A stretch of DNA of 64,000 bases from Flavobacteriaceae bacterium (GCA_013003555.1 JABDIV010000069.1:62001-126000); one strand, 5' to 3'; shown: positions 1 through 64,000, numbered from the stretch's first letter. Program-made: numbers and translations. The notes: generated by a model from the sequence alone, not told the origin.

Positions 1-273
1 GATTAAAACCTGTCCCTTCTCCACGAGTATTAAATCATCTTCATCAAAGGGGTTTATTTTTACCAAAATGTCAGATTCTTTATATACAACACCGTGTTTA
101 TGTGTCTCGGCGCCTACTTTTCTATAATCTGAATTTTTAAAGGATGCCTTTTCTCCGGCGTCTTCTTCAACAATGATTCTGAAGTCCTTGTCGATAAGTT
201 GCTTGGCGATATTGGGAGAGATGGCAACTCGGGTTTCACCCTTCTGAGTTTCTTTTAGAATGCCAATGGTCAT
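1..273 (-). CDS. pntA: NAD(P) transhydrogenase subunit alpha, N-terminal part (cut by window edge)
   Basis: This gene is missing from the ORF track because it runs off the left edge. Reading the minus strand from the ATG at 273 gives 91 codons without a stop, beginning MTIGILKETQKGETRVAISP. That start closely matches the N-terminal NAD-binding domain shared by transhydrogenase alpha subunits and alanine dehydrogenases; the wording of the KET..GETRVA motif and the later DILVKINPF segment favour PntA. The family transfers hydride between NADH and NADP+, coupled to proton movement across the inner membrane. The expected partners (pntA second part and pntB) would lie left of the window. Alanine dehydrogenase is the alternative. 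Confidence 0.8.
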   Translation of the reverse strand, partial: MTIGILKETQKGETRVAISPNIAKQLIDKDFRIIVEEDAGEKASFKNSDYRKVGAETHKHGVVYKESDILVKINPFDEDDLILVEKGQVLI

Positions 274-289
274 AATTCTGTTTATTTAC

Positions 290-318
290 TTGGGTGTGTA
301 AATTTAAGATTAAATTTG
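290..318 (+). promoter_or_regulatory. Candidate Bacteroidota promoter (TTG-N18-TAAATTTG)
   Basis: TTG at 290-292 is followed after 18 bases by TAAATTTG at 311-318, an exact match to the TAnnTTTG -7 box. It points towards the MBL-fold gene at 525 but would leave a leader of about 200 bases, which is long for this phylum. The assignment is by motif only. Confidence 0.3.
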
Positions 319-524
319 TGAATGTAATTTGACATTTATCACCTTTTTAAAAATGTTTTAAATGAAATAATGTGATAATATAAATAGCGTTCATTACATC
401 TTGGAAAGCTATTGAATTTTTCTGAATTATTTTACATTTTAACGTCGACAGGTGTATAAATCAGATGATTTGTAAATAATTTTTTTTGGAGTATCCATCG
501 AACGAACCATATTGATATAAATTA

Positions 525-1286
525 ATGAAAGTCAACTTTTTAGGAACAGGAACTTCTCAAGGCATTCCCGTAATTGGAAGTACACATCCGGTTTGTTTCA
601 GCGATGATCCGAAGGATAAACGATTACGGGTTTCTGTGCTTATTGAATGGGACGATCATTGTTATGCAATTGATTGCGGACCCGATTTCCGATATCAAAT
701 GCTTCGTGCAAAATGTAATCGATTAGACGGGATTCTTTTTACGCATGAGCATAGTGACCATGTGGCGGGAATTGATGATATCAGACCCTTTGTTTTTCGG
801 CAAGGGGATATGCCAATCTATGCTCATAAACGTGTTTTAGAGGCTTTGCATCGACGTTTCGATTATGTTTTCGATACTGAGAACCGATATCCGGGCGCGC
901 CTTCCGTAAAGGAAATCGAGATAACCGATAGTCCGTTTCAGCTAAAAGGTCTTACGGTATTGCCTATAAATGTGCAGCACAATACATTGAATATTTTTGG
1001 TTTTCGTTTTCGGGATTTCGCTTATATTACCGATGCCAAACACATTGAAGACAAAGAAATCGACAAGTTAAAAGGTGTTAAGGTATTGGTCATCAATGCA
1101 CTTAGGGAAACATCTCATGTCTCGCATTTTAATTTGGAAGAAGCGCTCGAATTTATCGATTTAATAAAGCCAGAGCGCGCTTATTTAACTCATATAAGCC
1201 ATCTTATGGGATTTCATCAAACTGTTCAGGCCAGGCTTCCGGAAGGAGTATATCTGGCATATGACAATCTAAAAATCACAATCTAA
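525..1286 (+). CDS. MBL-fold metallo-hydrolase (PhnP-like phosphodiesterase family)
   Basis: The 253-residue protein has the metallo-beta-lactamase signature HEHSDH at residues 74-79, which binds the two metal ions, plus later THISH and HNT segments that fit the remaining ligands. The N-terminus FLGTGTSQGIP and the GIDDIRPF stretch after the HxHxDH motif are typical of the PhnP/RNase Z-like branch, whose characterised members cleave cyclic phosphodiesters. It has no signal peptide, so it is expected in the cytoplasm. It is followed two bases later by a small membrane-anchored protein gene, so the two are probably co-transcribed. There is no phosphonate gene set nearby, so a PhnP-specific substrate cannot be assumed. 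Confidence 0.85.
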   Translation: MKVNFLGTGTSQGIPVIGSTHPVCFSDDPKDKRLRVSVLIEWDDHCYAIDCGPDFRYQMLRAKCNRLDGILFTHEHSDHVAGIDDIRPFVFRQGDMPIYAHKRVLEALHRRFDYVFDTENRYPGAPSVKEIEITDSPFQLKGLTVLPINVQHNTLNIFGFRFRDFAYITDAKHIEDKEIDKLKGVKVLVINALRETSHVSHFNLEEALEFIDLIKPERAYLTHISHLMGFHQTVQARLPEGVYLAYDNLKITI

Positions 1287-1288
1287 TC

Positions 1289-1789
1289 ATGAAGAAAAAT
1301 TTATATCTCTATCTATTTGTGTTTGCCTTATTGCTGGTCATTTTTCAGTTTATCAATTCAAAAAACATTATTGAAAAATACGAGACGGATATAACGTCTT
1401 TGAAAGAGGATCAAAAAACTAGCAAACAAACCATTATGGACCTTGAAGATCAAAACCTCGATCTCCTGTATTTTAATTTAGAGAATAATGATGATGCATT
1501 AACCTATTTCGAGCGTGATGGCTATAATACAGCTGAACTTATTCCATTTCTTAAAGATGAATTGTACAAATTGAACGAATTAAAAGATGATCATCCTTTG
1601 GTGCCTTATGCGTCTATGACCGATAAACCAATGCTTATCAACAAGGTTAGATTATTGAATCATAAATGGATCATCGCCGATTTTTCAGATGGTGAATATT
1701 GGGGAGAAATGTTACTCAACTACGAAATTACCGATGACAGGCAGTTGAAATTTAAAGTAGTTGAATCGCTATTGTATCCGCCGCAATAA
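1289..1789 (+). CDS. Membrane-anchored protein of unknown function
   Basis: I do not recognise this 166-residue protein. Residues 4-22 form one hydrophobic segment, suggesting an N-terminal anchor or uncleaved signal. Residues 24-58 are charged and heptad-like (KYETDITSLKEDQKTSKQT), consistent with a short coiled coil. The rest is a small acidic domain ending in ESLLYPP. It starts two bases after the MBL-fold gene, so it is probably in the same transcript. Its stop codon abuts the stop of the convergent esterase gene with no base between them. The globular part is most likely periplasmic. Confidence 0.75.
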   Translation: MKKNLYLYLFVFALLLVIFQFINSKNIIEKYETDITSLKEDQKTSKQTIMDLEDQNLDLLYFNLENNDDALTYFERDGYNTAELIPFLKDELYKLNELKDDHPLVPYASMTDKPMLINKVRLLNHKWIIADFSDGEYWGEMLLNYEITDDRQLKFKVVESLLYPPQ

Positions 1790-2449
1790 TCACTTACGCT
1801 CTTGCAGCCAATTCCTGAAGCTGTAAAAATTCTGTGGTGCCACACCGTGCCCAACGGGAAATTCTTCATAGCTAAAGTCGATCCCTAGTGATTTAAAAAA
1901 GGGAGGTGTTTTCCGGGCCCAATCAACAGGGATTACCTGATCTGCCGAGCCATGAGAGCAATAAAATGAAAGCCTTGAATAATCATTGGATTGATATTCG
2001 GGCGGAATTAGGTCGATATTGACGTATCCGCTTAAGGCAACGATATTCTTTATTTTATCAGGGTATGTGAGTGCCACTGCGATGCTGAGGATGGTTCCCT
2101 GACTAAAGCCCAACAAAGTGACCTTATCAGGATCAACGGGATAATGTTTAATGGCCTGATCGATAAAGCGGGCAATCTTGTCTCTTGAGGCCAGTGCCTC
2201 TTCCGTATCTGTCCATTTTCCCTGAGGCGCGTCAAAATGTATGGAATACCAGGCGTTGCCATATGGGAACATGGTATGGGGCGCTTTCAGCGATATGATA
2301 AAATATTCAGGATCTAATTCAGAACTGAAAGAAAACAGATCGTTCTCATCACTACCAAAGCCGTGAAGCATTATAATAAGCGGAGCGTTGGCCTTCAAAC
2401 TAGAGGGCCTAACAATATGCTCAAGTTCAAACGTATTCGTATCACTCAT
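1790..2449 (-). CDS. Phospholipase/carboxylesterase family alpha/beta hydrolase
   Basis: A 219-residue alpha/beta hydrolase of the YpfH/carboxylesterase type. The oxyanion-hole loop HGFGSDE lies at 29-35, the nucleophile elbow GFSQG at 114-118 (Ser116), the acid Asp170 in GSADQVIP and the catalytic His201 in VGHG. Spacing and total length agree with small cytoplasmic esterases that hydrolyse short acyl esters; the natural substrate cannot be told from sequence. It is the last gene of a minus-strand set that begins with the BatA-like protein. Its start overlaps the stop of the upstream membrane-protein gene by four bases (ATGA), which indicates translational coupling. Confidence 0.88.
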   Translation of the reverse strand: MSDTNTFELEHIVRPSSLKANAPLIIMLHGFGSDENDLFSFSSELDPEYFIISLKAPHTMFPYGNAWYSIHFDAPQGKWTDTEEALASRDKIARFIDQAIKHYPVDPDKVTLLGFSQGTILSIAVALTYPDKIKNIVALSGYVNIDLIPPEYQSNDYSRLSFYCSHGSADQVIPVDWARKTPPFFKSLGIDFSYEEFPVGHGVAPQNFYSFRNWLQERK

Positions 2450-2778
2450 CGACCTAATCCTGAAAAGAATTTTTGGAAGAAGGCACCGAGTACAGGCGCC
2501 GGGGTTGTGCTTCCACCGAGTGCAGTTAATAAGCCATAAATAAAAAGAACTCCAAAGAAAATGTAGAATGCGATTGATGCCAACCAGCTGTCGAAATTAC
2601 TAACGACTAAACCTATAGCGAAGAAGGTTAACCATAATCCAAGCGATTGCCTGATATGAAATGCAGCAAATTGGTTTTTCTTTTCATTATTCATGAAAAA
2701 AGCGATAAGTACACCAAATATGGTTATATAACTGATGACCGCTATCGTTTTGCCTTCTTCAACAGCTTCATTATTCAT
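2446..2778 (-). CDS. Small DUF4870/Tic20-like membrane protein
   Basis: A 110-residue protein with three probable membrane segments (about 13-30, 46-62 and 66-88) and the motif FHIRQSLGLWL, in which a histidine and glutamine precede a hydrophobic helix. This pattern is typical of DUF4870/Tic20-like proteins, which have no firmly established role in bacteria. It sits between the dihydroorotase-like gene (two bases upstream) and the esterase (four-base overlap), so it is part of a tight minus-strand operon. Family membership is by resemblance. Confidence 0.7.
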   Translation of the reverse strand: MNNEAVEEGKTIAVISYITIFGVLIAFFMNNEKKNQFAAFHIRQSLGLWLTFFAIGLVVSNFDSWLASIAFYIFFGVLFIYGLLTALGGSTTPAPVLGAFFQKFFSGLGR

Positions 2779-2780
2779 AA

Positions 2781-4040
2781 TTAATGGGTTTCAAGTACCA
2801 TCTGGTCCTGGTTAATAATACCATAAACATGTCCGCTCAGTTCCTTGTTCAAAAATATACTGTTCTTCGATTTCGAATGAATTTGGTCTTTACTGAAAAC
2901 AACTTTTGTATTTGGGGTGAAAAGCGTCGCATCGATACGATTACCGATATTCATTGACGTTGACTCTACCGAAAAGCGCTCTCTACCGCGGGTTAATAGT
3001 TTAATAGTTGTCTTTAAGGTAAAAACATTTAATAAGGCACCGAAAGCACTTTCTAAACCGATTGTACCGAATTTCGCATATTCGAATTCCAACTTTTTAC
3101 TCTCAATATCCAAAGGATTATGATCGCTGGTAACCATGTCTATTGTGCCATCCTTTAATCCATCAATTAATGCAAGTCTGTCAATTTCAGATCGAAGGGG
3201 CGGTAATACCTTAAAATTAGAATTAAAGTGTTTTAAATGCTCATCTATAAAGATGAGATTATGAATAGCCGCACTGCAGCTCACATCCAGTCGACGGGCT
3301 TTAGCATCCTTGATCAACTCAACCGATCCCAATGTAGAAATAGTAGGAATATGTAATTTACCGCCTGTATATTCCAACAGGCTCAAATCACGCTTAACGC
3401 GAAGTTCTTCAGCTAATGACGGGATACCGCTCAATCCTAGCATTGTACTGACAACACCTTCATGCACGACGCCTTGACGAGCTATTTTATCATCAAGAGG
3501 AAACGAACTTACCAGGCCATCAAAGGTTGATGCATATTGTAAGGCGACTTTCATAAAGTTAGGATCGTTAAGAGCAATCTGATAATCATAAAAAGAAACT
3601 GCCCCAGCCTGACTCATATCGAAGAGTTCAGCTAGAGATTCGCCCTGATTATTGATTGAAAGAGATCCCACAGGAAGTAATCGAACAGCATGCCCTTCGG
3701 CGCGACTCAACAAAAAAGCAATGTCCGATCCCGTTTGGGCGGTCGGTTGCGTATTTGAATTTACTACAACAGCCGTAAATCCACTTCGTGCCGCGGTATT
3801 AAGGCCGTTTTTTATTGTTTCCCGTTCTTCAAAGCCCGGTTCACCGAAACTAACACTGCTATCGAACCAGCCTTGTGATATATGCAGATCCGTTAGTTTA
3901 ATTTCTTTACAGCGTCCGGGATTGGGTATGCGTTTCGCAATTTTCGAAATGACTCCGTTTTCAACTAAAATATCGCGAATTTCGTTATTAAAATCGCTTT
4001 TCGGGTCGATTATTTTAGCTGATTTGATAAGTACGTTCAT
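2781..4040 (-). CDS. Dihydroorotase-family protein lacking the metal-binding residues
   Basis: The 419-residue protein has the amidohydrolase layout of a type I dihydroorotase: an N-terminal small domain, GWFDSSVSFGEPGFEER at about 57-73, LHIPTIST at 229-236 and a C-terminal SDHNP at 305-309. In active enzymes the first motif is DxHxH; here it reads D60-S-S-V-S64, so both histidines are serine. The HxEx segment is SSFPLDD and the second ligand of the HIxHxS motif is also lost, leaving mainly H230 and D306. I infer a non-catalytic or altered member. The stop overlaps the start of nothing, but its start overlaps the stop of the BatA-like gene by four bases, so the two are coupled. Close flavobacterial relatives are usually annotated as dihydroorotase. 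Confidence 0.85.
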   Translation of the reverse strand: MNVLIKSAKIIDPKSDFNNEIRDILVENGVISKIAKRIPNPGRCKEIKLTDLHISQGWFDSSVSFGEPGFEERETIKNGLNTAARSGFTAVVVNSNTQPTAQTGSDIAFLLSRAEGHAVRLLPVGSLSINNQGESLAELFDMSQAGAVSFYDYQIALNDPNFMKVALQYASTFDGLVSSFPLDDKIARQGVVHEGVVSTMLGLSGIPSLAEELRVKRDLSLLEYTGGKLHIPTISTLGSVELIKDAKARRLDVSCSAAIHNLIFIDEHLKHFNSNFKVLPPLRSEIDRLALIDGLKDGTIDMVTSDHNPLDIESKKLEFEYAKFGTIGLESAFGALLNVFTLKTTIKLLTRGRERFSVESTSMNIGNRIDATLFTPNTKVVFSKDQIHSKSKNSIFLNKELSGHVYGIINQDQMVLETH

Positions 4041-5959
4041 CTAAGGAATTTCAGGATGAGCATTTCAACGATCAAAAAAATCAAGGCAAAAATAACAAAC
4101 CATTTCCATAAGGCATTGATTTCAGTCGTACTTTTTATCGATTCCAGGGCCTTTTTCACAGAATCGGTCGCATTTACTCCAAATTGAGTCTCCAAATCAT
4201 AATAGCTTAACTGACTTTCCTCCCTGTCATGATTGAACGAAACATTTTCCAGAACTTCTCCGGAATTAACTACCTGATAAATGCCCGCTTGCGTAAGCTC
4301 ATCAGCTATTTCAACAGTTACTTTTTTCGGAAAAGTTCGTTGTTGCGGTATAAACTCAAGGCCATCAATTCTTAATTTAAGAATGTCGTCCTGATTCATG
4401 AGCGTGTTAACATCGAAGCTGTTGTCATTTCCGATGATGTAATAAAGATCAGGAACCTTAAAACTCTGTCTGCCCACTTTGTACAGGGTTGGGACGATGA
4501 GTGGTGAATTAATCATATTTGAATTTTTCTCATTCAAGGCGGAGGTGAAAATAAAAGCCCGATTCGATTGAATAAAAAATGGAGCGCCGTCTTCGTATTC
4601 CAAAACCGCTCCTGAAGTCGGATTGGTTTGAAAACGAGCGTTTACTTTTGGATATTGAAAATTCGTTATTTCCTGGTCGAAAACATCCGTGTATAACGGA
4701 TGAGAATAGTTGATCTTGGTTATTCGCTTTTCCTCATCAGTTGTCGAAGCAAATAATACATTACTCACCTCTCTAAGTAATTGATTATAAGTATTTATAT
4801 CACCATTAATTGAAGGTATTATTAAAATATAACTATCCGATTTAACAAAGGCCGAAAGGGCATTCGTCAAGGCGGTTGGAATGCTCTTTAATTCGTTTAG
4901 AATTATAAGATTTTGTTCATTGATCTCATTAAAGTTTAATTGATCGAAAGACACCGAATTATAGGTGAATTCGCGATCATTGAAAACACGCTTTAAATAC
5001 TCATCGGGAGATTCATTTATACTGAGGACCTTTGTCTTTTCTCGAATGTTTATATTAAAAAACAACTTATTATCGAATTGTAATTGAGAATCATCAATGC
5101 GTAATTGTCCGTTTAACACCTTATCATTTGGGATGGTAAAGGTAGCGGTTGAATTTGATTGATTGTCGAGTGCTGTTTTCGCCATTAATACATCGCCATT
5201 ATATAATGAAATAGGAATGTTTTCAGTACTGCCGTTCGATTGGTTGAGAACCACCTTTAGTTCCATATTATTTGAATTCATATTTCCAATATATACGCTA
5301 TCAAGGCTAACATTATATTGGGATACCGGACGCAATTGTACGAACTGTGTTATGATGGTACTATCGATAATGCTTTTTGAAAAGGCCCTGTTCTGCTGAA
5401 AATCTGAAATCAGAACCAAATTCTTGCGACTGTTGTTTGATTTACTGAACATTTGCCTTCCTTTCAACACAACGGCATCATAATCCAGTTGTTTCCCGGT
5501 GTAATCCAATTCTACCAATTCGTTCTGTATACTCCGAATACTCACATTTCGATATTCCGATTCGTTTGTAAACATGCTTATTTTGTCATCATCTTCAGCC
5601 TGATCCAGAAGGTCCTGAACAGCTCGTTTCAACAGCTCTCCACGTTCACCTTTCGCCTGCATGCTATATGAATTATCCAGATAAATCACAGTTTCCGATT
5701 CGGTCAACAGGCCATTATTTTCAGAAGTAAACGGTTGGGCAAAAGCTAAAATGATACAGGCGAACAGGAACATTCGTGTTAACAGGACAAGCCATTTTTT
5801 TAACTTCTGACTCTTTCGTGTTTGTTTTGTTACCGTTTTTAGGAATTCAACATTTGTGAAGGGAACTTTTTTAAAGCGCCGTAGTTGGAACAAATGAACA
5901 ATAACCGGGATAAGCAAGAGAATAAGCGCATAAAGAATTTCGGGGTTCTTAAATTGCAT
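4037..5959 (-). CDS. BatA-like N-terminal plus von Willebrand A domain membrane protein
   Basis: The 640-residue protein starts with the aerotolerance-regulator (BatA) N-terminal region: a membrane helix at about 7-25, the conserved LRRFKKVPFTN stretch, and a second helix at about 56-76. A von Willebrand A domain follows, with the metal-site motif DNSYS at 95-99. A long periplasmic-looking region and a final C-terminal helix (about 615-637) complete it. The family is thought to act as an envelope scaffold in Bacteroidota; a direct function is not established. It is the first gene of the operon that continues with the dihydroorotase homologue, and an exact TAnnTTTG box lies just upstream. Confidence 0.85.
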   Translation of the reverse strand: MQFKNPEILYALILLLIPVIVHLFQLRRFKKVPFTNVEFLKTVTKQTRKSQKLKKWLVLLTRMFLFACIILAFAQPFTSENNGLLTESETVIYLDNSYSMQAKGERGELLKRAVQDLLDQAEDDDKISMFTNESEYRNVSIRSIQNELVELDYTGKQLDYDAVVLKGRQMFSKSNNSRKNLVLISDFQQNRAFSKSIIDSTIITQFVQLRPVSQYNVSLDSVYIGNMNSNNMELKVVLNQSNGSTENIPISLYNGDVLMAKTALDNQSNSTATFTIPNDKVLNGQLRIDDSQLQFDNKLFFNINIREKTKVLSINESPDEYLKRVFNDREFTYNSVSFDQLNFNEINEQNLIILNELKSIPTALTNALSAFVKSDSYILIIPSINGDINTYNQLLREVSNVLFASTTDEEKRITKINYSHPLYTDVFDQEITNFQYPKVNARFQTNPTSGAVLEYEDGAPFFIQSNRAFIFTSALNEKNSNMINSPLIVPTLYKVGRQSFKVPDLYYIIGNDNSFDVNTLMNQDDILKLRIDGLEFIPQQRTFPKKVTVEIADELTQAGIYQVVNSGEVLENVSFNHDREESQLSYYDLETQFGVNATDSVKKALESIKSTTEINALWKWFVIFALIFLIVEMLILKFLR

Positions 5960-5981
5960 GTGTTCGGGTTATTGAATTACA

Positions 5982-5989
5982 CAAACATA
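5982..5989 (-). promoter_or_regulatory. Candidate -7 box (TATGTTTG) for the BatA-like operon
   Basis: The minus strand reads TATGTTTG, an exact TAnnTTTG match, 23 bases upstream of the ATG at 5959. No clear TTG was seen at the -33 position. A short leader of this size is usual in Bacteroidota. Confidence 0.4.
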
Positions 5990-6051
5990 ATTTAAATTAT
6001 GCTAGAAATTAGAATTACACCCCAGATTTAGGATATTTTTTACATATCACA

Positions 6052-7059
6052 TTAACAAAAAAAGAAGTAGTCTTGCATAGGTTTCATCTGCCATTCTTGC
6101 AAATGTTTTCTTATGGCGGATTGTGCCTCTTCATTAGCCACTGTTATAATACTTTGAGGATTACTCAGATCTTTCAAAGCATGGAACGGAAGCATAACTT
6201 GATCATATATCGTTTTACCAATCTTATTCGGATTATCACATATCCAAAAGAAGGGTACCCCGGCTTTAACCAGCGATTGCGCTATGGTCTTACCCTTAAA
6301 ACCGGCACCCCAAACGGTTAATTCTCGGGAGGGATCATGATTTAGTTTCAGGAAGTATTTCAGTTTAATATCCAGAAAATAATTTTGAGCATAATGAACA
6401 TGTGTCCTTGATGTGCGGTTGGGGTAATCACGCCAGCGATGTAACAATTGGTCACTGGGAATACATTTCAAATCGTTTTCATAAAATCGAAAAGTCAAAT
6501 CATAATCTTCAGGATACCTGTCCGGAAAAAAAGCACCGCACCGTTCAAGGTCCTCCCTATAAACCATCCAGCAAGGCGACGGGATTACACATTCCTTGTA
6601 GATCTCGGTATAATTAGAGCCTCTTTCAGTCAATTTATTGAGCCAATGCTCATATTTGCTATATCCTTCACTAATCCCATCATCACCGAAATACTGAACC
6701 TGACCGAGCGCAACATGGCCAAACCCTGAATCCAGCAACTGACCTGCCATATGTTCGAGTTTGTTCGAATACATGATATCATCGCTATCCATACGGGTTA
6801 TGAGTGTTCCTTGGCTTTCATGAAATGCATGGCGAAGGGCTTCAATTATGCCTGATCCGGTATTTCTGAAAAGTTTAATCCTCGCATCTTCTTCGGCCCA
6901 TTGTTTTACAATATCATAACTGCTATCGGTCGAATGATCATCGACGATAACGAGCTCCCAATTCTTATAAGACTGATTAATTATCGAAAGCAAACAGTCA
7001 TCGAGATAGGCAGATGTGTTTTTAAAGGGAGTAAGTATGCTTATAAGGGGCAAAGCCAT
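6052..7059 (-). CDS. Family 2 glycosyltransferase with a C-terminal nucleotide-binding-like domain
   Basis: The first 230 residues are a GT-A glycosyltransferase: SILTPFKNTSAYLDDCL at the start, VDDHSTD for the nucleotide-sugar site, and the RMDSDD metal motif at about 90-95. The last 100 residues are separate: VWGAGFKGKTIAQSL resembles a glycine-rich Rossmann turn, followed by ICDNPNKIG. This two-part layout occurs in flavobacterial GT2 proteins, but the purpose of the second part is not known to me. It is a single-gene unit, divergent from the M61 peptidase gene. The sugar and acceptor are unknown. Surface glycan synthesis is the default expectation. Confidence 0.85.
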   Translation of the reverse strand: MALPLISILTPFKNTSAYLDDCLLSIINQSYKNWELVIVDDHSTDSSYDIVKQWAEEDARIKLFRNTGSGIIEALRHAFHESQGTLITRMDSDDIMYSNKLEHMAGQLLDSGFGHVALGQVQYFGDDGISEGYSKYEHWLNKLTERGSNYTEIYKECVIPSPCWMVYREDLERCGAFFPDRYPEDYDLTFRFYENDLKCIPSDQLLHRWRDYPNRTSRTHVHYAQNYFLDIKLKYFLKLNHDPSRELTVWGAGFKGKTIAQSLVKAGVPFFWICDNPNKIGKTIYDQVMLPFHALKDLSNPQSIITVANEEAQSAIRKHLQEWQMKPMQDYFFFC

Positions 7060-7120
7060 AAATTGAATTTGAATGTTGTGAATTTAACAAAAACTTATAG
7101 TGGTTTTAGCATTCCACCAT

Positions 7121-7128
7121 TATTTTTG
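7121..7128 (+). promoter_or_regulatory. Candidate -7 box (TATTTTTG) for the M61 peptidase
   Basis: An exact TAnnTTTG match lies 31 bases upstream of the chosen ATG at 7159. No clear TTG is seen at the expected -33 distance. Its position supports the later start and argues against the long ORF that begins at 6901 inside the glycosyltransferase. Confidence 0.4.
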
Positions 7129-7158
7129 ATGTTTGATAAAATTAAAAAGTTAGATCTG

Positions 7159-9039
7159 ATGAAAGCATACCACTATATTCTTGGTTTAGTAATTTTAGTT
7201 TCGTCCTGCGGTACTAAAGTCAACATAAATGACCTGGCGATCAGTAATCCTATTGCAGCGCAAATCGATCTGGTTGAGGTTGTTGATGATAAAGTTACTG
7301 TGACCATAGATCCCGGACGATTTACTGAAGAAACCATTGTTTATCGATTACCCAAAGTTGTTCAGGGAACCTATGCCGTGAGTGATTTCGGGAATTTCAT
7401 TGAGTCTTTTCAGGCGTTAGACTATGAAGGAGAACCTATTACAGTGGAAAAAACCGATACGAATTCATGGACGATCAGCAAAGCAGCACAGCTTGATAAA
7501 ATCACCTACCTGGTAAATGATACCTTCGACATTGAAGGGGGCAGTATTTCAACACCCTTTTCTCCCGCCGGAACAAATATCTCCCCGGATGTTCATGTTC
7601 TTAATCTTCATGGCTTCATAGGATATTTTGATAATTTAAAGAATGCCCAATACAGTCTAGAGATCAACTCATCGGTTGATTCTAAGCGAAGTTCTGCTCT
7701 TCAACAAATCGAAGAGAGCTTAAGTCAGGACGGTCAGACGGTAAGGACGACCTATTTCGCTCCACGATATTTTGATATTACCGATAATCCAATGATGTAT
7801 GGGAATATTGATGTGGAAGAGTTCAAAGTTGGCGACATTACTATAGTATTGAGTGTTTACTCCCCAAAACAAACGCATAGTGCAACTTCGATAAAGGAAA
7901 CCATGTTTAAAATGATGGAAGCTCAGAAGGCCTATCTCGGAGATCTTGACAGCACGCCGCGATATGACATATTTTTATACCTGGCTGACATGGAAAACAG
8001 TGAATCTCCGGGAGGATTTGGAGCTTTAGAGCATCATACCTCTACAGTAGTCGTTCTTCCTGAACAGACGACGAAAGACATGTTAGATGAATCGATGATT
8101 GATGTTGTTGCTCATGAATTTTTTCATATTGTTACGCCTTTAAGTGTACATTCTGAAGACGTTCATTATTTTGATTATAACCAGCCTTCATTTTCCAAGC
8201 ACCTCTGGATGTACGAAGGCGTTACGGAATATTTTGCACAACATTTCCAGGTTTATCAGGGATTGAAAACAGCCGAGGAATTCTATGCTACACTTGTTGA
8301 AAAAATCGGGATGTCATTAAATATGAATGATAGCATGAGTTTTACTGAAATGAGTGAAAATGTTCTTGACCAGCCTTATGCCGGAAATTATTTTAATGTT
8401 TATCAAAAAGGAGCCCTGATCGGTATGTGCATTGACATTTTAATGCGTGAGGGAAGCGATGGGCAACGCAGTATGCTTTCCTTGATGAAAGAACTTTCTT
8501 TAAAGTATGGAAAAAACCGCCCCTTTACCGACGATAATTTATTTGAGGAAATAAAAGCGATGACTTATCCTTCCGTCGGTGATTTTTTAATGAATCATGT
8601 TGAGGGGGAAACACCTATCAACTATGATGTTTTTTTCGAAAAAGTTGGTTTAACCATGGGTGAAGCACGTGTTGAGACCAATTATATTATGAACGCCGGT
8701 AATCTCATTTTAAGTGCAAACCCTGTAAACGGTTCAATTTTCTTTACCGAGGCGGTAGCCGATAACAGTTTCTGGAACGAACAAGGCGTGAAACCGAATG
8801 ATGTGATAAAAGTGATTAATGGGGTAACGATCAGCCTGCAAAATGCCAACGAGGTATTCACCAATGTCTATCAATGGTCACCGGGTCAGGAGATCGAAGT
8901 TAAACTCGATCGGGATGGAGAAGAAATTATAATTAAAACCACTACCACACAATCTTATACAACTGGTAAAAGTTTAATTCCGATGGAAACAGCTTCTGTG
9001 AAACAGACCAAACTTCGCAAAGCCTGGTTGAAGGGTTAA
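7159..9039 (+). CDS. M61-family metallopeptidase lipoprotein with PDZ domain
   Basis: The track ORF starts at 6901, but its first 86 codons overlap the divergent glycosyltransferase and look random. Starting at 7159 gives 626 residues with a proper lipoprotein signal ending in the lipobox VSSC. The N-terminal beta domain is followed by the zinc motif HEFFH at residues 319-323, with the downstream glutamate in WMYEGVTEYFAQH; this is the M61 (glycyl aminopeptidase) pattern. A PDZ-like domain (GVKPNDVIKVINGV) lies near the C-terminus. The family removes N-terminal residues from peptides. Here it should act on the periplasmic or outer face of the envelope. It stands alone on the plus strand. Confidence 0.88.
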   Translation: MKAYHYILGLVILVSSCGTKVNINDLAISNPIAAQIDLVEVVDDKVTVTIDPGRFTEETIVYRLPKVVQGTYAVSDFGNFIESFQALDYEGEPITVEKTDTNSWTISKAAQLDKITYLVNDTFDIEGGSISTPFSPAGTNISPDVHVLNLHGFIGYFDNLKNAQYSLEINSSVDSKRSSALQQIEESLSQDGQTVRTTYFAPRYFDITDNPMMYGNIDVEEFKVGDITIVLSVYSPKQTHSATSIKETMFKMMEAQKAYLGDLDSTPRYDIFLYLADMENSESPGGFGALEHHTSTVVVLPEQTTKDMLDESMIDVVAHEFFHIVTPLSVHSEDVHYFDYNQPSFSKHLWMYEGVTEYFAQHFQVYQGLKTAEEFYATLVEKIGMSLNMNDSMSFTEMSENVLDQPYAGNYFNVYQKGALIGMCIDILMREGSDGQRSMLSLMKELSLKYGKNRPFTDDNLFEEIKAMTYPSVGDFLMNHVEGETPINYDVFFEKVGLTMGEARVETNYIMNAGNLILSANPVNGSIFFTEAVADNSFWNEQGVKPNDVIKVINGVTISLQNANEVFTNVYQWSPGQEIEVKLDRDGEEIIIKTTTTQSYTTGKSLIPMETASVKQTKLRKAWLKG

Positions 9040-9067
9040 AGTATGGCAACAAATTATTCCGATGGTT

Positions 9068-10291
9068 CTAAAGATTGTCGATATTGATATAAGCTGTTCT
9101 AATTTGAGTGGTTTCATCACTATTGGTCCATGTGATGAACAGTTTATCCTTGTGAACCGCTATTCTCGGGAATCCACTGGATCGCTCTATTGAAGTAACT
9201 TCAACAGTGTGAATGTCTCCGAATTCGCCATTTTGCGATAAGGTTTGTAATTTGATATGTGCGTCTCCATCGAGCTTATCCATCCAACATACAACAACCC
9301 GTTCATCACTAATCCAGCTGATATCAACACGCCCAAGCGGATTGATTTGATCTGGCCGGTAAGGTTCCTCAAAGACCTGTTCTGAATTATTATAGAAACT
9401 CACTTTAACTTCGGGTCGGTCATTGTTCAGGGCAAACCAGCTAATGGCTACTTTTTTATTCCGGGATGCGATGGCAGGCCCATTGACAGGGCAACCAAAA
9501 ATCTTCCAGTCATCATTATATACAGTCTGTGGGTTCGACCAGCTTCCGTTTAAATACCTGCTGAAATAAATATCCCTGATTTCCGAATCTGACCGGTTTC
9601 TATAAACCACAATTGGGCCTTCTGAAGTCATAGCCATATCGGTTTGACAACAATCACAGACGCGTTCGTCTATCAGAAATTCTCTTAATAAATTACCGTT
9701 GGTGTCAATTATAGCTGATCTCAAGCTCATTTGTTCCATAATGCTTGAATCGGCCTTCGCATAGGCATACTGGCGACCGTCGAGCCAGGTTGCCATCAAG
9801 GTAGAATCAGATAACCGAAGTTTACTCACAAAACCATGTTCGGTTTCCGTATCGTCGTTATGAGGTTTAAAGGACGGCATCCAGCTTTTTCCGTCATCAT
9901 TGCTAATAGTGAGTTTAACATCGTATGCATAGGTGTCAGGACCGCTTTTTTCCAAAAAGTGGGCAACAAGATTACCATCGTTCATTGCGCTTAACGATGG
10001 AAAATCGGCCCAATTTACAAACCATTCTGAACCGGTTGCAATTGTTTTGGCATCGAGCCATCGGCCGGACTTGAATTCAGAAAATAATAGGCTATGCTCA
10101 TCCCGGCTTATTGGTTCTATCCAACTTAACAAAAGCCTTTCATTTGGTGTTACATACAAACTGGGTTCTGCCGAACCAATTTTTGCCGGTGTATCGATAA
10201 AAAAGAAACCACCACTAGTTGTATCAACGCAATTAAATAACAGACAAATTGACCCAAGAGCGATAAGAATCCTCAATCGATACAATACCAT
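9068..10291 (-). CDS. Sialidase/BNR-repeat-like lipoprotein with cysteine cluster
   Basis: The 407-residue protein has a lipoprotein signal with Cys at LLFNC and then a beta-propeller-like series of strands with Asp-box-like turns (SNDDGKSW, for example). It lacks an obvious full sialidase arginine triad, so sialidase activity should not be assumed. A striking cysteine group, VCDCCQT, is followed about 65 residues later by FGCPVNGP. Similar proteins are common in Bacteroidota and are annotated as exo-alpha-sialidase. Its ATG overlaps the stop of the S10 peptidase gene by one base (TGATG), so the two are translationally coupled. Confidence 0.75.
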   Translation of the reverse strand: MVLYRLRILIALGSICLLFNCVDTTSGGFFFIDTPAKIGSAEPSLYVTPNERLLLSWIEPISRDEHSLLFSEFKSGRWLDAKTIATGSEWFVNWADFPSLSAMNDGNLVAHFLEKSGPDTYAYDVKLTISNDDGKSWMPSFKPHNDDTETEHGFVSKLRLSDSTLMATWLDGRQYAYAKADSSIMEQMSLRSAIIDTNGNLLREFLIDERVCDCCQTDMAMTSEGPIVVYRNRSDSEIRDIYFSRYLNGSWSNPQTVYNDDWKIFGCPVNGPAIASRNKKVAISWFALNNDRPEVKVSFYNNSEQVFEEPYRPDQINPLGRVDISWISDERVVVCWMDKLDGDAHIKLQTLSQNGEFGDIHTVEVTSIERSSGFPRIAVHKDKLFITWTNSDETTQIRTAYINIDNL

Positions 10292-11778
10292 CAGTATTTC
10301 GCTGCTTTTCCTTTTGAGGATGATTTTTTAATAAATTCTCTTAAATCGTCATTCGCTTTAATGAGATCTTCATAACGTAAATACATCATATGGCCACTGC
10401 GATAACCCTTAAAAGTAAATCGATCTTTCATCTTACCGCTTGGATCGACCTGCCACATGGTATACTTGGCATTAAAATAGGTTGTAGCCCCGTCATAATA
10501 ACCCGATTGTGTCAAAACATGTAAGTACGGGTTTTGGGCCATTGCCTGACGAAGGTCATCACGTACCGAATCATTGTCATTATTCCATGGGCGAACGGGT
10601 CCGAACATATTATACTTGATGTCGGTTTTAAAATTTAGTTTTTCCCTTATATAGTAGTTGATCCCTGGGGTGAAAGAATGCAGCCAGGAGGTCAGTTCGG
10701 CACTGTAATCCGGTCCCGTCCCGGCTTCAATACGATCGATACCCAGATAACGTGAATCAAGACGACCAATGGTTTGGCCCGTTTTATCACGCAGAAGATC
10801 TTTCCAGAAAAAGCGCGTCGGTACATCGAGGTTATGCTGAAGGATTACCTTCTCACTCAAGCCGCTGTAATACGACATTTTTTTCGCAATCTCAGACCTC
10901 TCAGCATTACTGATAAATCCGCCTTTGGCAATGGCTGGAATGAGTTTATTGATAGTAAAGTCTTCCGACTCCGGGAGAACGTCCAGCAGATCTTTCTGCT
11001 GAAGTTCAGCAGGCAAGGCTTTGTGATGCCAGGCAGCTGCTGTATAATAGGGTAGGTTTAAGGCCGACGAAACCGGTCCTCCAACACGTATAACCTTGTA
11101 ATCGGCAGGAGAAACAAGGATAACCCCATTTAAATACATCCACTGACTGTTCTGCAGTTCGAGCGATAATCCCATGACTCGTGTTCCACCATAACTTTCG
11201 CCAATAATATATTTAGGAGATTCCCATCGATTTTTGCGACTTACGAACGTATTAATCCATTCTGCCAGGTATTTGATATCTTCATTGATTCCAAAAAATT
11301 GCTCACGATCTGGCATCTTTCCTTCCTCATCCGGGATCATCCTGGAATATCCTGTATTAACCGGATTCACAAAAACGATATCCGCCACGTCGATAATCGA
11401 ATAGGGATTGCTTTTTACACCATAGGGTTGCACAGGGTAGCCTTCATCATCAATCTTCAAAATCTGCGGTCCCGTGTACGCGATATGCATCCAAACTGAG
11501 GCGGATCCCGGACCACCGTTAAATGATATGATCAATGGCCGACTGGCCCGATCCTTTATATTATTCCGCTCATAATAAGTGTAAAATAATGTAGCTATTG
11601 GTTTGCCCATATTATCCCAAACAGGCTGTGTTCCTGTTGTTGCCGTATAAGAAAAACTTTGGCCTTTCACAGTTGTCGAATGAGTTGTAACGACCATGGT
11701 ATCGATTGGGATTTCACGATTTTGCCCAAACGAGCTAATACATAAGCTCAGAATAAAAGCTAGAATAAAATTTTTCAT
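10291..11778 (-). CDS. S10-family serine carboxypeptidase
   Basis: A 495-residue exported protein with a Sec signal peptide (residues 1-18, ending SFGQ). It carries the S10 hallmarks: NGGPGSASVWMH for the oxyanion hole, the nucleophile motif GESYGG, and the late catalytic Asp and His in GYYDGAT and YRSGHMMY. Eukaryotic S10 enzymes trim C-terminal residues at acid pH; bacterial members are less studied. The expected location is the periplasm or outside. It is the first gene of a pair with the sialidase-like lipoprotein. A peptidase paired with a surface lipoprotein suggests joint use of extracellular material. Confidence 0.88.
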   Translation of the reverse strand: MKNFILAFILSLCISSFGQNREIPIDTMVVTTHSTTVKGQSFSYTATTGTQPVWDNMGKPIATLFYTYYERNNIKDRASRPLIISFNGGPGSASVWMHIAYTGPQILKIDDEGYPVQPYGVKSNPYSIIDVADIVFVNPVNTGYSRMIPDEEGKMPDREQFFGINEDIKYLAEWINTFVSRKNRWESPKYIIGESYGGTRVMGLSLELQNSQWMYLNGVILVSPADYKVIRVGGPVSSALNLPYYTAAAWHHKALPAELQQKDLLDVLPESEDFTINKLIPAIAKGGFISNAERSEIAKKMSYYSGLSEKVILQHNLDVPTRFFWKDLLRDKTGQTIGRLDSRYLGIDRIEAGTGPDYSAELTSWLHSFTPGINYYIREKLNFKTDIKYNMFGPVRPWNNDNDSVRDDLRQAMAQNPYLHVLTQSGYYDGATTYFNAKYTMWQVDPSGKMKDRFTFKGYRSGHMMYLRYEDLIKANDDLREFIKKSSSKGKAAKY

Positions 11779-11838
11779 GTGATATTTAATTTCGCGGTTA
11801 GATCGTTAAAGGTAATTAATTTAAACAGTTACATGTTG

Positions 11839-12564
11839 TTAAAAATCTTCGAACACCCCTAGTCCGAATAGCGCGAAATCATATTTTACGGGATCATCCG
11901 GATCGATAGCTCGTAATGCCATATCTAATTCTATGACCGCCTTGGCGTCGTTCTGTTTTCGTTCTAAAAGGCCGAGTGATCGTGCAACTTTTCCGGTATG
12001 CACGTCCAGGGGGCAAGACAGTTGGGAGGGACTTAATGATTTCCATATCCCAAAATCAACACCCGCGTTATCCGACCGAACCATCCAGCGCAGGAACATA
12101 TTAATTCGTTTGGCCGCCGAATTTTTCAATGGATCGCTAATATGTTTCCTACTTCTTTTGGCATGAGGAATTTCAAAAAAATGCTGCTTCATTTTATGAA
12201 TGGCATACTGCAAAGACTGCGGTTCGGCATATTTTGTAAACAAGGCCTCCAATCCGCTATGGTTATTGTAAATATGTTTGAGACTCAATACAAATTGTCG
12301 AAGATCAATGTCATTAAAGGTTCGATGTTTAAAGCCTTTTAAATTATCAAGATCTTGTTCGGTATGGTTCATGACAAAATCATAAGGGGAAAATTCCATA
12401 CGATGCATCATTTTGAAGGCATTGTTTATTATGCTTTTTCTATTGCCCCAGGAAATGGTTGCACTTAAAAATGCTGAAATTTCAATGTCCTCTTTTAACT
12501 CAAAAGAATGCGGTACCTGGATGGGATCGCTGTCAAGGAAGGCAACGGTATTGTAATATTCCAC
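11839..12564 (-). CDS. TIGR02757 (DUF2400) family protein
   Basis: The protein belongs to the TIGR02757 family, recognised by DSDPIQVPHSF, the SATISWGNRKSIINNA stretch and the SCPLDVHTGKVARSLGLL segment, which resembles a helix-hairpin DNA-glycosylase-type core. Its role is not known. The track start is a GTG at 12564, but the in-frame sequence upstream reads NKNELKAFLDAKV, exactly what family members have at their N-terminus. No ATG, GTG or TTG is available in that extension before a TAA at 12640-12642; the only start-like codon is ATT at 12616-12618. The true start is therefore uncertain. It lies downstream of lolD on the same strand. Confidence 0.85.
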   Translation of the reverse strand: MEYYNTVAFLDSDPIQVPHSFELKEDIEISAFLSATISWGNRKSIINNAFKMMHRMEFSPYDFVMNHTEQDLDNLKGFKHRTFNDIDLRQFVLSLKHIYNNHSGLEALFTKYAEPQSLQYAIHKMKQHFFEIPHAKRSRKHISDPLKNSAAKRINMFLRWMVRSDNAGVDFGIWKSLSPSQLSCPLDVHTGKVARSLGLLERKQNDAKAVIELDMALRAIDPDDPVKYDFALFGLGVFEDF

Positions 12565-12642
12565 CTTAGCATCGAGGAATGCTTTAAGCTCGTTTTTATT
12601 TAATTGATCTGAATTAATAAAATGAGGATATTTAAATAATTA

Positions 12643-13314
12643 CTATTCGATTATTTTTCCATCAACCATCACAAGTTTTCTATCAGCCATATCGGCCAGT
12701 TCTTCATTATGTGTGACTATTATGAAGGTTTGTCCGAATTCATCTCTAAGTTCAAAAAACAGATTATGCAGATTTTCGGCCGACTCAGTATCCAGGTTCC
12801 CTGAAGGTTCATCGGCAAAAATGATTTTAGGTTTATTGATCAATGCACGGGCAACGGCCACACGCTGTTGCTCGCCACCGGAGAGTTCATTTGGTTTGTG
12901 ATTATACCGGTGTGATAATCCGAGAAAATCGAGTAATTCACGGGCACGATCCTCTGCCTTTGATTTGGTAACACCTTTTATCAGTGCCGGTAGAATGACA
13001 TTTTCCAAAGCTGTAAATTCAGGTAATAGTTGATGAAACTGAAAAATAAAACCAAGGGATTCATTTCGAAAACGCGCCAAATCTTTATCCGATAGTACGA
13101 TCACATTGTGATCGTTGATCATCAATTCAGGGTTTTCTTTAACATTGGGCTCATCTAATGTTCCAAGTATCTGTAGCAATGTTGTTTTTCCCGCTCCTGA
13201 AGGCCCGACAATCGATACGATTTCTCCAGCTTTTATTTCGAGGTCAACACCTTTAAGCACATGCAGGTCATCAAAGTATTTGTGGATATTTTTTGCGTGT
13301 ATCATTAAGCCCAA
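12643..13314 (-). CDS. lolD: ABC transporter ATP-binding protein, LolD type
   Basis: A 223-residue ABC ATPase with Walker A GPSGAGKT at 37-44, Q-loop [16 protein letters not shown], signature [10 protein letters not shown], Walker B IIFADEP and the switch histidine in VTHNEE. The insertion and [11 protein letters not shown] wording are those of LolD, which powers release of outer-membrane lipoproteins from the inner membrane. The permease partners are not in the window, which is common in Bacteroidota. A second ATG (MIHAKN) at 13305 is an equally good start. Given the many lipoproteins in this window, the assignment is biologically consistent. A MacB-type ATPase is the alternative. Confidence 0.85.
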
Positions 13315-13358
13315 AAACTTGGCTTGAAAATACTACATAATTATTGTATGAGCAACGA

Positions 13359-15803
13359 TTAAATGCTAGATTTCCGTTTGAAGATCCCCTTCAGGTTATT
13401 GTAGTCGAGAAAATAGACAAGCCGCAAGGAGAAGGTATGCTCTATTGGCTGTTCAAACAGATTATTCAAACTGCTGGCATAACTCTCATCTGCAGCGGTA
13501 TTCGAATTGAACAACTGGTTTCTGTATAAGGCAATCAATTGACTGCCTGGTGCAAATTGCCAAGAATATCGAAGGTCAAGATTCCATGTCATGAAATTTA
13601 TATCCGGATCAAATCCTATGTTGTCGGTAGTGTATCCTGCCTGCTGGTCGAGTCGTCCGTTTTCCTGTAACGCAAACATGTCGTAATCATAGGCTACAGT
13701 GGTCCAATAATTTCTGAAGGTAAGAGTTAAGGCGTGAAGAGGATTAAAATTATAACTGCCGGAAATTCTGTTGGTAACACTGGTTTGATCTCGCTCCCCG
13801 AAAATGATATCTGCATCATTGTTGGTAACAAAACCTCGGTTGCCTTTATTATTCCGATAGGATAGATCGTAATTAATTCGGAATTTATCATTAAACCGAA
13901 CGGTTGGTTCAATTCCCAACCAATAATTAAAAAGATCGCGTCCATCTTCAAATAAGGTTCCGAAACCGGCGTTACCTTCGATCGAAAAGACCTTGTTGTT
14001 ATTGGTTTCGAACCAGACGTTGCCGTTCAACCAATTCTCGTAAACAAAAAACCTGTTGTTTTCTGTATCACGCGGTTCAAAATAATCATATTGCTTACCG
14101 ATCTGTGTGTTCAAATTGCCGCCAAACCAATGCAGTTTTTTTGTCTGACCGTTGATACTTACCCCTAAATTGTTTCCGGTATACGTGCCCGGATCGAATA
14201 ATTGGTTATAATTTCCAAAAACATAAACACTGAAATTATTGAGCTTTTCAGTAGGCTCGAAAATGCGGTAGGATGCATTGACGAAAAAGTTGCTAAAATT
14301 ATTCCGGAACTGAAGTCCGAGATCATTTATATCGTAGGAACGGTCGGCCATTGAATACCCAATACGGCCTCTATATTTACCAAAGATCTTTCCGGCCGAG
14401 ATCCGCGCACTATAACCCACCTCATCGTCACCGGTTAAATTTAGGCGACTCATTTTAGCCTCACCATTGACGTTATATTTATTTGATTTCGTGGAAATAT
14501 CATAAAGCAGGCCGGTGACATTCGCATCTCTGAATTCACCGCTTCTAACAACATTGGTATTGACCAGGCTTATGGATGAATTCCTGTTAAATTGCTGGTC
14601 GATCACCAGGATATTGTAATTCGCGAAAGGTTCAACAACCACTTTTCTTATATCACCTGTAGCGGTATTTTCGATAACGGCATCGGTTTTTTCCGTAATA
14701 GCGTTAAAGAATCCAATACCTAATCCTTTTTTAGTGCGGCCTGATACCTTTAAAGCATTCAGGGTTTTGACTTCCGAAGGAAAGTCCTTAAGAATCTCAT
14801 CTTCAGATAATTCCACAGAACCCGTCGGCGCATTTCCGACGCGTCTTGAAAAGAATAGATTGCCTTTATTGAACAGATCAACCCCTTCCTTAAAGAATTG
14901 TCGTTGTTCGGAAAACGTCTGTTCAAAGGGACCAAGATTTAACGTTACATTATCAAATCCGGCCTGACTGAAATCTGGAATAAGGGTTGCATCTAAGGTG
15001 AAATTTTCCGTAATCCCGTATTTGACATCGAGCCCTATTCTGTAATCACCTTCCGAGTCACCGTCATAGGTTTTCTGGAGAGAGGAGACAAATGGATAAA
15101 AACTCAGGCGGGTCGGTGGTTCTATGTTTCGAATTCCCGTAAGTTCGCCATGGTATATTCCAATATTCCCCTGGGTTCGATCTATGGGATTCCAGGAGTA
15201 TTGCGAGTTGTCTAGACGGAAGCGCCGGTGAAACTGAATGCCCCACGTCTGAACCTTTTCATTAGAAAAACGCAAGGCGGCATAAGGAATTTTCATTTCG
15301 ATTACCCATCCGTCTTCGACGATTTTCACCTGGCTGTCCCAAACGGCATTCCATCCAAAATCCTCTCCGTTATCCGGGCTTGCGACGGCATCGGCCTGGG
15401 TTCCCGAACTAAAGACAAAGAATTCTGTATCATTTTGGGCATCGTTATTGGGATTAAGCACAACACCGAAGAAATCGGAATTTCCGAAATTATCCCTTGT
15501 TGTAAATTGCCTTTGAATCTTCTCAGGATCATCTTTCAGAAACGCTCCAATATAAATCGCATCATCGTCATAGGTCATTTTAACGGTTGTGCGTTGTTCG
15601 GCACTCAGTGTTACTCCCATTTCTGGTCGAAATTGAATAAAATCAGTGGCTGATTCTGCCATTTCCCAAGCCTGATCATCAAGTATTCCATCGATTTTGG
15701 GTGCATCAGAAGTCTTATTGATGTTGAGTGATTTTTTCCCCTGGGCATTCGCTGAAAGAATGCAAAATACCAAAAGGAATAACACGCGATAAAGGTGTTG
15801 CAT
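13359..15803 (-). CDS. DUF5916 protein with N-terminal CBM9-like domain
   Basis: The 814-residue protein has a Sec signal (to about residue 20). A CBM9-like domain follows, recognised by KIDGILDDQAWEMA, YDDDAIYIGAFLKD and GIQFHRRFR. The remainder is a DUF5916 region of alternating strands with many aromatic residues (for example GPFEQTFSEQRQFFKEG and SLRLVYFLDYN at the end). The C-terminal aromatic pattern suggests an outer-membrane beta barrel. Function is unknown; carbohydrate binding is inferred only from the CBM9-like fold. It stands alone, with a -7 box match about 70 bases upstream. Confidence 0.85.
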   Translation of the reverse strand: MQHLYRVLFLLVFCILSANAQGKKSLNINKTSDAPKIDGILDDQAWEMAESATDFIQFRPEMGVTLSAEQRTTVKMTYDDDAIYIGAFLKDDPEKIQRQFTTRDNFGNSDFFGVVLNPNNDAQNDTEFFVFSSGTQADAVASPDNGEDFGWNAVWDSQVKIVEDGWVIEMKIPYAALRFSNEKVQTWGIQFHRRFRLDNSQYSWNPIDRTQGNIGIYHGELTGIRNIEPPTRLSFYPFVSSLQKTYDGDSEGDYRIGLDVKYGITENFTLDATLIPDFSQAGFDNVTLNLGPFEQTFSEQRQFFKEGVDLFNKGNLFFSRRVGNAPTGSVELSEDEILKDFPSEVKTLNALKVSGRTKKGLGIGFFNAITEKTDAVIENTATGDIRKVVVEPFANYNILVIDQQFNRNSSISLVNTNVVRSGEFRDANVTGLLYDISTKSNKYNVNGEAKMSRLNLTGDDEVGYSARISAGKIFGKYRGRIGYSMADRSYDINDLGLQFRNNFSNFFVNASYRIFEPTEKLNNFSVYVFGNYNQLFDPGTYTGNNLGVSINGQTKKLHWFGGNLNTQIGKQYDYFEPRDTENNRFFVYENWLNGNVWFETNNNKVFSIEGNAGFGTLFEDGRDLFNYWLGIEPTVRFNDKFRINYDLSYRNNKGNRGFVTNNDADIIFGERDQTSVTNRISGSYNFNPLHALTLTFRNYWTTVAYDYDMFALQENGRLDQQAGYTTDNIGFDPDINFMTWNLDLRYSWQFAPGSQLIALYRNQLFNSNTAADESYASSLNNLFEQPIEHTFSLRLVYFLDYNNLKGIFKRKSSI

Positions 15804-15872
15804 TTCGAGATTGATTGAATTAGGTGGTTGTTGTAATGACTATTTTTTTCAAATGATGTTACACTACAATTA

Positions 15873-15880
15873 CAAAATTA
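15873..15880 (-). promoter_or_regulatory. Candidate -7 box (TAATTTTG) for the DUF5916 gene
   Basis: An exact TAnnTTTG match on the minus strand, with a TTG (plus-strand CAA at 15904-15906) 23 bases further upstream, slightly longer than the usual spacing. The leader would be about 60 bases. Confidence 0.35.
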
Positions 15881-16010
15881 GGCTTATTAAAATGCTGTTT
15901 TCACAAGTAAACGTTAAATGCCTGCCATTCGTGTTAATATTTTGATAAGTTCATGAAGGCATTCCGACTGAAATAATTTATTTACATTTAGGTTTTAAAG
16001 CACGAAGTAT

Positions 16011-16604
16011 ATGTCAAAACAATTTGATGAAGGAAGTTTTAACCTCGATCCCGCGATAATGGAAAAATATAAGGACATTATCACCTATATTGGTGAGGAT
16101 GCGAGTAGGGAAGGATTGGTTAAGACACCCGAAAGAGCGGCAAAAGCGATGAAATTCCTCACACAGGGTTATGGAAAAGATGCCTCACAAATTCTTAAGA
16201 GCGCCATGTTCAAAGAAAGCTATGACGAAATGGTCATCGTGAAGGACATCGAGATCTATTCATTGTGTGAGCATCATATCTTACCTTTTTTTGGGAAAGC
16301 ACACATAGCATATATACCTGATGGATATATCGTCGGTTTGAGTAAATTGCCAAGAATTGTAGATGTTTTTGCGAGACGACTTCAGGTACAGGAACGACTA
16401 ACAGAACAGATTCTGGATTGTATCAATTTGACACTAAAACCTAAGGGAGTTGCTGTGGTTATTGAGGCCGCTCATATGTGTATGATGATGCGCGGTGTTC
16501 AAAAACAGAACTCGGTTACTACAACCTCAGGATTCAAGGGAGCCTTTGAAAATATTGAAACTCGCACTGAATTTTTGAAACTTATAAGTGAAAAATTGTC
16601 ATAG
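16011..16604 (+). CDS. folE: GTP cyclohydrolase I
   Basis: This 197-residue enzyme converts GTP to dihydroneopterin triphosphate, the first step of folate and pterin synthesis, in the cytoplasm. Zinc ligands are visible: Cys86 and His89 in the CEHH motif and Cys157 in AAHMCM. Other landmarks are [40 protein letters not shown] and the C-terminal [14 protein letters not shown]. Length is normal for the family. A near match to the -7 box (TACATTTA) lies upstream. A small membrane-protein gene follows after 44 bases and may share the transcript. Confidence 0.97.
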
Positions 16605-16648
16605 AACGTGATTGGTATATTTATTGCTATTGAACGGGTAAACGATTT

Positions 16649-16939
16649 ATGAATTTCGACAATACAGGCAAAAACACGAAACTGGCATTGAGTTTAATTT
16701 TTGATGCTCTCGGTTATGTTTCATTCATCTTCCCCCCATTTGATTTTGTTTGGGCACCTACCGCAGGTTATTTAATGACTAAACTTTACAAAGGTAAAGC
16801 CGGAAAAATCGCAGGGATTGTAACCTTCATCGAAGAGGCTCTGCCATTTTTTGATATCATTCCTACCTTCACCATTATGTGGTTTTACACCTTTGTTTTC
16901 AAAAGAGCAGAAGATCAACAAATTATTGAAATAGACTGA
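16649..16939 (+). CDS. Small membrane protein of unknown function
   Basis: I do not recognise this 96-residue protein by function. It has hydrophobic segments at about 12-30 and 55-85, with the intervening SFIFPPFDFVWAPTAGYLMTKLYKG, which resembles small flavobacterial inner-membrane proteins of about this size. It follows folE by 44 bases. Its TGA stop is directly adjacent to the stop of the convergent gene at 16940, leaving no room for a terminator hairpin. Confidence 0.7.
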   Translation: MNFDNTGKNTKLALSLIFDALGYVSFIFPPFDFVWAPTAGYLMTKLYKGKAGKIAGIVTFIEEALPFFDIIPTFTIMWFYTFVFKRAEDQQIIEID

Positions 16940-17374
16940 TTAGCTTTGTTTGGCGAGGCTTTTAAATTCGTCCCTTACCAATTTCTGATGTTTTGGTTTT
17001 ACACCAACAAATTCAAATGCTTCTCGTTTAGACTCAACCACATTAAAACCGACCGGAACACTACCCATTAGCATGGAAAACAGGCTAGATAATACCTGCT
17101 GCTTTGGTTCCCTAGAGATAAATGCATGTTGTCTTTTACCTAGTACTCCCGATGCTTGTTTAATGTGATCGGCCACGGCTGCCAACTCTTGATTTGTAAT
17201 ATTAAAATCACAATTCCCAAAATCTGTAACGGCATTGAATTCCGGATTGTAATTTTCGGATGCTGTCATTTTTACCAAGTGATTTTTTAACAGCTGAACA
17301 TCGATAGTTCCACGATAATAAACAAGGGTTATTTTAAAGTCTGGAAGGACCTTAAATATTATTTGGCCGGCCAT
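16940..17374 (-). CDS. Small paralogous cytoplasmic protein (STAS-like fold possible), copy A
   Basis: The 144-residue protein is clearly related to its neighbour at 17462: both have an N-terminal strand pair, NPEFN..TDF around residues 48-58, and a late PVGFNVVESKREAFEFVGV block. The alternating strand/helix plan and length recall SpoIIAA/STAS-like domains, but I see no conserved phosphorylatable serine motif that would prove this. It has no signal or membrane segment. The pair are separate by 87 bases and on the same strand, which points to a local duplication. Function is unknown. Confidence 0.7.
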   Translation of the reverse strand: MAGQIIFKVLPDFKITLVYYRGTIDVQLLKNHLVKMTASENYNPEFNAVTDFGNCDFNITNQELAAVADHIKQASGVLGKRQHAFISREPKQQVLSSLFSMLMGSVPVGFNVVESKREAFEFVGVKPKHQKLVRDEFKSLAKQS

Positions 17375-17461
17375 TTTGTGTTTGGTTTAGAGGGATAAAT
17401 CGAAATTACTTCTTCTAAAGTAAATAAAAGGAATGATCAAAGCAAATTTGAATAATCCAAT

Positions 17462-17893
17462 TTAACTCGATTGCAATTCAGTAAACACTTTGTTTATAAC
17501 CGAAAAGTACATGGGATCAATTCCAGTAAAACCTAACGCTTCGCGAATGGAAGTAACGACATTAAATTTTACCGGTAGTTCTCGAGTTTGCATCGAAAAG
17601 ATGCTAAGTTTTGCCAATTCTTGAGGCGAGTTAACAACATAGACCTCCCGTCTATTACCACTGTATTCAGGATGTGAAACAAAAAATTTGGACAGATCTT
17701 CTATTTCGGACCTGTTGAATGGAATTTCGCCAGACGTAAAATCATAGATCATGTTGACTTCTGGATTAAAATCAGGATCCGCACAAATTTGGTCTAAAAA
17801 ACGCTTTGGCATTTCGATACTTAATATTCCCTCTACACGGATCAAGGTAATAGGAATATCAACGAGGATGCGGTATCGTATTTGGTTGGACAT
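17462..17893 (-). CDS. Small paralogous cytoplasmic protein (STAS-like fold possible), copy B
   Basis: The 143-residue upstream partner of the gene at 16940. Shared positions include FNPEVN..YDF near residue 46-52 and LPVKFNVVTSIREALGFTGI near 104-123. The two have diverged widely outside these blocks, so the duplication is old. The predicted fold is mixed alpha/beta without export signals. Tandem copies of this type suggest a hetero-oligomer or two-state regulators, but that is inference. Confidence 0.7.
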   Translation of the reverse strand: MSNQIRYRILVDIPITLIRVEGILSIEMPKRFLDQICADPDFNPEVNMIYDFTSGEIPFNRSEIEDLSKFFVSHPEYSGNRREVYVVNSPQELAKLSIFSMQTRELPVKFNVVTSIREALGFTGIDPMYFSVINKVFTELQSS

Positions 17894-17961
17894 AGCAATT
17901 AATAAAGGGATATTGTATTTCTCCTTCTAAGTTAAGAAAAAATTCAATCCCTTATTTTGAA

Positions 17962-20151
17962 TTACAGCGAATATGTCAGTCCAAAACTTATATTACGTCC
18001 GATATTTGCAATGCCATCACCTTTTAACCTGGACAAATGGTTAACGTAAAATTTATCGGTAAGGTTTGTTCCTGTTACTGAAATCATTAATGGCTTATTA
18101 AATAATTTCAGTTGTCCACTTACACCCGCACTAAGAAGGCTATATCCAGTTGTTCGTGTTTCAAATGTACTCGGGTCATTTTGATCGAACGCATGACTCA
18201 ATGTTATGAATCCTGATGCTTCCTTTACCCAGTCGGTATTGAATTCAAAACGGAGCGTATTTCTCAGCCTGTTTGCCGGGATCAGCGGTAAAGCATCCCC
18301 ATTGTCTTGTTCGGCCTTCACCATATCAAAACTACTTTCAATATGTAACCAATCGAGAGGGTGCGGATGGTAATGTAGTCCGATTTCACCGCCATACAGC
18401 CTGGCGTCGTCCTGAAGGTAAACATAAACGGCGTTGGTTTCGACAAAATCACCATTAGGTGAAATAAAAATATAATTCGAAAGCAGATTATAAAATCCGT
18501 TGATGACAAACTCAAAATGTTCCGACTTGTATTCGACAGCTAAATCCGATTGAAAATTTCGCTCGGTTTTCAGGTCGGGGTTGCCAATTTCATAACGATT
18601 GGTTCCTTCATGAACACCATCTGAGGCCAATTCGGCCAGGTTAGGGGCCCTAAATCCGGTTGCAAGGTTGATGCGCGCAATCATTTTCTTCCCGAGGTCA
18701 TATCTCAAACCTGATGCGATATTGAAACTGTTATAGGTATTATTAAAGTCATTCGTTACATCGATATTCCTGTTATCGAACCTCAGCCCCAATTGAAGAT
18801 CGAGCATATCGAAATGCAAGTGGGAAGTTGCTAATAAACCGAAGTCTCTGATATTGGCATCGGGAATGAGTTGTTCCTCACCGAAGTTTTTGTTCTCCTG
18901 GAACATACCCTGAATGCCGACAATTGTTTCGAATCGTTCGCTTTTCGGGAGGGTATATTTAAGATCGTAATTGAAGGTATTTAGTTTCATATGCAGGGCA
19001 GGTCCCTCTTCGACTGGTTCTGCTTCTTCAGGCTCTTCAAATTCCTTGCGGTTGTTGTGAATATAACCCAGGTTGAGGTCCATGCTTCCCTTATCAAAAA
19101 ACCAGCTTGACTTAGAACTTAAAATATGATTCCCGATTTCCTGGTTTGGCAAAAGAGGGTCCCTGTCAGTGTTTTGTATTCCGATCTCCTCCGGAAGTCC
19201 GAGTTGAGCATTGTTAAAATTATATCTCAGATCTGTTTTAAATTTTGCTACTGAATACCCAAGTCCGATCTTGATGTCATGTTCTTTAAACCGGGAATTG
19301 GTCACGCGATAACGGTTAGTCTTATAATCAGCATGTTCTGCCAGACTTCCCCTCAAAAGGAATTTGAATTTATTGCCTGACGATTTCACACCCAGATTAG
19401 TCGAAAAACCTTGGGTATTTGAAAAGTATCTGCCGCCAAAATCAACCAATGTGCTGTCCTGAGCAGCAAATCGTTCAGGGTTAAGGTATAACACCCCTCC
19501 AAGAGCGTCAGACCCATACAACAATGATGCGGGACCTTTAATGACCTCTATGCTTTCAATCCCCGAATCGGAAAGGCCCAGGCCATGCTCATCACCAAAC
19601 TGCTGATTTTCGAGGCGTACACCTTGAGCATAAACCAAAACCCGGTTACTGCTCAAGCCCCTTATTACCGGTTTCCCTATACTTACGCCGGTTGAGATAC
19701 TCGATACACCTGCAATCTCTGAGATACTATTTGAAAGTGTGACCATCCCCTTATTTCTTAACTCGTTCACCATGAGTTGTTCGACCTTCATAACATTCTC
19801 GCGTTGCAATTTGTGAAATGGAGTTGATAATATCACCTGTTCCATTTCGATAGCTGAAGGTGTCAATTCAATGAGCAGTTCAGATTCATTGGGAAGCTGA
19901 ATCGATTTTGAAAATGTCTGGTACCCAATTATCGAAACAATTATCTTGTAGGAACCTGCTGGAAGGTCTTCAAGATAGAATTTACCATCATCAGCGCTGC
20001 TTGTTCCTTTTTCAAGTTGTGGAAAATAAATGTTTACGAATGACAACGGGCTCTTATCGGATGCATCAATAATTTGCCCTGAAAGACTGTTTTGGCTAAA
20101 GGAAATAATTGGAATGAAAGTGAACAATATCCAATAAATACTGAATTTCAT
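17962..20151 (-). CDS. TonB-dependent outer-membrane receptor, probable metal uptake
   Basis: The 729-residue receptor has a Sec signal (to about residue 20), a carboxypeptidase-regulatory-like domain (about 22-105; GTSSADDGKFYLEDLPAGSYKI), a plug domain with PVIRGLSSNRVLVYAQGVR and IEVIKGPASLLYGSDALGGV, and a C-terminal 22-strand-type barrel ending in aromatic GLTYSL. An acidic barrel loop (EEPEEAEPVEEG) is distinctive. The preceding gene encodes a small exported His/Cys-containing protein, which supports a metal substrate such as zinc or copper. I infer this from context; there is no siderophore or vitamin gene nearby. Length is normal for the class. Confidence 0.88.
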   Translation of the reverse strand: MKFSIYWILFTFIPIISFSQNSLSGQIIDASDKSPLSFVNIYFPQLEKGTSSADDGKFYLEDLPAGSYKIIVSIIGYQTFSKSIQLPNESELLIELTPSAIEMEQVILSTPFHKLQRENVMKVEQLMVNELRNKGMVTLSNSISEIAGVSSISTGVSIGKPVIRGLSSNRVLVYAQGVRLENQQFGDEHGLGLSDSGIESIEVIKGPASLLYGSDALGGVLYLNPERFAAQDSTLVDFGGRYFSNTQGFSTNLGVKSSGNKFKFLLRGSLAEHADYKTNRYRVTNSRFKEHDIKIGLGYSVAKFKTDLRYNFNNAQLGLPEEIGIQNTDRDPLLPNQEIGNHILSSKSSWFFDKGSMDLNLGYIHNNRKEFEEPEEAEPVEEGPALHMKLNTFNYDLKYTLPKSERFETIVGIQGMFQENKNFGEEQLIPDANIRDFGLLATSHLHFDMLDLQLGLRFDNRNIDVTNDFNNTYNSFNIASGLRYDLGKKMIARINLATGFRAPNLAELASDGVHEGTNRYEIGNPDLKTERNFQSDLAVEYKSEHFEFVINGFYNLLSNYIFISPNGDFVETNAVYVYLQDDARLYGGEIGLHYHPHPLDWLHIESSFDMVKAEQDNGDALPLIPANRLRNTLRFEFNTDWVKEASGFITLSHAFDQNDPSTFETRTTGYSLLSAGVSGQLKLFNKPLMISVTGTNLTDKFYVNHLSRLKGDGIANIGRNISFGLTYSL

Positions 20152-20199
20152 ATAAAATTTGATTAGGATTATAGATAAGTTTGAATTACTTAGAAAATC

Positions 20200-20532
20200 T
20201 TAACCAACAGGAGGCCCACGTTGAAAGTTTAAGTCGCGATGCGGTTGCCAAAAATTTCGACAATAAAATGGTACAACCGTCTCAAAGACCGCATCTGTAT
20301 AAAGTTCCGAAGAATGAAATTGAACAATTAATTGTGATCCCAGTTTGAATTTCTGAAATTCACAGTCCCATTCCTGTTCATGTAAATGTTCATTGATCGG
20401 TGAAGTACATAATTCGTGTTGATGATCATTTAATCCATGAGCGAGTTTCACGACAGTAGGCATGCTCAAAGCTAATATAAGCAAGAGCCCGGTAAATCTG
20501 TTTATCAGGTTATGTTTATGACTCCGATTCAA
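20200..20532 (-). CDS. Small His-rich exported protein ending in RGPP, TonB-receptor partner
   Basis: A 110-residue protein with an N-terminal hydrophobic segment (about 12-30) and then a His/Cys-rich stretch: HGLNDHQHELCTSPINEHLHEQEWDC. It ends in FQRGPPVG. Small proteins with this plan occur directly upstream of TonB receptors in Bacteroidota, and the RGPP tail recalls the C-terminal RAPP of proteobacterial DUF2946 proteins, which sit beside copper-type receptors. That parallel is my inference. The gene is 48 bases upstream of the receptor and its start overlaps the upstream membrane gene by 17 bases, so all three are probably one operon. Confidence 0.75.
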   Translation of the reverse strand: MNRSHKHNLINRFTGLLLILALSMPTVVKLAHGLNDHQHELCTSPINEHLHEQEWDCEFQKFKLGSQLIVQFHSSELYTDAVFETVVPFYCRNFWQPHRDLNFQRGPPVG

Positions 20533-21040
20533 ACTGTTTAGTGAATTTTTTTAATCCAAAACGACCAACCATTTTCAAGGCAAAATTAAAAAAGAACTTA
20601 TACTCCTTAAACAACCAGCCAAACAAAACTAATAAGACGGTATAAAAGGGGAGGATCAGAAAAAACTTAAGAATATAAAAACCTGCAATGGTCCAGGCAT
20701 TCATGTCGAAATTTGATTTGATAAATCCAATAAATTCAAAAATAGGACGGGTTACAATCAAAGATAGTGATCCGGTAACAGCAAAGACTATAAAGATTCT
20801 TATCACTTTCCATCTCTGATCAACTTTCCAACGTCTCTCAAGAAATTTGAATAGGAGTAAGGTGATTTTCAACAGAATAACAAATAAAACAATGGTCAGA
20901 AGGTAAACCAGTATGTCACTGTTAAAGCCAAACAACATGGCCAATTTATAGCTGGAATAGCCCAGACCGATCAGCCCGATAATCGGATAAAATAATTGCC
21001 AATTCGACGTGATTCCCCAACGGAGTTTAAATCCATTCAT
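20516..21040 (-). CDS. DUF6787-like membrane protein
   Basis: The 174-residue protein has hydrophobic segments at about 15-35, 42-62, 84-105 and 120-148. The middle carries LERRWKVDQRWKVIRIFIVFAVTGS, and the C-terminus FKEYKFFFNFALKMVGRFGL, both of which I recall from flavobacterial DUF6787 proteins. Some databases mislabel the family as prolipoprotein diacylglyceryl transferase, but the HGGL-type motif of that enzyme is absent here. It overlaps the start of the small RGPP protein by 17 bases. A role in the receptor system is possible but unproven. Confidence 0.75.
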   Translation of the reverse strand: MNGFKLRWGITSNWQLFYPIIGLIGLGYSSYKLAMLFGFNSDILVYLLTIVLFVILLKITLLLFKFLERRWKVDQRWKVIRIFIVFAVTGSLSLIVTRPIFEFIGFIKSNFDMNAWTIAGFYILKFFLILPFYTVLLVLFGWLFKEYKFFFNFALKMVGRFGLKKFTKQFESES

Positions 21041-21079
21041 AGCATGACGTTATACCGCTGGCAAAGATAATGGATTTAA

Positions 21080-21511
21080 CTAAATTCTCGGAACGAATCC
21101 GGATAACCTTTGGTTATAGGTTCTCTGGAAATAAATAAAATAATAATAGAGCAGATAATTCACTTCGTACCCATAATCGATGTTCCTCTCATAATTGATT
21201 TGCCATTCGTAAAGTTGGGGGTCATAACGAGTGGGATTAAGCACACGGTTATTCCATTCGGTAACATAAATGATGTTCCTGCTCTCGAGGAAGGATTGTT
21301 CGTAATACCCCCTTGGCTTGGCTCTGGACATGAGCCAGCTATTAAATCCCGGTTCAATAATAATGATTTCATATTCAACCTTGTCGCTGCTAATAATTAC
21401 GGTATCACTCGCCACAGCTGCTGTTTCAGTTGAACCTGACTCTGAAGTTCTATAGGTATTGCATCCTGCGATAAGCGAGGCAATAAGAAGAACGATAAAT
21501 AGATTTTTCAT
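21080..21511 (-). CDS. DUF6146 lipoprotein
   Basis: A 143-residue lipoprotein with lipobox LIAGC at about 13-17. The body contains EIIIIEPGFNSWLMSRAKPRGYYE and FLESRNIIYVTEWNNRV, which are the hallmarks of the DUF6146 family common in Bacteroidota. The C-terminus is rich in tyrosine (NYLLYYYFIYF). The function is unknown. It lies 39 bases upstream of the DUF6787-like gene and may start the operon that ends with the TonB receptor. Confidence 0.82.
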   Translation of the reverse strand: MKNLFIVLLIASLIAGCNTYRTSESGSTETAAVASDTVIISSDKVEYEIIIIEPGFNSWLMSRAKPRGYYEQSFLESRNIIYVTEWNNRVLNPTRYDPQLYEWQINYERNIDYGYEVNYLLYYYFIYFQRTYNQRLSGFVPRI

Positions 21512-21570
21512 TAGCTTTCTTTTCTATTAAAGATACAAAATCATTCCAAATCAGGCTGTTAAGGGATTGA

Positions 21571-21603
21571 TAAAAACTAAAAAACCGGGCAAAGTGCCCG
21601 GTT
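21571..21603 (-). terminator. Intrinsic terminator after the DUF937 gene
   Basis: A perfect 9-bp stem (AACCGGGCA / TGCCCGGTT at 21583-21603) with a three-base loop is followed on the minus strand by TTTTAGTTTTT. It lies 24 bases past the DUF937 stop and separates that gene from the DUF6146 operon. Confidence 0.88.
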
Positions 21604-21626
21604 AAAGTTTCAGTTAAGACCAGAAG

Positions 21627-22271
21627 TTATTTTTTTCCAAAAAGTCCGCCAAGTAAACCACCAAGGCCACCTTTTTTCTTTTTAGAATCTCCACCTAAAA
21701 CCATACCGGCGACATCGTCTATAATACTACCGTCACCATCGGCATCGAGTATTGATTCCAGGAAGCTCTGTTCCTGTTGAGGAGAGTTACCTTTAAGCAT
21801 TCCACCGAGGAGCCCCTCGAGTCCGCTTTGATCTTGTATACCTTGTTGGCGTTTTTCCTTACCAAGGACACCCATCAAAATAGGTGCAGCCACTTTCAAA
21901 ATATTGCCAACCGATGAGGCATCTATTCCTGATTTGCTGCTTAATGCGCGTTCAACATTTTGTTGCTTGTTGCCAAGAACATGACCGAGGATTTTACCAC
22001 CATCATTCATAACATTGTTATCAACACCACCACCGAACAAACCGCCTAAATTATCGAGGATACTCCCGTCGTGTTTTGAATTAAGCGCACCCAGCAATCC
22101 TTCAGCTCCCTGGGGCGATGAAGCATTTCGTTTCATAGCTTGCATCAACACAGGCATGGCCATTGTTAATATTTCGCTTGTTTTGTCTTGAGGTTGTCCA
22201 GCTTGATTGGATACCCCATTGATAATGGTTTTTCCAAGATCACTGTTTAATAAATCTAAAATTCCTGACAT
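21627..22271 (-). CDS. DUF937 domain protein
   Basis: A 214-residue glycine- and leucine-rich protein of the DUF937 (YidB-like) type. It begins with MSGILDLLNSDLGKTIINGVS, followed by repeats of LGALNSK.., LGGLFGGG and a C-terminal LGGLLGGLFGKK. Helical segments alternate with DGD/DDVAG turns (DADGDGSIIDDVAG), which look like a possible calcium-binding loop. No signal peptide is present. The function is unknown. It is a single-gene unit ended by a strong hairpin at 21583. Confidence 0.85.
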   Translation of the reverse strand: MSGILDLLNSDLGKTIINGVSNQAGQPQDKTSEILTMAMPVLMQAMKRNASSPQGAEGLLGALNSKHDGSILDNLGGLFGGGVDNNVMNDGGKILGHVLGNKQQNVERALSSKSGIDASSVGNILKVAAPILMGVLGKEKRQQGIQDQSGLEGLLGGMLKGNSPQQEQSFLESILDADGDGSIIDDVAGMVLGGDSKKKKGGLGGLLGGLFGKK

Positions 22272-22318
22272 TTTAATTTTGAGTTTAAGGTTAATGTAAA
22301 AATTCGGCCTAATTTACG

Positions 22319-22351
22319 AAAAAAGTCCTAACGTTTTAATAGCTAGGACTT
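22319..22351 (-). terminator. Intrinsic terminator after serA
   Basis: Inverted repeats AAGTCCTA (22323-22330) and TAGGACTT (22344-22351) with a 13-base loop are followed on the minus strand by six T residues. It lies about 30 bases past the serA stop and closes the serC-serA unit. Confidence 0.75.
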
Positions 22352-22380
22352 AATTGGTTTTCATGAACAAAGCATATCAA

Positions 22381-23343
22381 TCAAGCATGCTGTGTTCTCA
22401 GAATACTGATTATTTGTGAAGCTAACTCAGTACCAATACGATCCTGGGCTTCGGTAGTGGCAGCACCAATATGAGGTGTTAAAGAGATTCTGTCATTCAT
22501 CAGAACTTTGATCGCAGGTGTTGGTTCGGTTTCAAATGTATCCAGACCTGCAAATCTTACCTTATCATTCTCGATGGCTTCAATGAGTGCGACCTCATCG
22601 ATAACACCACCTCGAGCAGCATTTATAATACCAACCCCGGATTTCATTTTATCGAACTCCGCCTTACCTATTACATAATTGGATTGTGCCGGTACATGAA
22701 GGGTAATAAAATCGGATTCCTTCAAGACAACATCCATCGGTTTCGTTTCAAGGTTAACCATGATATACTGGCCGTTGTAAAATTCGACTTTTATGTCGGC
22801 ATCGGCAACGAATTTATCACTTGCAATAACTTTCATACCAATGCCCAGGGCGATTTTAGCCACTTCCTGGCCTATACGTCCCAAACCGATTATCCCCAGA
22901 GTTTTTCCTCGTAATTCAGTTCCTTTAGCGTAGGTTTTCTTTAAAGATTTAAATTTTGTATCACCATCCAGTGGCATATTCCTGTTCGCATCGTGTAAAA
23001 ATCGTACCCCGCCAAAAAGATGTGCAAATACCAATTCAGCCACTGAACTCGATGATGCTGCAGGAGTGTTGATAACGTGGATGCCTTTACCTCTGGCATA
23101 TTCCACATCTATATTATCCATTCCTACACCACCTCGACCTATGATCTTAATACTCTGACAGGCATCGATAAGGTCCTTCCGTACCTTAGTTGCGCTGCGA
23201 ACCAAAATAACATCGATGTCATTTTCATTGATGTAATCAATAAGTTGCTCTTGAGCCACATTGGTTGTAATTACCTCAAATCCGCCCTGCTTAAGTGCCT
23301 CAACTCCGCTGTTTGATATACCGTCATTTGCTAATACTTTCAT
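22381..23343 (-). CDS. serA: D-3-phosphoglycerate dehydrogenase
   Basis: A 320-residue NAD-dependent dehydrogenase that oxidises 3-phosphoglycerate in serine synthesis. The nucleotide-binding turn is GLGRIGQEVAK; the active-site arginine lies in NAARGGVID and the catalytic histidine in TPHIGAATTEAQ. This is the short form without a C-terminal ACT domain, so feedback by serine through ACT is not expected. It follows serC by 12 bases, giving a two-gene operon for the first two steps of the pathway, ended by a hairpin. Another 2-hydroxyacid dehydrogenase is unlikely given the partner. Confidence 0.93.
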   Translation of the reverse strand: MKVLANDGISNSGVEALKQGGFEVITTNVAQEQLIDYINENDIDVILVRSATKVRKDLIDACQSIKIIGRGGVGMDNIDVEYARGKGIHVINTPAASSSSVAELVFAHLFGGVRFLHDANRNMPLDGDTKFKSLKKTYAKGTELRGKTLGIIGLGRIGQEVAKIALGIGMKVIASDKFVADADIKVEFYNGQYIMVNLETKPMDVVLKESDFITLHVPAQSNYVIGKAEFDKMKSGVGIINAARGGVIDEVALIEAIENDKVRFAGLDTFETEPTPAIKVLMNDRISLTPHIGAATTEAQDRIGTELASQIISILRTQHA

Positions 23344-23355
23344 AATTCTATATTG

Positions 23356-24420
23356 TTATGCTTTTGATTCTAATTCACTCATCACCTCTACCAACATCTT
23401 CACACTATCTATCGGAAGTGCGTTATACATCGATGCCCTGTATCCACCTACGCTTCTATGGCCATTCAATCCATTGATGCCGGCCTCTTTCAACATGGTG
23501 TCAAAAGTCTCCTTCAGATTGTCGTTCACCAGATTAAAGGTTGCATTCATCATCGACCTGTCTTCCTTAACCGCATAACCCTTAAATAACGGGTTAATAT
23601 CGATTTCAGAATACATGATTCTCGCTTTCTTGTCGTTGATCTCTTCAATGACCGGAATTCCACCGAGATTTTTTAGCCATTCCAGCGTGAGCATCGAAGT
23701 GTAGACAGCAAAAACCGGAGGTGTATTAAACATACTGCCTTTGCTGATATGTATTTTGTAATCCATCATCGATGGAATTTTACGTGATACTTTCCCTAAA
23801 ATATCTTCCTTTACAATGACAAGGGTTGTTCCGGCCGGACCCATATTCTTTTGAGCACCGGCATAGATCAGGTCAAACTTGCTAAAATCAAGCTGACGTG
23901 AAAATATATCACTACTCATATCACAAACCATCGGAATGGGACATTCGGGGAATTTTTTCATTTGGGTTCCGAATATCGTGTTGTTCGAGGTGCAATGAAA
24001 ATAGTCATAGTCTGATGGGATATCATATCCTTTTGGTATATAATTGAAGTTGGCACTCTCTGATGACGCTACCTCATAGATATCGTCATAAATTTTTGCT
24101 TCTTTTATCGCTTTTGAGCTCCATGTACCTGTATTTAAGTATCCCGCTCGTTTTTCAAGAAGATTTAAAGCCACCATTATGAATTGTGTACTCGCTCCAC
24201 CTTGCAGGAACAATGCTTTATAACCTTTACCTTCAAGGTTTAGAAGTTCAAGTGCCAATGAACGAGCCTTTTCCATTACATCGACAAATTCCTTACTTCG
24301 ATGTGACATTTCAATAAGTGACAATCCACTATTGTTAAAATCCAAAACGGCTTCTGATGCTTTTAGCATAACCTCATTAGGTAATATACAGGGCCCCGGA
24401 CTAAAATTGTGTTTTTTCAT
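23356..24420 (-). CDS. serC: Phosphoserine aminotransferase
   Basis: The 354-residue PLP enzyme begins with HNFSPGPCILPNEV, typical of SerC. The PLP lysine lies in YAGAQKNMGPAG and the family signature SHRSKEF appears near residue 40. Cys/His positions in HRSVGGYRASMYNA fit the class IV fold. It converts 3-phosphohydroxypyruvate to phosphoserine and can also serve pyridoxal synthesis. It precedes serA in one transcript. The gene order serC-serA next to acyl-CoA reductase and ferredoxin is common in flavobacteria. Confidence 0.95.
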   Translation of the reverse strand: MKKHNFSPGPCILPNEVMLKASEAVLDFNNSGLSLIEMSHRSKEFVDVMEKARSLALELLNLEGKGYKALFLQGGASTQFIMVALNLLEKRAGYLNTGTWSSKAIKEAKIYDDIYEVASSESANFNYIPKGYDIPSDYDYFHCTSNNTIFGTQMKKFPECPIPMVCDMSSDIFSRQLDFSKFDLIYAGAQKNMGPAGTTLVIVKEDILGKVSRKIPSMMDYKIHISKGSMFNTPPVFAVYTSMLTLEWLKNLGGIPVIEEINDKKARIMYSEIDINPLFKGYAVKEDRSMMNATFNLVNDNLKETFDTMLKEAGINGLNGHRSVGGYRASMYNALPIDSVKMLVEVMSELESKA

Positions 24421-24490
24421 GATTTAAAAATTACTGGGCAAAGGTCTCAATTAATTGCCTAAAAAGCACGGTTAAATGCTAAAAATTCGT

Positions 24491-25549
24491 TTATATTTTT
24501 AACAGGAAATCAACAGTATCAATACCATCGGCATAGTCGTTTAATTTCGGCTTTTGGGTTTGGCCAAATGCCACTTCATTTACAAAGAATCCATCGGAGA
24601 CGAAACATTGAATTTTATTTGAATCCGCCTTAAGTTTATCCTTGATATCTTGACGTGAATTATAATAGTCGAAGAAAACAGTTGCAATAGGTGAGGCATA
24701 ATTCGAATCTTCTTTAAGCATCAGAAAACCATTCTCGAGCATATCATAGTTGCTCATAAGATAAACAGCCTTATTATAATCATAGTTGTTGGCGTATTTT
24801 TGGTCATTGATTACTGAACGCCAGCTATACATGGCATTAAAAAATTTATCGAAATCGTAATTCTTCGGAATAAATAATTTTGAAACACTTCTGCAACCCA
24901 GTCCGAAATACCTGAAAATATCTTCGGCAAGACCAGCCATCTGGTCCTCCGACTCATCACCGGATAAAACAGCCACAGAGTTTCTGTTGCGCCTGATCAG
25001 GGCCGGTACATCCCTGAAATAGTAATCAAAATACCGGGCAGTATTATTGCTCCCAGTTGCTATCACCGCATCAAATCGCTCCAGTTTACCATCGGAAAAA
25101 GCAATTTTAGAATTGAAGCCAGGTTCAACATGTTTGAGATATTGCACCAGGTAGGGTAGCAGATGTTTATCCTGAGAGGCCAGTTTTACTATGATATTAT
25201 GACCACTGATCAAAATCGAAAGAAAATCGTGAAAGCCAACCAATGGAATATTCCCAGCCATGATCACCGCTATGGTCTTGGATCCTGTTTCTGAAAAATT
25301 ATAAGATGAGAGCCAGTCATTCAATCTTTCTTCGGTAAGGCATTCCGACCATGAATTAAATGCGAATATGAGATTATCGTTTGTAAACCAACCATTAGCT
25401 TCATGCGCCAATTTTAATTGATGGCGCATCCCATCATAAAATAGTTCATTGCCATCAACATTGGGATCAATACGATATTTATCATGGGCAAATTGCCTCA
25501 TGAATTTTCCCAATTTTGCGAAGGCTGTTAATCTATTCTGAATATTCAT
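24491..25549 (-). CDS. Acyl-CoA reductase (LuxC-like aldehyde dehydrogenase family)
   Basis: A 352-residue protein of the LuxC/acyl-CoA reductase family. A catalytic cysteine is visible in YFGLGCRSVSKLF, and the preceding GNIPLVGFHD and ATGSNNTARYF segments match the nucleotide-binding part. LuxC reduces acyl groups to aldehydes; in flavobacteria the substrate is not established. It lies divergent from the ferredoxin gene, with 77 bases between them that hold two opposite -7 boxes. The serC operon follows on the same strand after 70 bases. Confidence 0.85.
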   Translation of the reverse strand: MNIQNRLTAFAKLGKFMRQFAHDKYRIDPNVDGNELFYDGMRHQLKLAHEANGWFTNDNLIFAFNSWSECLTEERLNDWLSSYNFSETGSKTIAVIMAGNIPLVGFHDFLSILISGHNIIVKLASQDKHLLPYLVQYLKHVEPGFNSKIAFSDGKLERFDAVIATGSNNTARYFDYYFRDVPALIRRNRNSVAVLSGDESEDQMAGLAEDIFRYFGLGCRSVSKLFIPKNYDFDKFFNAMYSWRSVINDQKYANNYDYNKAVYLMSNYDMLENGFLMLKEDSNYASPIATVFFDYYNSRQDIKDKLKADSNKIQCFVSDGFFVNEVAFGQTQKPKLNDYADGIDTVDFLLKI

Positions 25550-25558
25550 AGGCCTGTT

Positions 25559-25589
25559 TTGGTAATGATCAGTTTTGGCTTTATTTTTG
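25559..25589 (+). promoter_or_regulatory. Promoter for the ferredoxin gene (TTG-N20-TATTTTTG)
   Basis: TTG at 25559-25561, a 20-base gap and TATTTTTG at 25582-25589 match the Bacteroidota consensus in both boxes and spacing. The predicted start is about 30 bases before the ferredoxin ATG at 25627. Confidence 0.6.
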
Positions 25590-25595
25590 CAGCTG

Positions 25596-25603
25596 CAAAT
25601 TTA
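25596..25603 (-). promoter_or_regulatory. Candidate -7 box (TAAATTTG) for acyl-CoA reductase
   Basis: The minus strand has an exact TAnnTTTG match 47 bases before the ATG at 25549. The box lies inside the stretch used by the opposite ferredoxin promoter, so polymerase could not easily use both at once. No -33 TTG was seen. Confidence 0.4.
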
Positions 25604-25626
25604 CGCAATCAAAAATAAAAATTGTT

Positions 25627-25980
25627 ATGGCTATTATAATTACCGATGAATGCATCAATTGCGGGGCTTGTGAACCCGAATGTCCGAATACGGCCATTTA
25701 TGAAGGTGCTGACGATTGGCGTTACAAAGACGGAACCAGTTTAATCGGTGATATCGTACTTCCCGACGGAAAAGCGGTCAATGCTGATGAGGCTCAGGAA
25801 CCGATCAGTGATGAATTATACTACATTGTTCCCGATAAATGTACAGAATGTAAGGGTTTTCATGATGAACCTCAGTGTGCTGCAGTATGTCCGGTTGATT
25901 GCTGTGTTCCCGATGAGGATCATGTCGAAACCGAGGATGTACTCCTGGGCAAGCAACGATTCATGCATCCTGAGGATTAG
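25627..25980 (+). CDS. 4Fe-4S dicluster ferredoxin
   Basis: The 117-residue cytoplasmic electron carrier has two cluster motifs: [12 protein letters not shown] near residue 9-20 and [22 protein letters not shown] near 75-96. The second motif has the longer C-x2-C-x8-C-x3-C spacing of Alvin/Fdx-type ferredoxins. An insertion between the motifs is typical of flavobacterial members. It may supply electrons to the divergent acyl-CoA reductase, as inferred from the conserved pairing. The promoter upstream is one of the clearest in the window. Confidence 0.93.
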
Positions 25981-26264
25981 AACGTCAAAGTCTCAGAAGC
26001 TTTAATTTCCGAAGAAAATAGAAAAGACACCTTCTTCATGAGTTATTTCAACCGGATTAAAGTCGGTATGGATCAAGAAGGACATTATTAGCACGTTTTT
26101 ACCATTGACGACTTTAGCGATAAAGTTTTCGAATTTAAAAGGGAAAGTTGTTATGAAATTTTTTTTTGATACGCGATTTTCTTGATTTGACACAACGTTT
26201 AAAGAACATCGATTTAACCAAAGAATTGTTAGCGCTTTCATTCCATACTATTGCAATAATTATT
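25981..26264. other. Intergenic gap without a supported gene
   Basis: This gap between the ferredoxin and ychF (about 310 bases including the ychF promoter) has a minus-strand ORF of 79 codons at 26002-26241. It has no recognisable motif, so I leave it unassigned. No hairpin followed by a T tract was found. The last bases hold the ychF -7 box. Confidence 0.5.
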
Positions 26265-26272
26265 TACATTTG
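26265..26272 (+). promoter_or_regulatory. -7 box (TACATTTG) of ychF
   Basis: An exact TAnnTTTG match 18 bases upstream of the ychF ATG. The start would be only about 12 bases before the ATG, giving a near-leaderless transcript. No clean TTG at -33. Confidence 0.45.
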
Positions 26273-26290
26273 CGGCCATAAAAGAAACCC

Positions 26291-27385
26291 ATGAAAGCAG
26301 GAATTGTCGGCTTACCGAATGTTGGAAAATCTACGTTATTCAATTGTTTGTCAAATGCAAAGGCCCAGAGTGCAAATTTTCCATTTTGTACAATCGAACC
26401 TAACATTGGTGTGGTTAATGTCCCGGACAAACGACTGACGAAACTAGCTGAGTTGGTTGGTCCCGAGCGTGTTATCCCGGCAACAGTTGAAATCGTTGAT
26501 ATTGCAGGTCTCGTCAAGGGAGCCAGCAAGGGTGAGGGATTAGGTAATCAGTTCCTTGGTAATATAAGGGAAACCGATGCTATTCTTCATGTGCTTCGAT
26601 GTTTCGAAAACGATAATATCGTTCATGTTGATGGGAGCATCGATCCCATCCGGGATAAGGAAACCATCGATATTGAACTTCAGCTCAAGGATCTTGAAAC
26701 GGTTGAAAAGAAACTTGATAAGGTTGGCCGTGCAGCAAAAACCGGAAACAAGGAGGCGCAAAAGGAAGTCGCTGTTCTTAACGATATCAAGTCTCACCTC
26801 GAGGCTGGTGAGTCGGTTCGTGCCATGGATATTCCCGAAGATGATTATTTAGCCTTTGTCAAAGGCCTGCAACTCATTACCGATAAACCGGTGTTATACG
26901 TTTGTAATGTTGATGAAGCGTCAGCCGTATCTGGAAACCATTATGTAGATAAGGTAAAGGAAGCCATCGCCAATGAAAATGCTGAACTTCTAACATTGGC
27001 CGTTGGAACCGAGGCCGATATAAATGAACTGGACGATTATGAGGAACGCCAGATGTTCTTAGAGGACCTCGGACTTGATGAACCGGGTTCATCAAAACTT
27101 ATCAGGGCGGCCTACAAATTGCTGAAACAGCAAACCTATTTTACGGCCGGAAAAAAAGAGGTAAGAGCCTGGACCGTTACTATTGGATCAACAGCACCGC
27201 AGGCCGCTGGCGCGATTCACACCGACTTTGAAAAAGGATTTATCAGGGCCGAGGTGATCGCCTTCGATGATTTTATTCATTACGGCAGTGAGCAAAAGGT
27301 AAAAGAAGCCGGAAAAATGCGCGTTGAGGGAAAAACCTATATCGTTAAAGACGGTGATGTTATGCATTTCCTCTTTAATGTTTAA
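26291..27385 (+). CDS. ychF: Redox-regulated ATPase YchF (Obg-like)
   Basis: The 364-residue P-loop protein starts [15 protein letters not shown], with the G1 motif at residues 7-14; G3 is [17 protein letters not shown]. The G4 motif is altered, as is usual for YchF, which prefers ATP to GTP. A coiled-coil region (about 120-165) and a C-terminal TGS domain (from about 280; [13 protein letters not shown]) complete the family layout. YchF binds ribosomes and is linked to oxidative stress responses. It is monocistronic here. Confidence 0.96.
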
Positions 27386-27532
27386 CTACATTTTGTAGCT
27401 GCAATTTTTCAGCTTATCTCTACTGTTTTCTCAACAAAATGGGTAATTTTATTGTTAATTACTTTGTGCGTACCGTATTTCTTTTATTCTGTTGAAATAC
27501 TATATTAGCAGCTTATGCATTTTTGAAGAGTT

Positions 27533-29404
27533 ATGGCCCAAAAATCTAACTATACCGAGGAAAACATCCGTTCGCTGGATTGGAAAGAACACATCCGGAT
27601 GCGTCCGGGTATGTATATCGGAAAATTAGGAGACGGCTCTTCACCGGATGATGGCATCTACATTTTGTTGAAAGAGGTTATCGATAATTCGATCGATGAG
27701 TTTGTCATGGGTGCCGGAAAAACGATTGAAATTTCCATTCAGGGTGAGAAGGTTATTGTCAGGGACTACGGTCGTGGAATTCCGTTAGGGAAGGTAGTTG
27801 ATGTCGTTTCAAAAATGAACACCGGTGGAAAATATGATTCCAAGGCGTTTAAGAAATCTGTCGGATTGAATGGAGTTGGTACGAAGGCCGTTAATGCCCT
27901 GTCGTCCTATTTCAGAGTGGAATCAACCAGGGATGGTAAATCAGCATCTGCTGAGTTCGAACTTGGAGAACTCACCGAGCAGGACTTCCTCGAAGAAACC
28001 TCTAGGCGAAAAGGCACCAAGGTTTCGTTTGTTCCGGATTATAAAATATTTAAAAAGTACAAATACCGAAATGAGTATGTGGCCCGCATGCTCAGGAATT
28101 ATGTATATCTCAATCCTGGTCTGACCATACTGTTTAACGGTGAGAAGTTCTTCAGTGAAAACGGATTAAAGGATTTATTGGGTGATAATACATCTGAAGG
28201 AGATATGCTTTATCCAATAATCCATCTTCGGGGAGAAGATATTGAAGTCGCGATCACCCATAGTAAAACCCAGTACAGTGAAGAGTATCATTCGTTTGTA
28301 AACGGGCAGAATACCACCCAGGGAGGAACACATCTCGCGGCCTTTCGTGAAGCTTTGGTCAAAACCATTCGAGAGTTTTACGGTAAGAACTATGATGCAT
28401 CCGATATCCGTAAGTCGATCATCTCAGCGGTTGCACTTAAGGTAATGGAACCTGTGTTTGAAAGTCAGACCAAAACCAAATTGGGGTCTACAGAAATGGG
28501 GGGAGGTTTGCCGACAGTTCGTACCTATATCAATGATTTTTTGAAGCGTCAGCTCGACAATTATCTTCATAAAAATCCGGAGGTTGCTGAAAAGATCCAG
28601 AAAAAAATTCTTCAGGCGGAGCGCGAGCGAAAAGAGTTATCAGGAATTCGAAAATTAGCCAGGGAACGTGCAAAAAAGGCGAGCCTTCACAATAAAAAAT
28701 TAAGGGATTGTCGCGTGCATTTCGGCGATCAAAAAAATGAGCGACGTTTAGAAACAACATTATTTATCACAGAGGGAGATTCTGCTTCGGGCAGTATCAC
28801 TAAATCACGGGATGTCAATACTCAGGCCGTTTTCAGTTTGAGGGGGAAACCTCTGAACTCATATGGGATGAGTAAAAAGATCGTTTATGAGAACGAGGAA
28901 TTTAACTTGTTGCAGGCAGCCTTGAACATTGAGGAATCCATCGAGGACCTGAGGTATAACAATATTGTTATTGCGACTGATGCTGATGTCGATGGCATGC
29001 ATATTCGATTGTTATTGATTACCTTCTTTCTTCAGTTTTTCCCCGAATTGATCAAGGAAGGCCATCTCTATATTTTACAGACACCCCTCTTCCGTGTTCG
29101 GAATAAAAAGGAAACGATTTATTGCTATTCAGAACAAGAACGTAAGAAGGCTATTGAAAAATTAAAACCAAAACCAGAAATAACCCGATTTAAAGGACTG
29201 GGTGAGATTTCTCCGGATGAGTTTAAACACTTTATTGGTGACGATATCAGACTCGATCCGGTTATGTTGGATAAGGAGATGTCAATTGAGGAATTGTTAT
29301 CATTCTATATGGGGAAAAATACGCCAAACCGTCAGGAGTTTATTATTAACAACCTGAAGGTAGAATTGGATTTAGTTGAAGACGATCATCATGAGAACAA
29401 ATAA
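27533..29404 (+). CDS. parE: DNA topoisomerase IV subunit B
   Basis: The 623-residue protein has a GHKL ATPase domain ([32 protein letters not shown]), the transducer lysine (QTKTKLGS) and a Toprim domain with EGDSASG and [10 protein letters not shown]. The length, close to that of ParE, and the tight link to a GyrA-type subunit downstream support topoisomerase IV rather than gyrase. The enzyme unlinks daughter chromosomes. The next gene begins 14 bases before its stop, so it is translationally coupled to a small membrane protein, then to parC. Confidence 0.93.
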
Positions 29405-29879
29405 CGGGAAGGTCAAAAATACGATCATTTCTATTTATTTCATCCTCATTGTGCTGGCCGTAATTGTGACGGCGTTATATAGCTCGTTTAGTGAAGAGAG
29501 TCAAAATCCAGCGATTACCATACTGATTATTCTTGGAATATTTATTGTATTGCTGATCATTACCCATAATGTATCAAAGTATTTTGAATACGATAGCGAC
29601 GGCATCCAGGTGGTAATAATTAATAAGGGATTGTTGGTGTCTGAATATGTTAACTATCGAGAGCATCGGGTCGAATTTGAAAAGGACGATTTACTCGGTT
29701 ACCGGTTTCGGGATTTCATATTTTATAAATCCATGGTCATAACCTTAAGGGATAAACAAGGAAAAAAACATAAGGAACGATTTAACGTTACTCTGGTAGG
29801 CCGCAGGAAGCGAAAATACATCAGACAATCATTGAGTAAGATCATTAAGGAAAACAGAAAAACAGTTAAAAAAGCATAG
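29391..29879 (+). CDS. Small membrane protein between parE and parC
   Basis: The track starts at a TTG at 29376; the ATG at 29391 is a better start and gives 162 residues. Two hydrophobic helices (about 12-32 and 40-60) are followed by a basic domain of about 95 residues with a PH-like strand pattern ([28 protein letters not shown]). I do not know its function. It overlaps the end of parE by 14 bases and its stop is immediately followed by the parC ATG, so the three are one translational unit. Confidence 0.75.
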
Positions 29880-32537
29880 ATGACGGAAGAGAATCAGGAT
29901 ATGGAGCATGCTGATAATGGGAATCACGAAACCATCACCCGGGTTTCGGGAATGTATAAGGATTGGTTTTTAGATTACGCATCCTATGTGATACTTGAAC
30001 GAGCGGTTCCGGCGATTTATGACGGATTTAAGCCGGTTCAAAGACGGATTTTGCAATCGATGAAAGACCTTGATGATGGCCGTTACAATAAAGTAGCCAA
30101 CATTGTCGGGCATACTATGCAATATCACCCCCATGGTGATGCCAGTATAGCAGATGCCATGGTTCAAATCGGTCAAAAAGAACTGCTTATCGATACCCAG
30201 GGTAACTGGGGAAACATACTTACCGGAGATAGTGCGGCAGCTTCGCGATATATCGAAGCCAGGCTTTCTAAATTTGCCCTCGATGTAGTCTATAATCCCA
30301 AAATAACCGAATGGCAGTCTTCCTATGATGGAAGAAAAAAGGAACCTGTACATCTGCCAGTAATGTTCCCCATGCTTTTGGCTCAGGGTGCTGAGGGAAT
30401 TGCGGTTGGATTGTCAACCAAGATTTTACCACATAACTTTAATGAGCTAATCGATGCTTCGGTTAAGCATCTTCAGGGGAAGCGCTTTAAATTGGTTCCC
30501 GATTTCCCAACGGGTGGAATCGTTGATGTGACCAACTATAATGATGGGATGCGAGGGGGAAAGATCAGAAGCCGAGCGCGTATTTCACAATTGAATAAGA
30601 ATACACTGGTTATTTCTGAAATTCCGTTTAGCACAACGACTACCTCTCTTATCGATTCCATTCTGAAGGCGAATGAAAAAGGAAAGATAAAGATCAAACG
30701 AATTGAGGATAATACAGCAGCGGAAGTAGAGATTCTGATCTATCTTCCATCCGGAATATCTCCGGATAAGACCATAGATGCATTGTATGCATTTACGAAA
30801 TGCGAGAATCCGATCTCACCATTAAGCTGTGTTATTGAAGATCATAAGCCTCTATTTATAGGCATTTCCGAAATATTAAGGCGTTCAACAGATAATACTG
30901 TTGAATTATTAAAGAGCGAATTAGAAATTAAGCTTAAAGAGCTTGAGGAGCAATGGCATTTTGCATCACTTGAACGTATTTTTATCGAAAACCGAATTTA
31001 TCGCGAGATTGAAGAAGAAGAAACATGGGAAGGTGTTATCGGTGCTATCGATAAAGGCTTAAAGCCACATATCAAGCATTTGAAACGTATGGTGACCGAG
31101 GAAGATATCGTTCGGTTAACCGAGATACGAATTAAGCGAATATCAAAGTTCGATATCGATAAGGCCCAGCAAAAGATCGATGCTCTGGAAGGTCAGATCG
31201 CAGAGGTAAAGCATAATCTTGAAAATCTGATCGATTATGCCATTTCCTATTTCAAACGCTTAAAAACTGATTACGGAAAAGACAAGAAACGCAAATCAGA
31301 AATTCGGATTTTTGATGATGTTGATGCGAAAAAGGTGGTTATACGAAACACCAAGTTATATGTAAACAGGGAAGAAGGATTTATCGGTACATCTTTAAGA
31401 CGTGATGAATATGTCTGTGACTGCAGTGATATCGACGATATTATTGTTTTTACACGAGACGGAAAAATGCTTGTCACAAAGGTTGATTCGAAGACTTTTG
31501 TGGGCAAAAATATCATTCATGTAGCGATATTCAAAAAGAAGGATTCACGTACGGTTTATAATATGATTTACCGCGATGGCAGCCGGGGTCCATCATACAT
31601 GAAACGATTTACGGTTACCGGAGTGACACGTGACAGGGAATATGATCTCACACGAGGGAACAAAGGTTCTGTTATTTGGTATTTTACAGCGAACCCTAAC
31701 GGTGAAGCCGAGGTGGTTACCATTCTTCTGCGTCAGAAAGCTGGATTGAAGAAGATAAAATGGGATATTGATTTCGCGGAAATATTGATTAAGGGACGAG
31801 GCTCAAAAGGAAATCTCGTTACAAAAAATGCGATAAAACGGGTTGAGTTAAAATATAAGGGTGTTTCTACCTTAAAACCCCGAAAAATATGGTTTGATGA
31901 CACGGTGCAGCGGCTCAATGTGGATGGCCGCGGTGAGCTCATCGGTGAATTTAGAGGCGAAGACAGGCTTCTTATTATCAAGCAGTCGGGGATAGTTAAG
32001 ACCATCATTCCTGAAATGACAGCGCGCTTTGAGGAAGATATGATCGTCCTGGAAAAATGGGTGCCTAAAAAACCCATATCTGCTATTTATTATGATGGAG
32101 AAAAGGAAAGATATTATGTCAAACGCTTTCTTGTGGAAAACGAAAATCGCGAGGATGTCTTTATTTCAGAACATAAAGATTCACAACTTGAGATCGTTTC
32201 AACCGATTGGAAACCCATGGCCGAAATTGTCTTTGCCAAAAAACGAGGAAAAGACAGGAAGGATAATATGGAAATAAACCTTGAGGAGTTTATTGCTGTT
32301 AAGGGTATTGGAGCCCTCGGAAATCAGCTTTCTAAAGAAAAAGTAATACAAATCAACCTATTGGACCCCCTGCCTTTCGAAGCGCCTAAAGAGTTGCATG
32401 CCGATGAGATCGAAGTCGTTGATGAAGAGGTGATCAAGGAAGCGCCAAAAAAGGACGATATCACTAAGCCCAAAGACTCCAACGGAGAGTCTAAAGATTT
32501 GGATATTGATGATGAAGGCCAGATAACCCTGTTCTAA
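29880..32537 (+). CDS. parC: DNA topoisomerase IV subunit A
   Basis: The 885-residue breakage-reunion subunit has KPVQRRILQSM, the quinolone-region GDASIADAMVQIG and the catalytic tyrosine in AAASRYIEARL. A coiled-coil tower region (about 440-475) leads to a C-terminal beta-pinwheel-like domain. The canonical GyrA box (QRRGGKG) is not seen, supporting ParC. The C-terminal 50 residues are strongly acidic and lysine-rich (EVVDEEVIKEAPKKDD), a disordered tail. It forms topoisomerase IV with ParE upstream. Its stop overlaps the stop of a convergent gene. Confidence 0.93.
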   Translation: MTEENQDMEHADNGNHETITRVSGMYKDWFLDYASYVILERAVPAIYDGFKPVQRRILQSMKDLDDGRYNKVANIVGHTMQYHPHGDASIADAMVQIGQKELLIDTQGNWGNILTGDSAAASRYIEARLSKFALDVVYNPKITEWQSSYDGRKKEPVHLPVMFPMLLAQGAEGIAVGLSTKILPHNFNELIDASVKHLQGKRFKLVPDFPTGGIVDVTNYNDGMRGGKIRSRARISQLNKNTLVISEIPFSTTTTSLIDSILKANEKGKIKIKRIEDNTAAEVEILIYLPSGISPDKTIDALYAFTKCENPISPLSCVIEDHKPLFIGISEILRRSTDNTVELLKSELEIKLKELEEQWHFASLERIFIENRIYREIEEEETWEGVIGAIDKGLKPHIKHLKRMVTEEDIVRLTEIRIKRISKFDIDKAQQKIDALEGQIAEVKHNLENLIDYAISYFKRLKTDYGKDKKRKSEIRIFDDVDAKKVVIRNTKLYVNREEGFIGTSLRRDEYVCDCSDIDDIIVFTRDGKMLVTKVDSKTFVGKNIIHVAIFKKKDSRTVYNMIYRDGSRGPSYMKRFTVTGVTRDREYDLTRGNKGSVIWYFTANPNGEAEVVTILLRQKAGLKKIKWDIDFAEILIKGRGSKGNLVTKNAIKRVELKYKGVSTLKPRKIWFDDTVQRLNVDGRGELIGEFRGEDRLLIIKQSGIVKTIIPEMTARFEEDMIVLEKWVPKKPISAIYYDGEKERYYVKRFLVENENREDVFISEHKDSQLEIVSTDWKPMAEIVFAKKRGKDRKDNMEINLEEFIAVKGIGALGNQLSKEKVIQINLLDPLPFEAPKELHADEIEVVDEEVIKEAPKKDDITKPKDSNGESKDLDIDDEGQITLF

Positions 32538-32977
32538 TAGCTCGCATCGTTTATCTCGATCCAATGTCCGTCCGGATCTTGTATATAAATCTGTTTGACC
32601 CCATCAGGTCGCGACGCAACTGTTTCTTTTGATCCAAGCCAATCTTCAAACGGAATATTATTCTGCTGTAAGTGGTCGATAAAGGCCTTTAAATCGGTTG
32701 CATTAAGTGCAAAATGAACGCCCTTATTTAAAAGAATTTCGCTATTATTCTCAATAAGATGAAGTTGTCTGTTATTTCCAAGATCAAACCAGCGCAAAAT
32801 TGGATTATCTCCGGGAGTACGAATCTCTTTTAACTTTAAGATTTCGCCGTAGAATGCTGAACTTTTATCAAGATCAGAAACAGGAATGGCGGTATGATCG
32901 TATTCCAGTTTGAACGATTGTGCAATAATCTGGTTGGTTAAAACAAAGGTGATTAATATGATAAATAGTTGTTTCAT
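32534..32977 (-). CDS. Exported VOC (glyoxalase/dioxygenase fold) protein
   Basis: A 147-residue VOC-fold protein: YDHTAIPVSDLDKSSAFY at the first metal-strand, HLIENN and HFALNATDL in the middle, and IYIQDPDGHWIEIN at the end. Unusually, residues 1-19 (FIILITFVLTNQIIAQ) form a cleavable signal peptide, so the protein should be periplasmic. VOC proteins include glyoxalase I and dioxygenases; the substrate here is unknown. The start overlaps the stop of proC by four bases, so the two are coupled. The end overlaps the parC stop (CTAA) in convergent orientation. Confidence 0.82.
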   Translation of the reverse strand: MKQLFIILITFVLTNQIIAQSFKLEYDHTAIPVSDLDKSSAFYGEILKLKEIRTPGDNPILRWFDLGNNRQLHLIENNSEILLNKGVHFALNATDLKAFIDHLQQNNIPFEDWLGSKETVASRPDGVKQIYIQDPDGHWIEINDASY

Positions 32978-33771
32978 TTCTCAATTTTTTCATAAGATGT
33001 TACAATACCCCTGATGAGCGCAGAACTAAACCCGTAATGTTCCATCTCATTCAATCCGGCAATCGTACAGCCTTTAGGGGTGGTCACTTTATCGATTTCA
33101 AATTCAGGATGCTCTTTGCGTTCTATCAAGAGTTGCGATGCACCCATAACCGTTTGATTGACAATTTCATTCGCCGTTTTTGCACTAAATCCGATTTGAA
33201 TGCCCCCTTGAACCATGGCTCGCATAAATCTCATGACGAAGGCAATTCCACAGGCTCCCAGAACGGTGGCAGCTTCCATCAGATCTTCATCAATGGTGAT
33301 GGTCGTGCCAATTCGATTAAAAAAATAATCCACCAATTGTTCATCTTCAAGAGATGCATATTGCGAGCATAAACAAGTTAGCGATTCCTTGACATCAGCT
33401 CCTGTATTTGGCATAGCCCTGAATATTGGGAGTTGCTTACCGATTGCTTTTTCTATTTGATCCATTGAAATCCCTGTTGCTAGTGATACGAGTTTGTGAT
33501 TACCCGGATTTAAAGAGGGACCGAGTTCTTCAAGCGTTTTAAGAATATCATGGGGTTTAAGCGCCACGATGATCAGGTCAGATGACTCTACGGCGGCTTT
33601 ATTGTTCGAGGTGACAACAATACCCTCAGCCTTGAACGGCTCAAGAACTTCGGTATGACGTTTGGTTGCTGTGATATTCTCACTGGGGTAGGTGTGATCA
33701 TCGATAAGGCCTTTGAGAATGGCCTGTCCAAGATTACCACATCCAATAATCGCGATTCTTATGTCCTTCAT
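32974..33771 (-). CDS. proC: Pyrroline-5-carboxylate reductase
   Basis: A 265-residue NADPH-dependent reductase with IAIIGCGNLGQAILKGL at the nucleotide-binding turn, RAMPNTGADV, the family signature GCTIAGLNEME near the C-terminus and VMGASQLL. It catalyses the last step of proline synthesis in the cytoplasm. It heads a two-gene unit with the secreted VOC protein. No obvious relation between the two roles is evident. Length is normal for ProC. Confidence 0.93.
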   Translation of the reverse strand: MKDIRIAIIGCGNLGQAILKGLIDDHTYPSENITATKRHTEVLEPFKAEGIVVTSNNKAAVESSDLIIVALKPHDILKTLEELGPSLNPGNHKLVSLATGISMDQIEKAIGKQLPIFRAMPNTGADVKESLTCLCSQYASLEDEQLVDYFFNRIGTTITIDEDLMEAATVLGACGIAFVMRFMRAMVQGGIQIGFSAKTANEIVNQTVMGASQLLIERKEHPEFEIDKVTTPKGCTIAGLNEMEHYGFSSALIRGIVTSYEKIEK

Positions 33772-33917
33772 GCTGATGAGCTTTGCTTTATGATTTGATA
33801 AATTTAAGATAATTAGTCGTCACGGGTTAAAGAGATTGATTGAAATGAATGGATACACTCTATATTTAAATATTTTGTATTTTTATAATGTGATATTTAC
33901 GAATAATTTATTCTAAG

Positions 33918-34274
33918 ATGAAAAATTTGTTCTTTTTTACGTTTTCAATAATTTTTTTCCTTTCAGCTACTGCCCAAAGCGACTTGAATACGGTGCAGAA
34001 AACCGATGACGAATACGTTTTGAATAAACCGTCAAATCAATCGTATAGGTATGTACAGTTTCCGCGTCCAAATTTTGTTATTAAGCGTGGTGGAATTGCT
34101 AATTACAGGGCATTAGTGGGTGTTAAACTTCGAATTCACTCAGTTGACGAATCAAAAGAGTTGGTCTATCTAACCCGATCGGATGGAAAAAAGTTTTTTA
34201 ATAAATATAAACTTGTAAGTGCCGATCTCAATAAGGCGGTCAATTCCGGTGAGCTGTCAAAGGTTAAACCCTAG
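33918..34274 (+). CDS. Small secreted protein of unknown function
   Basis: The 118-residue protein has a Sec signal (FFFTFSIIFFLSATAQS; cut near residue 20) followed by a basic domain rich in strands and ending in SGELSKVKP. I do not recognise the family. It stands alone on the plus strand, divergent from proC. Its size suggests a periplasmic protein or an outer-membrane-associated one. Confidence 0.65.
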   Translation: MKNLFFFTFSIIFFLSATAQSDLNTVQKTDDEYVLNKPSNQSYRYVQFPRPNFVIKRGGIANYRALVGVKLRIHSVDESKELVYLTRSDGKKFFNKYKLVSADLNKAVNSGELSKVKP

Positions 34275-34323
34275 TTAGGATACAAGAATATTTTCAAAAC
34301 GAACTGTTAGCAATAAGAAGGGT

Positions 34324-35088
34324 TCAGGACTGGTTATTCTTTAATTCTTTAGATAAAATTGATTTGAACCGCGTTTCACTGATATAGTGATCTGCGAGCA
34401 GTGTTCCATTGTTTATCAGGGCAAAGGTCCCATAACCACTTGGTCCGTTCTGGGCTTGTTTTGGTGTTTGAAGTTCAATAATTTTTAAAGAAATCTTATT
34501 TTGTTTGGCGACTCTCGAAATGGCTTCAATTGATTTGAAATGCCACGGACACTGGTTTGAATAATAAAGTTGCCATCCCTTACAATTCTGAATTTGTTTA
34601 TCCCAATTGGTAAATCGTGGTTTAACAGCCGGGTTTTTGAAAGATTTATAAAACAATTCAAATCGATCTTTCCTTTCGGCTTCTTGATACTCATTTTGCT
34701 TAAAAATGCTTGAATTGGCCATCCATGGACCAGTGCTTGTCATTACACAAACGCCGTCTTTGCCAATCCTTAAGGCTTCTTGTTCGCATAATTTTATAAG
34801 ATGGGAACCCACAGCTTTATTTCTGTCCTTTTTTGAAAATAATGCGATACAATGAATGAATAAATAATTTGATGCTTTAATAGGTCGCCAGGCCAATTCC
34901 GACGGTATAAATTCGATAAAGCCTGACTGCTTTCCTGCCTCGTTAATCGCAAGTATAATACGTAAACCCTTATTTAATTTATTTTTAAACCAGTTTACTT
35001 TTTGCCTATATCCCGGTGCTTTCTTGTCTTTAATACAGAAAATTCCGTACTCTTCAACATTCCCGGGTATAACATCAATATATTCCAT
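34324..35088 (-). CDS. GNAT acetyltransferase fused to a YoaP-like thioredoxin-fold domain
   Basis: The first 150 residues are a GNAT fold: YLFIHCIALFSKKDRNKAVGSHL carries the acetyl-CoA loop, here RNKAVGSHL rather than a standard Q/RxxGxG/A. Residues from about 170 form a YoaP-like domain: GWQLYYSNQCPWHFKSIEAI, with a single Cys-Pro active-site-like motif, and NGPSGYGTFALINNG. The fusion agrees with the known GNAT-YoaP arrangement; biochemical function is not established. It is the last gene in a minus-strand set of small enzymes. Confidence 0.78.
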   Translation of the reverse strand: MEYIDVIPGNVEEYGIFCIKDKKAPGYRQKVNWFKNKLNKGLRIILAINEAGKQSGFIEFIPSELAWRPIKASNYLFIHCIALFSKKDRNKAVGSHLIKLCEQEALRIGKDGVCVMTSTGPWMANSSIFKQNEYQEAERKDRFELFYKSFKNPAVKPRFTNWDKQIQNCKGWQLYYSNQCPWHFKSIEAISRVAKQNKISLKIIELQTPKQAQNGPSGYGTFALINNGTLLADHYISETRFKSILSKELKNNQS

Positions 35089-35095
35089 GGTCGAA

Positions 35096-35470
35096 CTAGG
35101 GAATTAGATAGTCATTAACCAGCATCAACGCTACATAAACGGTGGTTAAACACAACCAAATGACCTGAGGCCACAACCATTGATTCTCATTCATATTCGA
35201 ACCTTTAAGTTTCCTTTTATATTTCAAGGTGGCGATTAGCGTAACAATATTTAACACCACTCCTATTTCCAGTTGTAACATAAACGAGGTCAAAAGGGGG
35301 TAAATCAATACAAGGACAAGGACAACAATACCAAGTTTAAAAGTAGGATTGTTCCATTTTTGAAGGTTATGGATATTCTTTAAAATGAGGATCATAATCA
35401 ATATAAGAATGAGCCATATTATGGTTGCGATTGAATCGATCCAGTCAAGGGCAGCAATAATTTCACTCAT
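35096..35470 (-). CDS. Small four-helix membrane protein, unknown
   Basis: A 124-residue membrane protein with hydrophobic segments at about 12-30, 44-64, 66-83 and 100-120. I do not recognise the family and see no catalytic motif. It lies one base after the SRPBCC gene and seven bases before the GNAT-YoaP gene, so co-transcription is likely. Confidence 0.65.
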   Translation of the reverse strand: MSEIIAALDWIDSIATIIWLILILIMILILKNIHNLQKWNNPTFKLGIVVLVLVLIYPLLTSFMLQLEIGVVLNIVTLIATLKYKRKLKGSNMNENQWLWPQVIWLCLTTVYVALMLVNDYLIP

Positions 35471-35471
35471 T

Positions 35472-35915
35472 TTAGTTGTTTTTAGATTCTAAGTAGATTC
35501 TTAATCGATCTTTAATAAAATAGTTCCAGCCGGTCCGGCAACTATCCCGACTAAATTCAGGAATATTCTGCGGAAAGGTGTGTAAACCATAAGTTGATAC
35601 TCTGAGATTGGTACCGTTTCTCACATTGATCAATTCAAATTCCACCCGACCTATACCAGGATACTGCTTATATTGCCAGTCATAGACAATACGTTTCCCT
35701 GGAATGACTTCAAGTATTTTCCACTGATGTAAAAATTCCCGCTCTTCTGAACGCACGTTGAATTCGGTGTAAAATCCTTCTTCAGCTTTAAAATCCGGGA
35801 TATTGTTAAAAAACCACTGAATCATTTGTTCGTGTTCTGTTATCGCCTTCCAAATCACTTCTTCAGGAAGATCAAAATGGTGTTCAACAACGACATAGTC
35901 TATATTACTTTCCAT
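35472..35915 (-). CDS. SRPBCC (AHSA1-like) domain protein
   Basis: The track start at 35972 lies within the upstream gene; the ATG at 35915 (MESNIDY) gives 147 residues, the right length for an AHSA1/SRPBCC fold. Typical features are HFDLPEEVIWKAITEHEQMIQWF, with the cavity-forming aromatic residues, and DWQYKQYPGIGRVEFEL. The family binds small hydrophobic ligands or assists Hsp90-like proteins; the ligand is unknown here. It overlaps the end of the GH130 lipoprotein gene by 11 bases. Confidence 0.8.
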   Translation of the reverse strand: MESNIDYVVVEHHFDLPEEVIWKAITEHEQMIQWFFNNIPDFKAEEGFYTEFNVRSEEREFLHQWKILEVIPGKRIVYDWQYKQYPGIGRVEFELINVRNGTNLRVSTYGLHTFPQNIPEFSRDSCRTGWNYFIKDRLRIYLESKNN

Positions 35916-37098
35916 AATTATTTTTTTTAGAATCATAAACGGCAACCGCAATTTTTGAATCGGCTGTTCCATAATACAGAAACCATCGATCCTTAAAATA
36001 AACCAGGCCTTCTACAAAGCAAACTTCATTCACCTCTCCAACTTTTTCATAGGGTTTATCGGGATGAATGAAATACGAATCGGTACGATCGATAAGCTCG
36101 TAAGGTTTAGAAGCATTAAAAAGAGCTTGACCCGCAGCGTAGGTGAATTTGGGCAGATCCGGATCGTTATAATTTTCAGCATTGCTGCCATTATAGATGA
36201 GTAAAATGCCCTGTTCTTTCAGGATGGCGTATGGTCCCGGTTCAACAAGGCGACTATCAAATTTCCCCATTCGCGGGTGAAGTACCGAGATACGTGCATT
36301 ACTTTCTTTATTTAAAGCAGGTTTCCAATTAATGAGATCGTCTGATGTGGCCATAAATAGATTGGTGTCACCATAGTACATCCAATATTTTCCATTTATC
36401 TTTTTTGCAACCACACGGTTTCCTTCCATAGCTGCAATAATGGCTCCGGCCTTAGACCAGGTATCTGCAAAAACAGAATCGCTTAGCACAGGGCCATGCT
36501 TTTCCCATTTCAGGAGGTTGCTGGAAGATGCCAGACTTAAACGTGCCGTCTTGCCATCGTAGGAGGTATAGGTCATTATGTAGCGACCATCTTCACTTTC
36601 AACGATTCGTGGATCTTCAACACCATCGAAATAACAGAAATAGCACGTTTCAGAATTTGCTTGTTCTCCCTGCAGCTTGCGATAATTCCATTCGAGTGAA
36701 AGCATATTGTCGCTATCAGGATAGAATACCGGTTCAGGTCGTTTTGTAAAATTGAGTCCGTCAGTACTTGCTGCCATTCCAATCCTTGAGGTGCCATTTT
36801 TATCCTGGGCACGGTAAAGAAGATACACCGTATCGTTTCTCACCACCGCTGTGGGATTAAGAACATTTCGTTCCTCCCAATTAACAACTTCTTTGGTTAT
36901 TGGATCGACGAATTTTAAATTGGCCGAAGGTTGCAAAATGGGATTAAGACTATCAATCTTTTCAAAATAAGGAAAGGCCCAAGAGTCCGTTTCTGATAAA
37001 GGCTGCTGTTCAATCTCATCGCATCCCAATAATAGTGAACAGAATATGAAGATAAATAGCCATCTATATGTTGATATTGATTCAATCATATCGATCAA
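35905..37098 (-). CDS. GH130-like glycosidase/phosphorylase lipoprotein
   Basis: A 397-residue lipoprotein (lipobox LLLGC near residue 26, then the acidic DEIE, a pattern linked to surface display in Bacteroidota). The body is a five-bladed propeller of the GH130 type: NPTAVVRNDTVYLLYRA, FDGVEDPRIVES, FDSRLVEPGPYA and TYAAGQALF. GH130 enzymes phosphorolyse or hydrolyse mannosides. A glutamate/aspartate pair is present in GVEDPR. No SusCD pair or other glycosidase is nearby, so this is not a classical polysaccharide locus. A short internal GNAT/VOC cluster flanks it. Confidence 0.82.
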   Translation of the reverse strand: MIDMIESISTYRWLFIFIFCSLLLGCDEIEQQPLSETDSWAFPYFEKIDSLNPILQPSANLKFVDPITKEVVNWEERNVLNPTAVVRNDTVYLLYRAQDKNGTSRIGMAASTDGLNFTKRPEPVFYPDSDNMLSLEWNYRKLQGEQANSETCYFCYFDGVEDPRIVESEDGRYIMTYTSYDGKTARLSLASSSNLLKWEKHGPVLSDSVFADTWSKAGAIIAAMEGNRVVAKKINGKYWMYYGDTNLFMATSDDLINWKPALNKESNARISVLHPRMGKFDSRLVEPGPYAILKEQGILLIYNGSNAENYNDPDLPKFTYAAGQALFNASKPYELIDRTDSYFIHPDKPYEKVGEVNEVCFVEGLVYFKDRWFLYYGTADSKIAVAVYDSKKNNYGK

Positions 37099-37100
37099 TT

Positions 37101-37472
37101 TTAATTCAAATTTTCACTGAGGTCCTGTCCGAACTGAAGCAAATAATCATTGCAATCGTAAATTGCAAATTCGCGCATACCGTATTCAAACGTCTCGAGC
37201 GGGTAACAAATCTTAACCTTATCCTTTAACTCAGCCCACATCAAATCGACTGTATCGGTATAAATATAAAGTCCACCTGTTATAAATGTATTGGGATGAT
37301 CATCTTCCGTAAAACGAACCGAAAACATGAGTACGATATCATCGCGTTCTAATCGGGCCCAATCATTCTTCACTTGGTTTATGCAGCGAAAACCCAATAC
37401 CTCCTCATAAAAACTGATGGTTTCTTTCATATTACTGGTTTCCAACATCGGAATAAGTTCTTTAAGACTCAT
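37101..37472 (-). CDS. VOC-family protein (glyoxalase/bleomycin-resistance fold)
   Basis: A 123-residue cytoplasmic protein with the paired beta-alpha-beta-beta-beta layout: MLETSNMKETISFYEEVLGF, then ARLERDDIVLMF and the C-terminal FAIYDCNDYLLQFGQ. In place of the usual glutamate ligand a glutamine is present (LLQFGQ), which weakens the case for metal-dependent catalysis. The gene overlaps its GNAT neighbour by 11 bases. Confidence 0.8.
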   Translation of the reverse strand: MSLKELIPMLETSNMKETISFYEEVLGFRCINQVKNDWARLERDDIVLMFSVRFTEDDHPNTFITGGLYIYTDTVDLMWAELKDKVKICYPLETFEYGMREFAIYDCNDYLLQFGQDLSENLN

Positions 37473-37938
37473 TTTTTATTGTCGTTTTATTTAATTCTTT
37501 CTGAAAACACAAACTGTTTTGAACACCTTCATAGGGTCCGTAATTCGGGATGATGTCATATCCCCATTTTTTATAAAGTGAAACCGCTTCATATTGCCGT
37601 TTTCCTGTTTCGAGAACACAATATCGAAAGCCTAATTCCTCAGCCCAATATTCTAATGCTACCAGGACTTTTCCTGCAAGACCCTGATGACGAAAAAGAG
37701 GAGCTGTAAACATTCTTTTGATCTCCATTGCCGAGCCGTTAAAATCTTTCATCGCACCGCAAGCGGCCGGTGTATTATCGACATAGATCACAATGGTATG
37801 ATTTAAATCATCGATACCATTAAATTGCATATAAAAGCCATGATCATCACCATCGCGCACGGCTAATTCTGCATTTAAAGCGACAACTAAAGCTTTAAAA
37901 TCAGCATTCTTGGAATCGGTTCTGGATAGCTTGATCAT
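37462..37938 (-). CDS. GNAT-family N-acetyltransferase
   Basis: The 158-residue protein has the GNAT core: MEIKRMFTAPLFRHQGLAGKVL, with acetyl-CoA loop RHQGLAGK, and the C-terminal YKKWGYDIIPNYGPY. The opening TDSKNADFKALVVALNAEL is typical of the small-acceptor acetyltransferases of this branch. The acceptor is unknown. It overlaps the VOC gene downstream by 11 bases, and the upstream VOC gene ends 16 bases before it. Confidence 0.85.
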   Translation of the reverse strand: MIKLSRTDSKNADFKALVVALNAELAVRDGDDHGFYMQFNGIDDLNHTIVIYVDNTPAACGAMKDFNGSAMEIKRMFTAPLFRHQGLAGKVLVALEYWAEELGFRYCVLETGKRQYEAVSLYKKWGYDIIPNYGPYEGVQNSLCFQKELNKTTIKNES

Positions 37939-37954
37939 TCTTCGTTTTTTTAGA

Positions 37955-38317
37955 TCAATCTAATTTAAAATAAGGATTGTAGATAATACCTACCACATTA
38001 TCCCAGGGATCTCTCACCGTTGCAACCATGAGTTCACCGCCGACATTATTCGGACTTTCATGCTCGTTTGCTCCAAGGCTTAACAGATGTTTATAGGTAC
38101 TATGAATATCGGTGACACCCCAATAGGCAAGGACATTGTCGGTTTTCGATCCTTGAGGTTCAGTTTCCGGTAATAGCCCAAGTTCATAACCTCCAATATT
38201 AAACCCGACATAAAACGGTTCGTCGAAATAAGGTTTTTTATCAAATGCCTTAGCATACCATGTTTTGGCTTCATTTAAATTGCTGACCATATAACAGGTT
38301 GTTCTTAATCCGAGCAT
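37955..38317 (-). CDS. VOC-family protein (second copy type)
   Basis: A 120-residue VOC protein: MLGLRTTCYMVSNLNEAKTWYAKAF, YFDEPFYVGFNIGGYELGL, and VRDPWDNVVGIIYNP at the end. It differs from the neighbour at 37101 and is not a recent duplicate. A possible metal glutamate lies in GGYELGL. The substrate is unknown. It lies four bases downstream of the FxLYD-like gene. Confidence 0.82.
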   Translation of the reverse strand: MLGLRTTCYMVSNLNEAKTWYAKAFDKKPYFDEPFYVGFNIGGYELGLLPETEPQGSKTDNVLAYWGVTDIHSTYKHLLSLGANEHESPNNVGGELMVATVRDPWDNVVGIIYNPYFKLD

Positions 38318-38321
38318 AGGC

Positions 38322-38690
38322 TTATGGTATAAGATCTTCAGTTGTGGTTATTGATAGTATTTTAAAATCGAAAACATTTTCACCTTCAACCGGAATGCTT
38401 ACGGTCCATGTTTTTCCCGCAGAAATACTATCGGTTCGTGCGGCTGAGGACACCAAAATATTCTCCTGATCGTCGATAAACTGTATGATAAGTTCAACGC
38501 CAAATGCTGTATTGGTGGTATTATTCTTCAGAATCAATTCTGCGGCTTTAATGCCTTCCTGATCGGTTTTAAATTCCGAAAACTCAATCGAAATATCATC
38601 GACAGTCTGATCATCACCGAGATTCAATACAAACAGCAATCCGGCAACCGCTAAAAGAATAATGGCGAAATAAAAATATTGACGGTTCAT
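38322..38690 (-). CDS. Membrane-anchored FxLYD-like protein
   Basis: The 122-residue protein has an N-terminal membrane helix (about 6-24) and a domain of about 90 residues in an Ig-like strand pattern: AAELILKNNTTNTAFGVELIIQFIDDQENIL, then ISAGKTWTVSIPV. That layout matches FxLYD-type domains, which lack a known catalytic role. It leads the minus-strand gene run that passes through VOC/GNAT and GH130. Confidence 0.6.
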   Translation of the reverse strand: MNRQYFYFAIILLAVAGLLFVLNLGDDQTVDDISIEFSEFKTDQEGIKAAELILKNNTTNTAFGVELIIQFIDDQENILVSSAARTDSISAGKTWTVSIPVEGENVFDFKILSITTTEDLIP

Positions 38691-38720
38691 CTATTAAATG
38701 TTTACTTTAAATATAGCGAT

Positions 38721-38738
38721 TTTTCCGAAGTCGGAAAA
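38721..38738. repeat. Short perfect inverted repeat
   Basis: TTTTCCGA and TCGGAAAA, separated by two bases, form a small palindrome between the CPBP protease stop and the FxLYD-like gene start. It could act as a weak terminator for the CPBP gene or as a protein-binding site; the T tract on either strand is short. Confidence 0.3.
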
Positions 38739-38785
38739 CAATTATATCTGTCCTTTATCAATCTTTATTAAAGGGGTTTTCGGAC

Positions 38786-39490
38786 TTAATCCTGTGGATA
38801 GGTTAACAGTAACTGGGCCACTTGCAGGCCATCATAAAGAACATGTGCATAAACCAATGGCATAAGCCTTCTTTTTTTATAAAAAAACCAGCAGGCCACA
38901 AAACTTTTAATGGTGATTGTAACAATTCCGTATGATCCCTGATTCCAATGCACAAAACCCATGATAAGACTGGTAATAAGGATTACTGCTAGTATCCATC
39001 GAAGGTTTTTAGAAAATTTCCAAAGACTACTCAACAAAAAAACGCGGATTAATTCTTCATAAAACGCTACACCGATCCAGAGAACGGGTCCGAACCATAA
39101 AAGCAACAGAATTGGCTTCTCCCGCATTTCGAGCATCAAGCCGAGTAGTTCCATGTTCGAAGGTGAATTCAGGAGACTGCGCAATGATATTCGTTCTAAT
39201 GCAAATAGAATAAAATAGAATGCGGTAAGAAGCAGGCCCCATTTCAAATCATTAGACCAGCTACCACCTGTTTTATTAAAATCCGATAGTGGTTCTTGTA
39301 AAAAGTAACGCTTAATAAGCAGGACGATTAAAATGCTAATTCCACCAAAAACAAGCGGATACCGAATCATATCCTGGGCTGAAAAAACGCCCTGTTGACC
39401 AATTCGAAAGGCGAGGAATACCCCATAAGGAATCAACACAATTACAAGGATGGCGATAATCGATTTAAGAAATTTCGGCTTGGCGTTCAC
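38786..39490 (-). CDS. CPBP-family intramembrane metalloprotease
   Basis: A 234-residue multi-spanning membrane protein of the CPBP (Abi/CAAX-protease) family. Key motifs are visible: FYEELIRVF (EExxxR), IMGFVHWNQG (FxxxH) and YAHVLYDGLQ (HxxxD), in the correct order. The family cleaves peptides within the membrane, sometimes for peptide-secretion or immunity roles. Here the partner is a coupled S41-like peptidase gene upstream, which overlaps it by four bases. Confidence 0.85.
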   Translation of the reverse strand: MNAKPKFLKSIIAILVIVLIPYGVFLAFRIGQQGVFSAQDMIRYPLVFGGISILIVLLIKRYFLQEPLSDFNKTGGSWSNDLKWGLLLTAFYFILFALERISLRSLLNSPSNMELLGLMLEMREKPILLLLWFGPVLWIGVAFYEELIRVFLLSSLWKFSKNLRWILAVILITSLIMGFVHWNQGSYGIVTITIKSFVACWFFYKKRRLMPLVYAHVLYDGLQVAQLLLTYPQD

Positions 39491-40875
39491 TCTTCTCTTT
39501 TTATATATTCCAGAGCTGTGTCTTTGCCATCTAAATAATCGATGAACGACAATGGGACCAAAGCATCAGGCTGAACGGACGGAACAGCAACACCATCGAA
39601 AATAGTGATCCAAAAACACTTTTTCCAGTCGTCACATCCATTTTGCCAGTCGTGATAAGCTGTCCATATATGGACTTTAATTTCTGAATTTGGCAGGGTG
39701 AGCGGTAACCCGCCATCAGCCCAAAATTGAAGATTATCACCGACGGGTTCCCCGATGATTACCGCCTTTTCTTTCAATTGATCTTCGGCATAAGCTACGG
39801 TTAACAGTCCAGCAGAAAAGGTGCCATTACCAGTAATTACATAAAGCTTTTGCCCGGTTGTCAATTCAGTTTTCACGGCATTGATAAAGGGTCGAACCAT
39901 ATGATAATCACCTCCAGGGTTGAATCGCAGATCCAAAATCACTTTTTGTAGTTTTTTAAATTCCGGATCCTGGATAACCGATTTGAGATAGGGTTTGACT
40001 TCAGACTCTTCGGTATCCCAATTTTCATTAACCTGAACATACAATTTATCATCGAGGAACAGGTGATTAACATTTCTATCGAGATGCATCAATGGCAGGC
40101 TTACGGCGGCGGTTTGAATGCAGTTTTTCCACTCAGAATTTTTATATTCGGGTTTAGGAACTAACCAGCCTTCCGGCGTATATCCGGGGACATCCTTATC
40201 CTCGATACTTGCCGATACTTCCATATCAAAAGTGTTACCGGATAGATCAATACATTGAATTCGCAAGTGATCGGGGCTTGACGCTAATCCGATGGCATGT
40301 AAGATTTCAGGAGACATCAAGAATAACGGACTATTATATTTGAGGTGAGTTTCAGCTCCACCACGGTATGGTTTCAACTTTTCGAGAAGGTCTGCGGGAT
40401 CCTGACCTTCGATTGTTACAACTAGTGCCCCCACCAGATCGTTATATTCCGTTTTAGCCATTACAATGTATAAACCTTCTTTAAACCAGTGAAACCGTAA
40501 TGGAATAGCATTCATTCGTTTTGCCCGCCCGGCGGCACTAACATTGGTGTGCGCATTGTCGGCAAGGGCGACAAGCTTTGCGATTTCCATTTCAAACACA
40601 GCCAGGCTCACAGGTAAACGGTCTTTAAGATCTTCTATACCGTTTAAGAAATCCTCAACTTTTTTATCCGTATCCCAACTACGATCTAATTCGGGGTAAA
40701 GGCTGAGATAATCAAGATCCTGAAGCTGTGCCTCTGCCAAGTCCTTTGGAGGTTGATATGATACCTCAGGGGCTGAAACGACGAACCGATTATAGAAAAC
40801 AAACCCAAAAGCCAACAAAATGATTATGGTAAAACCGATTGTCCATAAAATTCGTTTAATCCATTTTTTTCTCAT
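39487..40875 (-). CDS. S41-like peptidase, membrane-anchored
   Basis: The 462-residue protein has one N-terminal helix (about 10-30) and a large exported region. Signs of the S41 (C-terminal processing/tricorn) fold are VILDLRFNPGGDYHM and the nucleophile serine in NGTFSAGLLTVAYAE. A PDZ domain is not evident. Two cysteines near the end (GCDDWKKCFW) may form a disulfide. It is translationally coupled to a CPBP protease. Substrates are unknown; the pair may be a membrane-linked proteolytic unit. Confidence 0.8.
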   Translation of the reverse strand: MRKKWIKRILWTIGFTIIILLAFGFVFYNRFVVSAPEVSYQPPKDLAEAQLQDLDYLSLYPELDRSWDTDKKVEDFLNGIEDLKDRLPVSLAVFEMEIAKLVALADNAHTNVSAAGRAKRMNAIPLRFHWFKEGLYIVMAKTEYNDLVGALVVTIEGQDPADLLEKLKPYRGGAETHLKYNSPLFLMSPEILHAIGLASSPDHLRIQCIDLSGNTFDMEVSASIEDKDVPGYTPEGWLVPKPEYKNSEWKNCIQTAAVSLPLMHLDRNVNHLFLDDKLYVQVNENWDTEESEVKPYLKSVIQDPEFKKLQKVILDLRFNPGGDYHMVRPFINAVKTELTTGQKLYVITGNGTFSAGLLTVAYAEDQLKEKAVIIGEPVGDNLQFWADGGLPLTLPNSEIKVHIWTAYHDWQNGCDDWKKCFWITIFDGVAVPSVQPDALVPLSFIDYLDGKDTALEYIKREE

Positions 40876-40912
40876 AAGTTTTTTAGTTGATTAATGCCAC
40901 CAAAAAAGATGA

Positions 40913-41194
40913 ATGATATTCAATAAAAATACAATAAAAAAACCCCTTTGTACATTGAACCAAATACCAGTTCGCATCATAACGCTAATGGTAAAATGGC
41001 CAGATCCGAAAACAAAGGCCTGGGTTGGTGATCCAATCGGCATCATAACGTTACAACCTGTTGAGAGTGACTATGATCTTAATCAATCTAGGCTTGATGC
41101 CGTATTTGAAATCTACAAACTCAAAAATACCGAGCCAATCAAGACGATCCCGATTATAACCGGATATTTATTTGATTTCAAGATGATGGAATAA
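40913..41194 (+). CDS. Orphan hypothetical ORF
   Basis: A 93-codon ORF with no recognised motif, no signal peptide and no membrane segment. It lies alone between two well-supported genes. A second start (MVKWPDPK, codon 26) would give a 68-residue protein. Content such as WVGDPIGIITLQPVESDYDLNQSRLD looks protein-like, so it may be real or the remains of a larger gene. Confidence 0.35.
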   Translation: MIFNKNTIKKPLCTLNQIPVRIITLMVKWPDPKTKAWVGDPIGIITLQPVESDYDLNQSRLDAVFEIYKLKNTEPIKTIPIITGYLFDFKMME

Positions 41195-41331
41195 CTTCAA
41201 TCTTAATAAGCGTTTAGAATGAAACCCGTCACATTTTTTCATTTTATCAATTAGGAATATTGGATTATTAATTTCAATAATTTTTAATTTAAATGTATCT
41301 TCCACCGAAATTAATCTAGTCAATTTTAATC

Positions 41332-42885
41332 ATGATTTTTAGGGTTGTTGATACATGGCAAACTTTTATTTTGGTCCTCATATTGTCGGTCATTCTTTTT
41401 AGCTGCAGCGATTCGGGTATCGATTACAAAATTACGACCAAAGTTAATCCTAACAGGATTGCTCCCTTAACCGCGGAATTAACCATCACTTCGGAAATTC
41501 CATGCAGAGCAACCGTTAAGGTTCTCGGCGCTCAGCCTCTTGAACAGATAATAACCCAGTCATCTGACAGTCTTGTTGTGCCTGTTTTAGGCCTTTATCC
41601 CAATTCGGAGAATAAAGTCCTTGTTACTTTGGAACATGCCGGTGGTCAATTAACCGATACGGTTTCAATAAAGACAAATCCATTACCACGCTGGTTTCCT
41701 ACAATAAAGATCAATACATTAGATCGCGAGGCGATGGAACCAGGGCTTCATGGTTGTGATATGCATTTTGCCAATAACGGTGTTTTTAGGTCCATGCCGT
41801 TCATTTTTGATGATGCAGGCCAGGTGCGTTGGTATTTGGATCTTGGTTTCCACGGAAAAATGGTCAGTCCGTTTCAACGAGCACAAAACGGTAACATTCT
41901 TATGGTAGGCCGTCATTCGATCTATGAAATTAACATGCTTGGTAAAATTGTGAAGCAAACTCAAATCGACAAGAATTATGGGATGCATCATGATGTCCTC
42001 GAATTACCGGACGGTAATTTGCTGGCTTGCGTAGGAAAGCGTGACGCTTATATCGATTTAAATGGTGAACAGGTCTTATCTGATAGCGATTTTATCATGC
42101 ATTATGATCGAAAATCAGAACAAATCACAAAAGAATGGGATCTAGGAAAAAACCTTGATGTTGATCGGGCCGATTTAAACTTTTTTCGTCCGGGTGACTG
42201 GCTTCATATGAATGGACTTGTCTTCGACTCTAAAGATGGTTCCATTATCGTTTCGGCCAAGAATCAGGGCTTAATTAAATTGAGTTCTGATGATAAGTTG
42301 CAATGGATACTCTCTCCTAAAAATAATTGGGGACGATCGGGACGTCGGGGTGATGGATTTGATACGAATCCTTTTTTGTTGACCGCCATAGACTCTAATG
42401 GAAATCCTTATCAGTCTGCCATTCAAAATGGAATGGAAAGTGCGTCTGATTTCGATTTTCCATGGGGACCACATGCCCCAAAATTTTTACCCAACGGCAA
42501 TTTACTTGTTTTCGACAATGGGACCTATCGGAATTTTAACCATTCAAATAATTATTCACGTGCGGTAGAGTATGAGATTGACGAGTCGGCCATGACGGTA
42601 AGGCAAGTCTGGCAATACGGGAAAGAGCGCGCAGAAGATTTCTTTTCATCAATTGTTAGCGACGTTGATTATTTACCCGAAACAGGCAATATATTAATCA
42701 CCTCGGGCTATCTTCACCCTAAGACTACCCATTCCGGTAAAATAGTTGAAGTCGATAAATCGACGAATGAAGAGGTCTTTGAGGCCACCCTTTTCTTCAA
42801 AACATTGAATGGTGATAAAACTGTTGCAGGATGGGGACAGACCGATATACTTTATCGCTCACAGCGAATGCCTTTAATCAACTAA
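41332..42885 (+). CDS. Arylsulfotransferase (ASST)-like lipoprotein
   Basis: A 517-residue lipoprotein with lipobox ILFSC near residue 25. After an Ig-like N-terminal domain it has a six-bladed propeller of the ASST type, with HHDVLELPDGNLLA and the characteristic DWLHMNGLVFD, and FPWGPHAPKFLPNGNL. The histidines in these motifs correspond to the catalytic/transfer region in the family, which moves sulfate from phenolic donors without PAPS. It is monocistronic on the plus strand. Donor and acceptor are unknown. Confidence 0.82.
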   Translation: MIFRVVDTWQTFILVLILSVILFSCSDSGIDYKITTKVNPNRIAPLTAELTITSEIPCRATVKVLGAQPLEQIITQSSDSLVVPVLGLYPNSENKVLVTLEHAGGQLTDTVSIKTNPLPRWFPTIKINTLDREAMEPGLHGCDMHFANNGVFRSMPFIFDDAGQVRWYLDLGFHGKMVSPFQRAQNGNILMVGRHSIYEINMLGKIVKQTQIDKNYGMHHDVLELPDGNLLACVGKRDAYIDLNGEQVLSDSDFIMHYDRKSEQITKEWDLGKNLDVDRADLNFFRPGDWLHMNGLVFDSKDGSIIVSAKNQGLIKLSSDDKLQWILSPKNNWGRSGRRGDGFDTNPFLLTAIDSNGNPYQSAIQNGMESASDFDFPWGPHAPKFLPNGNLLVFDNGTYRNFNHSNNYSRAVEYEIDESAMTVRQVWQYGKERAEDFFSSIVSDVDYLPETGNILITSGYLHPKTTHSGKIVEVDKSTNEEVFEATLFFKTLNGDKTVAGWGQTDILYRSQRMPLIN

Positions 42886-42901
42886 ACTAAGTTCCTTACT
42901 T

Positions 42902-43762
42902 CTAACTAAAAAAGCTGGCATAGTCCTTTGTAAATTGATGAATTGACCTTGGTTCGCAACCGGTTATCTTTTTAAAGTCATCTGTAGGTTTATCATTTGA
43001 TTTAGCCCAGGTTTTGCTCATTTGAGTCAGGTCATCAGCCAGCCAATCAGGAAGTCCTGCAGCTTTCATCCCATGATTATGTGCCTCTGAAGGCACCTTG
43101 ATGTAGTTAATAATTCGATTAGTAGTCTCGGATAGTGATTTTGCAACATCGGAATATCCTATGGAAGAGGGACCAGTAATTACATAAGTACCATTATTGA
43201 AATTGTTATTGATAAGACAATGATAAGAAGCCAAAGCAACGTCACGGGCATCCACCATTGGAATCTGTCCATCTCCAATAGATTCGTAAAACACATCTTG
43301 TTCCTTAATGGTGGGAAGACTCATTAGCATGTTTTGCATGAAGGAATGTGGGCGTAATATCACATATTCCAATCCGCTGTTTTTTAAATGATCTTCTATT
43401 TGTCCGTGCCAATCGGCCAGATGAACAGGTGAACCGGTTTCTGCGACTACAGCCGAAATCTTAACTATCTTTTTTACACCTACTGAATTGGCATGATCAA
43501 TGAGTCCGTTTTGGTGATCAATATTTTCAGGAGATGCTCCGGTTAATAAAAAAATGGTATCAAAGTCTGTCAATACATTACTGATTCTATCCCAATCGCC
43601 AAGAGTTCCCTTTACAGTTGAAATCCCAGATTTTTCCAATTCTTTAGCCTTTTCCGAATTTCTCACAAGTGCCTTAAACTCAACTTGATTTTTGTTCAAA
43701 ATATTCAAAAGTTCGCGTCCTGTTGTACCAGTGCCTCCGATAACAAGTATTTTATTATTCAT
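42902..43762 (-). CDS. NmrA/SDR-type NAD(P)H-binding protein
   Basis: The track start at 43780 adds six codons; the ATG at 43762 (MNNKILVIGGTGTTGREL) is the usual start, giving 286 residues. The Rossmann turn GGTGTTGRE is clear. The YxxxK motif of classical SDRs is missing, as in NmrA-like and atypical SDRs that reduce quinones or act as redox sensors. It contains LRPHSFMQNML, common in this branch. It lies next to an acyl-CoA ligase gene on the same strand but with 78 bases between them. Confidence 0.85.
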   Translation of the reverse strand: MNNKILVIGGTGTTGRELLNILNKNQVEFKALVRNSEKAKELEKSGISTVKGTLGDWDRISNVLTDFDTIFLLTGASPENIDHQNGLIDHANSVGVKKIVKISAVVAETGSPVHLADWHGQIEDHLKNSGLEYVILRPHSFMQNMLMSLPTIKEQDVFYESIGDGQIPMVDARDVALASYHCLINNNFNNGTYVITGPSSIGYSDVAKSLSETTNRIINYIKVPSEAHNHGMKAAGLPDWLADDLTQMSKTWAKSNDKPTDDFKKITGCEPRSIHQFTKDYASFFS

Positions 43763-43840
43763 TACAAAGTAAATTTTCAATCAATTGATCATTTAAATTT
43801 ACTGAAATATTTTAAAAAATGTTTTTGGATATATATGTTT

Positions 43841-45541
43841 TCAGGCTGTTTTAACGCTACTGGCTTTTGAAAGATCCAATTCTTTAATGCTGATCTCACG
43901 CATTTCAACCTTCCTGATTTTTCTGGTCACTGTCATCGGGAAACTATCGGTAAATTTGAAATAAGTTGGGATTTTGAAATGAGCGATATTGCCCTTGCAG
44001 AAGGTTCTCAATTCATCTTCGGAAGCCTGTTCACCCTCCTTGAATTGAATCCAGGCCATTACTACTTCCCCATATTTAATATCGGGTACGCCAATAACCT
44101 GAACTTGAACTATTTTTGGATGCGTAAACAAAAATTCCTCAATTTCTTTCGGGTAGATATTTTCGCCACCGCGTATTATCATGTCTTTAATCCGTCCAAC
44201 GATTTTTATATACCCTTCTTCGTCCATGGTTGCAAGGTCCTCAGAATGCATCCATCCGGTTCGGTCAATAGCCTGACGAGTTTGCTCTTCATCATTCCAA
44301 TACCCGAGCATAACGCTATAACCGCGCATGCAAAGTTCACCGCGTTCTCCGAGGGGAACAATTAATCCGGTTTCAGGATCGATTATCTTAATTTCAACAT
44401 GTGGATGAATTTGACCTACCGTTGCGACTTGCTTATCAAGCGGTGTTCCTATTTTGGTTTGTGTGACCACCGGGCTGGTCTCGGTCATTCCATAACCGAC
44501 CTGAACATCGGTCATATGCATTACCGATTGAACTTTTTTCATAACCTCAATAGGGCAGGGCGATCCCGCCATAACTCCAGTTCGCAAGCTGCTAAGATCG
44601 AATTTATCGAAATCGGGATGTTCCAATTCGGCGATAAACATGGTTGGCACCCCATAAAGAACTGTTCCCTTTTCCGCTTCGACAGTTTCAAGAACAGCGA
44701 GAGGATCATATCCCGGGCTCGGATAAATCATGGTAGCCCCATGGGTCATACAACTTAAATTACCCAATACCATCCCGAAACAGTGATACAAAGGTACCGG
44801 GATCACAACACGTTCTTTATCCGAAAAATTCATTCGGCCTGCCGTAAAAATCGAATTGTTCAATATATTATGATGACTTAAGGTAGCACCTTTTGGGTGT
44901 CCTGTCGTTCCGCTGGTATATTGAATATTGATAGGGTCATCAAAGCATAACGTTTCAGCCCGTAATTCCAACTCCTTTGGTTGGATTTCCTCCGACCGAT
45001 CTAAGAATAGTTTCCATGATAGCATTCCTGCTGGAGGATTATCCGACAAGCTTACTACAATTTTCAGATTCGGGAGTTTTTCAGCTTTAAGGTTACCTAT
45101 TTGATCGGTTGACAGTTCCGGTGCTAAACTCATGACCATGTCATGATAATTCGAGTATTTAAACTGGTCCTCGATAACGATCATTACACAGCCTGATTGA
45201 TTTAATGCGTAATTCAATTCATTAACCCTGTAAGAGGGATTGATATTGACAAGAATAGCACCTACTTTGGCACATGCAAATTGAATAACGGTCCATTCAG
45301 ATCGATTTGATGACCAGATGCCCACGCGATCCCCTTTTTTAATATTGACCGATAAAAGGGCTCGTGCGCATTTGTTTACCTGATCACTAAGTTCAGCATA
45401 GGTCCAGCGAATATTTTGATGACGTACAACCAAAGCTTCATTTTTGTGATATCGCTTCACGGTCTCATCAAATTTCTCACCGATAGTAAGCCCGATCAAC
45501 GGCTCTTTACTTATGCCACAGGTATAACTTTTAGACACCAT
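43841..45541 (-). CDS. Acyl-CoA synthetase (AMP-binding family)
   Basis: A 566-residue adenylate-forming ligase. The phosphate loop is [13 protein letters not shown], with the gating YGMTETSP, the hinge region [22 protein letters not shown] and the C-terminal lysine in [10 protein letters not shown]. The pattern is that of medium/long-chain fatty acyl-CoA ligases (FadD/YhfL-like), which activate fatty acids for oxidation. It is a single gene, with a 165-base gap upstream that contains no other gene. No beta-oxidation genes are close by. Confidence 0.9.
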
Positions 45542-45706
45542 ATCATTATGTTTAGGGTTACTGTTAAGTTCGATAAATTAACAAGACGAAATTATAGAAA
45601 ACCTCTTGTGAATTCTATGATATTAGTCAGGCTTAAACTAAAGAGAATTACCGATAAAGCGTTTAACTATGACCATTTTCAGAAAAGAAAATTGCCGATG
45701 ATAAAT

Positions 45707-47305
45707 TTAATCCGATACTATAAATTGAGGCGCATTCCGATGCTTCGTTCCCTGTTCATAACTGTAGGCGATTTCAAGGAGAACCGGCTCACTCCATGCA
45801 CGGCCGAAAAAAGATATTCCTACCGGAAGGTTATCAATAAAGCCCATTGGGACTGTAATATTTGGGTATCCCGCCCGCGCCGCAGGTGAAGAACTACCCA
45901 CGTGAAAACTATCGCCATTCACAAGGTCGGTTTTCCATGCTGGCCCACCTGTAGGTGCTATTATTGCGTCAAGGTTTAGTTCATTCATAACCCGATCTAT
46001 GCCGTCTTGCTGACTTCCTGTCGTGAGCGAAACAAGGGCATCTAAATACTCCTGTGAGCTCAAGGCTTCCTTTTCATTTGCCATTTCGAGATAACGTTGA
46101 TCGTAATATCGCAGCTCAATGGAGTCTGACTGATTAAAAGCGATTAATTCATCGATGGATTTGATCGGGGCTTCGGGCCCAAGTCTTTTAAAATAGGAAT
46201 TAAGACCATCTTTATATTCAAACAGCATCACCTGGAAAGACGGGCTTCCCATGTTTTTTAAGGTGATATTATCGATCTCGATGACTTCAGCGCCTTGCTT
46301 TTTGATGTGATCAACGGCCTGATAAAAAAGCGAATCTACCTTATAGTGCCTTCCAACTGGTCGTTTATAGAGAGCAATGCGTTTACCTTTAAGTCCGTTA
46401 TCATTTAAAAACTGCGTATAATCACTTACGAATTTATCTCTACTTCCAAGGGTTTTCTCGTCTGAATTATCCAGGCCTGTAAGAACACTAAGGCAGATAG
46501 CAGCGTCAGTCACCGTTCGGGCCATAGGTCCTGCTGTGTCCTGGGTATAGGAAATGGGTATTATGCCGCTACGGCTTATCAAGCCCACTGTTGGTTTGAT
46601 CCCGACTACACCGTTATTATTAGCCGGACAAACAATTGATCCATTGGTTTCAGTACCGATAGCGATCATGCATAAATTAGCAGAAACTGCTACACCTGAC
46701 CCCGAACTTGAGCCACAAGGATTCCGATCAAGAACGTATGGGTTTTTGGTTTGTCCGTTTATACCACTCCAGCCACTTGAAGACAGTTCTCCTCTGAAGT
46801 TCGCCCATTCACTCAAATTGGCCTTACCTAATATAACAGCACCTGCCTCTCTTAATTTCCGTGCCACCCAACTATCATCTGGGGGAAATGAATTTGCAAG
46901 TGCTCTCGAGCCAGCTGTTGTTGGCATTTTATCATGGGTATCGATATTGTCCTTCAATAAAACAGGAATGCCATGCATTGGACCACGTATTCTCCCATTT
47001 TTTAATTCTTCATCAAGGGTTCGTGCGATAGCCAGAGCATCGGGATTTACGGTTATTACTGAATTTAATTGAGGACCGTCCTTATCGATAAATTCTATGC
47101 GTTCAAGATAGGCTTGAACCAGATCCTGAATCGTGAAATCTCCATTATTTAATCCTTTTTGAATTTGAGGAATCGTTGCTTCGAGAAATTCAAAATCATT
47201 ACTATCAACCTCTGGTTTTTGAGAAGGCCTGTCTTTGCAGGCATATAAGGTTGAAAAAATAAAAAGAATAGCGATGAAGTTTTTCTTTCTAAGGTGAATA
47301 AACAT
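45707..47305 (-). CDS. Amidase-signature lipoprotein
   Basis: A 532-residue lipoprotein (lipobox LYAC near residue 23). The Ser-cisSer-Lys triad of the amidase signature family is present: Lys in LLKDNIDT, the GSSSGSG loop and the nucleophile serine in TETNGSI. It hydrolyses carboxamides of unknown kind. It is the last gene of a four-gene set with a cupin lipoprotein, a Tat aminotransferase and a D-aminoacylase-like protein, so peptide or acyl-amino-acid substrates are plausible. Confidence 0.88.
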   Translation of the reverse strand: MFIHLRKKNFIAILFIFSTLYACKDRPSQKPEVDSNDFEFLEATIPQIQKGLNNGDFTIQDLVQAYLERIEFIDKDGPQLNSVITVNPDALAIARTLDEELKNGRIRGPMHGIPVLLKDNIDTHDKMPTTAGSRALANSFPPDDSWVARKLREAGAVILGKANLSEWANFRGELSSSGWSGINGQTKNPYVLDRNPCGSSSGSGVAVSANLCMIAIGTETNGSIVCPANNNGVVGIKPTVGLISRSGIIPISYTQDTAGPMARTVTDAAICLSVLTGLDNSDEKTLGSRDKFVSDYTQFLNDNGLKGKRIALYKRPVGRHYKVDSLFYQAVDHIKKQGAEVIEIDNITLKNMGSPSFQVMLFEYKDGLNSYFKRLGPEAPIKSIDELIAFNQSDSIELRYYDQRYLEMANEKEALSSQEYLDALVSLTTGSQQDGIDRVMNELNLDAIIAPTGGPAWKTDLVNGDSFHVGSSSPAARAGYPNITVPMGFIDNLPVGISFFGRAWSEPVLLEIAYSYEQGTKHRNAPQFIVSD

Positions 47306-47311
47306 AGCCTG

Positions 47312-47704
47312 TTATTTTGGTTCAATTATTAATACAACAGCAGTGCTGTCTCCAATATTTAGGGCTTCATGCCAGACAACACCTTGGCTGAAATAATGGC
47401 TGCCGCTAAAGAAATCGACCTCACGAATACCCGTAGTATCCTTTAACCTGAATCGACTTCCGTGGAGCGCATAGGCGAAATGTGGCTTATGATAATGTCG
47501 CTCATGACCCTCATTGGGCTCAAAGGTGCATTTTAAGATGCGCATTTTATCATTGTCCTCCATAACTTCGCATATCGACTTATTTTTCCATCCGGCCTCA
47601 AGTGGATCAGGTAGATCATTGGTCTTTCTGCAGCTGAAAATAACAAGTAAAAACAATAAAATTGCCAATCTAAGTTTCCCGGAGAAACTGAAAATCCCAT
47701 TCAT
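47312..47704 (-). CDS. Cupin-fold lipoprotein
   Basis: The 130-residue protein carries a lipobox (VIFSC, near residue 25) and a single cupin domain: GHERHYHKPHFAYAL gives a His-rich metal site and VVWHEALNIGDSTAVVLII the second motif. It lies 6 bases upstream of the amidase gene. Exported single-domain cupins of this kind may bind metal or sugar or act as small dioxygenases, but the role here is unknown. Confidence 0.78.
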   Translation of the reverse strand: MNGIFSFSGKLRLAILLFLLVIFSCRKTNDLPDPLEAGWKNKSICEVMEDNDKMRILKCTFEPNEGHERHYHKPHFAYALHGSRFRLKDTTGIREVDFFSGSHYFSQGVVWHEALNIGDSTAVVLIIEPK

Positions 47705-47724
47705 TTCGCTATTTCTGTTTCAAT

Positions 47725-48840
47725 TTATAATGTGGCCTTTAATGCATCTGCAAATTTGTGCATATGCGGAATGGTACCCGTACTGATCCTGCACCATTTG
47801 GTAAGTGGTGGAAACGGACGCCCTATTGCCACATCTTTTGCCCTCATTTTAGGGATAAGGTCATTGATGTTTTTACCCGTCTCGAAGAATACAAAATTGG
47901 TGTGTGAGGGTATATATTTTAATCCCAGTTCATTTAGGGTATCATAGATAATTGTTTTAGCTTCATTATTCTTGCGGATGCTCATCGTATAAAATTCATC
48001 ATCATCAAGAGCAGTTGTAGCACCGATAAGAGCCATCATATTTGCTTTGGCCATCACATTTTGACGAATTCGTTCGGCGATGTCGGGCCTTGCAATAAGG
48101 TAACCCACACGAAGTCCGGCCAAACCATAAACCTTAGAGAAGGTGCGTGAAACGATAACATTTTTGCCTGCTTTCACCAAATTAACCATTGATGGATAAT
48201 TTGAATCGGTGATATAATCATAATAGGCCTCATCAGAAAAAACAACTGTTTTCTCAGATACTGTATTACAAAAATCAACAAGATCTTGTTTTGGTATTAA
48301 GGTCCCGGTCGGGTTATTAGGATTACATAAAAAGACAAGAGATGTTTTTTGAGTAACACGTCGTTCCATTTCTTCGAGGTCATGGCCCATTTCACTATTT
48401 AACGGAACACGATTGATGTAGGCCCCGAACTGTTCGGCATAAGTCAAAAGAGACTTGTAAACCGGATCGGCAGCGATAATCTCGCCTCGATTATTGCCAT
48501 AAGTCAATCCTGCAGCTTTAAGACCCTCTGTCGATCCTGCGCACATGACAATATGTTCACGGGTAAGGCCTTCTTTTTTTGCAAGTATTTCTGCCAGTGC
48601 ATTCATTTTCTGATAGGGATAGCGGCAACCCATATCAAAACCGTCGATCATGGCTTGCCTGACTTTTTTAGAGGGACCAAACGGATTTTCGTTAGAATTG
48701 AGTTTAGCAAAATTTGAGATAGACCCAACGATGAATTCTTCATTGTGAGGGTTAGCTAAAACGTCAAAAGGCGTCAATGCTGCTGCAATTCCACCGAGTC
48801 CGCTAAGTTGTAACCATTCTCTTCTGTTTAATGACGCCAT
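47725..48840 (-). CDS. Tat-exported class I/II PLP aminotransferase
   Basis: The 371-residue protein is a HisC-like fold I aminotransferase: PNNPTGTL, DEAYYDY, and the PLP lysine in SRTFSKVYGLAGLRVGY. The N-terminus MASLNRREWLQLSGLGGIAAAL is a twin-arginine export signal (RR followed by a hydrophobic stretch). Exported PLP aminotransferases are unusual, as Tat export means folding with cofactor first. Its neighbours, a D-aminoacylase-like lipoprotein upstream (23 bases) and cupin/amidase lipoproteins downstream, suggest periplasmic amino-acid processing. Confidence 0.87.
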   Translation of the reverse strand: MASLNRREWLQLSGLGGIAAALTPFDVLANPHNEEFIVGSISNFAKLNSNENPFGPSKKVRQAMIDGFDMGCRYPYQKMNALAEILAKKEGLTREHIVMCAGSTEGLKAAGLTYGNNRGEIIAADPVYKSLLTYAEQFGAYINRVPLNSEMGHDLEEMERRVTQKTSLVFLCNPNNPTGTLIPKQDLVDFCNTVSEKTVVFSDEAYYDYITDSNYPSMVNLVKAGKNVIVSRTFSKVYGLAGLRVGYLIARPDIAERIRQNVMAKANMMALIGATTALDDDEFYTMSIRKNNEAKTIIYDTLNELGLKYIPSHTNFVFFETGKNINDLIPKMRAKDVAIGRPFPPLTKWCRISTGTIPHMHKFADALKATL

Positions 48841-48863
48841 GTTATTATGTTTTAGTTTAATTT

Positions 48864-50549
48864 TTATTTCGTTTTATATCCTGGTCCTCGAACAACTCGC
48901 CCCGGAAGTTTACCAGTATGTTCACCGTTTTTCAGTACCTGTTCCCCATTTACAAAAACGTGAACCATACCCGATGCTAGTTGATGGGGGCTGTTAAAAG
49001 TAGCATGATCGGTAATCGTTTTAGGATCGAAAATCGCCAGGTCTGCAAAGAAGCCTGTTTTCAAAAGTCCACGGTCTTTGATCTTTAAATTCTTGGCTGG
49101 CAGAGCAGTTAGTTTATGAATGGCTTCTTCCAGCGGAATCACGTTCTCATCGCGAACATATTTACCGAGAAGTCGGGCAAAGTTTCCATAGGCCCTTGGA
49201 TGGGTATTCGATTTTAAAAAAACACCTTCAGGAGCCATTGATCCGGCATCAGAACCAAAACTCATATAGGGTAAAGCGATCTGCTTTTTAACATTCTCTT
49301 CCGACATTAAAAAATAAACCGTTCCCACCCGACTGCCATCCTCAATAACCAGGTCGATGGCAGTTTCCTCGGGAGATTTATTCCGCATTCTGGCCACCTC
49401 TGCAAGGGTTTTACCCGTGAGATGCTTAAGGCTGTCATTTTTAAATCCAATTAAAAGCACTTTTTCAGGAGATTCGGCCGACAACATTAAATTTTCCCAT
49501 TGATCGGTAGGGGTTCTCATTTCGGTAATGACCCGCTTTCTGACATCGGGATCTCTCAGTCGTTTAGCCCATTCATCATATCCACCTTCCTGCACCCACG
49601 GTGGCATAGATGCATCCAAGCCTGTAGCACCGGCAATGTAGGTGTACATGTCGGTTGTTATATGGAGACCGGCCTGCCTCGCCGAGTCAATCTTAGCAAC
49701 TACCTGATCATATTTGTGCCAATTTGCCTTTCCACTCATTTTTAAATGATAAACTTCAGCTCTTATTTGGGCTTCATCAGCAATGCGAATGAGTTCGTTC
49801 AGACTGTTTAAAATGTTGGCCCCTTCGCTTCTCATATGAGAGATATACATGCCATCGTATTCTGAAGCTATTTTACACAATTCGATAAGCTCTTCGGTGC
49901 TCGAATAAAACGCAGGCGCATAAATTAATGATGATCCCACACCAAGGGCACCTTCTTCCATCGCCTGCCGAACCATGTCCTTCATACGGGTCAGCTCTTC
50001 GGCATTGGGAGCTCGATTTTCGAAACCTAATTCATGAATACGCAATGTCGTTGCCCCTACGAACGAGGCAATATTTGGTGAAATACCCTTTTCAACGAGG
50101 TATTCAAGATATTCTGAAAGTGTATTCCATTTAATATCAAATTTAATGTCTCCCTGGGCGACCATTTGTTGGTTTTTCATGGATTCATTCATAGGCCCCA
50201 TCGACCAACCCTCACCAAATACTTCAAGAGTCACCCCTTGTTTGATGTCACTCATTGATCGACCATCTTCTATAAGTGAAATCGTTGCCCAGCTAAGCAT
50301 ATTTATAAAACCAGGAGAAACAACCAGGCCGGTTGCATCTATTATATCATTTGAGGAGGCAGCCGAAAGGTCACCAATGGCTGCGATGGTATCGGCCTGA
50401 ATCGCGATATCACCAACCATTCCTTTATTTCCACTGCCGTCAACAATGGTTCCATTTCTGATGATAGTATCATATTCTGGAGCGTTTTCGCATTGATAAC
50501 AGGTTAATCCGATGACCAATGTAATAAATGCCGCCCTTACTGAATTCAT
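48864..50549 (-). CDS. D-aminoacylase-like amidohydrolase, lipoprotein
   Basis: A 561-residue amidohydrolase: IRNGTIVDGSGNKGMVGDIAIQ, VVSPGFINMLSW, ISHMRSEG, VYHLKMSG, GSDAGSMAPEG and HPRAYGNF agree with N-acyl-D-amino-acid deacylase. The usual DVHTHDD motif is absent: PGFIDxHxH reads PGFINMLSW. The later Cys ligand of the known enzyme is replaced by Glu in the VFGEGWS segment. So metal binding must differ or be lost. The signal ends at a Cys near residue 17-20 (TCYQC). It begins a four-gene set; an exact TAnnTTTG box lies upstream. Confidence 0.83.
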   Translation of the reverse strand: MNSVRAAFITLVIGLTCYQCENAPEYDTIIRNGTIVDGSGNKGMVGDIAIQADTIAAIGDLSAASSNDIIDATGLVVSPGFINMLSWATISLIEDGRSMSDIKQGVTLEVFGEGWSMGPMNESMKNQQMVAQGDIKFDIKWNTLSEYLEYLVEKGISPNIASFVGATTLRIHELGFENRAPNAEELTRMKDMVRQAMEEGALGVGSSLIYAPAFYSSTEELIELCKIASEYDGMYISHMRSEGANILNSLNELIRIADEAQIRAEVYHLKMSGKANWHKYDQVVAKIDSARQAGLHITTDMYTYIAGATGLDASMPPWVQEGGYDEWAKRLRDPDVRKRVITEMRTPTDQWENLMLSAESPEKVLLIGFKNDSLKHLTGKTLAEVARMRNKSPEETAIDLVIEDGSRVGTVYFLMSEENVKKQIALPYMSFGSDAGSMAPEGVFLKSNTHPRAYGNFARLLGKYVRDENVIPLEEAIHKLTALPAKNLKIKDRGLLKTGFFADLAIFDPKTITDHATFNSPHQLASGMVHVFVNGEQVLKNGEHTGKLPGRVVRGPGYKTK

Positions 50550-50580
50550 AGTTTTATTTTTTAATGATATTTCTTCGATT

Positions 50581-50588
50581 CAAATTTA
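50581..50588 (-). promoter_or_regulatory. -7 box (TAAATTTG) upstream of the D-aminoacylase-like gene
   Basis: An exact match on the minus strand, 31 bases before the ATG at 50549. No clear TTG at -33. It would drive the four-gene exported set. Confidence 0.4.
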
Positions 50589-50750
50589 TATATCCGACTA
50601 AGTCTGTTAAGAATTAAACATGCTATTTTAGTCACCCAGGTTAATGATTTAGTCGGTAAGTTCTCAATAATGAATACTTGAGGAAGATTGATAAGGCCAT
50701 GAGGTTTTCAACCGATCTAAGATACTAAATATTTCAATTGAATAGATGAC

Positions 50751-51311
50751 TCAACCTTTACCTGGGACATGTTTTCGTGAATTCAATAAACGCCCAATTA
50801 GCAAGGGTCCAAGAACAAGATAAATCATTGCTGTATATAGTCCCGGGAAATAACCACCAACATATAATGAGGTTCCCAGATGTGCCAGGCCATTGAACAT
50901 TATTCCGAATAGAATGAAAAAAACCGGAATGATTAAAAAGCTACCTGAGCGCCAGAAAAGTGTAATACCACCAAGAATAAAAATAAAGTAGGCTACCATG
51001 TTAAAAACTAGCCAAATATCGGTTGGATATGGTGGTTGATTGAAAAGTGCAGGCAGTTCAATTACGAACCCTGTAAGGTATTCCTCGGTAAAATGAAGAA
51101 ATTGAACACCCAGGGCGAAAAGATAAAGCGGCAAAACCGATTTCGGATCGGGAACCCTTTTATCAAAACTAAGCTGACAAAAGATAAAGCTTATGATAAT
51201 ACCAGGAACGAAAACCAATACCAAACCGATTGATCGCGATACAAACCATAGGGCAAGGATTGAGACCAAGGCAATTACCACGGAAATAATAACGGGTTTT
51301 TTGAAAACCAT
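50751..51311 (-). CDS. HXXEE-domain membrane protein
   Basis: A 186-residue membrane protein with about six hydrophobic segments. The HXXEE-domain motif is visible as FLHFTEEYLTGF, followed later by MFNGLAHLGTSLYVGGYFPGLYTA, which matches the second half of the domain. The function is not known. It stands alone between the D-aminoacylase-like set and asnA, with 201 bases of gap on the left. Confidence 0.78.
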   Translation of the reverse strand: MVFKKPVIISVVIALVSILALWFVSRSIGLVLVFVPGIIISFIFCQLSFDKRVPDPKSVLPLYLFALGVQFLHFTEEYLTGFVIELPALFNQPPYPTDIWLVFNMVAYFIFILGGITLFWRSGSFLIIPVFFILFGIMFNGLAHLGTSLYVGGYFPGLYTAMIYLVLGPLLIGRLLNSRKHVPGKG

Positions 51312-51378
51312 CAGCTAGTGGCCGGCAATCTTTTTAAGTAAAGCCTGAGTCTAAGTTAATCCAAATATGATATACAGC

Positions 51379-52506
51379 CTATTCCAGAACAACTATATTC
51401 TTTACTTCGCATATCTGCTTTAATTCATTTGGCCAAACCGAAACGGTGACTTCACCCAAATGGGCACAACGAAGCAAATACATATAAGTTCGCGCCTGTC
51501 CGATTCCTCCACCAATGCTCAAGGGTATTTCATCATTCAAGATGGCCTGATGGTAGGGGAGTTCAAGAAAATCGAGCTGACCTGACAATTCCAATTGCAG
51601 TTTCATTGTTTCTTTGGTCACCCTTACTCCCATGGAAGTAAGTTCATGCCGGCGTTTGGTTACCGGATTATAGACCAAAATATCACCATTTAATCCAAAC
51701 ATTTGCTCACCATTTTTCATGATCGTTGGTGTGATCCAGTCGTCGTAGTCGGCTGCCCGCATTTCGTGGGGATAACCATCTTTTAATACCGCCCCTATAC
51801 CGATGATAAATACGGCCGGATATTTCTCAAGGAGTTTATTTTCTCGTTCCTTTCTCGGAAGATCTGGAAACATGGCCAAGATTTCTTCGGCATGAATAAA
51901 CTTCAATTCTTCCGGAAAATCAGGATAGCGATCATCATTTAATTCCGGGAATTCTTTTCTGGCCATACGTCCGGCATCCCTAATTACAGCCCAGATATTT
52001 TTTACGGTATCTTTCAGATAACCGAGGGTTCTGTCTTCAGGGGTAATGCGCTTTTCCCAATCCCATTGATCAACATAGCAGGAGTGATCGTGATCGAGGA
52101 AATAATCTTTTCGTATGGCCCTCATATCGGTATTGATACCTTGACCTTCTTCGCATTCAAATTGCGCCAGGGCCATGCGTTTCCATTTCGTGGCTGCCTG
52201 AACGACTTGGGTCGGAATCCGCTCCTTTAGTCCGAGACCTGCCGGAAATTCAACCGGAGTTCTTGAACCATCTCGATCGAGGTAGTCATTTACACCACTA
52301 TCTTTTCTTACGATAAGCGGCACCTGGACCATTTGAAGGTTGAGCTTCTCTGCAAGTCCCTTTTCAATATAGTCTTTGACCATATACAATGCTTTCATGC
52401 GGCTCAATGGTGGCAGTACCGGGCTATAATTTTCAGGAAGAATTTTACTGACTTCGTCATAGGTGCTTATTCCGGGTCCTGCGAGATCTGCTTGTTTTGA
52501 TTTCAT
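51379..52506 (-). CDS. asnA: Aspartate-ammonia ligase
   Basis: A 375-residue AsnA. It resembles class II aminoacyl-tRNA synthetase catalytic cores, with YVDQWDWE, RAADYDDW, GLNGDILVYNP, LTSMGVRV and the C-terminal SIGGGIGQAR loop. It makes asparagine from aspartate, ammonia and ATP. The protein is about 45 residues longer than the E. coli enzyme; the extra residues include an N-terminal extension (ISTYDEVSKILPENYSPVLP). An exact TAnnTTTG box lies upstream. Confidence 0.95.
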   Translation of the reverse strand: MKSKQADLAGPGISTYDEVSKILPENYSPVLPPLSRMKALYMVKDYIEKGLAEKLNLQMVQVPLIVRKDSGVNDYLDRDGSRTPVEFPAGLGLKERIPTQVVQAATKWKRMALAQFECEEGQGINTDMRAIRKDYFLDHDHSCYVDQWDWEKRITPEDRTLGYLKDTVKNIWAVIRDAGRMARKEFPELNDDRYPDFPEELKFIHAEEILAMFPDLPRKERENKLLEKYPAVFIIGIGAVLKDGYPHEMRAADYDDWITPTIMKNGEQMFGLNGDILVYNPVTKRRHELTSMGVRVTKETMKLQLELSGQLDFLELPYHQAILNDEIPLSIGGGIGQARTYMYLLRCAHLGEVTVSVWPNELKQICEVKNIVVLE

Positions 52507-52573
52507 TCTTTTGTGGTTTAATTTGGATATTGCCGAGTAGGTTTCTCGATCTTTTTGACATTTGGATAACTCT

Positions 52574-52581
52574 CAAAGTTA
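52574..52581 (-). promoter_or_regulatory. -7 box (TAACTTTG) upstream of asnA
   Basis: An exact TAnnTTTG match on the minus strand, 67 bases before the ATG at 52506. A TTG lies 26 bases further upstream, longer than the normal distance, so the -33 element is uncertain. Confidence 0.4.
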
Positions 52582-52663
52582 AGGATTCAGAACTGTAAAA
52601 AAAGTGACAAATCTCAGTTTTAAATGTTCAATATTAACGATTTCATCAAGGGATACTTCCTCT

Positions 52664-52699
52664 AAAAAAGGTTCAATGACCCGAGATCATTGAACCTTT
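52664..52699 (-). terminator. Intrinsic terminator after the small lipoprotein gene
   Basis: A perfect 12-base stem (AAGGTTCAATGA / TCATTGAACCTT) with a 7-base loop ends, on the minus strand, in six T residues. It lies 28 bases past the stop at 52727 and prevents read-through into asnA. Confidence 0.88.
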
Positions 52700-52726
52700 A
52701 TTATCATCGGAAGTATTTTTACCAGA

Positions 52727-53224
52727 TTAGTACGTCAACGTACCTTCACCTTGATTGCTAAATACACCTGAAGTTGGCCCTGTAAATTCAAACACGCCGT
52801 AAAGCCTCAGTGTACCGCTAACATTTTCAAAACGGCCAGTTCCACTGTAATAATAGTAGTCATTATAAAAGCCGTTTTCATCTTCACCTCCTCCTATATT
52901 ATAGAAGAATAATTGGTCACCATTAGCTGCAATTTGATACCCGTTTAAAATATGAATGTCACCAAAATCAGTACAGTATGTAATGGTAACACTAAAATTT
53001 CCGATCAGGGTACCTTTTCCTTGTCCTTCTATTAAGACTTGAACCAGTCCCTCATCACAGACATCAGGAGTTACAATTTGGAATGTTCCGGAAGAGCGCA
53101 TTTTAAACGGGCGTTCAACCTGCACCCCTCTCTTTTGTGATTCGTCGATAGGCTCATCGACATCACAGCTAATAAAGCTTATGGCAATCATAGCCATAAA
53201 CAATAAAACGAGTCTTGCTTTCAT
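52727..53224 (-). CDS. Surface-type lipoprotein of unknown function
   Basis: The 165-residue protein has a lipobox (SFISC, near residue 20) followed by the acidic DVDEP, the kind of sequence associated with surface-exposed lipoproteins in Bacteroidota. The rest is strand-rich with many tyrosines (NDYYYYSGTGRFENVSGTLRLYG), suggesting an up-and-down beta-barrel. I do not recognise the family. The gene is monocistronic with a strong hairpin terminator. Confidence 0.72.
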   Translation of the reverse strand: MKARLVLLFMAMIAISFISCDVDEPIDESQKRGVQVERPFKMRSSGTFQIVTPDVCDEGLVQVLIEGQGKGTLIGNFSVTITYCTDFGDIHILNGYQIAANGDQLFFYNIGGGEDENGFYNDYYYYSGTGRFENVSGTLRLYGVFEFTGPTSGVFSNQGEGTLTY

Positions 53225-53359
53225 TATGTTATTAATATATTAAAAAGGTTAAAAGCAATACTTCCGAATGCAGTTTGAAAATAGTCGATAATTGAAAATT
53301 AAATTATGACTTTTGTTAGTTCGATTTAATTATTTTTTTTAGTCATTTAATCTCTAAAA

Positions 53360-55261
53360 CTAACTTTGCTCAACTAAAACTTCCTTTTGAAAGACCAGAT
53401 CCCTGATTTCATCAAGCACTGCCGGATCTTCAATCGTTGCAATGGCTGTAAAGGGTTTCTGATCTACAATATTTCGCATGGTTTTTCTCAATATTTTACC
53501 AGATCGTGTTTTTGGTAATCTTTTGGCAAAATATACCGTTTTAAATGCAGCTACAGGACCGAGGTTGTCACGTACCTTTTGTATGAGATCTGCGGAAATA
53601 ATTTCCTGAGGCGTGGTGACACCATCCTTTAGAACAACAAATCCTACAGGAATCTGACCTTTCATTTCATCGGCTATGCCAATCACAGCGCATTCTGCAA
53701 CATCGGGATAGGTTGCAACGATCTCTTCTATGGTTGCTGTTGATAACCGATGGCCGGCCACATTTATAATGTCGTCCATGCGTCCGGTAATATATATATA
53801 CCCTTCGGCATCTTTATAGGCGGAATCTTCGGCATTGTAAAAACCGGGATATTTGGTGAAATACGCTGCGATAAACCGTTCAGTGTTCCTCCATAGGTTG
53901 GTAAGAAAGCCTGGTGGGGTAGGTCGTTTAATAACAAGAGAACCTTCTTCTTGTGGCCCGACTTCCTCTCCATCTTGATCGAGAATGGTCATGTTGTACC
54001 CAGGTACACTCACGCTTGATGAGCCTGGTTTAACGGGTAGTAGTTCTAATCCAGGCATATTGGCAATCATCGGCCAGCCACTTTCTGTCTGCCACCAATG
54101 ATCGATAACGGGGATATTTAGTAATTTCTGTGCCCATTTTAAAGTTCCGGTATCACATCGTTCTCCAGCAAGGAACAAATAACGCAATGACGACAGATCA
54201 TACTTAGATTTAAGTTCGCCGTTTGGATCCTCTTTTACGATGGCACGAAATGCTGTAGGTGCTGTGAAAAACACATTGATATTATAATCGTTAATAACAC
54301 GCCAGAATGTACCTGCATCTGGTGTTCTAACCGGTTTTCCTTCAAACAACACCGTGGTACATCCTTGAATAAGCGGTGCATAAACGATATAGGAATGCCC
54401 GACAACCCAACCAACGTCGCTTGCGGCCCAAAAGACATCACCTGGTTTACAGTTATAAATATAATCCATGCTAAATTTCATGGATACTGCATGGCCACCA
54501 TTATCACGCATCACCCCTTTAGGCTTACCCGTGGTACCTGAAGTATAAATTATATATAAAGTATCGGTCGATTTTACTTCGACATATTTAGCGGGCTTTG
54601 ATTTGGCTTTGAGAATCTGCCAGTCTATATCACGAGGTTCGATCATTTCGGCTTTATATTCTGGGCGTTGGTACAAGACCACATGATCAACTTTGTGGGC
54701 TGCAAGATCGAGAGCCTGGTCAACCAGCGTTTTGTATGGTATAACTTTTTGAACTTCTATACCACACGAGGCTGTAAGCATGACCTTTGGTGTGGCATTA
54801 TCAATTCGCACCGCTAATTCATTTGGTGCAAATCCACCAAAAACCACTGAATGAATAGCTCCAATCCTGGCGCAGGCTAGCATAGCGAATACGGTTTGAG
54901 ATATCATTGGCATATAAATGATGACCCGATCTCCCTTGGTCACACCAAGGCTAAGAAGCATGCCGGCTACCATTTCCACTTCATGTAGTAACTGTGCGTA
55001 GGTATAAGTCATTTTTTTATCAGTCACCGGAGAATCGTAAATCAGGGCGAGCTGATTGCCTCGTCCTGCCTTTACATGACGGTCTAAGGCTAAATAACTC
55101 GTATTTAAGGTGCCATCGGAGTACCAGCGATCAAATCCTTCATCCGATTTTGAATAAATAGTTTCCGGAAATTTAAACCAATCGATTTTTTCGGCTTGCT
55201 CTTTCCAAAATGACTCATAATCAGTAATGCTTTTTTGATGAAATGCCTTATAAGTTCTCAT
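53360..55261 (-). CDS. prpE: Propionyl-CoA/acetyl-CoA synthetase
   Basis: The 633-residue AMP-forming synthetase has YTSGTTGKPKGVMRDNGGHAV (AMP loop), WWQTESGWPMI, YITGRMDDIINVAGHRLST and the acetylation-site lysine in TRSGKILRK. The VMRDNGGHAV wording and GDVFWAASDVGWVVGHSYIVY match the PrpE/ACSS3 branch rather than canonical Acs, so propionate is a probable substrate. Propionate-CoA metabolism (methylmalonyl or methylcitrate) genes are not in the window. It is a single gene. Confidence 0.88.
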   Translation of the reverse strand: MRTYKAFHQKSITDYESFWKEQAEKIDWFKFPETIYSKSDEGFDRWYSDGTLNTSYLALDRHVKAGRGNQLALIYDSPVTDKKMTYTYAQLLHEVEMVAGMLLSLGVTKGDRVIIYMPMISQTVFAMLACARIGAIHSVVFGGFAPNELAVRIDNATPKVMLTASCGIEVQKVIPYKTLVDQALDLAAHKVDHVVLYQRPEYKAEMIEPRDIDWQILKAKSKPAKYVEVKSTDTLYIIYTSGTTGKPKGVMRDNGGHAVSMKFSMDYIYNCKPGDVFWAASDVGWVVGHSYIVYAPLIQGCTTVLFEGKPVRTPDAGTFWRVINDYNINVFFTAPTAFRAIVKEDPNGELKSKYDLSSLRYLFLAGERCDTGTLKWAQKLLNIPVIDHWWQTESGWPMIANMPGLELLPVKPGSSSVSVPGYNMTILDQDGEEVGPQEEGSLVIKRPTPPGFLTNLWRNTERFIAAYFTKYPGFYNAEDSAYKDAEGYIYITGRMDDIINVAGHRLSTATIEEIVATYPDVAECAVIGIADEMKGQIPVGFVVLKDGVTTPQEIISADLIQKVRDNLGPVAAFKTVYFAKRLPKTRSGKILRKTMRNIVDQKPFTAIATIEDPAVLDEIRDLVFQKEVLVEQS

Positions 55262-55416
55262 AAGAAATCAATTTTTATATCAAGGATAAAGGTCTGCCAT
55301 ATAAAGATTAAAAAACATGATTTTGATCAGATAAAACAGTATTTTTAAAAGAGATATACTTAAATGGAAAGCCTTGTTTTTTTGCAAATTTCTTTTGTAA
55401 ATTGCGCATGATAATT

Positions 55417-56043
55417 ATGAAAAAAATTCTATTTCTTTTCCTGGTTGTGCACTCCTTATTATTACATGCACAGGACGATTATATTTCTTGGTCGTCCTTT
55501 CAATTACAGACTGATCTTACTGACAAATCGGTATTAAGTGTTAAACCAATTTTCAGACATAATGAAAATTTGAGTCGATATCAGAACATGTCGGTCGACA
55601 TTATTTTTAAGCAGAATTTAGGCAAAGGCTGGTCAGGTCAATTATTATCACGTTCATGGTTTATTCCGGACAGTGACTACAGGCACTTTATTTTTTTTGA
55701 TATTGCAAATACCCTTGGAAAAAATCAAACTAAAGTAACTAACCGTTTACGATATCATTGGGCCTTCGAGATTGCCGGTAACACTGATTTAGATTTTTTT
55801 CGTTGGGCGACTAATATTAGTTTTTTTAACAAGAAAAAGCTAAGACCTTATGTCACAATAGAACCCTGGTTACGTGCCGATGGTATATATCAGTTTCAAT
55901 TAATCCGATATGAGCCCGGCATTAAATGGATCTTTAATGAAAAGCTCAGCCTTGATTTTCAGTATCGCATCGAGAAAACCATTAACAGGGAGCCAGACAA
56001 CCAAGTAAATGTTTTTGTTATAAATCTGTTGTATAAAATTTAG
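55417..56043 (+). CDS. DUF2490 outer-membrane-like protein
   Basis: The track start is a TTG at 55402; the ATG at 55417 is the sensible start (208 residues), with signal peptide KKILFLFLVVHSLLLHAQ. The mature part is a strand-rich chain with regular aromatic pairs (WSSFQLQTDLTDKSVLSVKP, FRWATNISFFNKKKLRPYV) ending in VNVFVINLLYKI, as in outer-membrane barrels. This matches the DUF2490 family, of unknown function. Confidence 0.85.
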   Translation: MKKILFLFLVVHSLLLHAQDDYISWSSFQLQTDLTDKSVLSVKPIFRHNENLSRYQNMSVDIIFKQNLGKGWSGQLLSRSWFIPDSDYRHFIFFDIANTLGKNQTKVTNRLRYHWAFEIAGNTDLDFFRWATNISFFNKKKLRPYVTIEPWLRADGIYQFQLIRYEPGIKWIFNEKLSLDFQYRIEKTINREPDNQVNVFVINLLYKI

Positions 56044-56108
56044 GATGCATATTATGTCTAAATTTTATCAAGAGCTGACCATTCCGGAATCCTACCGAAA
56101 CTAATTAT

Positions 56109-56849
56109 CTAATTAGCTATTACGGTGAAAATACCAGGATCGGGTTTTAGTCTTTCATCAGTCATGCCTTTATGCTCGTAGGGAATGGTGTTTAAAACAT
56201 AGCGCATGGCCTCTTTTCTTGCAATATCCTTGTTATTGCCTTTAATGACCACCCAGGGTGATTTTTTTGTACCGGTCTTATCGAACATGGCCTGTTTATA
56301 TCGGGTGTAATCTCCCCATTTCATTTGAGCCTGGATATCGACTGTGCTTAATTTCCAACTGATGAGCGGATTTTCCTTACGCTCATCAAGTCTCTTTTTT
56401 TGCTCGTCTTTATCGATAGAAAACCATAATTTGATTAAATAATAGTCATCATCAATAAGGATATTTTCAATGGTGATGACCTGTTCCATGAACTTTCTGT
56501 ATTGCTCTTTTGTGCAAAAACCCATGACAGGTTCAACCACTGCGCGGTTATACCAGCTCCTGTCGAAGAATACTATTTCACCCGGATCAGGTAAATGGGC
56601 CAGATAGCGTTTGAAATACCATTGACCACGTTCAACATCAGATGGCTTATTCAAGGCTATAACACGATAAAACCGAGGATTGATATATCGGATAAATCGC
56701 ATAATAGCTCCGCCTTTTCCGGCGCTATCCCTGCCTTCAAAAACAATGATCAATTTCTTGTTATTTTCAATGATCCAGTTCTGCATCCGAACCATTTCAA
56801 CCTGTAGGTTGATATATTCCTGATCGTTCTCTAAGGCATGTAAATGCAT
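56109..56849 (-). CDS. ppk2: Polyphosphate kinase 2 (class I)
   Basis: A 246-residue PPK2 with Walker A FEGRDSAGKGG (residues 38-47), the lid-region VERGQWYFKRYLAHLPDPGE and the Walker B/catalytic FFDRSWYNRA at about 94-103. The single-domain length fits class I, which phosphorylates nucleoside diphosphates using polyphosphate (or makes polyphosphate in reverse). The next gene on the same strand, 52 bases upstream, is a phosphofructokinase of pyrophosphate type, so a link to phosphate-polymer energy is suggested. Confidence 0.93.
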   Translation of the reverse strand: MHLHALENDQEYINLQVEMVRMQNWIIENNKKLIIVFEGRDSAGKGGAIMRFIRYINPRFYRVIALNKPSDVERGQWYFKRYLAHLPDPGEIVFFDRSWYNRAVVEPVMGFCTKEQYRKFMEQVITIENILIDDDYYLIKLWFSIDKDEQKKRLDERKENPLISWKLSTVDIQAQMKWGDYTRYKQAMFDKTGTKKSPWVVIKGNNKDIARKEAMRYVLNTIPYEHKGMTDERLKPDPGIFTVIAN

Positions 56850-56901
56850 ACTACCGATTTCAAATTTATTTTTTTACTTGACAATTTACAAGCTTCAATC
56901 G

Positions 56902-58104
56902 CTAATCGTTGGTCATGATGAACAACGGCAGCATTTCGAAGTTTTTGTAATAGGGATGTAGCCGTTCCCGGTTATAAAACTTATCGATATTGATGAATTT
57001 TTTAGTCTCTGTTACGACCTCTATCGGTACATGATCATAACGACCATTTTTTAGAACGACCATTCGTCCATCGATACCGCTTAAGATCAAATCAAGTGCG
57101 AGGTTTCCATAGGCCGTTGGCACAACCGAATCGATAAAATCAGGATCACCACAGCGTACCAGGTATCCCAGTTTTTGATTGATGACATTAACTCGGTTGC
57201 CATTGTTGTATTTTGGTGATACATTTTTTAATGCCAGGGATACTTCATCGCCGATACCACCCAGTTTCGCATGACCGAAAGCGTCTTTTTCGCCATGTTC
57301 AAACATCATTTCACCACCTTCGAAAGTTGCACCTTCAGATACAAGCACAATAGAGTATTTGCTTGGGTTTTTTTGACGATCTTCGGAGAGCAATTCTGCG
57401 AGGTGATCGATTTGGAACGGCGCTTCCGGAATTACACATCTATGGGCAGCTCCGGCAAGTGTGGGTAGCATCGCCGTAAAACCCGCATATCGGCCAAATA
57501 CTTCAAGAACAAGGAATCGTTCATGGGAGCCAGCAGCTGTACGTAAACTATTCGAAAGACTTATGGTACGCGTTACACAGGTACTAAACCCGATACAATA
57601 ATCGGTGCCGGGAACGTCATTATCCATAGTTTTTGGAATAGCCATTACCTTAACACCATTTTTAAATAAATGGACGGCATAACTCAAGGTGTCATCCCCA
57701 CCAATTGCAATGAGATAATCAACACCAATCCATTCCAGGTTTTTAATGACTTCAGGTGTAAGATCGTTGATATCCTTTTTATAAGTATCTTTTAAATGTT
57801 GGGGAACCATATTCTTTGATACATGACTTGCCCGGGTACGGGATGTGTGTAAGAATGTACCCCCGGTTCGTGCTGCTTTATTTACCCGCTCCTTGGATAA
57901 TTCCATGAAATTATTACTGTTATCATGCTTTTTATCACGCACAATATCTACAAGTCCGGCCCAGCCGCGTTTAAAACCAACTACTTTATAGCCTTCGCGT
58001 ATTGCCCTGAATGTTACTGCGCGTATCGCTGGATTCAGACCGGGTACATCACCGCCGCCCGTGAGGATCCCAATCGTTCCTTTTGATTTCTTAGTCTTCG
58101 TCAT
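56902..58104 (-). CDS. 6-phosphofructokinase, probably pyrophosphate-dependent
   Basis: A 400-residue phosphofructokinase. In place of the GGDGS of ATP-using enzymes it has GGDDT at 135-139, and in place of GTIDND it has PKTMDND at 157-163. These two changes (Asp for Gly104 and Lys for Gly124 in E. coli numbering) are the accepted marks of pyrophosphate specificity. I therefore infer a reversible PPi-PFK. The extra 80 residues compared with E. coli PfkA are also typical. It sits between ppk2 and a divergent class I aldolase, so two successive glycolytic steps adjoin. Confidence 0.88.
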   Translation of the reverse strand: MTKTKKSKGTIGILTGGGDVPGLNPAIRAVTFRAIREGYKVVGFKRGWAGLVDIVRDKKHDNSNNFMELSKERVNKAARTGGTFLHTSRTRASHVSKNMVPQHLKDTYKKDINDLTPEVIKNLEWIGVDYLIAIGGDDTLSYAVHLFKNGVKVMAIPKTMDNDVPGTDYCIGFSTCVTRTISLSNSLRTAAGSHERFLVLEVFGRYAGFTAMLPTLAGAAHRCVIPEAPFQIDHLAELLSEDRQKNPSKYSIVLVSEGATFEGGEMMFEHGEKDAFGHAKLGGIGDEVSLALKNVSPKYNNGNRVNVINQKLGYLVRCGDPDFIDSVVPTAYGNLALDLILSGIDGRMVVLKNGRYDHVPIEVVTETKKFINIDKFYNRERLHPYYKNFEMLPLFIMTND

Positions 58105-58266
58105 TTTATGTTTTTAGTTTGGAAATATTTATTTATGAAATGAAATCCGAAGTTAATAAAATTATCACGAATTTAGAATAAGAATTGCTTTCAAAAACTG
58201 AGCAATGTCAGCTTCTTTAAGGATTCGATTGCATTATCTTTACATATCAATAAAAAATATATCACA

Positions 58267-59319
58267 ATGTCTGTTAATATACACGAGTTACTTGGGAAAG
58301 AATCTGATTATCTATTAGGTCATAACTGTCAAACCATTAGCAAAGATCGGCTTCATTTGCCTGGCCCCGACTATGTAGATCGGGTGTTAATGCCATCTGA
58401 CAGGAATCCGGCAGTGATGCGGAATTTGCAAACCTTATTCGACCACGGCCGATTGGCAGGATCGGGTTATGTTTCGATCTTGCCGGTTGACCAGGGAATA
58501 GAACATACGGCCGGAGCGTCTTTTGCGCCCAATCCGATATATTTTGATCCTGAAAAAATAGTTGAGTTAGCTGTTGAAGGGGGTTGTAATGCAGTGGCTT
58601 CCACTTTAGGCGTTCTGGGATCAGTGAGTCGGAAATATGCCCATAAGATTCCATTCCTGTTGAAACTGAACCATAACGAATTGCTGACGTATCCCAATAA
58701 ATATGATCAGATCATGTTTGCGAGTATCGACCAGGCCTTTGATATGGGATGTGTGGCAGTTGGTGCCACGATTTATTACGGTTCGCCAGAAAGTACAAGG
58801 CAGATACAGGAAATCACCGAAGCCTTTGAATATGCACATGAACTGGGATTGGTCACAGTATTATGGGCCTATCTGAGAAATTCAGCCTTCAAAAAAGACG
58901 GGACTGATTATCATGTTTCAGCCGATATTACCGGACAGGCTAACCATTTAGCATCGACCATTCAAGCAGACATCGTTAAGCAAAAACAAGCAGAGAACAA
59001 CGGTGGTTTTAAGGCTATACAATTTGCCAAGACCCACGATAAGGTTTATTCTGAATTAACAAGTGATCATCCGATAGATCTTACGCGTTACCAGGTGGCC
59101 AACTGTTTGATGGGACGTGCCGGACTGATAAATTCTGGAGGAGGTTCTGGCGAGAATGACCTGGCCCAGGCCATAAGGACAGCTGTCATCAATAAACGAG
59201 CAGGCGGTATGGGTCTGATCTCAGGACGAAAGGCATTCCAAAAACCGATGAATGAAGGCGTTAGATTATTAAATGCTATTCAGGACGTTTATTTGGATAA
59301 AAGTATTTCTATTGCCTAG
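58267..59319 (+). CDS. fbaB: Class I fructose-bisphosphate aldolase (FbaB/DhnA type)
   Basis: A 350-residue aldolase of the DhnA branch: [40 protein letters not shown], and [15 protein letters not shown], whose lysine is the probable Schiff-base residue by comparison with E. coli FbaB. The C-terminal [15 protein letters not shown] is the phosphate-binding loop. It makes or splits fructose-1,6-bisphosphate and follows the PPi-type PFK reaction. It is divergent from that gene with 162 bases between. Confidence 0.92.
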
Positions 59320-59486
59320 AATGTATTAGGATCGAAAAACTCAGGTATTTGTTTTTTGAATTTTAAATACTTTTTGTGAAGTCCGCCTGATACGTTATTG
59401 ACGTCAAATTCAATAATAAAGGCATTTTCTTCAACCGTATGTATTGCTTTATACCTGCGTTTTGTGCCGATACGAATGATCACCAC
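59316..59486 (-). pseudogene. Coding-like stretch without a normal start (possible broken gene)
   Basis: The minus strand from a GTG at 59486 encodes 56 residues ending in [12 protein letters not shown]; the frame is open upstream as far as a TGA near 59523, adding SGQWSDFDIIH. In a different frame, the bases just upstream read RRGLPFIKVQEDFEHPVNG, which joins naturally to QWSDFD if one frameshift is allowed. No ATG is available. The stop overlaps the aldolase stop in CTAG. It may be the tail of a degraded gene downstream of the DUF6090 gene, or a small real gene. Confidence 0.35.
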
Positions 59487-59541
59487 ATGAATGATATCGA
59501 AATCTGACCATTGACCGGATGTTCAAAATCCTCTTGCACCT

Positions 59542-60276
59542 TTATAAACGGTAATCCCCGTCGGAAACCGACGTACCCGTTTCTTTATTGATAAGATCGG
59601 TAAGGGTTTCAATTTCACTCAGTGCACGTTTGTAAATAGAATCTTTGGCTTTTGTAAGGTAGATACTTTCGTAAAAGATATTCTGAATTTCCACACCGAA
59701 TAACTTTTCCGGTTTTACGGCCTTATACGTGGTGTAATTTATCGTACCGCGTAATTCCGGTGACAACTCATTAATAATGATCTCCCAATGAATATCTTCC
59801 AGTTTATTGGCGAAATTGTAGGTCATTTCCAGTTGTTGAAGCGCCGAAGTGATCCCGGAATTTTTTAGAAGTTTCAGGTCACCGCTGTTTACCAATGTTT
59901 CGTAAATATTACCGCTGCGGTGAAAATCGGAATATTGCGACAATGTCATACTTATAAGAGCCAATGAATCAACCCTTGATCGATCACCTGAAATGATTAT
60001 TTTGTTGGCATATTCGTAGGCCTTAGAATAATAATCGTTATAAGCTTTAACCTTTAACAGTTCGTTCTTATCTGATGTTATCTGACGTTTGATATCGAGA
60101 TAGGATTTCTGTTCATCAGCTTTCAACAATCTTTTATTGTTCCAGTTGTTTATCTGAAGGGCAATAAGAATTCCTATGACGACCAGGATAATCTCACCAA
60201 TCGCATAAATAAGATATTTACTTAGCTTATTCTCATGCAAGAGTTGATGTCTTAATTTTTTAAAGAAGCTGATCAT
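59542..60276 (-). CDS. DUF6090 family protein
   Basis: A 244-residue protein with the DUF6090 hallmark at the N-terminus: RHQLLHENKLSKYLIYAIGEI, then one membrane helix (VVIGILIALQINNW) and a long helical region (about 50-235) with mixed charges. The final segment is soluble and probably periplasmic. Such proteins are common in marine flavobacteria, often in repeated copies; function unknown. A two-helix membrane protein gene precedes it by 25 bases. Confidence 0.88.
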   Translation of the reverse strand: MISFFKKLRHQLLHENKLSKYLIYAIGEIILVVIGILIALQINNWNNKRLLKADEQKSYLDIKRQITSDKNELLKVKAYNDYYSKAYEYANKIIISGDRSRVDSLALISMTLSQYSDFHRSGNIYETLVNSGDLKLLKNSGITSALQQLEMTYNFANKLEDIHWEIIINELSPELRGTINYTTYKAVKPEKLFGVEIQNIFYESIYLTKAKDSIYKRALSEIETLTDLINKETGTSVSDGDYRL

Positions 60277-60301
60277 TCTTGACTTTTAATGAAGCTGTGT
60301 C

Positions 60302-60484
60302 TTAACGATTGCGGTTCATTCTCTCGAGGAAAGATACAAGAACCAATCCAGCACCGACTCCTATCAGGATGCAGGCAACAAATACCATGACATCCGTTCG
60401 TAGGTAAATAAATCCTATCCCAAGTCCGATTATGGTTGTTCCTCCAATGGCCCAACTGCTTTTGTCATCATGTTTTTCAAGCAT
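60302..60484 (-). CDS. Two-helix small membrane protein
   Basis: The 60-residue protein has two hydrophobic helices (about 12-28 and 31-50) joined by a short turn and a basic C-terminus (LERMNRNR). I do not recognise the family. It lies 25 bases upstream of the DUF6090 gene on the same strand, so co-transcription is likely. The competing ORF 60273-60455 in another frame has no membrane pattern and is dismissed. Confidence 0.55.
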   Translation of the reverse strand: MLEKHDDKSSWAIGGTTIIGLGIGFIYLRTDVMVFVACILIGVGAGLVLVSFLERMNRNR

Positions 60485-60664
60485 TAATAATGAATTTTAT
60501 GGGATGCTAAAATTAAGGCCAACGACCATGAAAACATATGATATTAATCAGTTTATCGAAAGGCAGTTGCAGAGACCTTAAATGGTCCTCATGACATATA
60601 TCATTTTTCCTCTGGCATAGTTAAAATATATTCGTAGAGCAATAACTCGATTAAATCTATTATC

Positions 60665-62029
60665 ATGAATAAGAAACGCGTTTTAATAATGGGAGCCGCA
60701 GGCCGTGATTTTCATAATTTCAACACCTACTATCGCGACAATAAAGCATATGAAGTCGTTGCTTTTACAGCTGCTCAAATTCCAAACATACTTAATCGAA
60801 AATATCCGGCTGCCCTGGCAGGATCTCTTTATCCTGAGGGCATTCCCATATACGATGAAAGCGAACTCGAAACACTCATTGAAAGCTTTAAGGTTGACGA
60901 TGTTGTTTTTGCTTATTCAGATGTGTCTTATTCCAACCTGATGCATAAAAGTGCCATTGTGAACAAAGCCGGGGCCAATTTTCTCCTCTTAGGTCCGAAA
61001 GACACAGCTATAAAAAGCACGAAACCCTTGATAAGCATTGGTGCTACACGCACGGGATGCGGTAAAAGTCAAACATCCAGGAAAGTTATAGAATTACTGA
61101 TTGAAAGCGGACTTAAGGTGGTAGCGATACGACATCCGATGCCTTATGGAGACCTTGAGGCGCAGCGGGTTCAGCGTTTCGCCAAACTTGCCGATTTGGA
61201 TAAGCATGACTGCACAATTGAAGAAATGGAAGAATATGAGCCACATATTGTAAGAGGGAATGTGATTTATGCAGGCGTAGATTATGAGGCCATTTTAAGA
61301 GCGGCAGAGAATGATCCCGACGGCTGCGACGTGATTGTTTGGGACGGAGGAAACAATGATTTCCCATTTTACAAATCAGATCTTCATATCACCGTTACCG
61401 ATCCGCATCGCGCCGGCCATGGTACTGAGTATTATCCCGGTGAGGTGACCCTACGGATGTCTGATGTTGTGATCATCAATAAGATAGATAGTGCACCGCC
61501 TGAGGGTATAACCGCTATCCGCCAATTGGTTAAAGAGATCGTTCCCAAAGCTGTTGTTATAGAAGCAGCCTCTCCGGTTCGTGTAGAAGATCCTGCGCTT
61601 ATCCGTGATAAGAAGGTTCTGGTTGTAGAGGACGGACCAACCTTGACCCATGGTGGAATGACTCTGGGGGCCGGAACGGTCGCTGCAGAGAAATATGGTG
61701 TTAAATCAATGGTTGATCCACGGCCATTCCTGGTTGGTCAGTTAAAGGATACCTTTAGAACATATCCGGGAATCGGCACATTATTGCCGGCAATGGGTTA
61801 TGGTGATGATCAGCTGCGTGACCTGGAGTTTACTATAAACAGTACTGATGCTGAAGCCGTTATAATTGGAACACCTATCGATTTAAGTCGTGTTATTGAT
61901 ATTAAAAAGCCCCACACACGAGTCTTTTATGATCTTCAATCGATTGGAGATCCCGATTTGAAATCTGTGATCGATCAATTCCTGATCTCACAAAACATGG
62001 GAAAGCGAGTTGTTGAAAGTGTTGGCTAA
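60665..62029 (+). CDS. GTPase related to cyclic 2,3-diphosphoglycerate synthetase
   Basis: A 454-residue protein with a Rossmann-like N-terminal part (RVLIMGAAGRDFHNFN) and a P-loop at 126-135 (GATRTGCGKS). Further motifs are IVWDGGNNDFPF, PHRAGHGTEYYPGE, VIINKID (G4-like) and a C-terminal TPIDLSRVI. The layout and length match the cyclic 2,3-diphosphoglycerate synthetase family (COG2403), known from methanogens; bacterial members are usually called predicted GTPase. Substrate here is not shown. The stop overlaps the stop of the convergent glycosyltransferase. Confidence 0.8.
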   Translation: MNKKRVLIMGAAGRDFHNFNTYYRDNKAYEVVAFTAAQIPNILNRKYPAALAGSLYPEGIPIYDESELETLIESFKVDDVVFAYSDVSYSNLMHKSAIVNKAGANFLLLGPKDTAIKSTKPLISIGATRTGCGKSQTSRKVIELLIESGLKVVAIRHPMPYGDLEAQRVQRFAKLADLDKHDCTIEEMEEYEPHIVRGNVIYAGVDYEAILRAAENDPDGCDVIVWDGGNNDFPFYKSDLHITVTDPHRAGHGTEYYPGEVTLRMSDVVIINKIDSAPPEGITAIRQLVKEIVPKAVVIEAASPVRVEDPALIRDKKVLVVEDGPTLTHGGMTLGAGTVAAEKYGVKSMVDPRPFLVGQLKDTFRTYPGIGTLLPAMGYGDDQLRDLEFTINSTDAEAVIIGTPIDLSRVIDIKKPHTRVFYDLQSIGDPDLKSVIDQFLISQNMGKRVVESVG

Positions 62030-63303
62030 GCTATTAAGACCTGAAGATCGGAAGCTGATACCTCATTAAAATCTGTGAATTCAGCAGGTTCACGGCTGGT
62101 GATCTCCAATGGAATCCTTTCCAACAGTTTATTGAATGAGTCGTTGTTAAGACCATCAACAAATCTGGCAAAGGAATCGGTCTCTGTACTCGTTTTAAAA
62201 TAACGACGGTTCATTTTTCCTATGGCTTTAAGCATGGGCAAATACGGCTGTATGTCGGTTGTTGTAGAAGCCGCTTCGCTATCCAGCCAGGCAATCGGAA
62301 CCTTCTGTATCGATAGTGGTTGAAGCTGTTGCGCTTTGACCAATAATTCGATATCAAAGGCGAATTTCTTTTCAATCATATCATCAACAAGGTCGTCAAC
62401 TATTGTTGCGCTGAAGGCCTTAAATCCACATTGTGTATCTATGATATCGTCTAAATTAGGAATTAACCGTTTCCATAAGTAAATAAATAATTTTCCCCGA
62501 TCATTTCTTGATCCGGCTTTAAGTACAACTGATTCCGGTTCTCGTCTTGACCCAATAGCTGATAATTTGCCTTTGTTTAAAACCGGTTGAATTAAATTAC
62601 CAACCTGACCGAGGTGTGTCGATAAATCAGCATCGGTATAAACAACAACATGTTCTGAACCTGATCTGCCTTGTATTGCCTGCCACATCCCGTAAAGGAT
62701 AGATCCGCCTTTCTGACTATCGGCGGTCGATTGCAAACCCCTGGTACAGGGTATAGATGCCGAGATGGCATCTTTTAGAAACAGTACCTGAACACAATCT
62801 TCAAGTTGGTTCGAGTCTATTATTTCCTCAGCGATATTTCCGCTGCCTTCCGGGCAACCATCGTCGACAAGGATCAACTTCCAACTGGCATTTGAATTGT
62901 CGCTGAATAACCAACGTAATTGTTCCACTTTTCGAACCAGGAAATTCTCCCCATGGCTGTGTTCTTTGTGACTTTTTATTCGATTATGTTCCTTGTAAAC
63001 CGCAAAAATAACCGAAACATGAAACGGATTACTTTGCTTATCCATGAGTTGTTTTGAACGTGCCATTTTCAGGGCCAGGAGAGGGGCGACGTACTTCATC
63101 TTTTCCTGAAGCAGCAAGTTGTGCATCGATAAAATCTCATCAGTTGTAGAAATGCTTAGCAGCCAATCGGCGGCATCATAAAGTTGTTGTTCATGTTCGA
63201 TATTAGTCAGGTCGATTTCATCTGGACAAATGGCGATAAGTCTTTTCGCCAAATGGCTGATGTCTTCTGAATTATTATCTGTCATCGAAGTGATTGAAAT
63301 CAT
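62026..63303 (-). CDS. Polyprenyl-phosphate-type family 2 glycosyltransferase
   Basis: The 425-residue protein begins with about 90 residues of unknown helical sequence, then a GT-A domain: VSVIFAVYKEHNRI, ILVDDGCPEGSG, VVYTDADLSTHLGQV (DxD motif) and IDTQCGFKAFSA. The YTDADLS and DTQCGFK words are those of dolichyl/undecaprenyl-phosphate glycosyltransferases (ALG5/DPM1-like). No membrane helix is evident. It lies nine bases downstream of the M1 peptidase gene on the same strand and overlaps the GTPase gene tail to tail by four bases. Confidence 0.8.
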   Translation of the reverse strand: MISITSMTDNNSEDISHLAKRLIAICPDEIDLTNIEHEQQLYDAADWLLSISTTDEILSMHNLLLQEKMKYVAPLLALKMARSKQLMDKQSNPFHVSVIFAVYKEHNRIKSHKEHSHGENFLVRKVEQLRWLFSDNSNASWKLILVDDGCPEGSGNIAEEIIDSNQLEDCVQVLFLKDAISASIPCTRGLQSTADSQKGGSILYGMWQAIQGRSGSEHVVVYTDADLSTHLGQVGNLIQPVLNKGKLSAIGSRREPESVVLKAGSRNDRGKLFIYLWKRLIPNLDDIIDTQCGFKAFSATIVDDLVDDMIEKKFAFDIELLVKAQQLQPLSIQKVPIAWLDSEAASTTTDIQPYLPMLKAIGKMNRRYFKTSTETDSFARFVDGLNNDSFNKLLERIPLEITSREPAEFTDFNEVSASDLQVLIA

Positions 63304-63311
63304 TATATTGA

Positions 63312-64000
63312 TTAATTCTTTGTTCCATTTACAGTAATTCCAAACGATGCGATCTTCATTTCAACACCCTTGACTTTGCCATTTTCCTCAGAAAATTTCA
63401 ATGAAATATTTCCATCGGTCGATTTGAAATTAAGATTGTCAATCGGGATAAGATAGCCGCTCATGCCGGCATTGGCAATGACCATTTGGTACACCCCATC
63501 AACTTCTGAGATTTCGATTTCCACCGGGAATTGTTGCACGGGGTAAACGCCGAGCACATCTCCGCTAAGGTCAAACGACTTGTAGCGGTCTGCCAAAGGC
63601 GGATAATAATTATCAAGCTCGTTAAAATCGGGAAAGTCTGCATTTATCGTTAAAGATTTCAGATTAGCAGCATCCGGTATTGTCACCGAATAATTGTCAT
63701 TGTTATTCCATATTGTCGGTTTCAAAATCATATAATCGTTTCGGATTCCTTCGCCATCTGTATATTCCATACTTAAACTAAGTGGCACCGGTCGTTTCCC
63801 AACTTTTTTTACAAGCAGTTTTCCATCTTTAAAAGCGAATAACGAAAGATCAGGATAACCCAGTTCGAAATACCAGGAATTCCAGAACCAACTCAGATCT
63901 TCTCCACTAACATTTTCAAAGGTGTAGAAGAAATCATAAGGGGTTGGTGATTTTTTCGCCCACCGCCTGATATAGGCCTGGTAACATTCCAGAAATTTTT
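63312..64000 (-). CDS. M1-family metallopeptidase, C-terminal part (cut by window edge)
   Basis: The track lists only 158 codons from an internal GTG at 63788, but the frame stays open to the right edge. The added residues include CYQAYIRRWAKKSPTPYDFFYTFENVSGEDLSWFW, which match the helical region after the HExxH domain of M1 (leukotriene A4 hydrolase/aminopeptidase N-like) enzymes. The remaining strand-rich domain closes the protein. The zinc motif lies outside the window, so activity cannot be judged. The gene precedes the glycosyltransferase by eight bases. Confidence 0.8.
   Translation of the reverse strand, partial: KFLECYQAYIRRWAKKSPTPYDFFYTFENVSGEDLSWFWNSWYFELGYPDLSLFAFKDGKLLVKKVGKRPVPLSLSMEYTDGEGIRNDYMILKPTIWNNNDNYSVTIPDAANLKSLTINADFPDFNELDNYYPPLADRYKSFDLSGDVLGVYPVQQFPVEIEISEVDGVYQMVIANAGMSGYLIPIDNLNFKSTDGNISLKFSEENGKVKGVEMKIASFGITVNGTKN

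Follow-up and report, generated by a model that had tools for sequence, protein, structure and literature searches.

Organization of the four-gene locus

Four open reading frames (ORFs) lie head to tail on one strand of the window, the 64,000-nucleotide stretch of Flavobacteriaceae bacterium DNA analysed here. The genes, DAA, AT, CUP and AMI, and the region upstream of them are listed in Table 1. The gaps measure 23 (DAA/AT), 20 (AT/CUP) and 6 bases (CUP/AMI), in agreement with the first-pass annotation, which had described four head-to-tail genes 6-23 bases apart. An HXXEE family gene (50751-51311) precedes DAA at a distance of 201 bases and an AMP-binding gene (43841-45541) follows AMI at 165 bases; compared with the short gaps inside, these distances set the block off from both neighbours.

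Table 1. Coordinates of the four-gene block, its upstream region and neighbouring genes of relatives referred to in the text
Feature	Coordinates	Strand	Remarks
DAA (D-aminoacylase-like amidohydrolase)	48864-50549	-	561 aa; PF07969
AT (Tat-signal PLP aminotransferase)	47725-48840	-	371 aa; PF00155
CUP (small cupin lipoprotein)	47312-47704	-	130 aa; Cupin_2 below cut-off, lipobox VIFSC
AMI (amidase-signature lipoprotein, peptide amidase (Pam) type)	45707-47305	-	532 aa; PF01425, NF006006
Region upstream of DAA	50550-50750	-	201-base intergenic stretch; TATAAATTTG some 32 bases upstream of the start of DAA
AT-paired 263-aa protein	L044:7011-7805 and many Algoriphagus, Belliella, Cecembia loci		
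S12/M55 neighbours of DAA relatives	L129:8667-9773, L133:8108-9562, L139:8123-9256, L148:4623-6449, L132:5405-6406		

The stretch before DAA is the only spacer of promoter size in the block. Upstream of DAA, a TAnnTTTG match (50581-50588) and a weak sigma-70 pattern are present, both suggestive only as neither pattern is commoner than in shuffles; promoter and terminator patterns at the block showed no excess over shuffled sequence. No transporter or regulator was found within the four-gene block, and Pfam domains revealed no peptide synthetase of a product cluster among the ten proteins scanned (42905-55261).

The window is part of contig C99, one of 120 in the genome assembly (completeness 99.5%, contamination 5%). 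The acetyl-CoA-synthetase-like gene of this contig gave no information on its placement. The contig could in principle be a contaminant, although a second MAG has the same four-gene set.

Properties of the aminotransferase AT

AT is a fold-type-I class I/II aminotransferase and a relative of HisC and PtaA. Its scores against NF006580 (271 bits) and against the PtaA model NF051461 (237.9 bits, cut-off 500) are both below cut-off. Its identification as HisC was rejected. AT has the same fold and PLP residues as HisC, but scores 247.4 bits against TIGR01141 (histidinol-phosphate transaminase), below the 276.55 cut-off, and is predicted to be exported, whereas the genome has a HisC of its own, at 354.3 bits, adjoining a hisD-like gene.

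The Tat motif of AT reads NRREWLQ. Its two Arg residues and the Trp (RRxW[LI]) are invariant in all 79 AT sequences, and so are the PLP-site residues N173, D203, Y206, K236, R244 and R351. TatC is encoded in the window genome, and AT is predicted to be Tat-exported. Both the twin-arginine signal and the PLP active site, whose completeness the first-pass annotation had left to be checked, are therefore conserved.

PtaA and PvdN of Pseudomonas are Tat-exported PLP enzymes that act in the periplasm; PtaA acts on Glu of pyoverdine and occurs also in species without pyoverdine (PMC6206403). Exported PLP transamination, the second step of a route that the first-pass annotation did not know to be described for the envelope, thus has precedents. 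Like these two enzymes, AT combines a PLP fold with a twin-arginine signal, and it matches the PtaA model over the full length including the signal; it differs in its much lower score and in that no pyoverdine genes were seen.

In the AT tree, both sequences of the genus nest inside Saprospirales with strong support. AT was therefore probably acquired, and the set looks recently assembled.

Across Cyclobacteriaceae, a 263-aa exported protein without a Pfam match is divergently paired with the Tat aminotransferase and a GNAT acetyltransferase lies downstream; in Algoriphagus these neighbours gave no functional clue. In three marine Flavobacteriales MAGs (L055, L060, L070) AT comes after three same-strand genes which, judged by eye only, resemble amino-acid permease, Rieske-type oxygenase and phosphotransferase-type genes.

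Properties of AMI and CUP

AMI scores 664.3 bits against NF006006, above the cut-off of 534, and 482 bits against Pam of Stenotrophomonas maltophilia (1m21) in a whole-length alignment. The motifs LLKDN, GSSSGSG and TETNGS are at residues 116, 198 and 218, and the Ser-Ser-Lys triad is complete and aligned with that of Pam, so that every catalytic motif is shared. Pam modifies C-termini of peptides (PMC9155641). AMI differs from Pam in having a lipoprotein signal, with a good lipobox (TLYAC; FILSC in the sister species), and in its location in a block with DAA, AT and CUP.

The lipobox of CUP is likewise good (SLSSC in the sister species). Its match to Cupin_2 is weak: the score is 16.8 bits where the cut-off is 27.2, with E 0.0055. 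Two cupin-like motifs, HxH and H(x)3N, are present and the usual Glu ligand is absent; H70, H72, H112 and N116 are kept in the sister species. The structure model is weak (pLDDT 55). Among 395 other Bacteroidota genomes, five contain relatives, at 52-57% identity.

DAA and its metal site

The nearest solved structures to DAA are those of AfDam and its relatives, with 264 bits to PDB 1rjp. Homology to the D-aminoacylases (N-acyl-D-amino-acid deacylases), subtype V amidohydrolases represented by AfDam (1m7j/1rjp), BbDam (3gip) and PpOngB (9kb1), begins with the N-terminal beta strands and continues to the C-terminus. DAA shares with them His220, His250, Lys252, Tyr283, Asp366 and Arg377, and differs by its predicted export and by extra residues between about 311 and 376.

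The first-pass annotation had called DAA a D-aminoacylase-like lipoprotein and had credited each of the four proteins with an export signal of its own. The family assignment stands, with the losses described below, and so do the Tat motif of AT and the lipoboxes of CUP and AMI. DAA itself has a hydrophobic signal and lacks a canonical lipobox (GLTC or CYQC, where T or Q precedes the Cys), which makes the lipoprotein status of this copy unsure; most DAA relatives have a proper lipobox.

In the alignment with AfDam and relatives, the HxH columns of window DAA hold L85-x-W87, and the column of the zinc ligand Cys96 holds Glu113 after a one-residue deletion; the gap at Glu113 could sit one column away. 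DAA accordingly departs from the Cys/His/His metal site of the D-aminoacylases, with both histidines (His238 and His268) kept and the Cys replaced by Glu. The catalytic Asp366 is kept as D434, and Lys252, Tyr283 and Arg377, which anchor the substrate, are kept as K270, Y302 and R452.

The same Glu is found throughout the aligned relatives that lack HxH. Among 39 HxH-less sequences, the window copy included, LxW is found in 38 and LxH in one, and all 39 have Glu at the Cys96 column; the 13 HxH-bearing sequences all have Asp there, a clean split. The six shared residues are kept in both groups wherever the sequence is complete. Judged by these residues, DAA is not an ordinary D-aminoacylase and belongs to a clade without HxH, sampled within Bacteroidota. 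Of 395 other Bacteroidota genomes, 51 have a match to DAA at E <= 1e-120, about 1 in 8 sampled; the motif is shown for the 39 sequences.

Two characterised groups indicate what such a loss may entail. PpOngB binds a single zinc, and yet neither the Cys nor either His of its HxH can be spared (PMC12017989). In mycobacterial NagA the metal site consists of Glu/His/His plus HXH, and in a two-metal NagA changing HXH to QXN or AXA abolished activity, while the NagA of E. coli and V. cholerae has QXN in place of HXH and one metal (PMC6016474). The loss of HXH must therefore be compensated. The economical reading of DAA is a predicted single-metal site of Glu113/His238/His268, with Glu113 in place of Cys96. 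If this model holds, DAA would resemble the E. coli and V. cholerae NagA in its Glu/His/His site, its catalytic Asp, the replaced HXH and the one metal. NagA is nevertheless not its family: D-aminoacylases are the nearest proteins of solved structure, and no NagA appeared among the PDB matches. Structure prediction from the single sequence gave no usable model (pLDDT 34), so the metal site rests on the alignment. A metal-dependent bile salt hydrolase (PMC13081902) was set aside as a guide, as that work concerns a relative with a two-metal site and not the HxH-less clade.

Several relatives of DAA deserve mention in their own right. The most divergent HxH-less protein (L166, 49% identity) has LxH and Glu, intermediate between HxH and LxW. 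In the Bacteroidota family f44, an HxH-less (Glu) gene has an HxH-bearing (Asp) paralogue downstream on its strand, so that genes for two kinds of metal site stand in tandem. The two are adjacent in L138, L141, L142, L143, L144 and L158, with several overlaps of 1-4 bases, and in L147 one small opposite-strand ORF lies between them. In another genome (L013:1167-3069), the genes directly after an HxH-bearing D-aminoacylase paralogue are cupin-like (103 aa) and SDR-like.

Of the 38 loci with DAA relatives, four have an S12 beta-lactamase-fold hydrolase as the direct same-strand neighbour and one has an M55 D-aminopeptidase there (Table 1). These neighbours fit, as a hint, an action on small peptides containing D-amino acids; the nominal binomial values (0.003-0.03) are optimistic because the neighbours were counted after being seen.

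Conservation of the set within and outside the genus

The order DAA-AT-CUP-AMI is also present in a second species of the genus (G002; contig matching JABDPU010000087). Protein identities between the two are 87% for DAA, 77% for AT, 60-66% for CUP and 74% for AMI, and pN/pS values, obtained with synonymous sites saturated, are 0.11, 0.20, 0.32 and 0.22, respectively. Purifying selection seems to act on each of the four proteins, which indicates that the ORFs are real genes. A third genome of the genus, 73% complete, gave no DAA or AT match; the set is thus found in 2 of 3 genomes of the genus.

Gene order in relatives had been set beforehand as the refuting test for the first-pass proposal, and the result went against it: outside the genus the genes are scattered. 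At 78 AT loci neither DAA nor CUP is a neighbour, and AMI is never adjacent. Amidase-signature genes do lie downstream of AT in L016 (29% identity, about 2.5 kb away, other strand) and in L087 (39%, about 3.2 kb, beyond an opposite-strand gene). None of AT, CUP and AMI is found within four genes of DAA at 38 loci, and none of the five CUP and six AMI loci has other set members as neighbours. Likewise, a sample of 396 genomes contained no matches to different set members near each other; the closest pair seen, DAA and AMI in G239, lies 70 kb apart. As far as sampled, the set is genus-specific.

DAA and AT were found in the same genome 15 times against 3.9 expected, and by genus 9 times against 3.4; with close AT relatives only, the numbers are 4 genera against 1.5. 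This co-occurrence is confounded by kinship and genome size.

Discussion

The set is real, selected and, as far as sampled, genus-specific. Its parts are of known kinds, and what is new is their combination and the predicted metal site of DAA, which, rebuilt as it is, makes DAA the least expected part. The gene order, the families, the export signals, the active-site residues and the synteny limited to the genus are observed. A probable role of the four exported enzymes is to free amino acids or small peptides of acyl and amide groups within the cell envelope. The theme of amide hydrolases in an exported same-strand block, already recognised in the first-pass annotation, is supported.

The explanation that we prefer, and to which we give about an even chance, is a single transcription unit assembled within the genus, whose enzymes would deblock amino acids and small peptides in the envelope. 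The four genes would be co-transcribed, having been brought together from genes that stand alone elsewhere. AMI would take C-terminal carboxamides off peptides or amino-acid amides. DAA would hydrolyse the N-acyl bond with one metal ion on Glu113/His238/His268 and Asp434 as general base, so that a D-aminoacylase scaffold would hold the active-site arrangement of E. coli NagA. AT would fold with PLP in the cytoplasm before Tat export and then, as PtaA does, deaminate a substrate whose alpha-amino-acid end is free. CUP may be a small metal-binding accessory protein. The enzymes would share a substrate pool rather than act in strict sequence.

The same order in a second species, together with purifying selection, the short gaps and the complete AT and AMI residues, supports this explanation, and the nesting of AT in Saprospirales fits assembly by acquisition. 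TatC and a separate HisC in the genome, the clean split among the DAA sequences with its kept residues, and the precedents of NagA for the metal site and of PtaA and PvdN for exported PLP enzymes also count in its favour. It is weakened by the absence of the set outside the genus, by the one genus genome of three (73% complete) without a DAA or AT match, and by the lack of a transporter or regulator gene in the block. A further point against it is PpOngB, in which neither HxH nor the Cys can be dispensed with.

That four unrelated exported enzymes share an operon by chance, with no joint function, is unlikely. Each gene stands alone in relatives and AT looks acquired, as this would predict; order and short gaps are kept, however, over a distance that saturates synonymous sites, and the substrates of three of the four enzymes, judged by family, resemble amino acids and are attacked at amide or amino groups.

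It is also quite unlikely that DAA is no longer a hydrolase and has been kept for another role, as a binding protein or for other chemistry. The loss of two features whose counterparts are essential in PpOngB is what such a protein would show, and the f44 tandem genes resemble catalytic/non-catalytic pairs. Yet the other catalytic residues are invariant and the Cys has given way to an invariant carboxylate, needless in a dead enzyme; moreover, the window genus has no such partner (one match at E <= 1e-60).

The first-pass annotation had proposed a linear route, in which an amino acid released in the envelope by DAA and AMI would next be transaminated by AT. All four proteins are predicted to be exported and are encoded side by side, the AT active site is complete, and DAA and AT co-occur above chance. 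The genes are never adjacent outside the genus, however, and the co-occurrence, confounded by kinship, shrinks with close AT relatives. Fold-type-I transaminases normally use L-amino acids, and D-aminoacylases release D-amino acids; what a D-specific deacylase releases would thus not serve AT directly. We also know of no amino acceptor in the periplasm. With the set scattered outside the genus, this mismatch, and DAA short of two essential features, the route is left unsupported, and we regard it as distinctly improbable.

Least convincing is a PtaA-like tailoring of a secreted small molecule or peptide, with AT altering the amino-acid end and AMI and DAA trimming amide and acyl groups: the activity of PtaA on Glu of pyoverdine, its occurrence in species without pyoverdine (PMC6206403) and the match of AT to its model, signal included, are in favour, but AT is far below the cut-off, its relatives are lone genes, and Pfam showed no peptide synthetase of a product cluster among the ten proteins scanned, so that this reading seems very unlikely. 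Just as doubtful is a bolder proposal, which combines an envelope pathway from N-acyl- or amide-blocked amino acids to 2-oxo acids outside the cytoplasm with DAA as an unrecognised single-metal Glu/His/His subtype across Bacteroidota.

In the DAA family, the hydrolysis of acyl-amino acids may have been rebuilt towards the NagA solution or may have made way for another function. Transfer of the name D-aminoacylase to the HxH-less clade is risky, because two features essential in one solved relative are missing, and the risk touches a protein present in about one-eighth of the sampled Bacteroidota genomes. For the AT family, the conserved Tat signal would extend exported transamination from Pseudomonas to many Bacteroidota.
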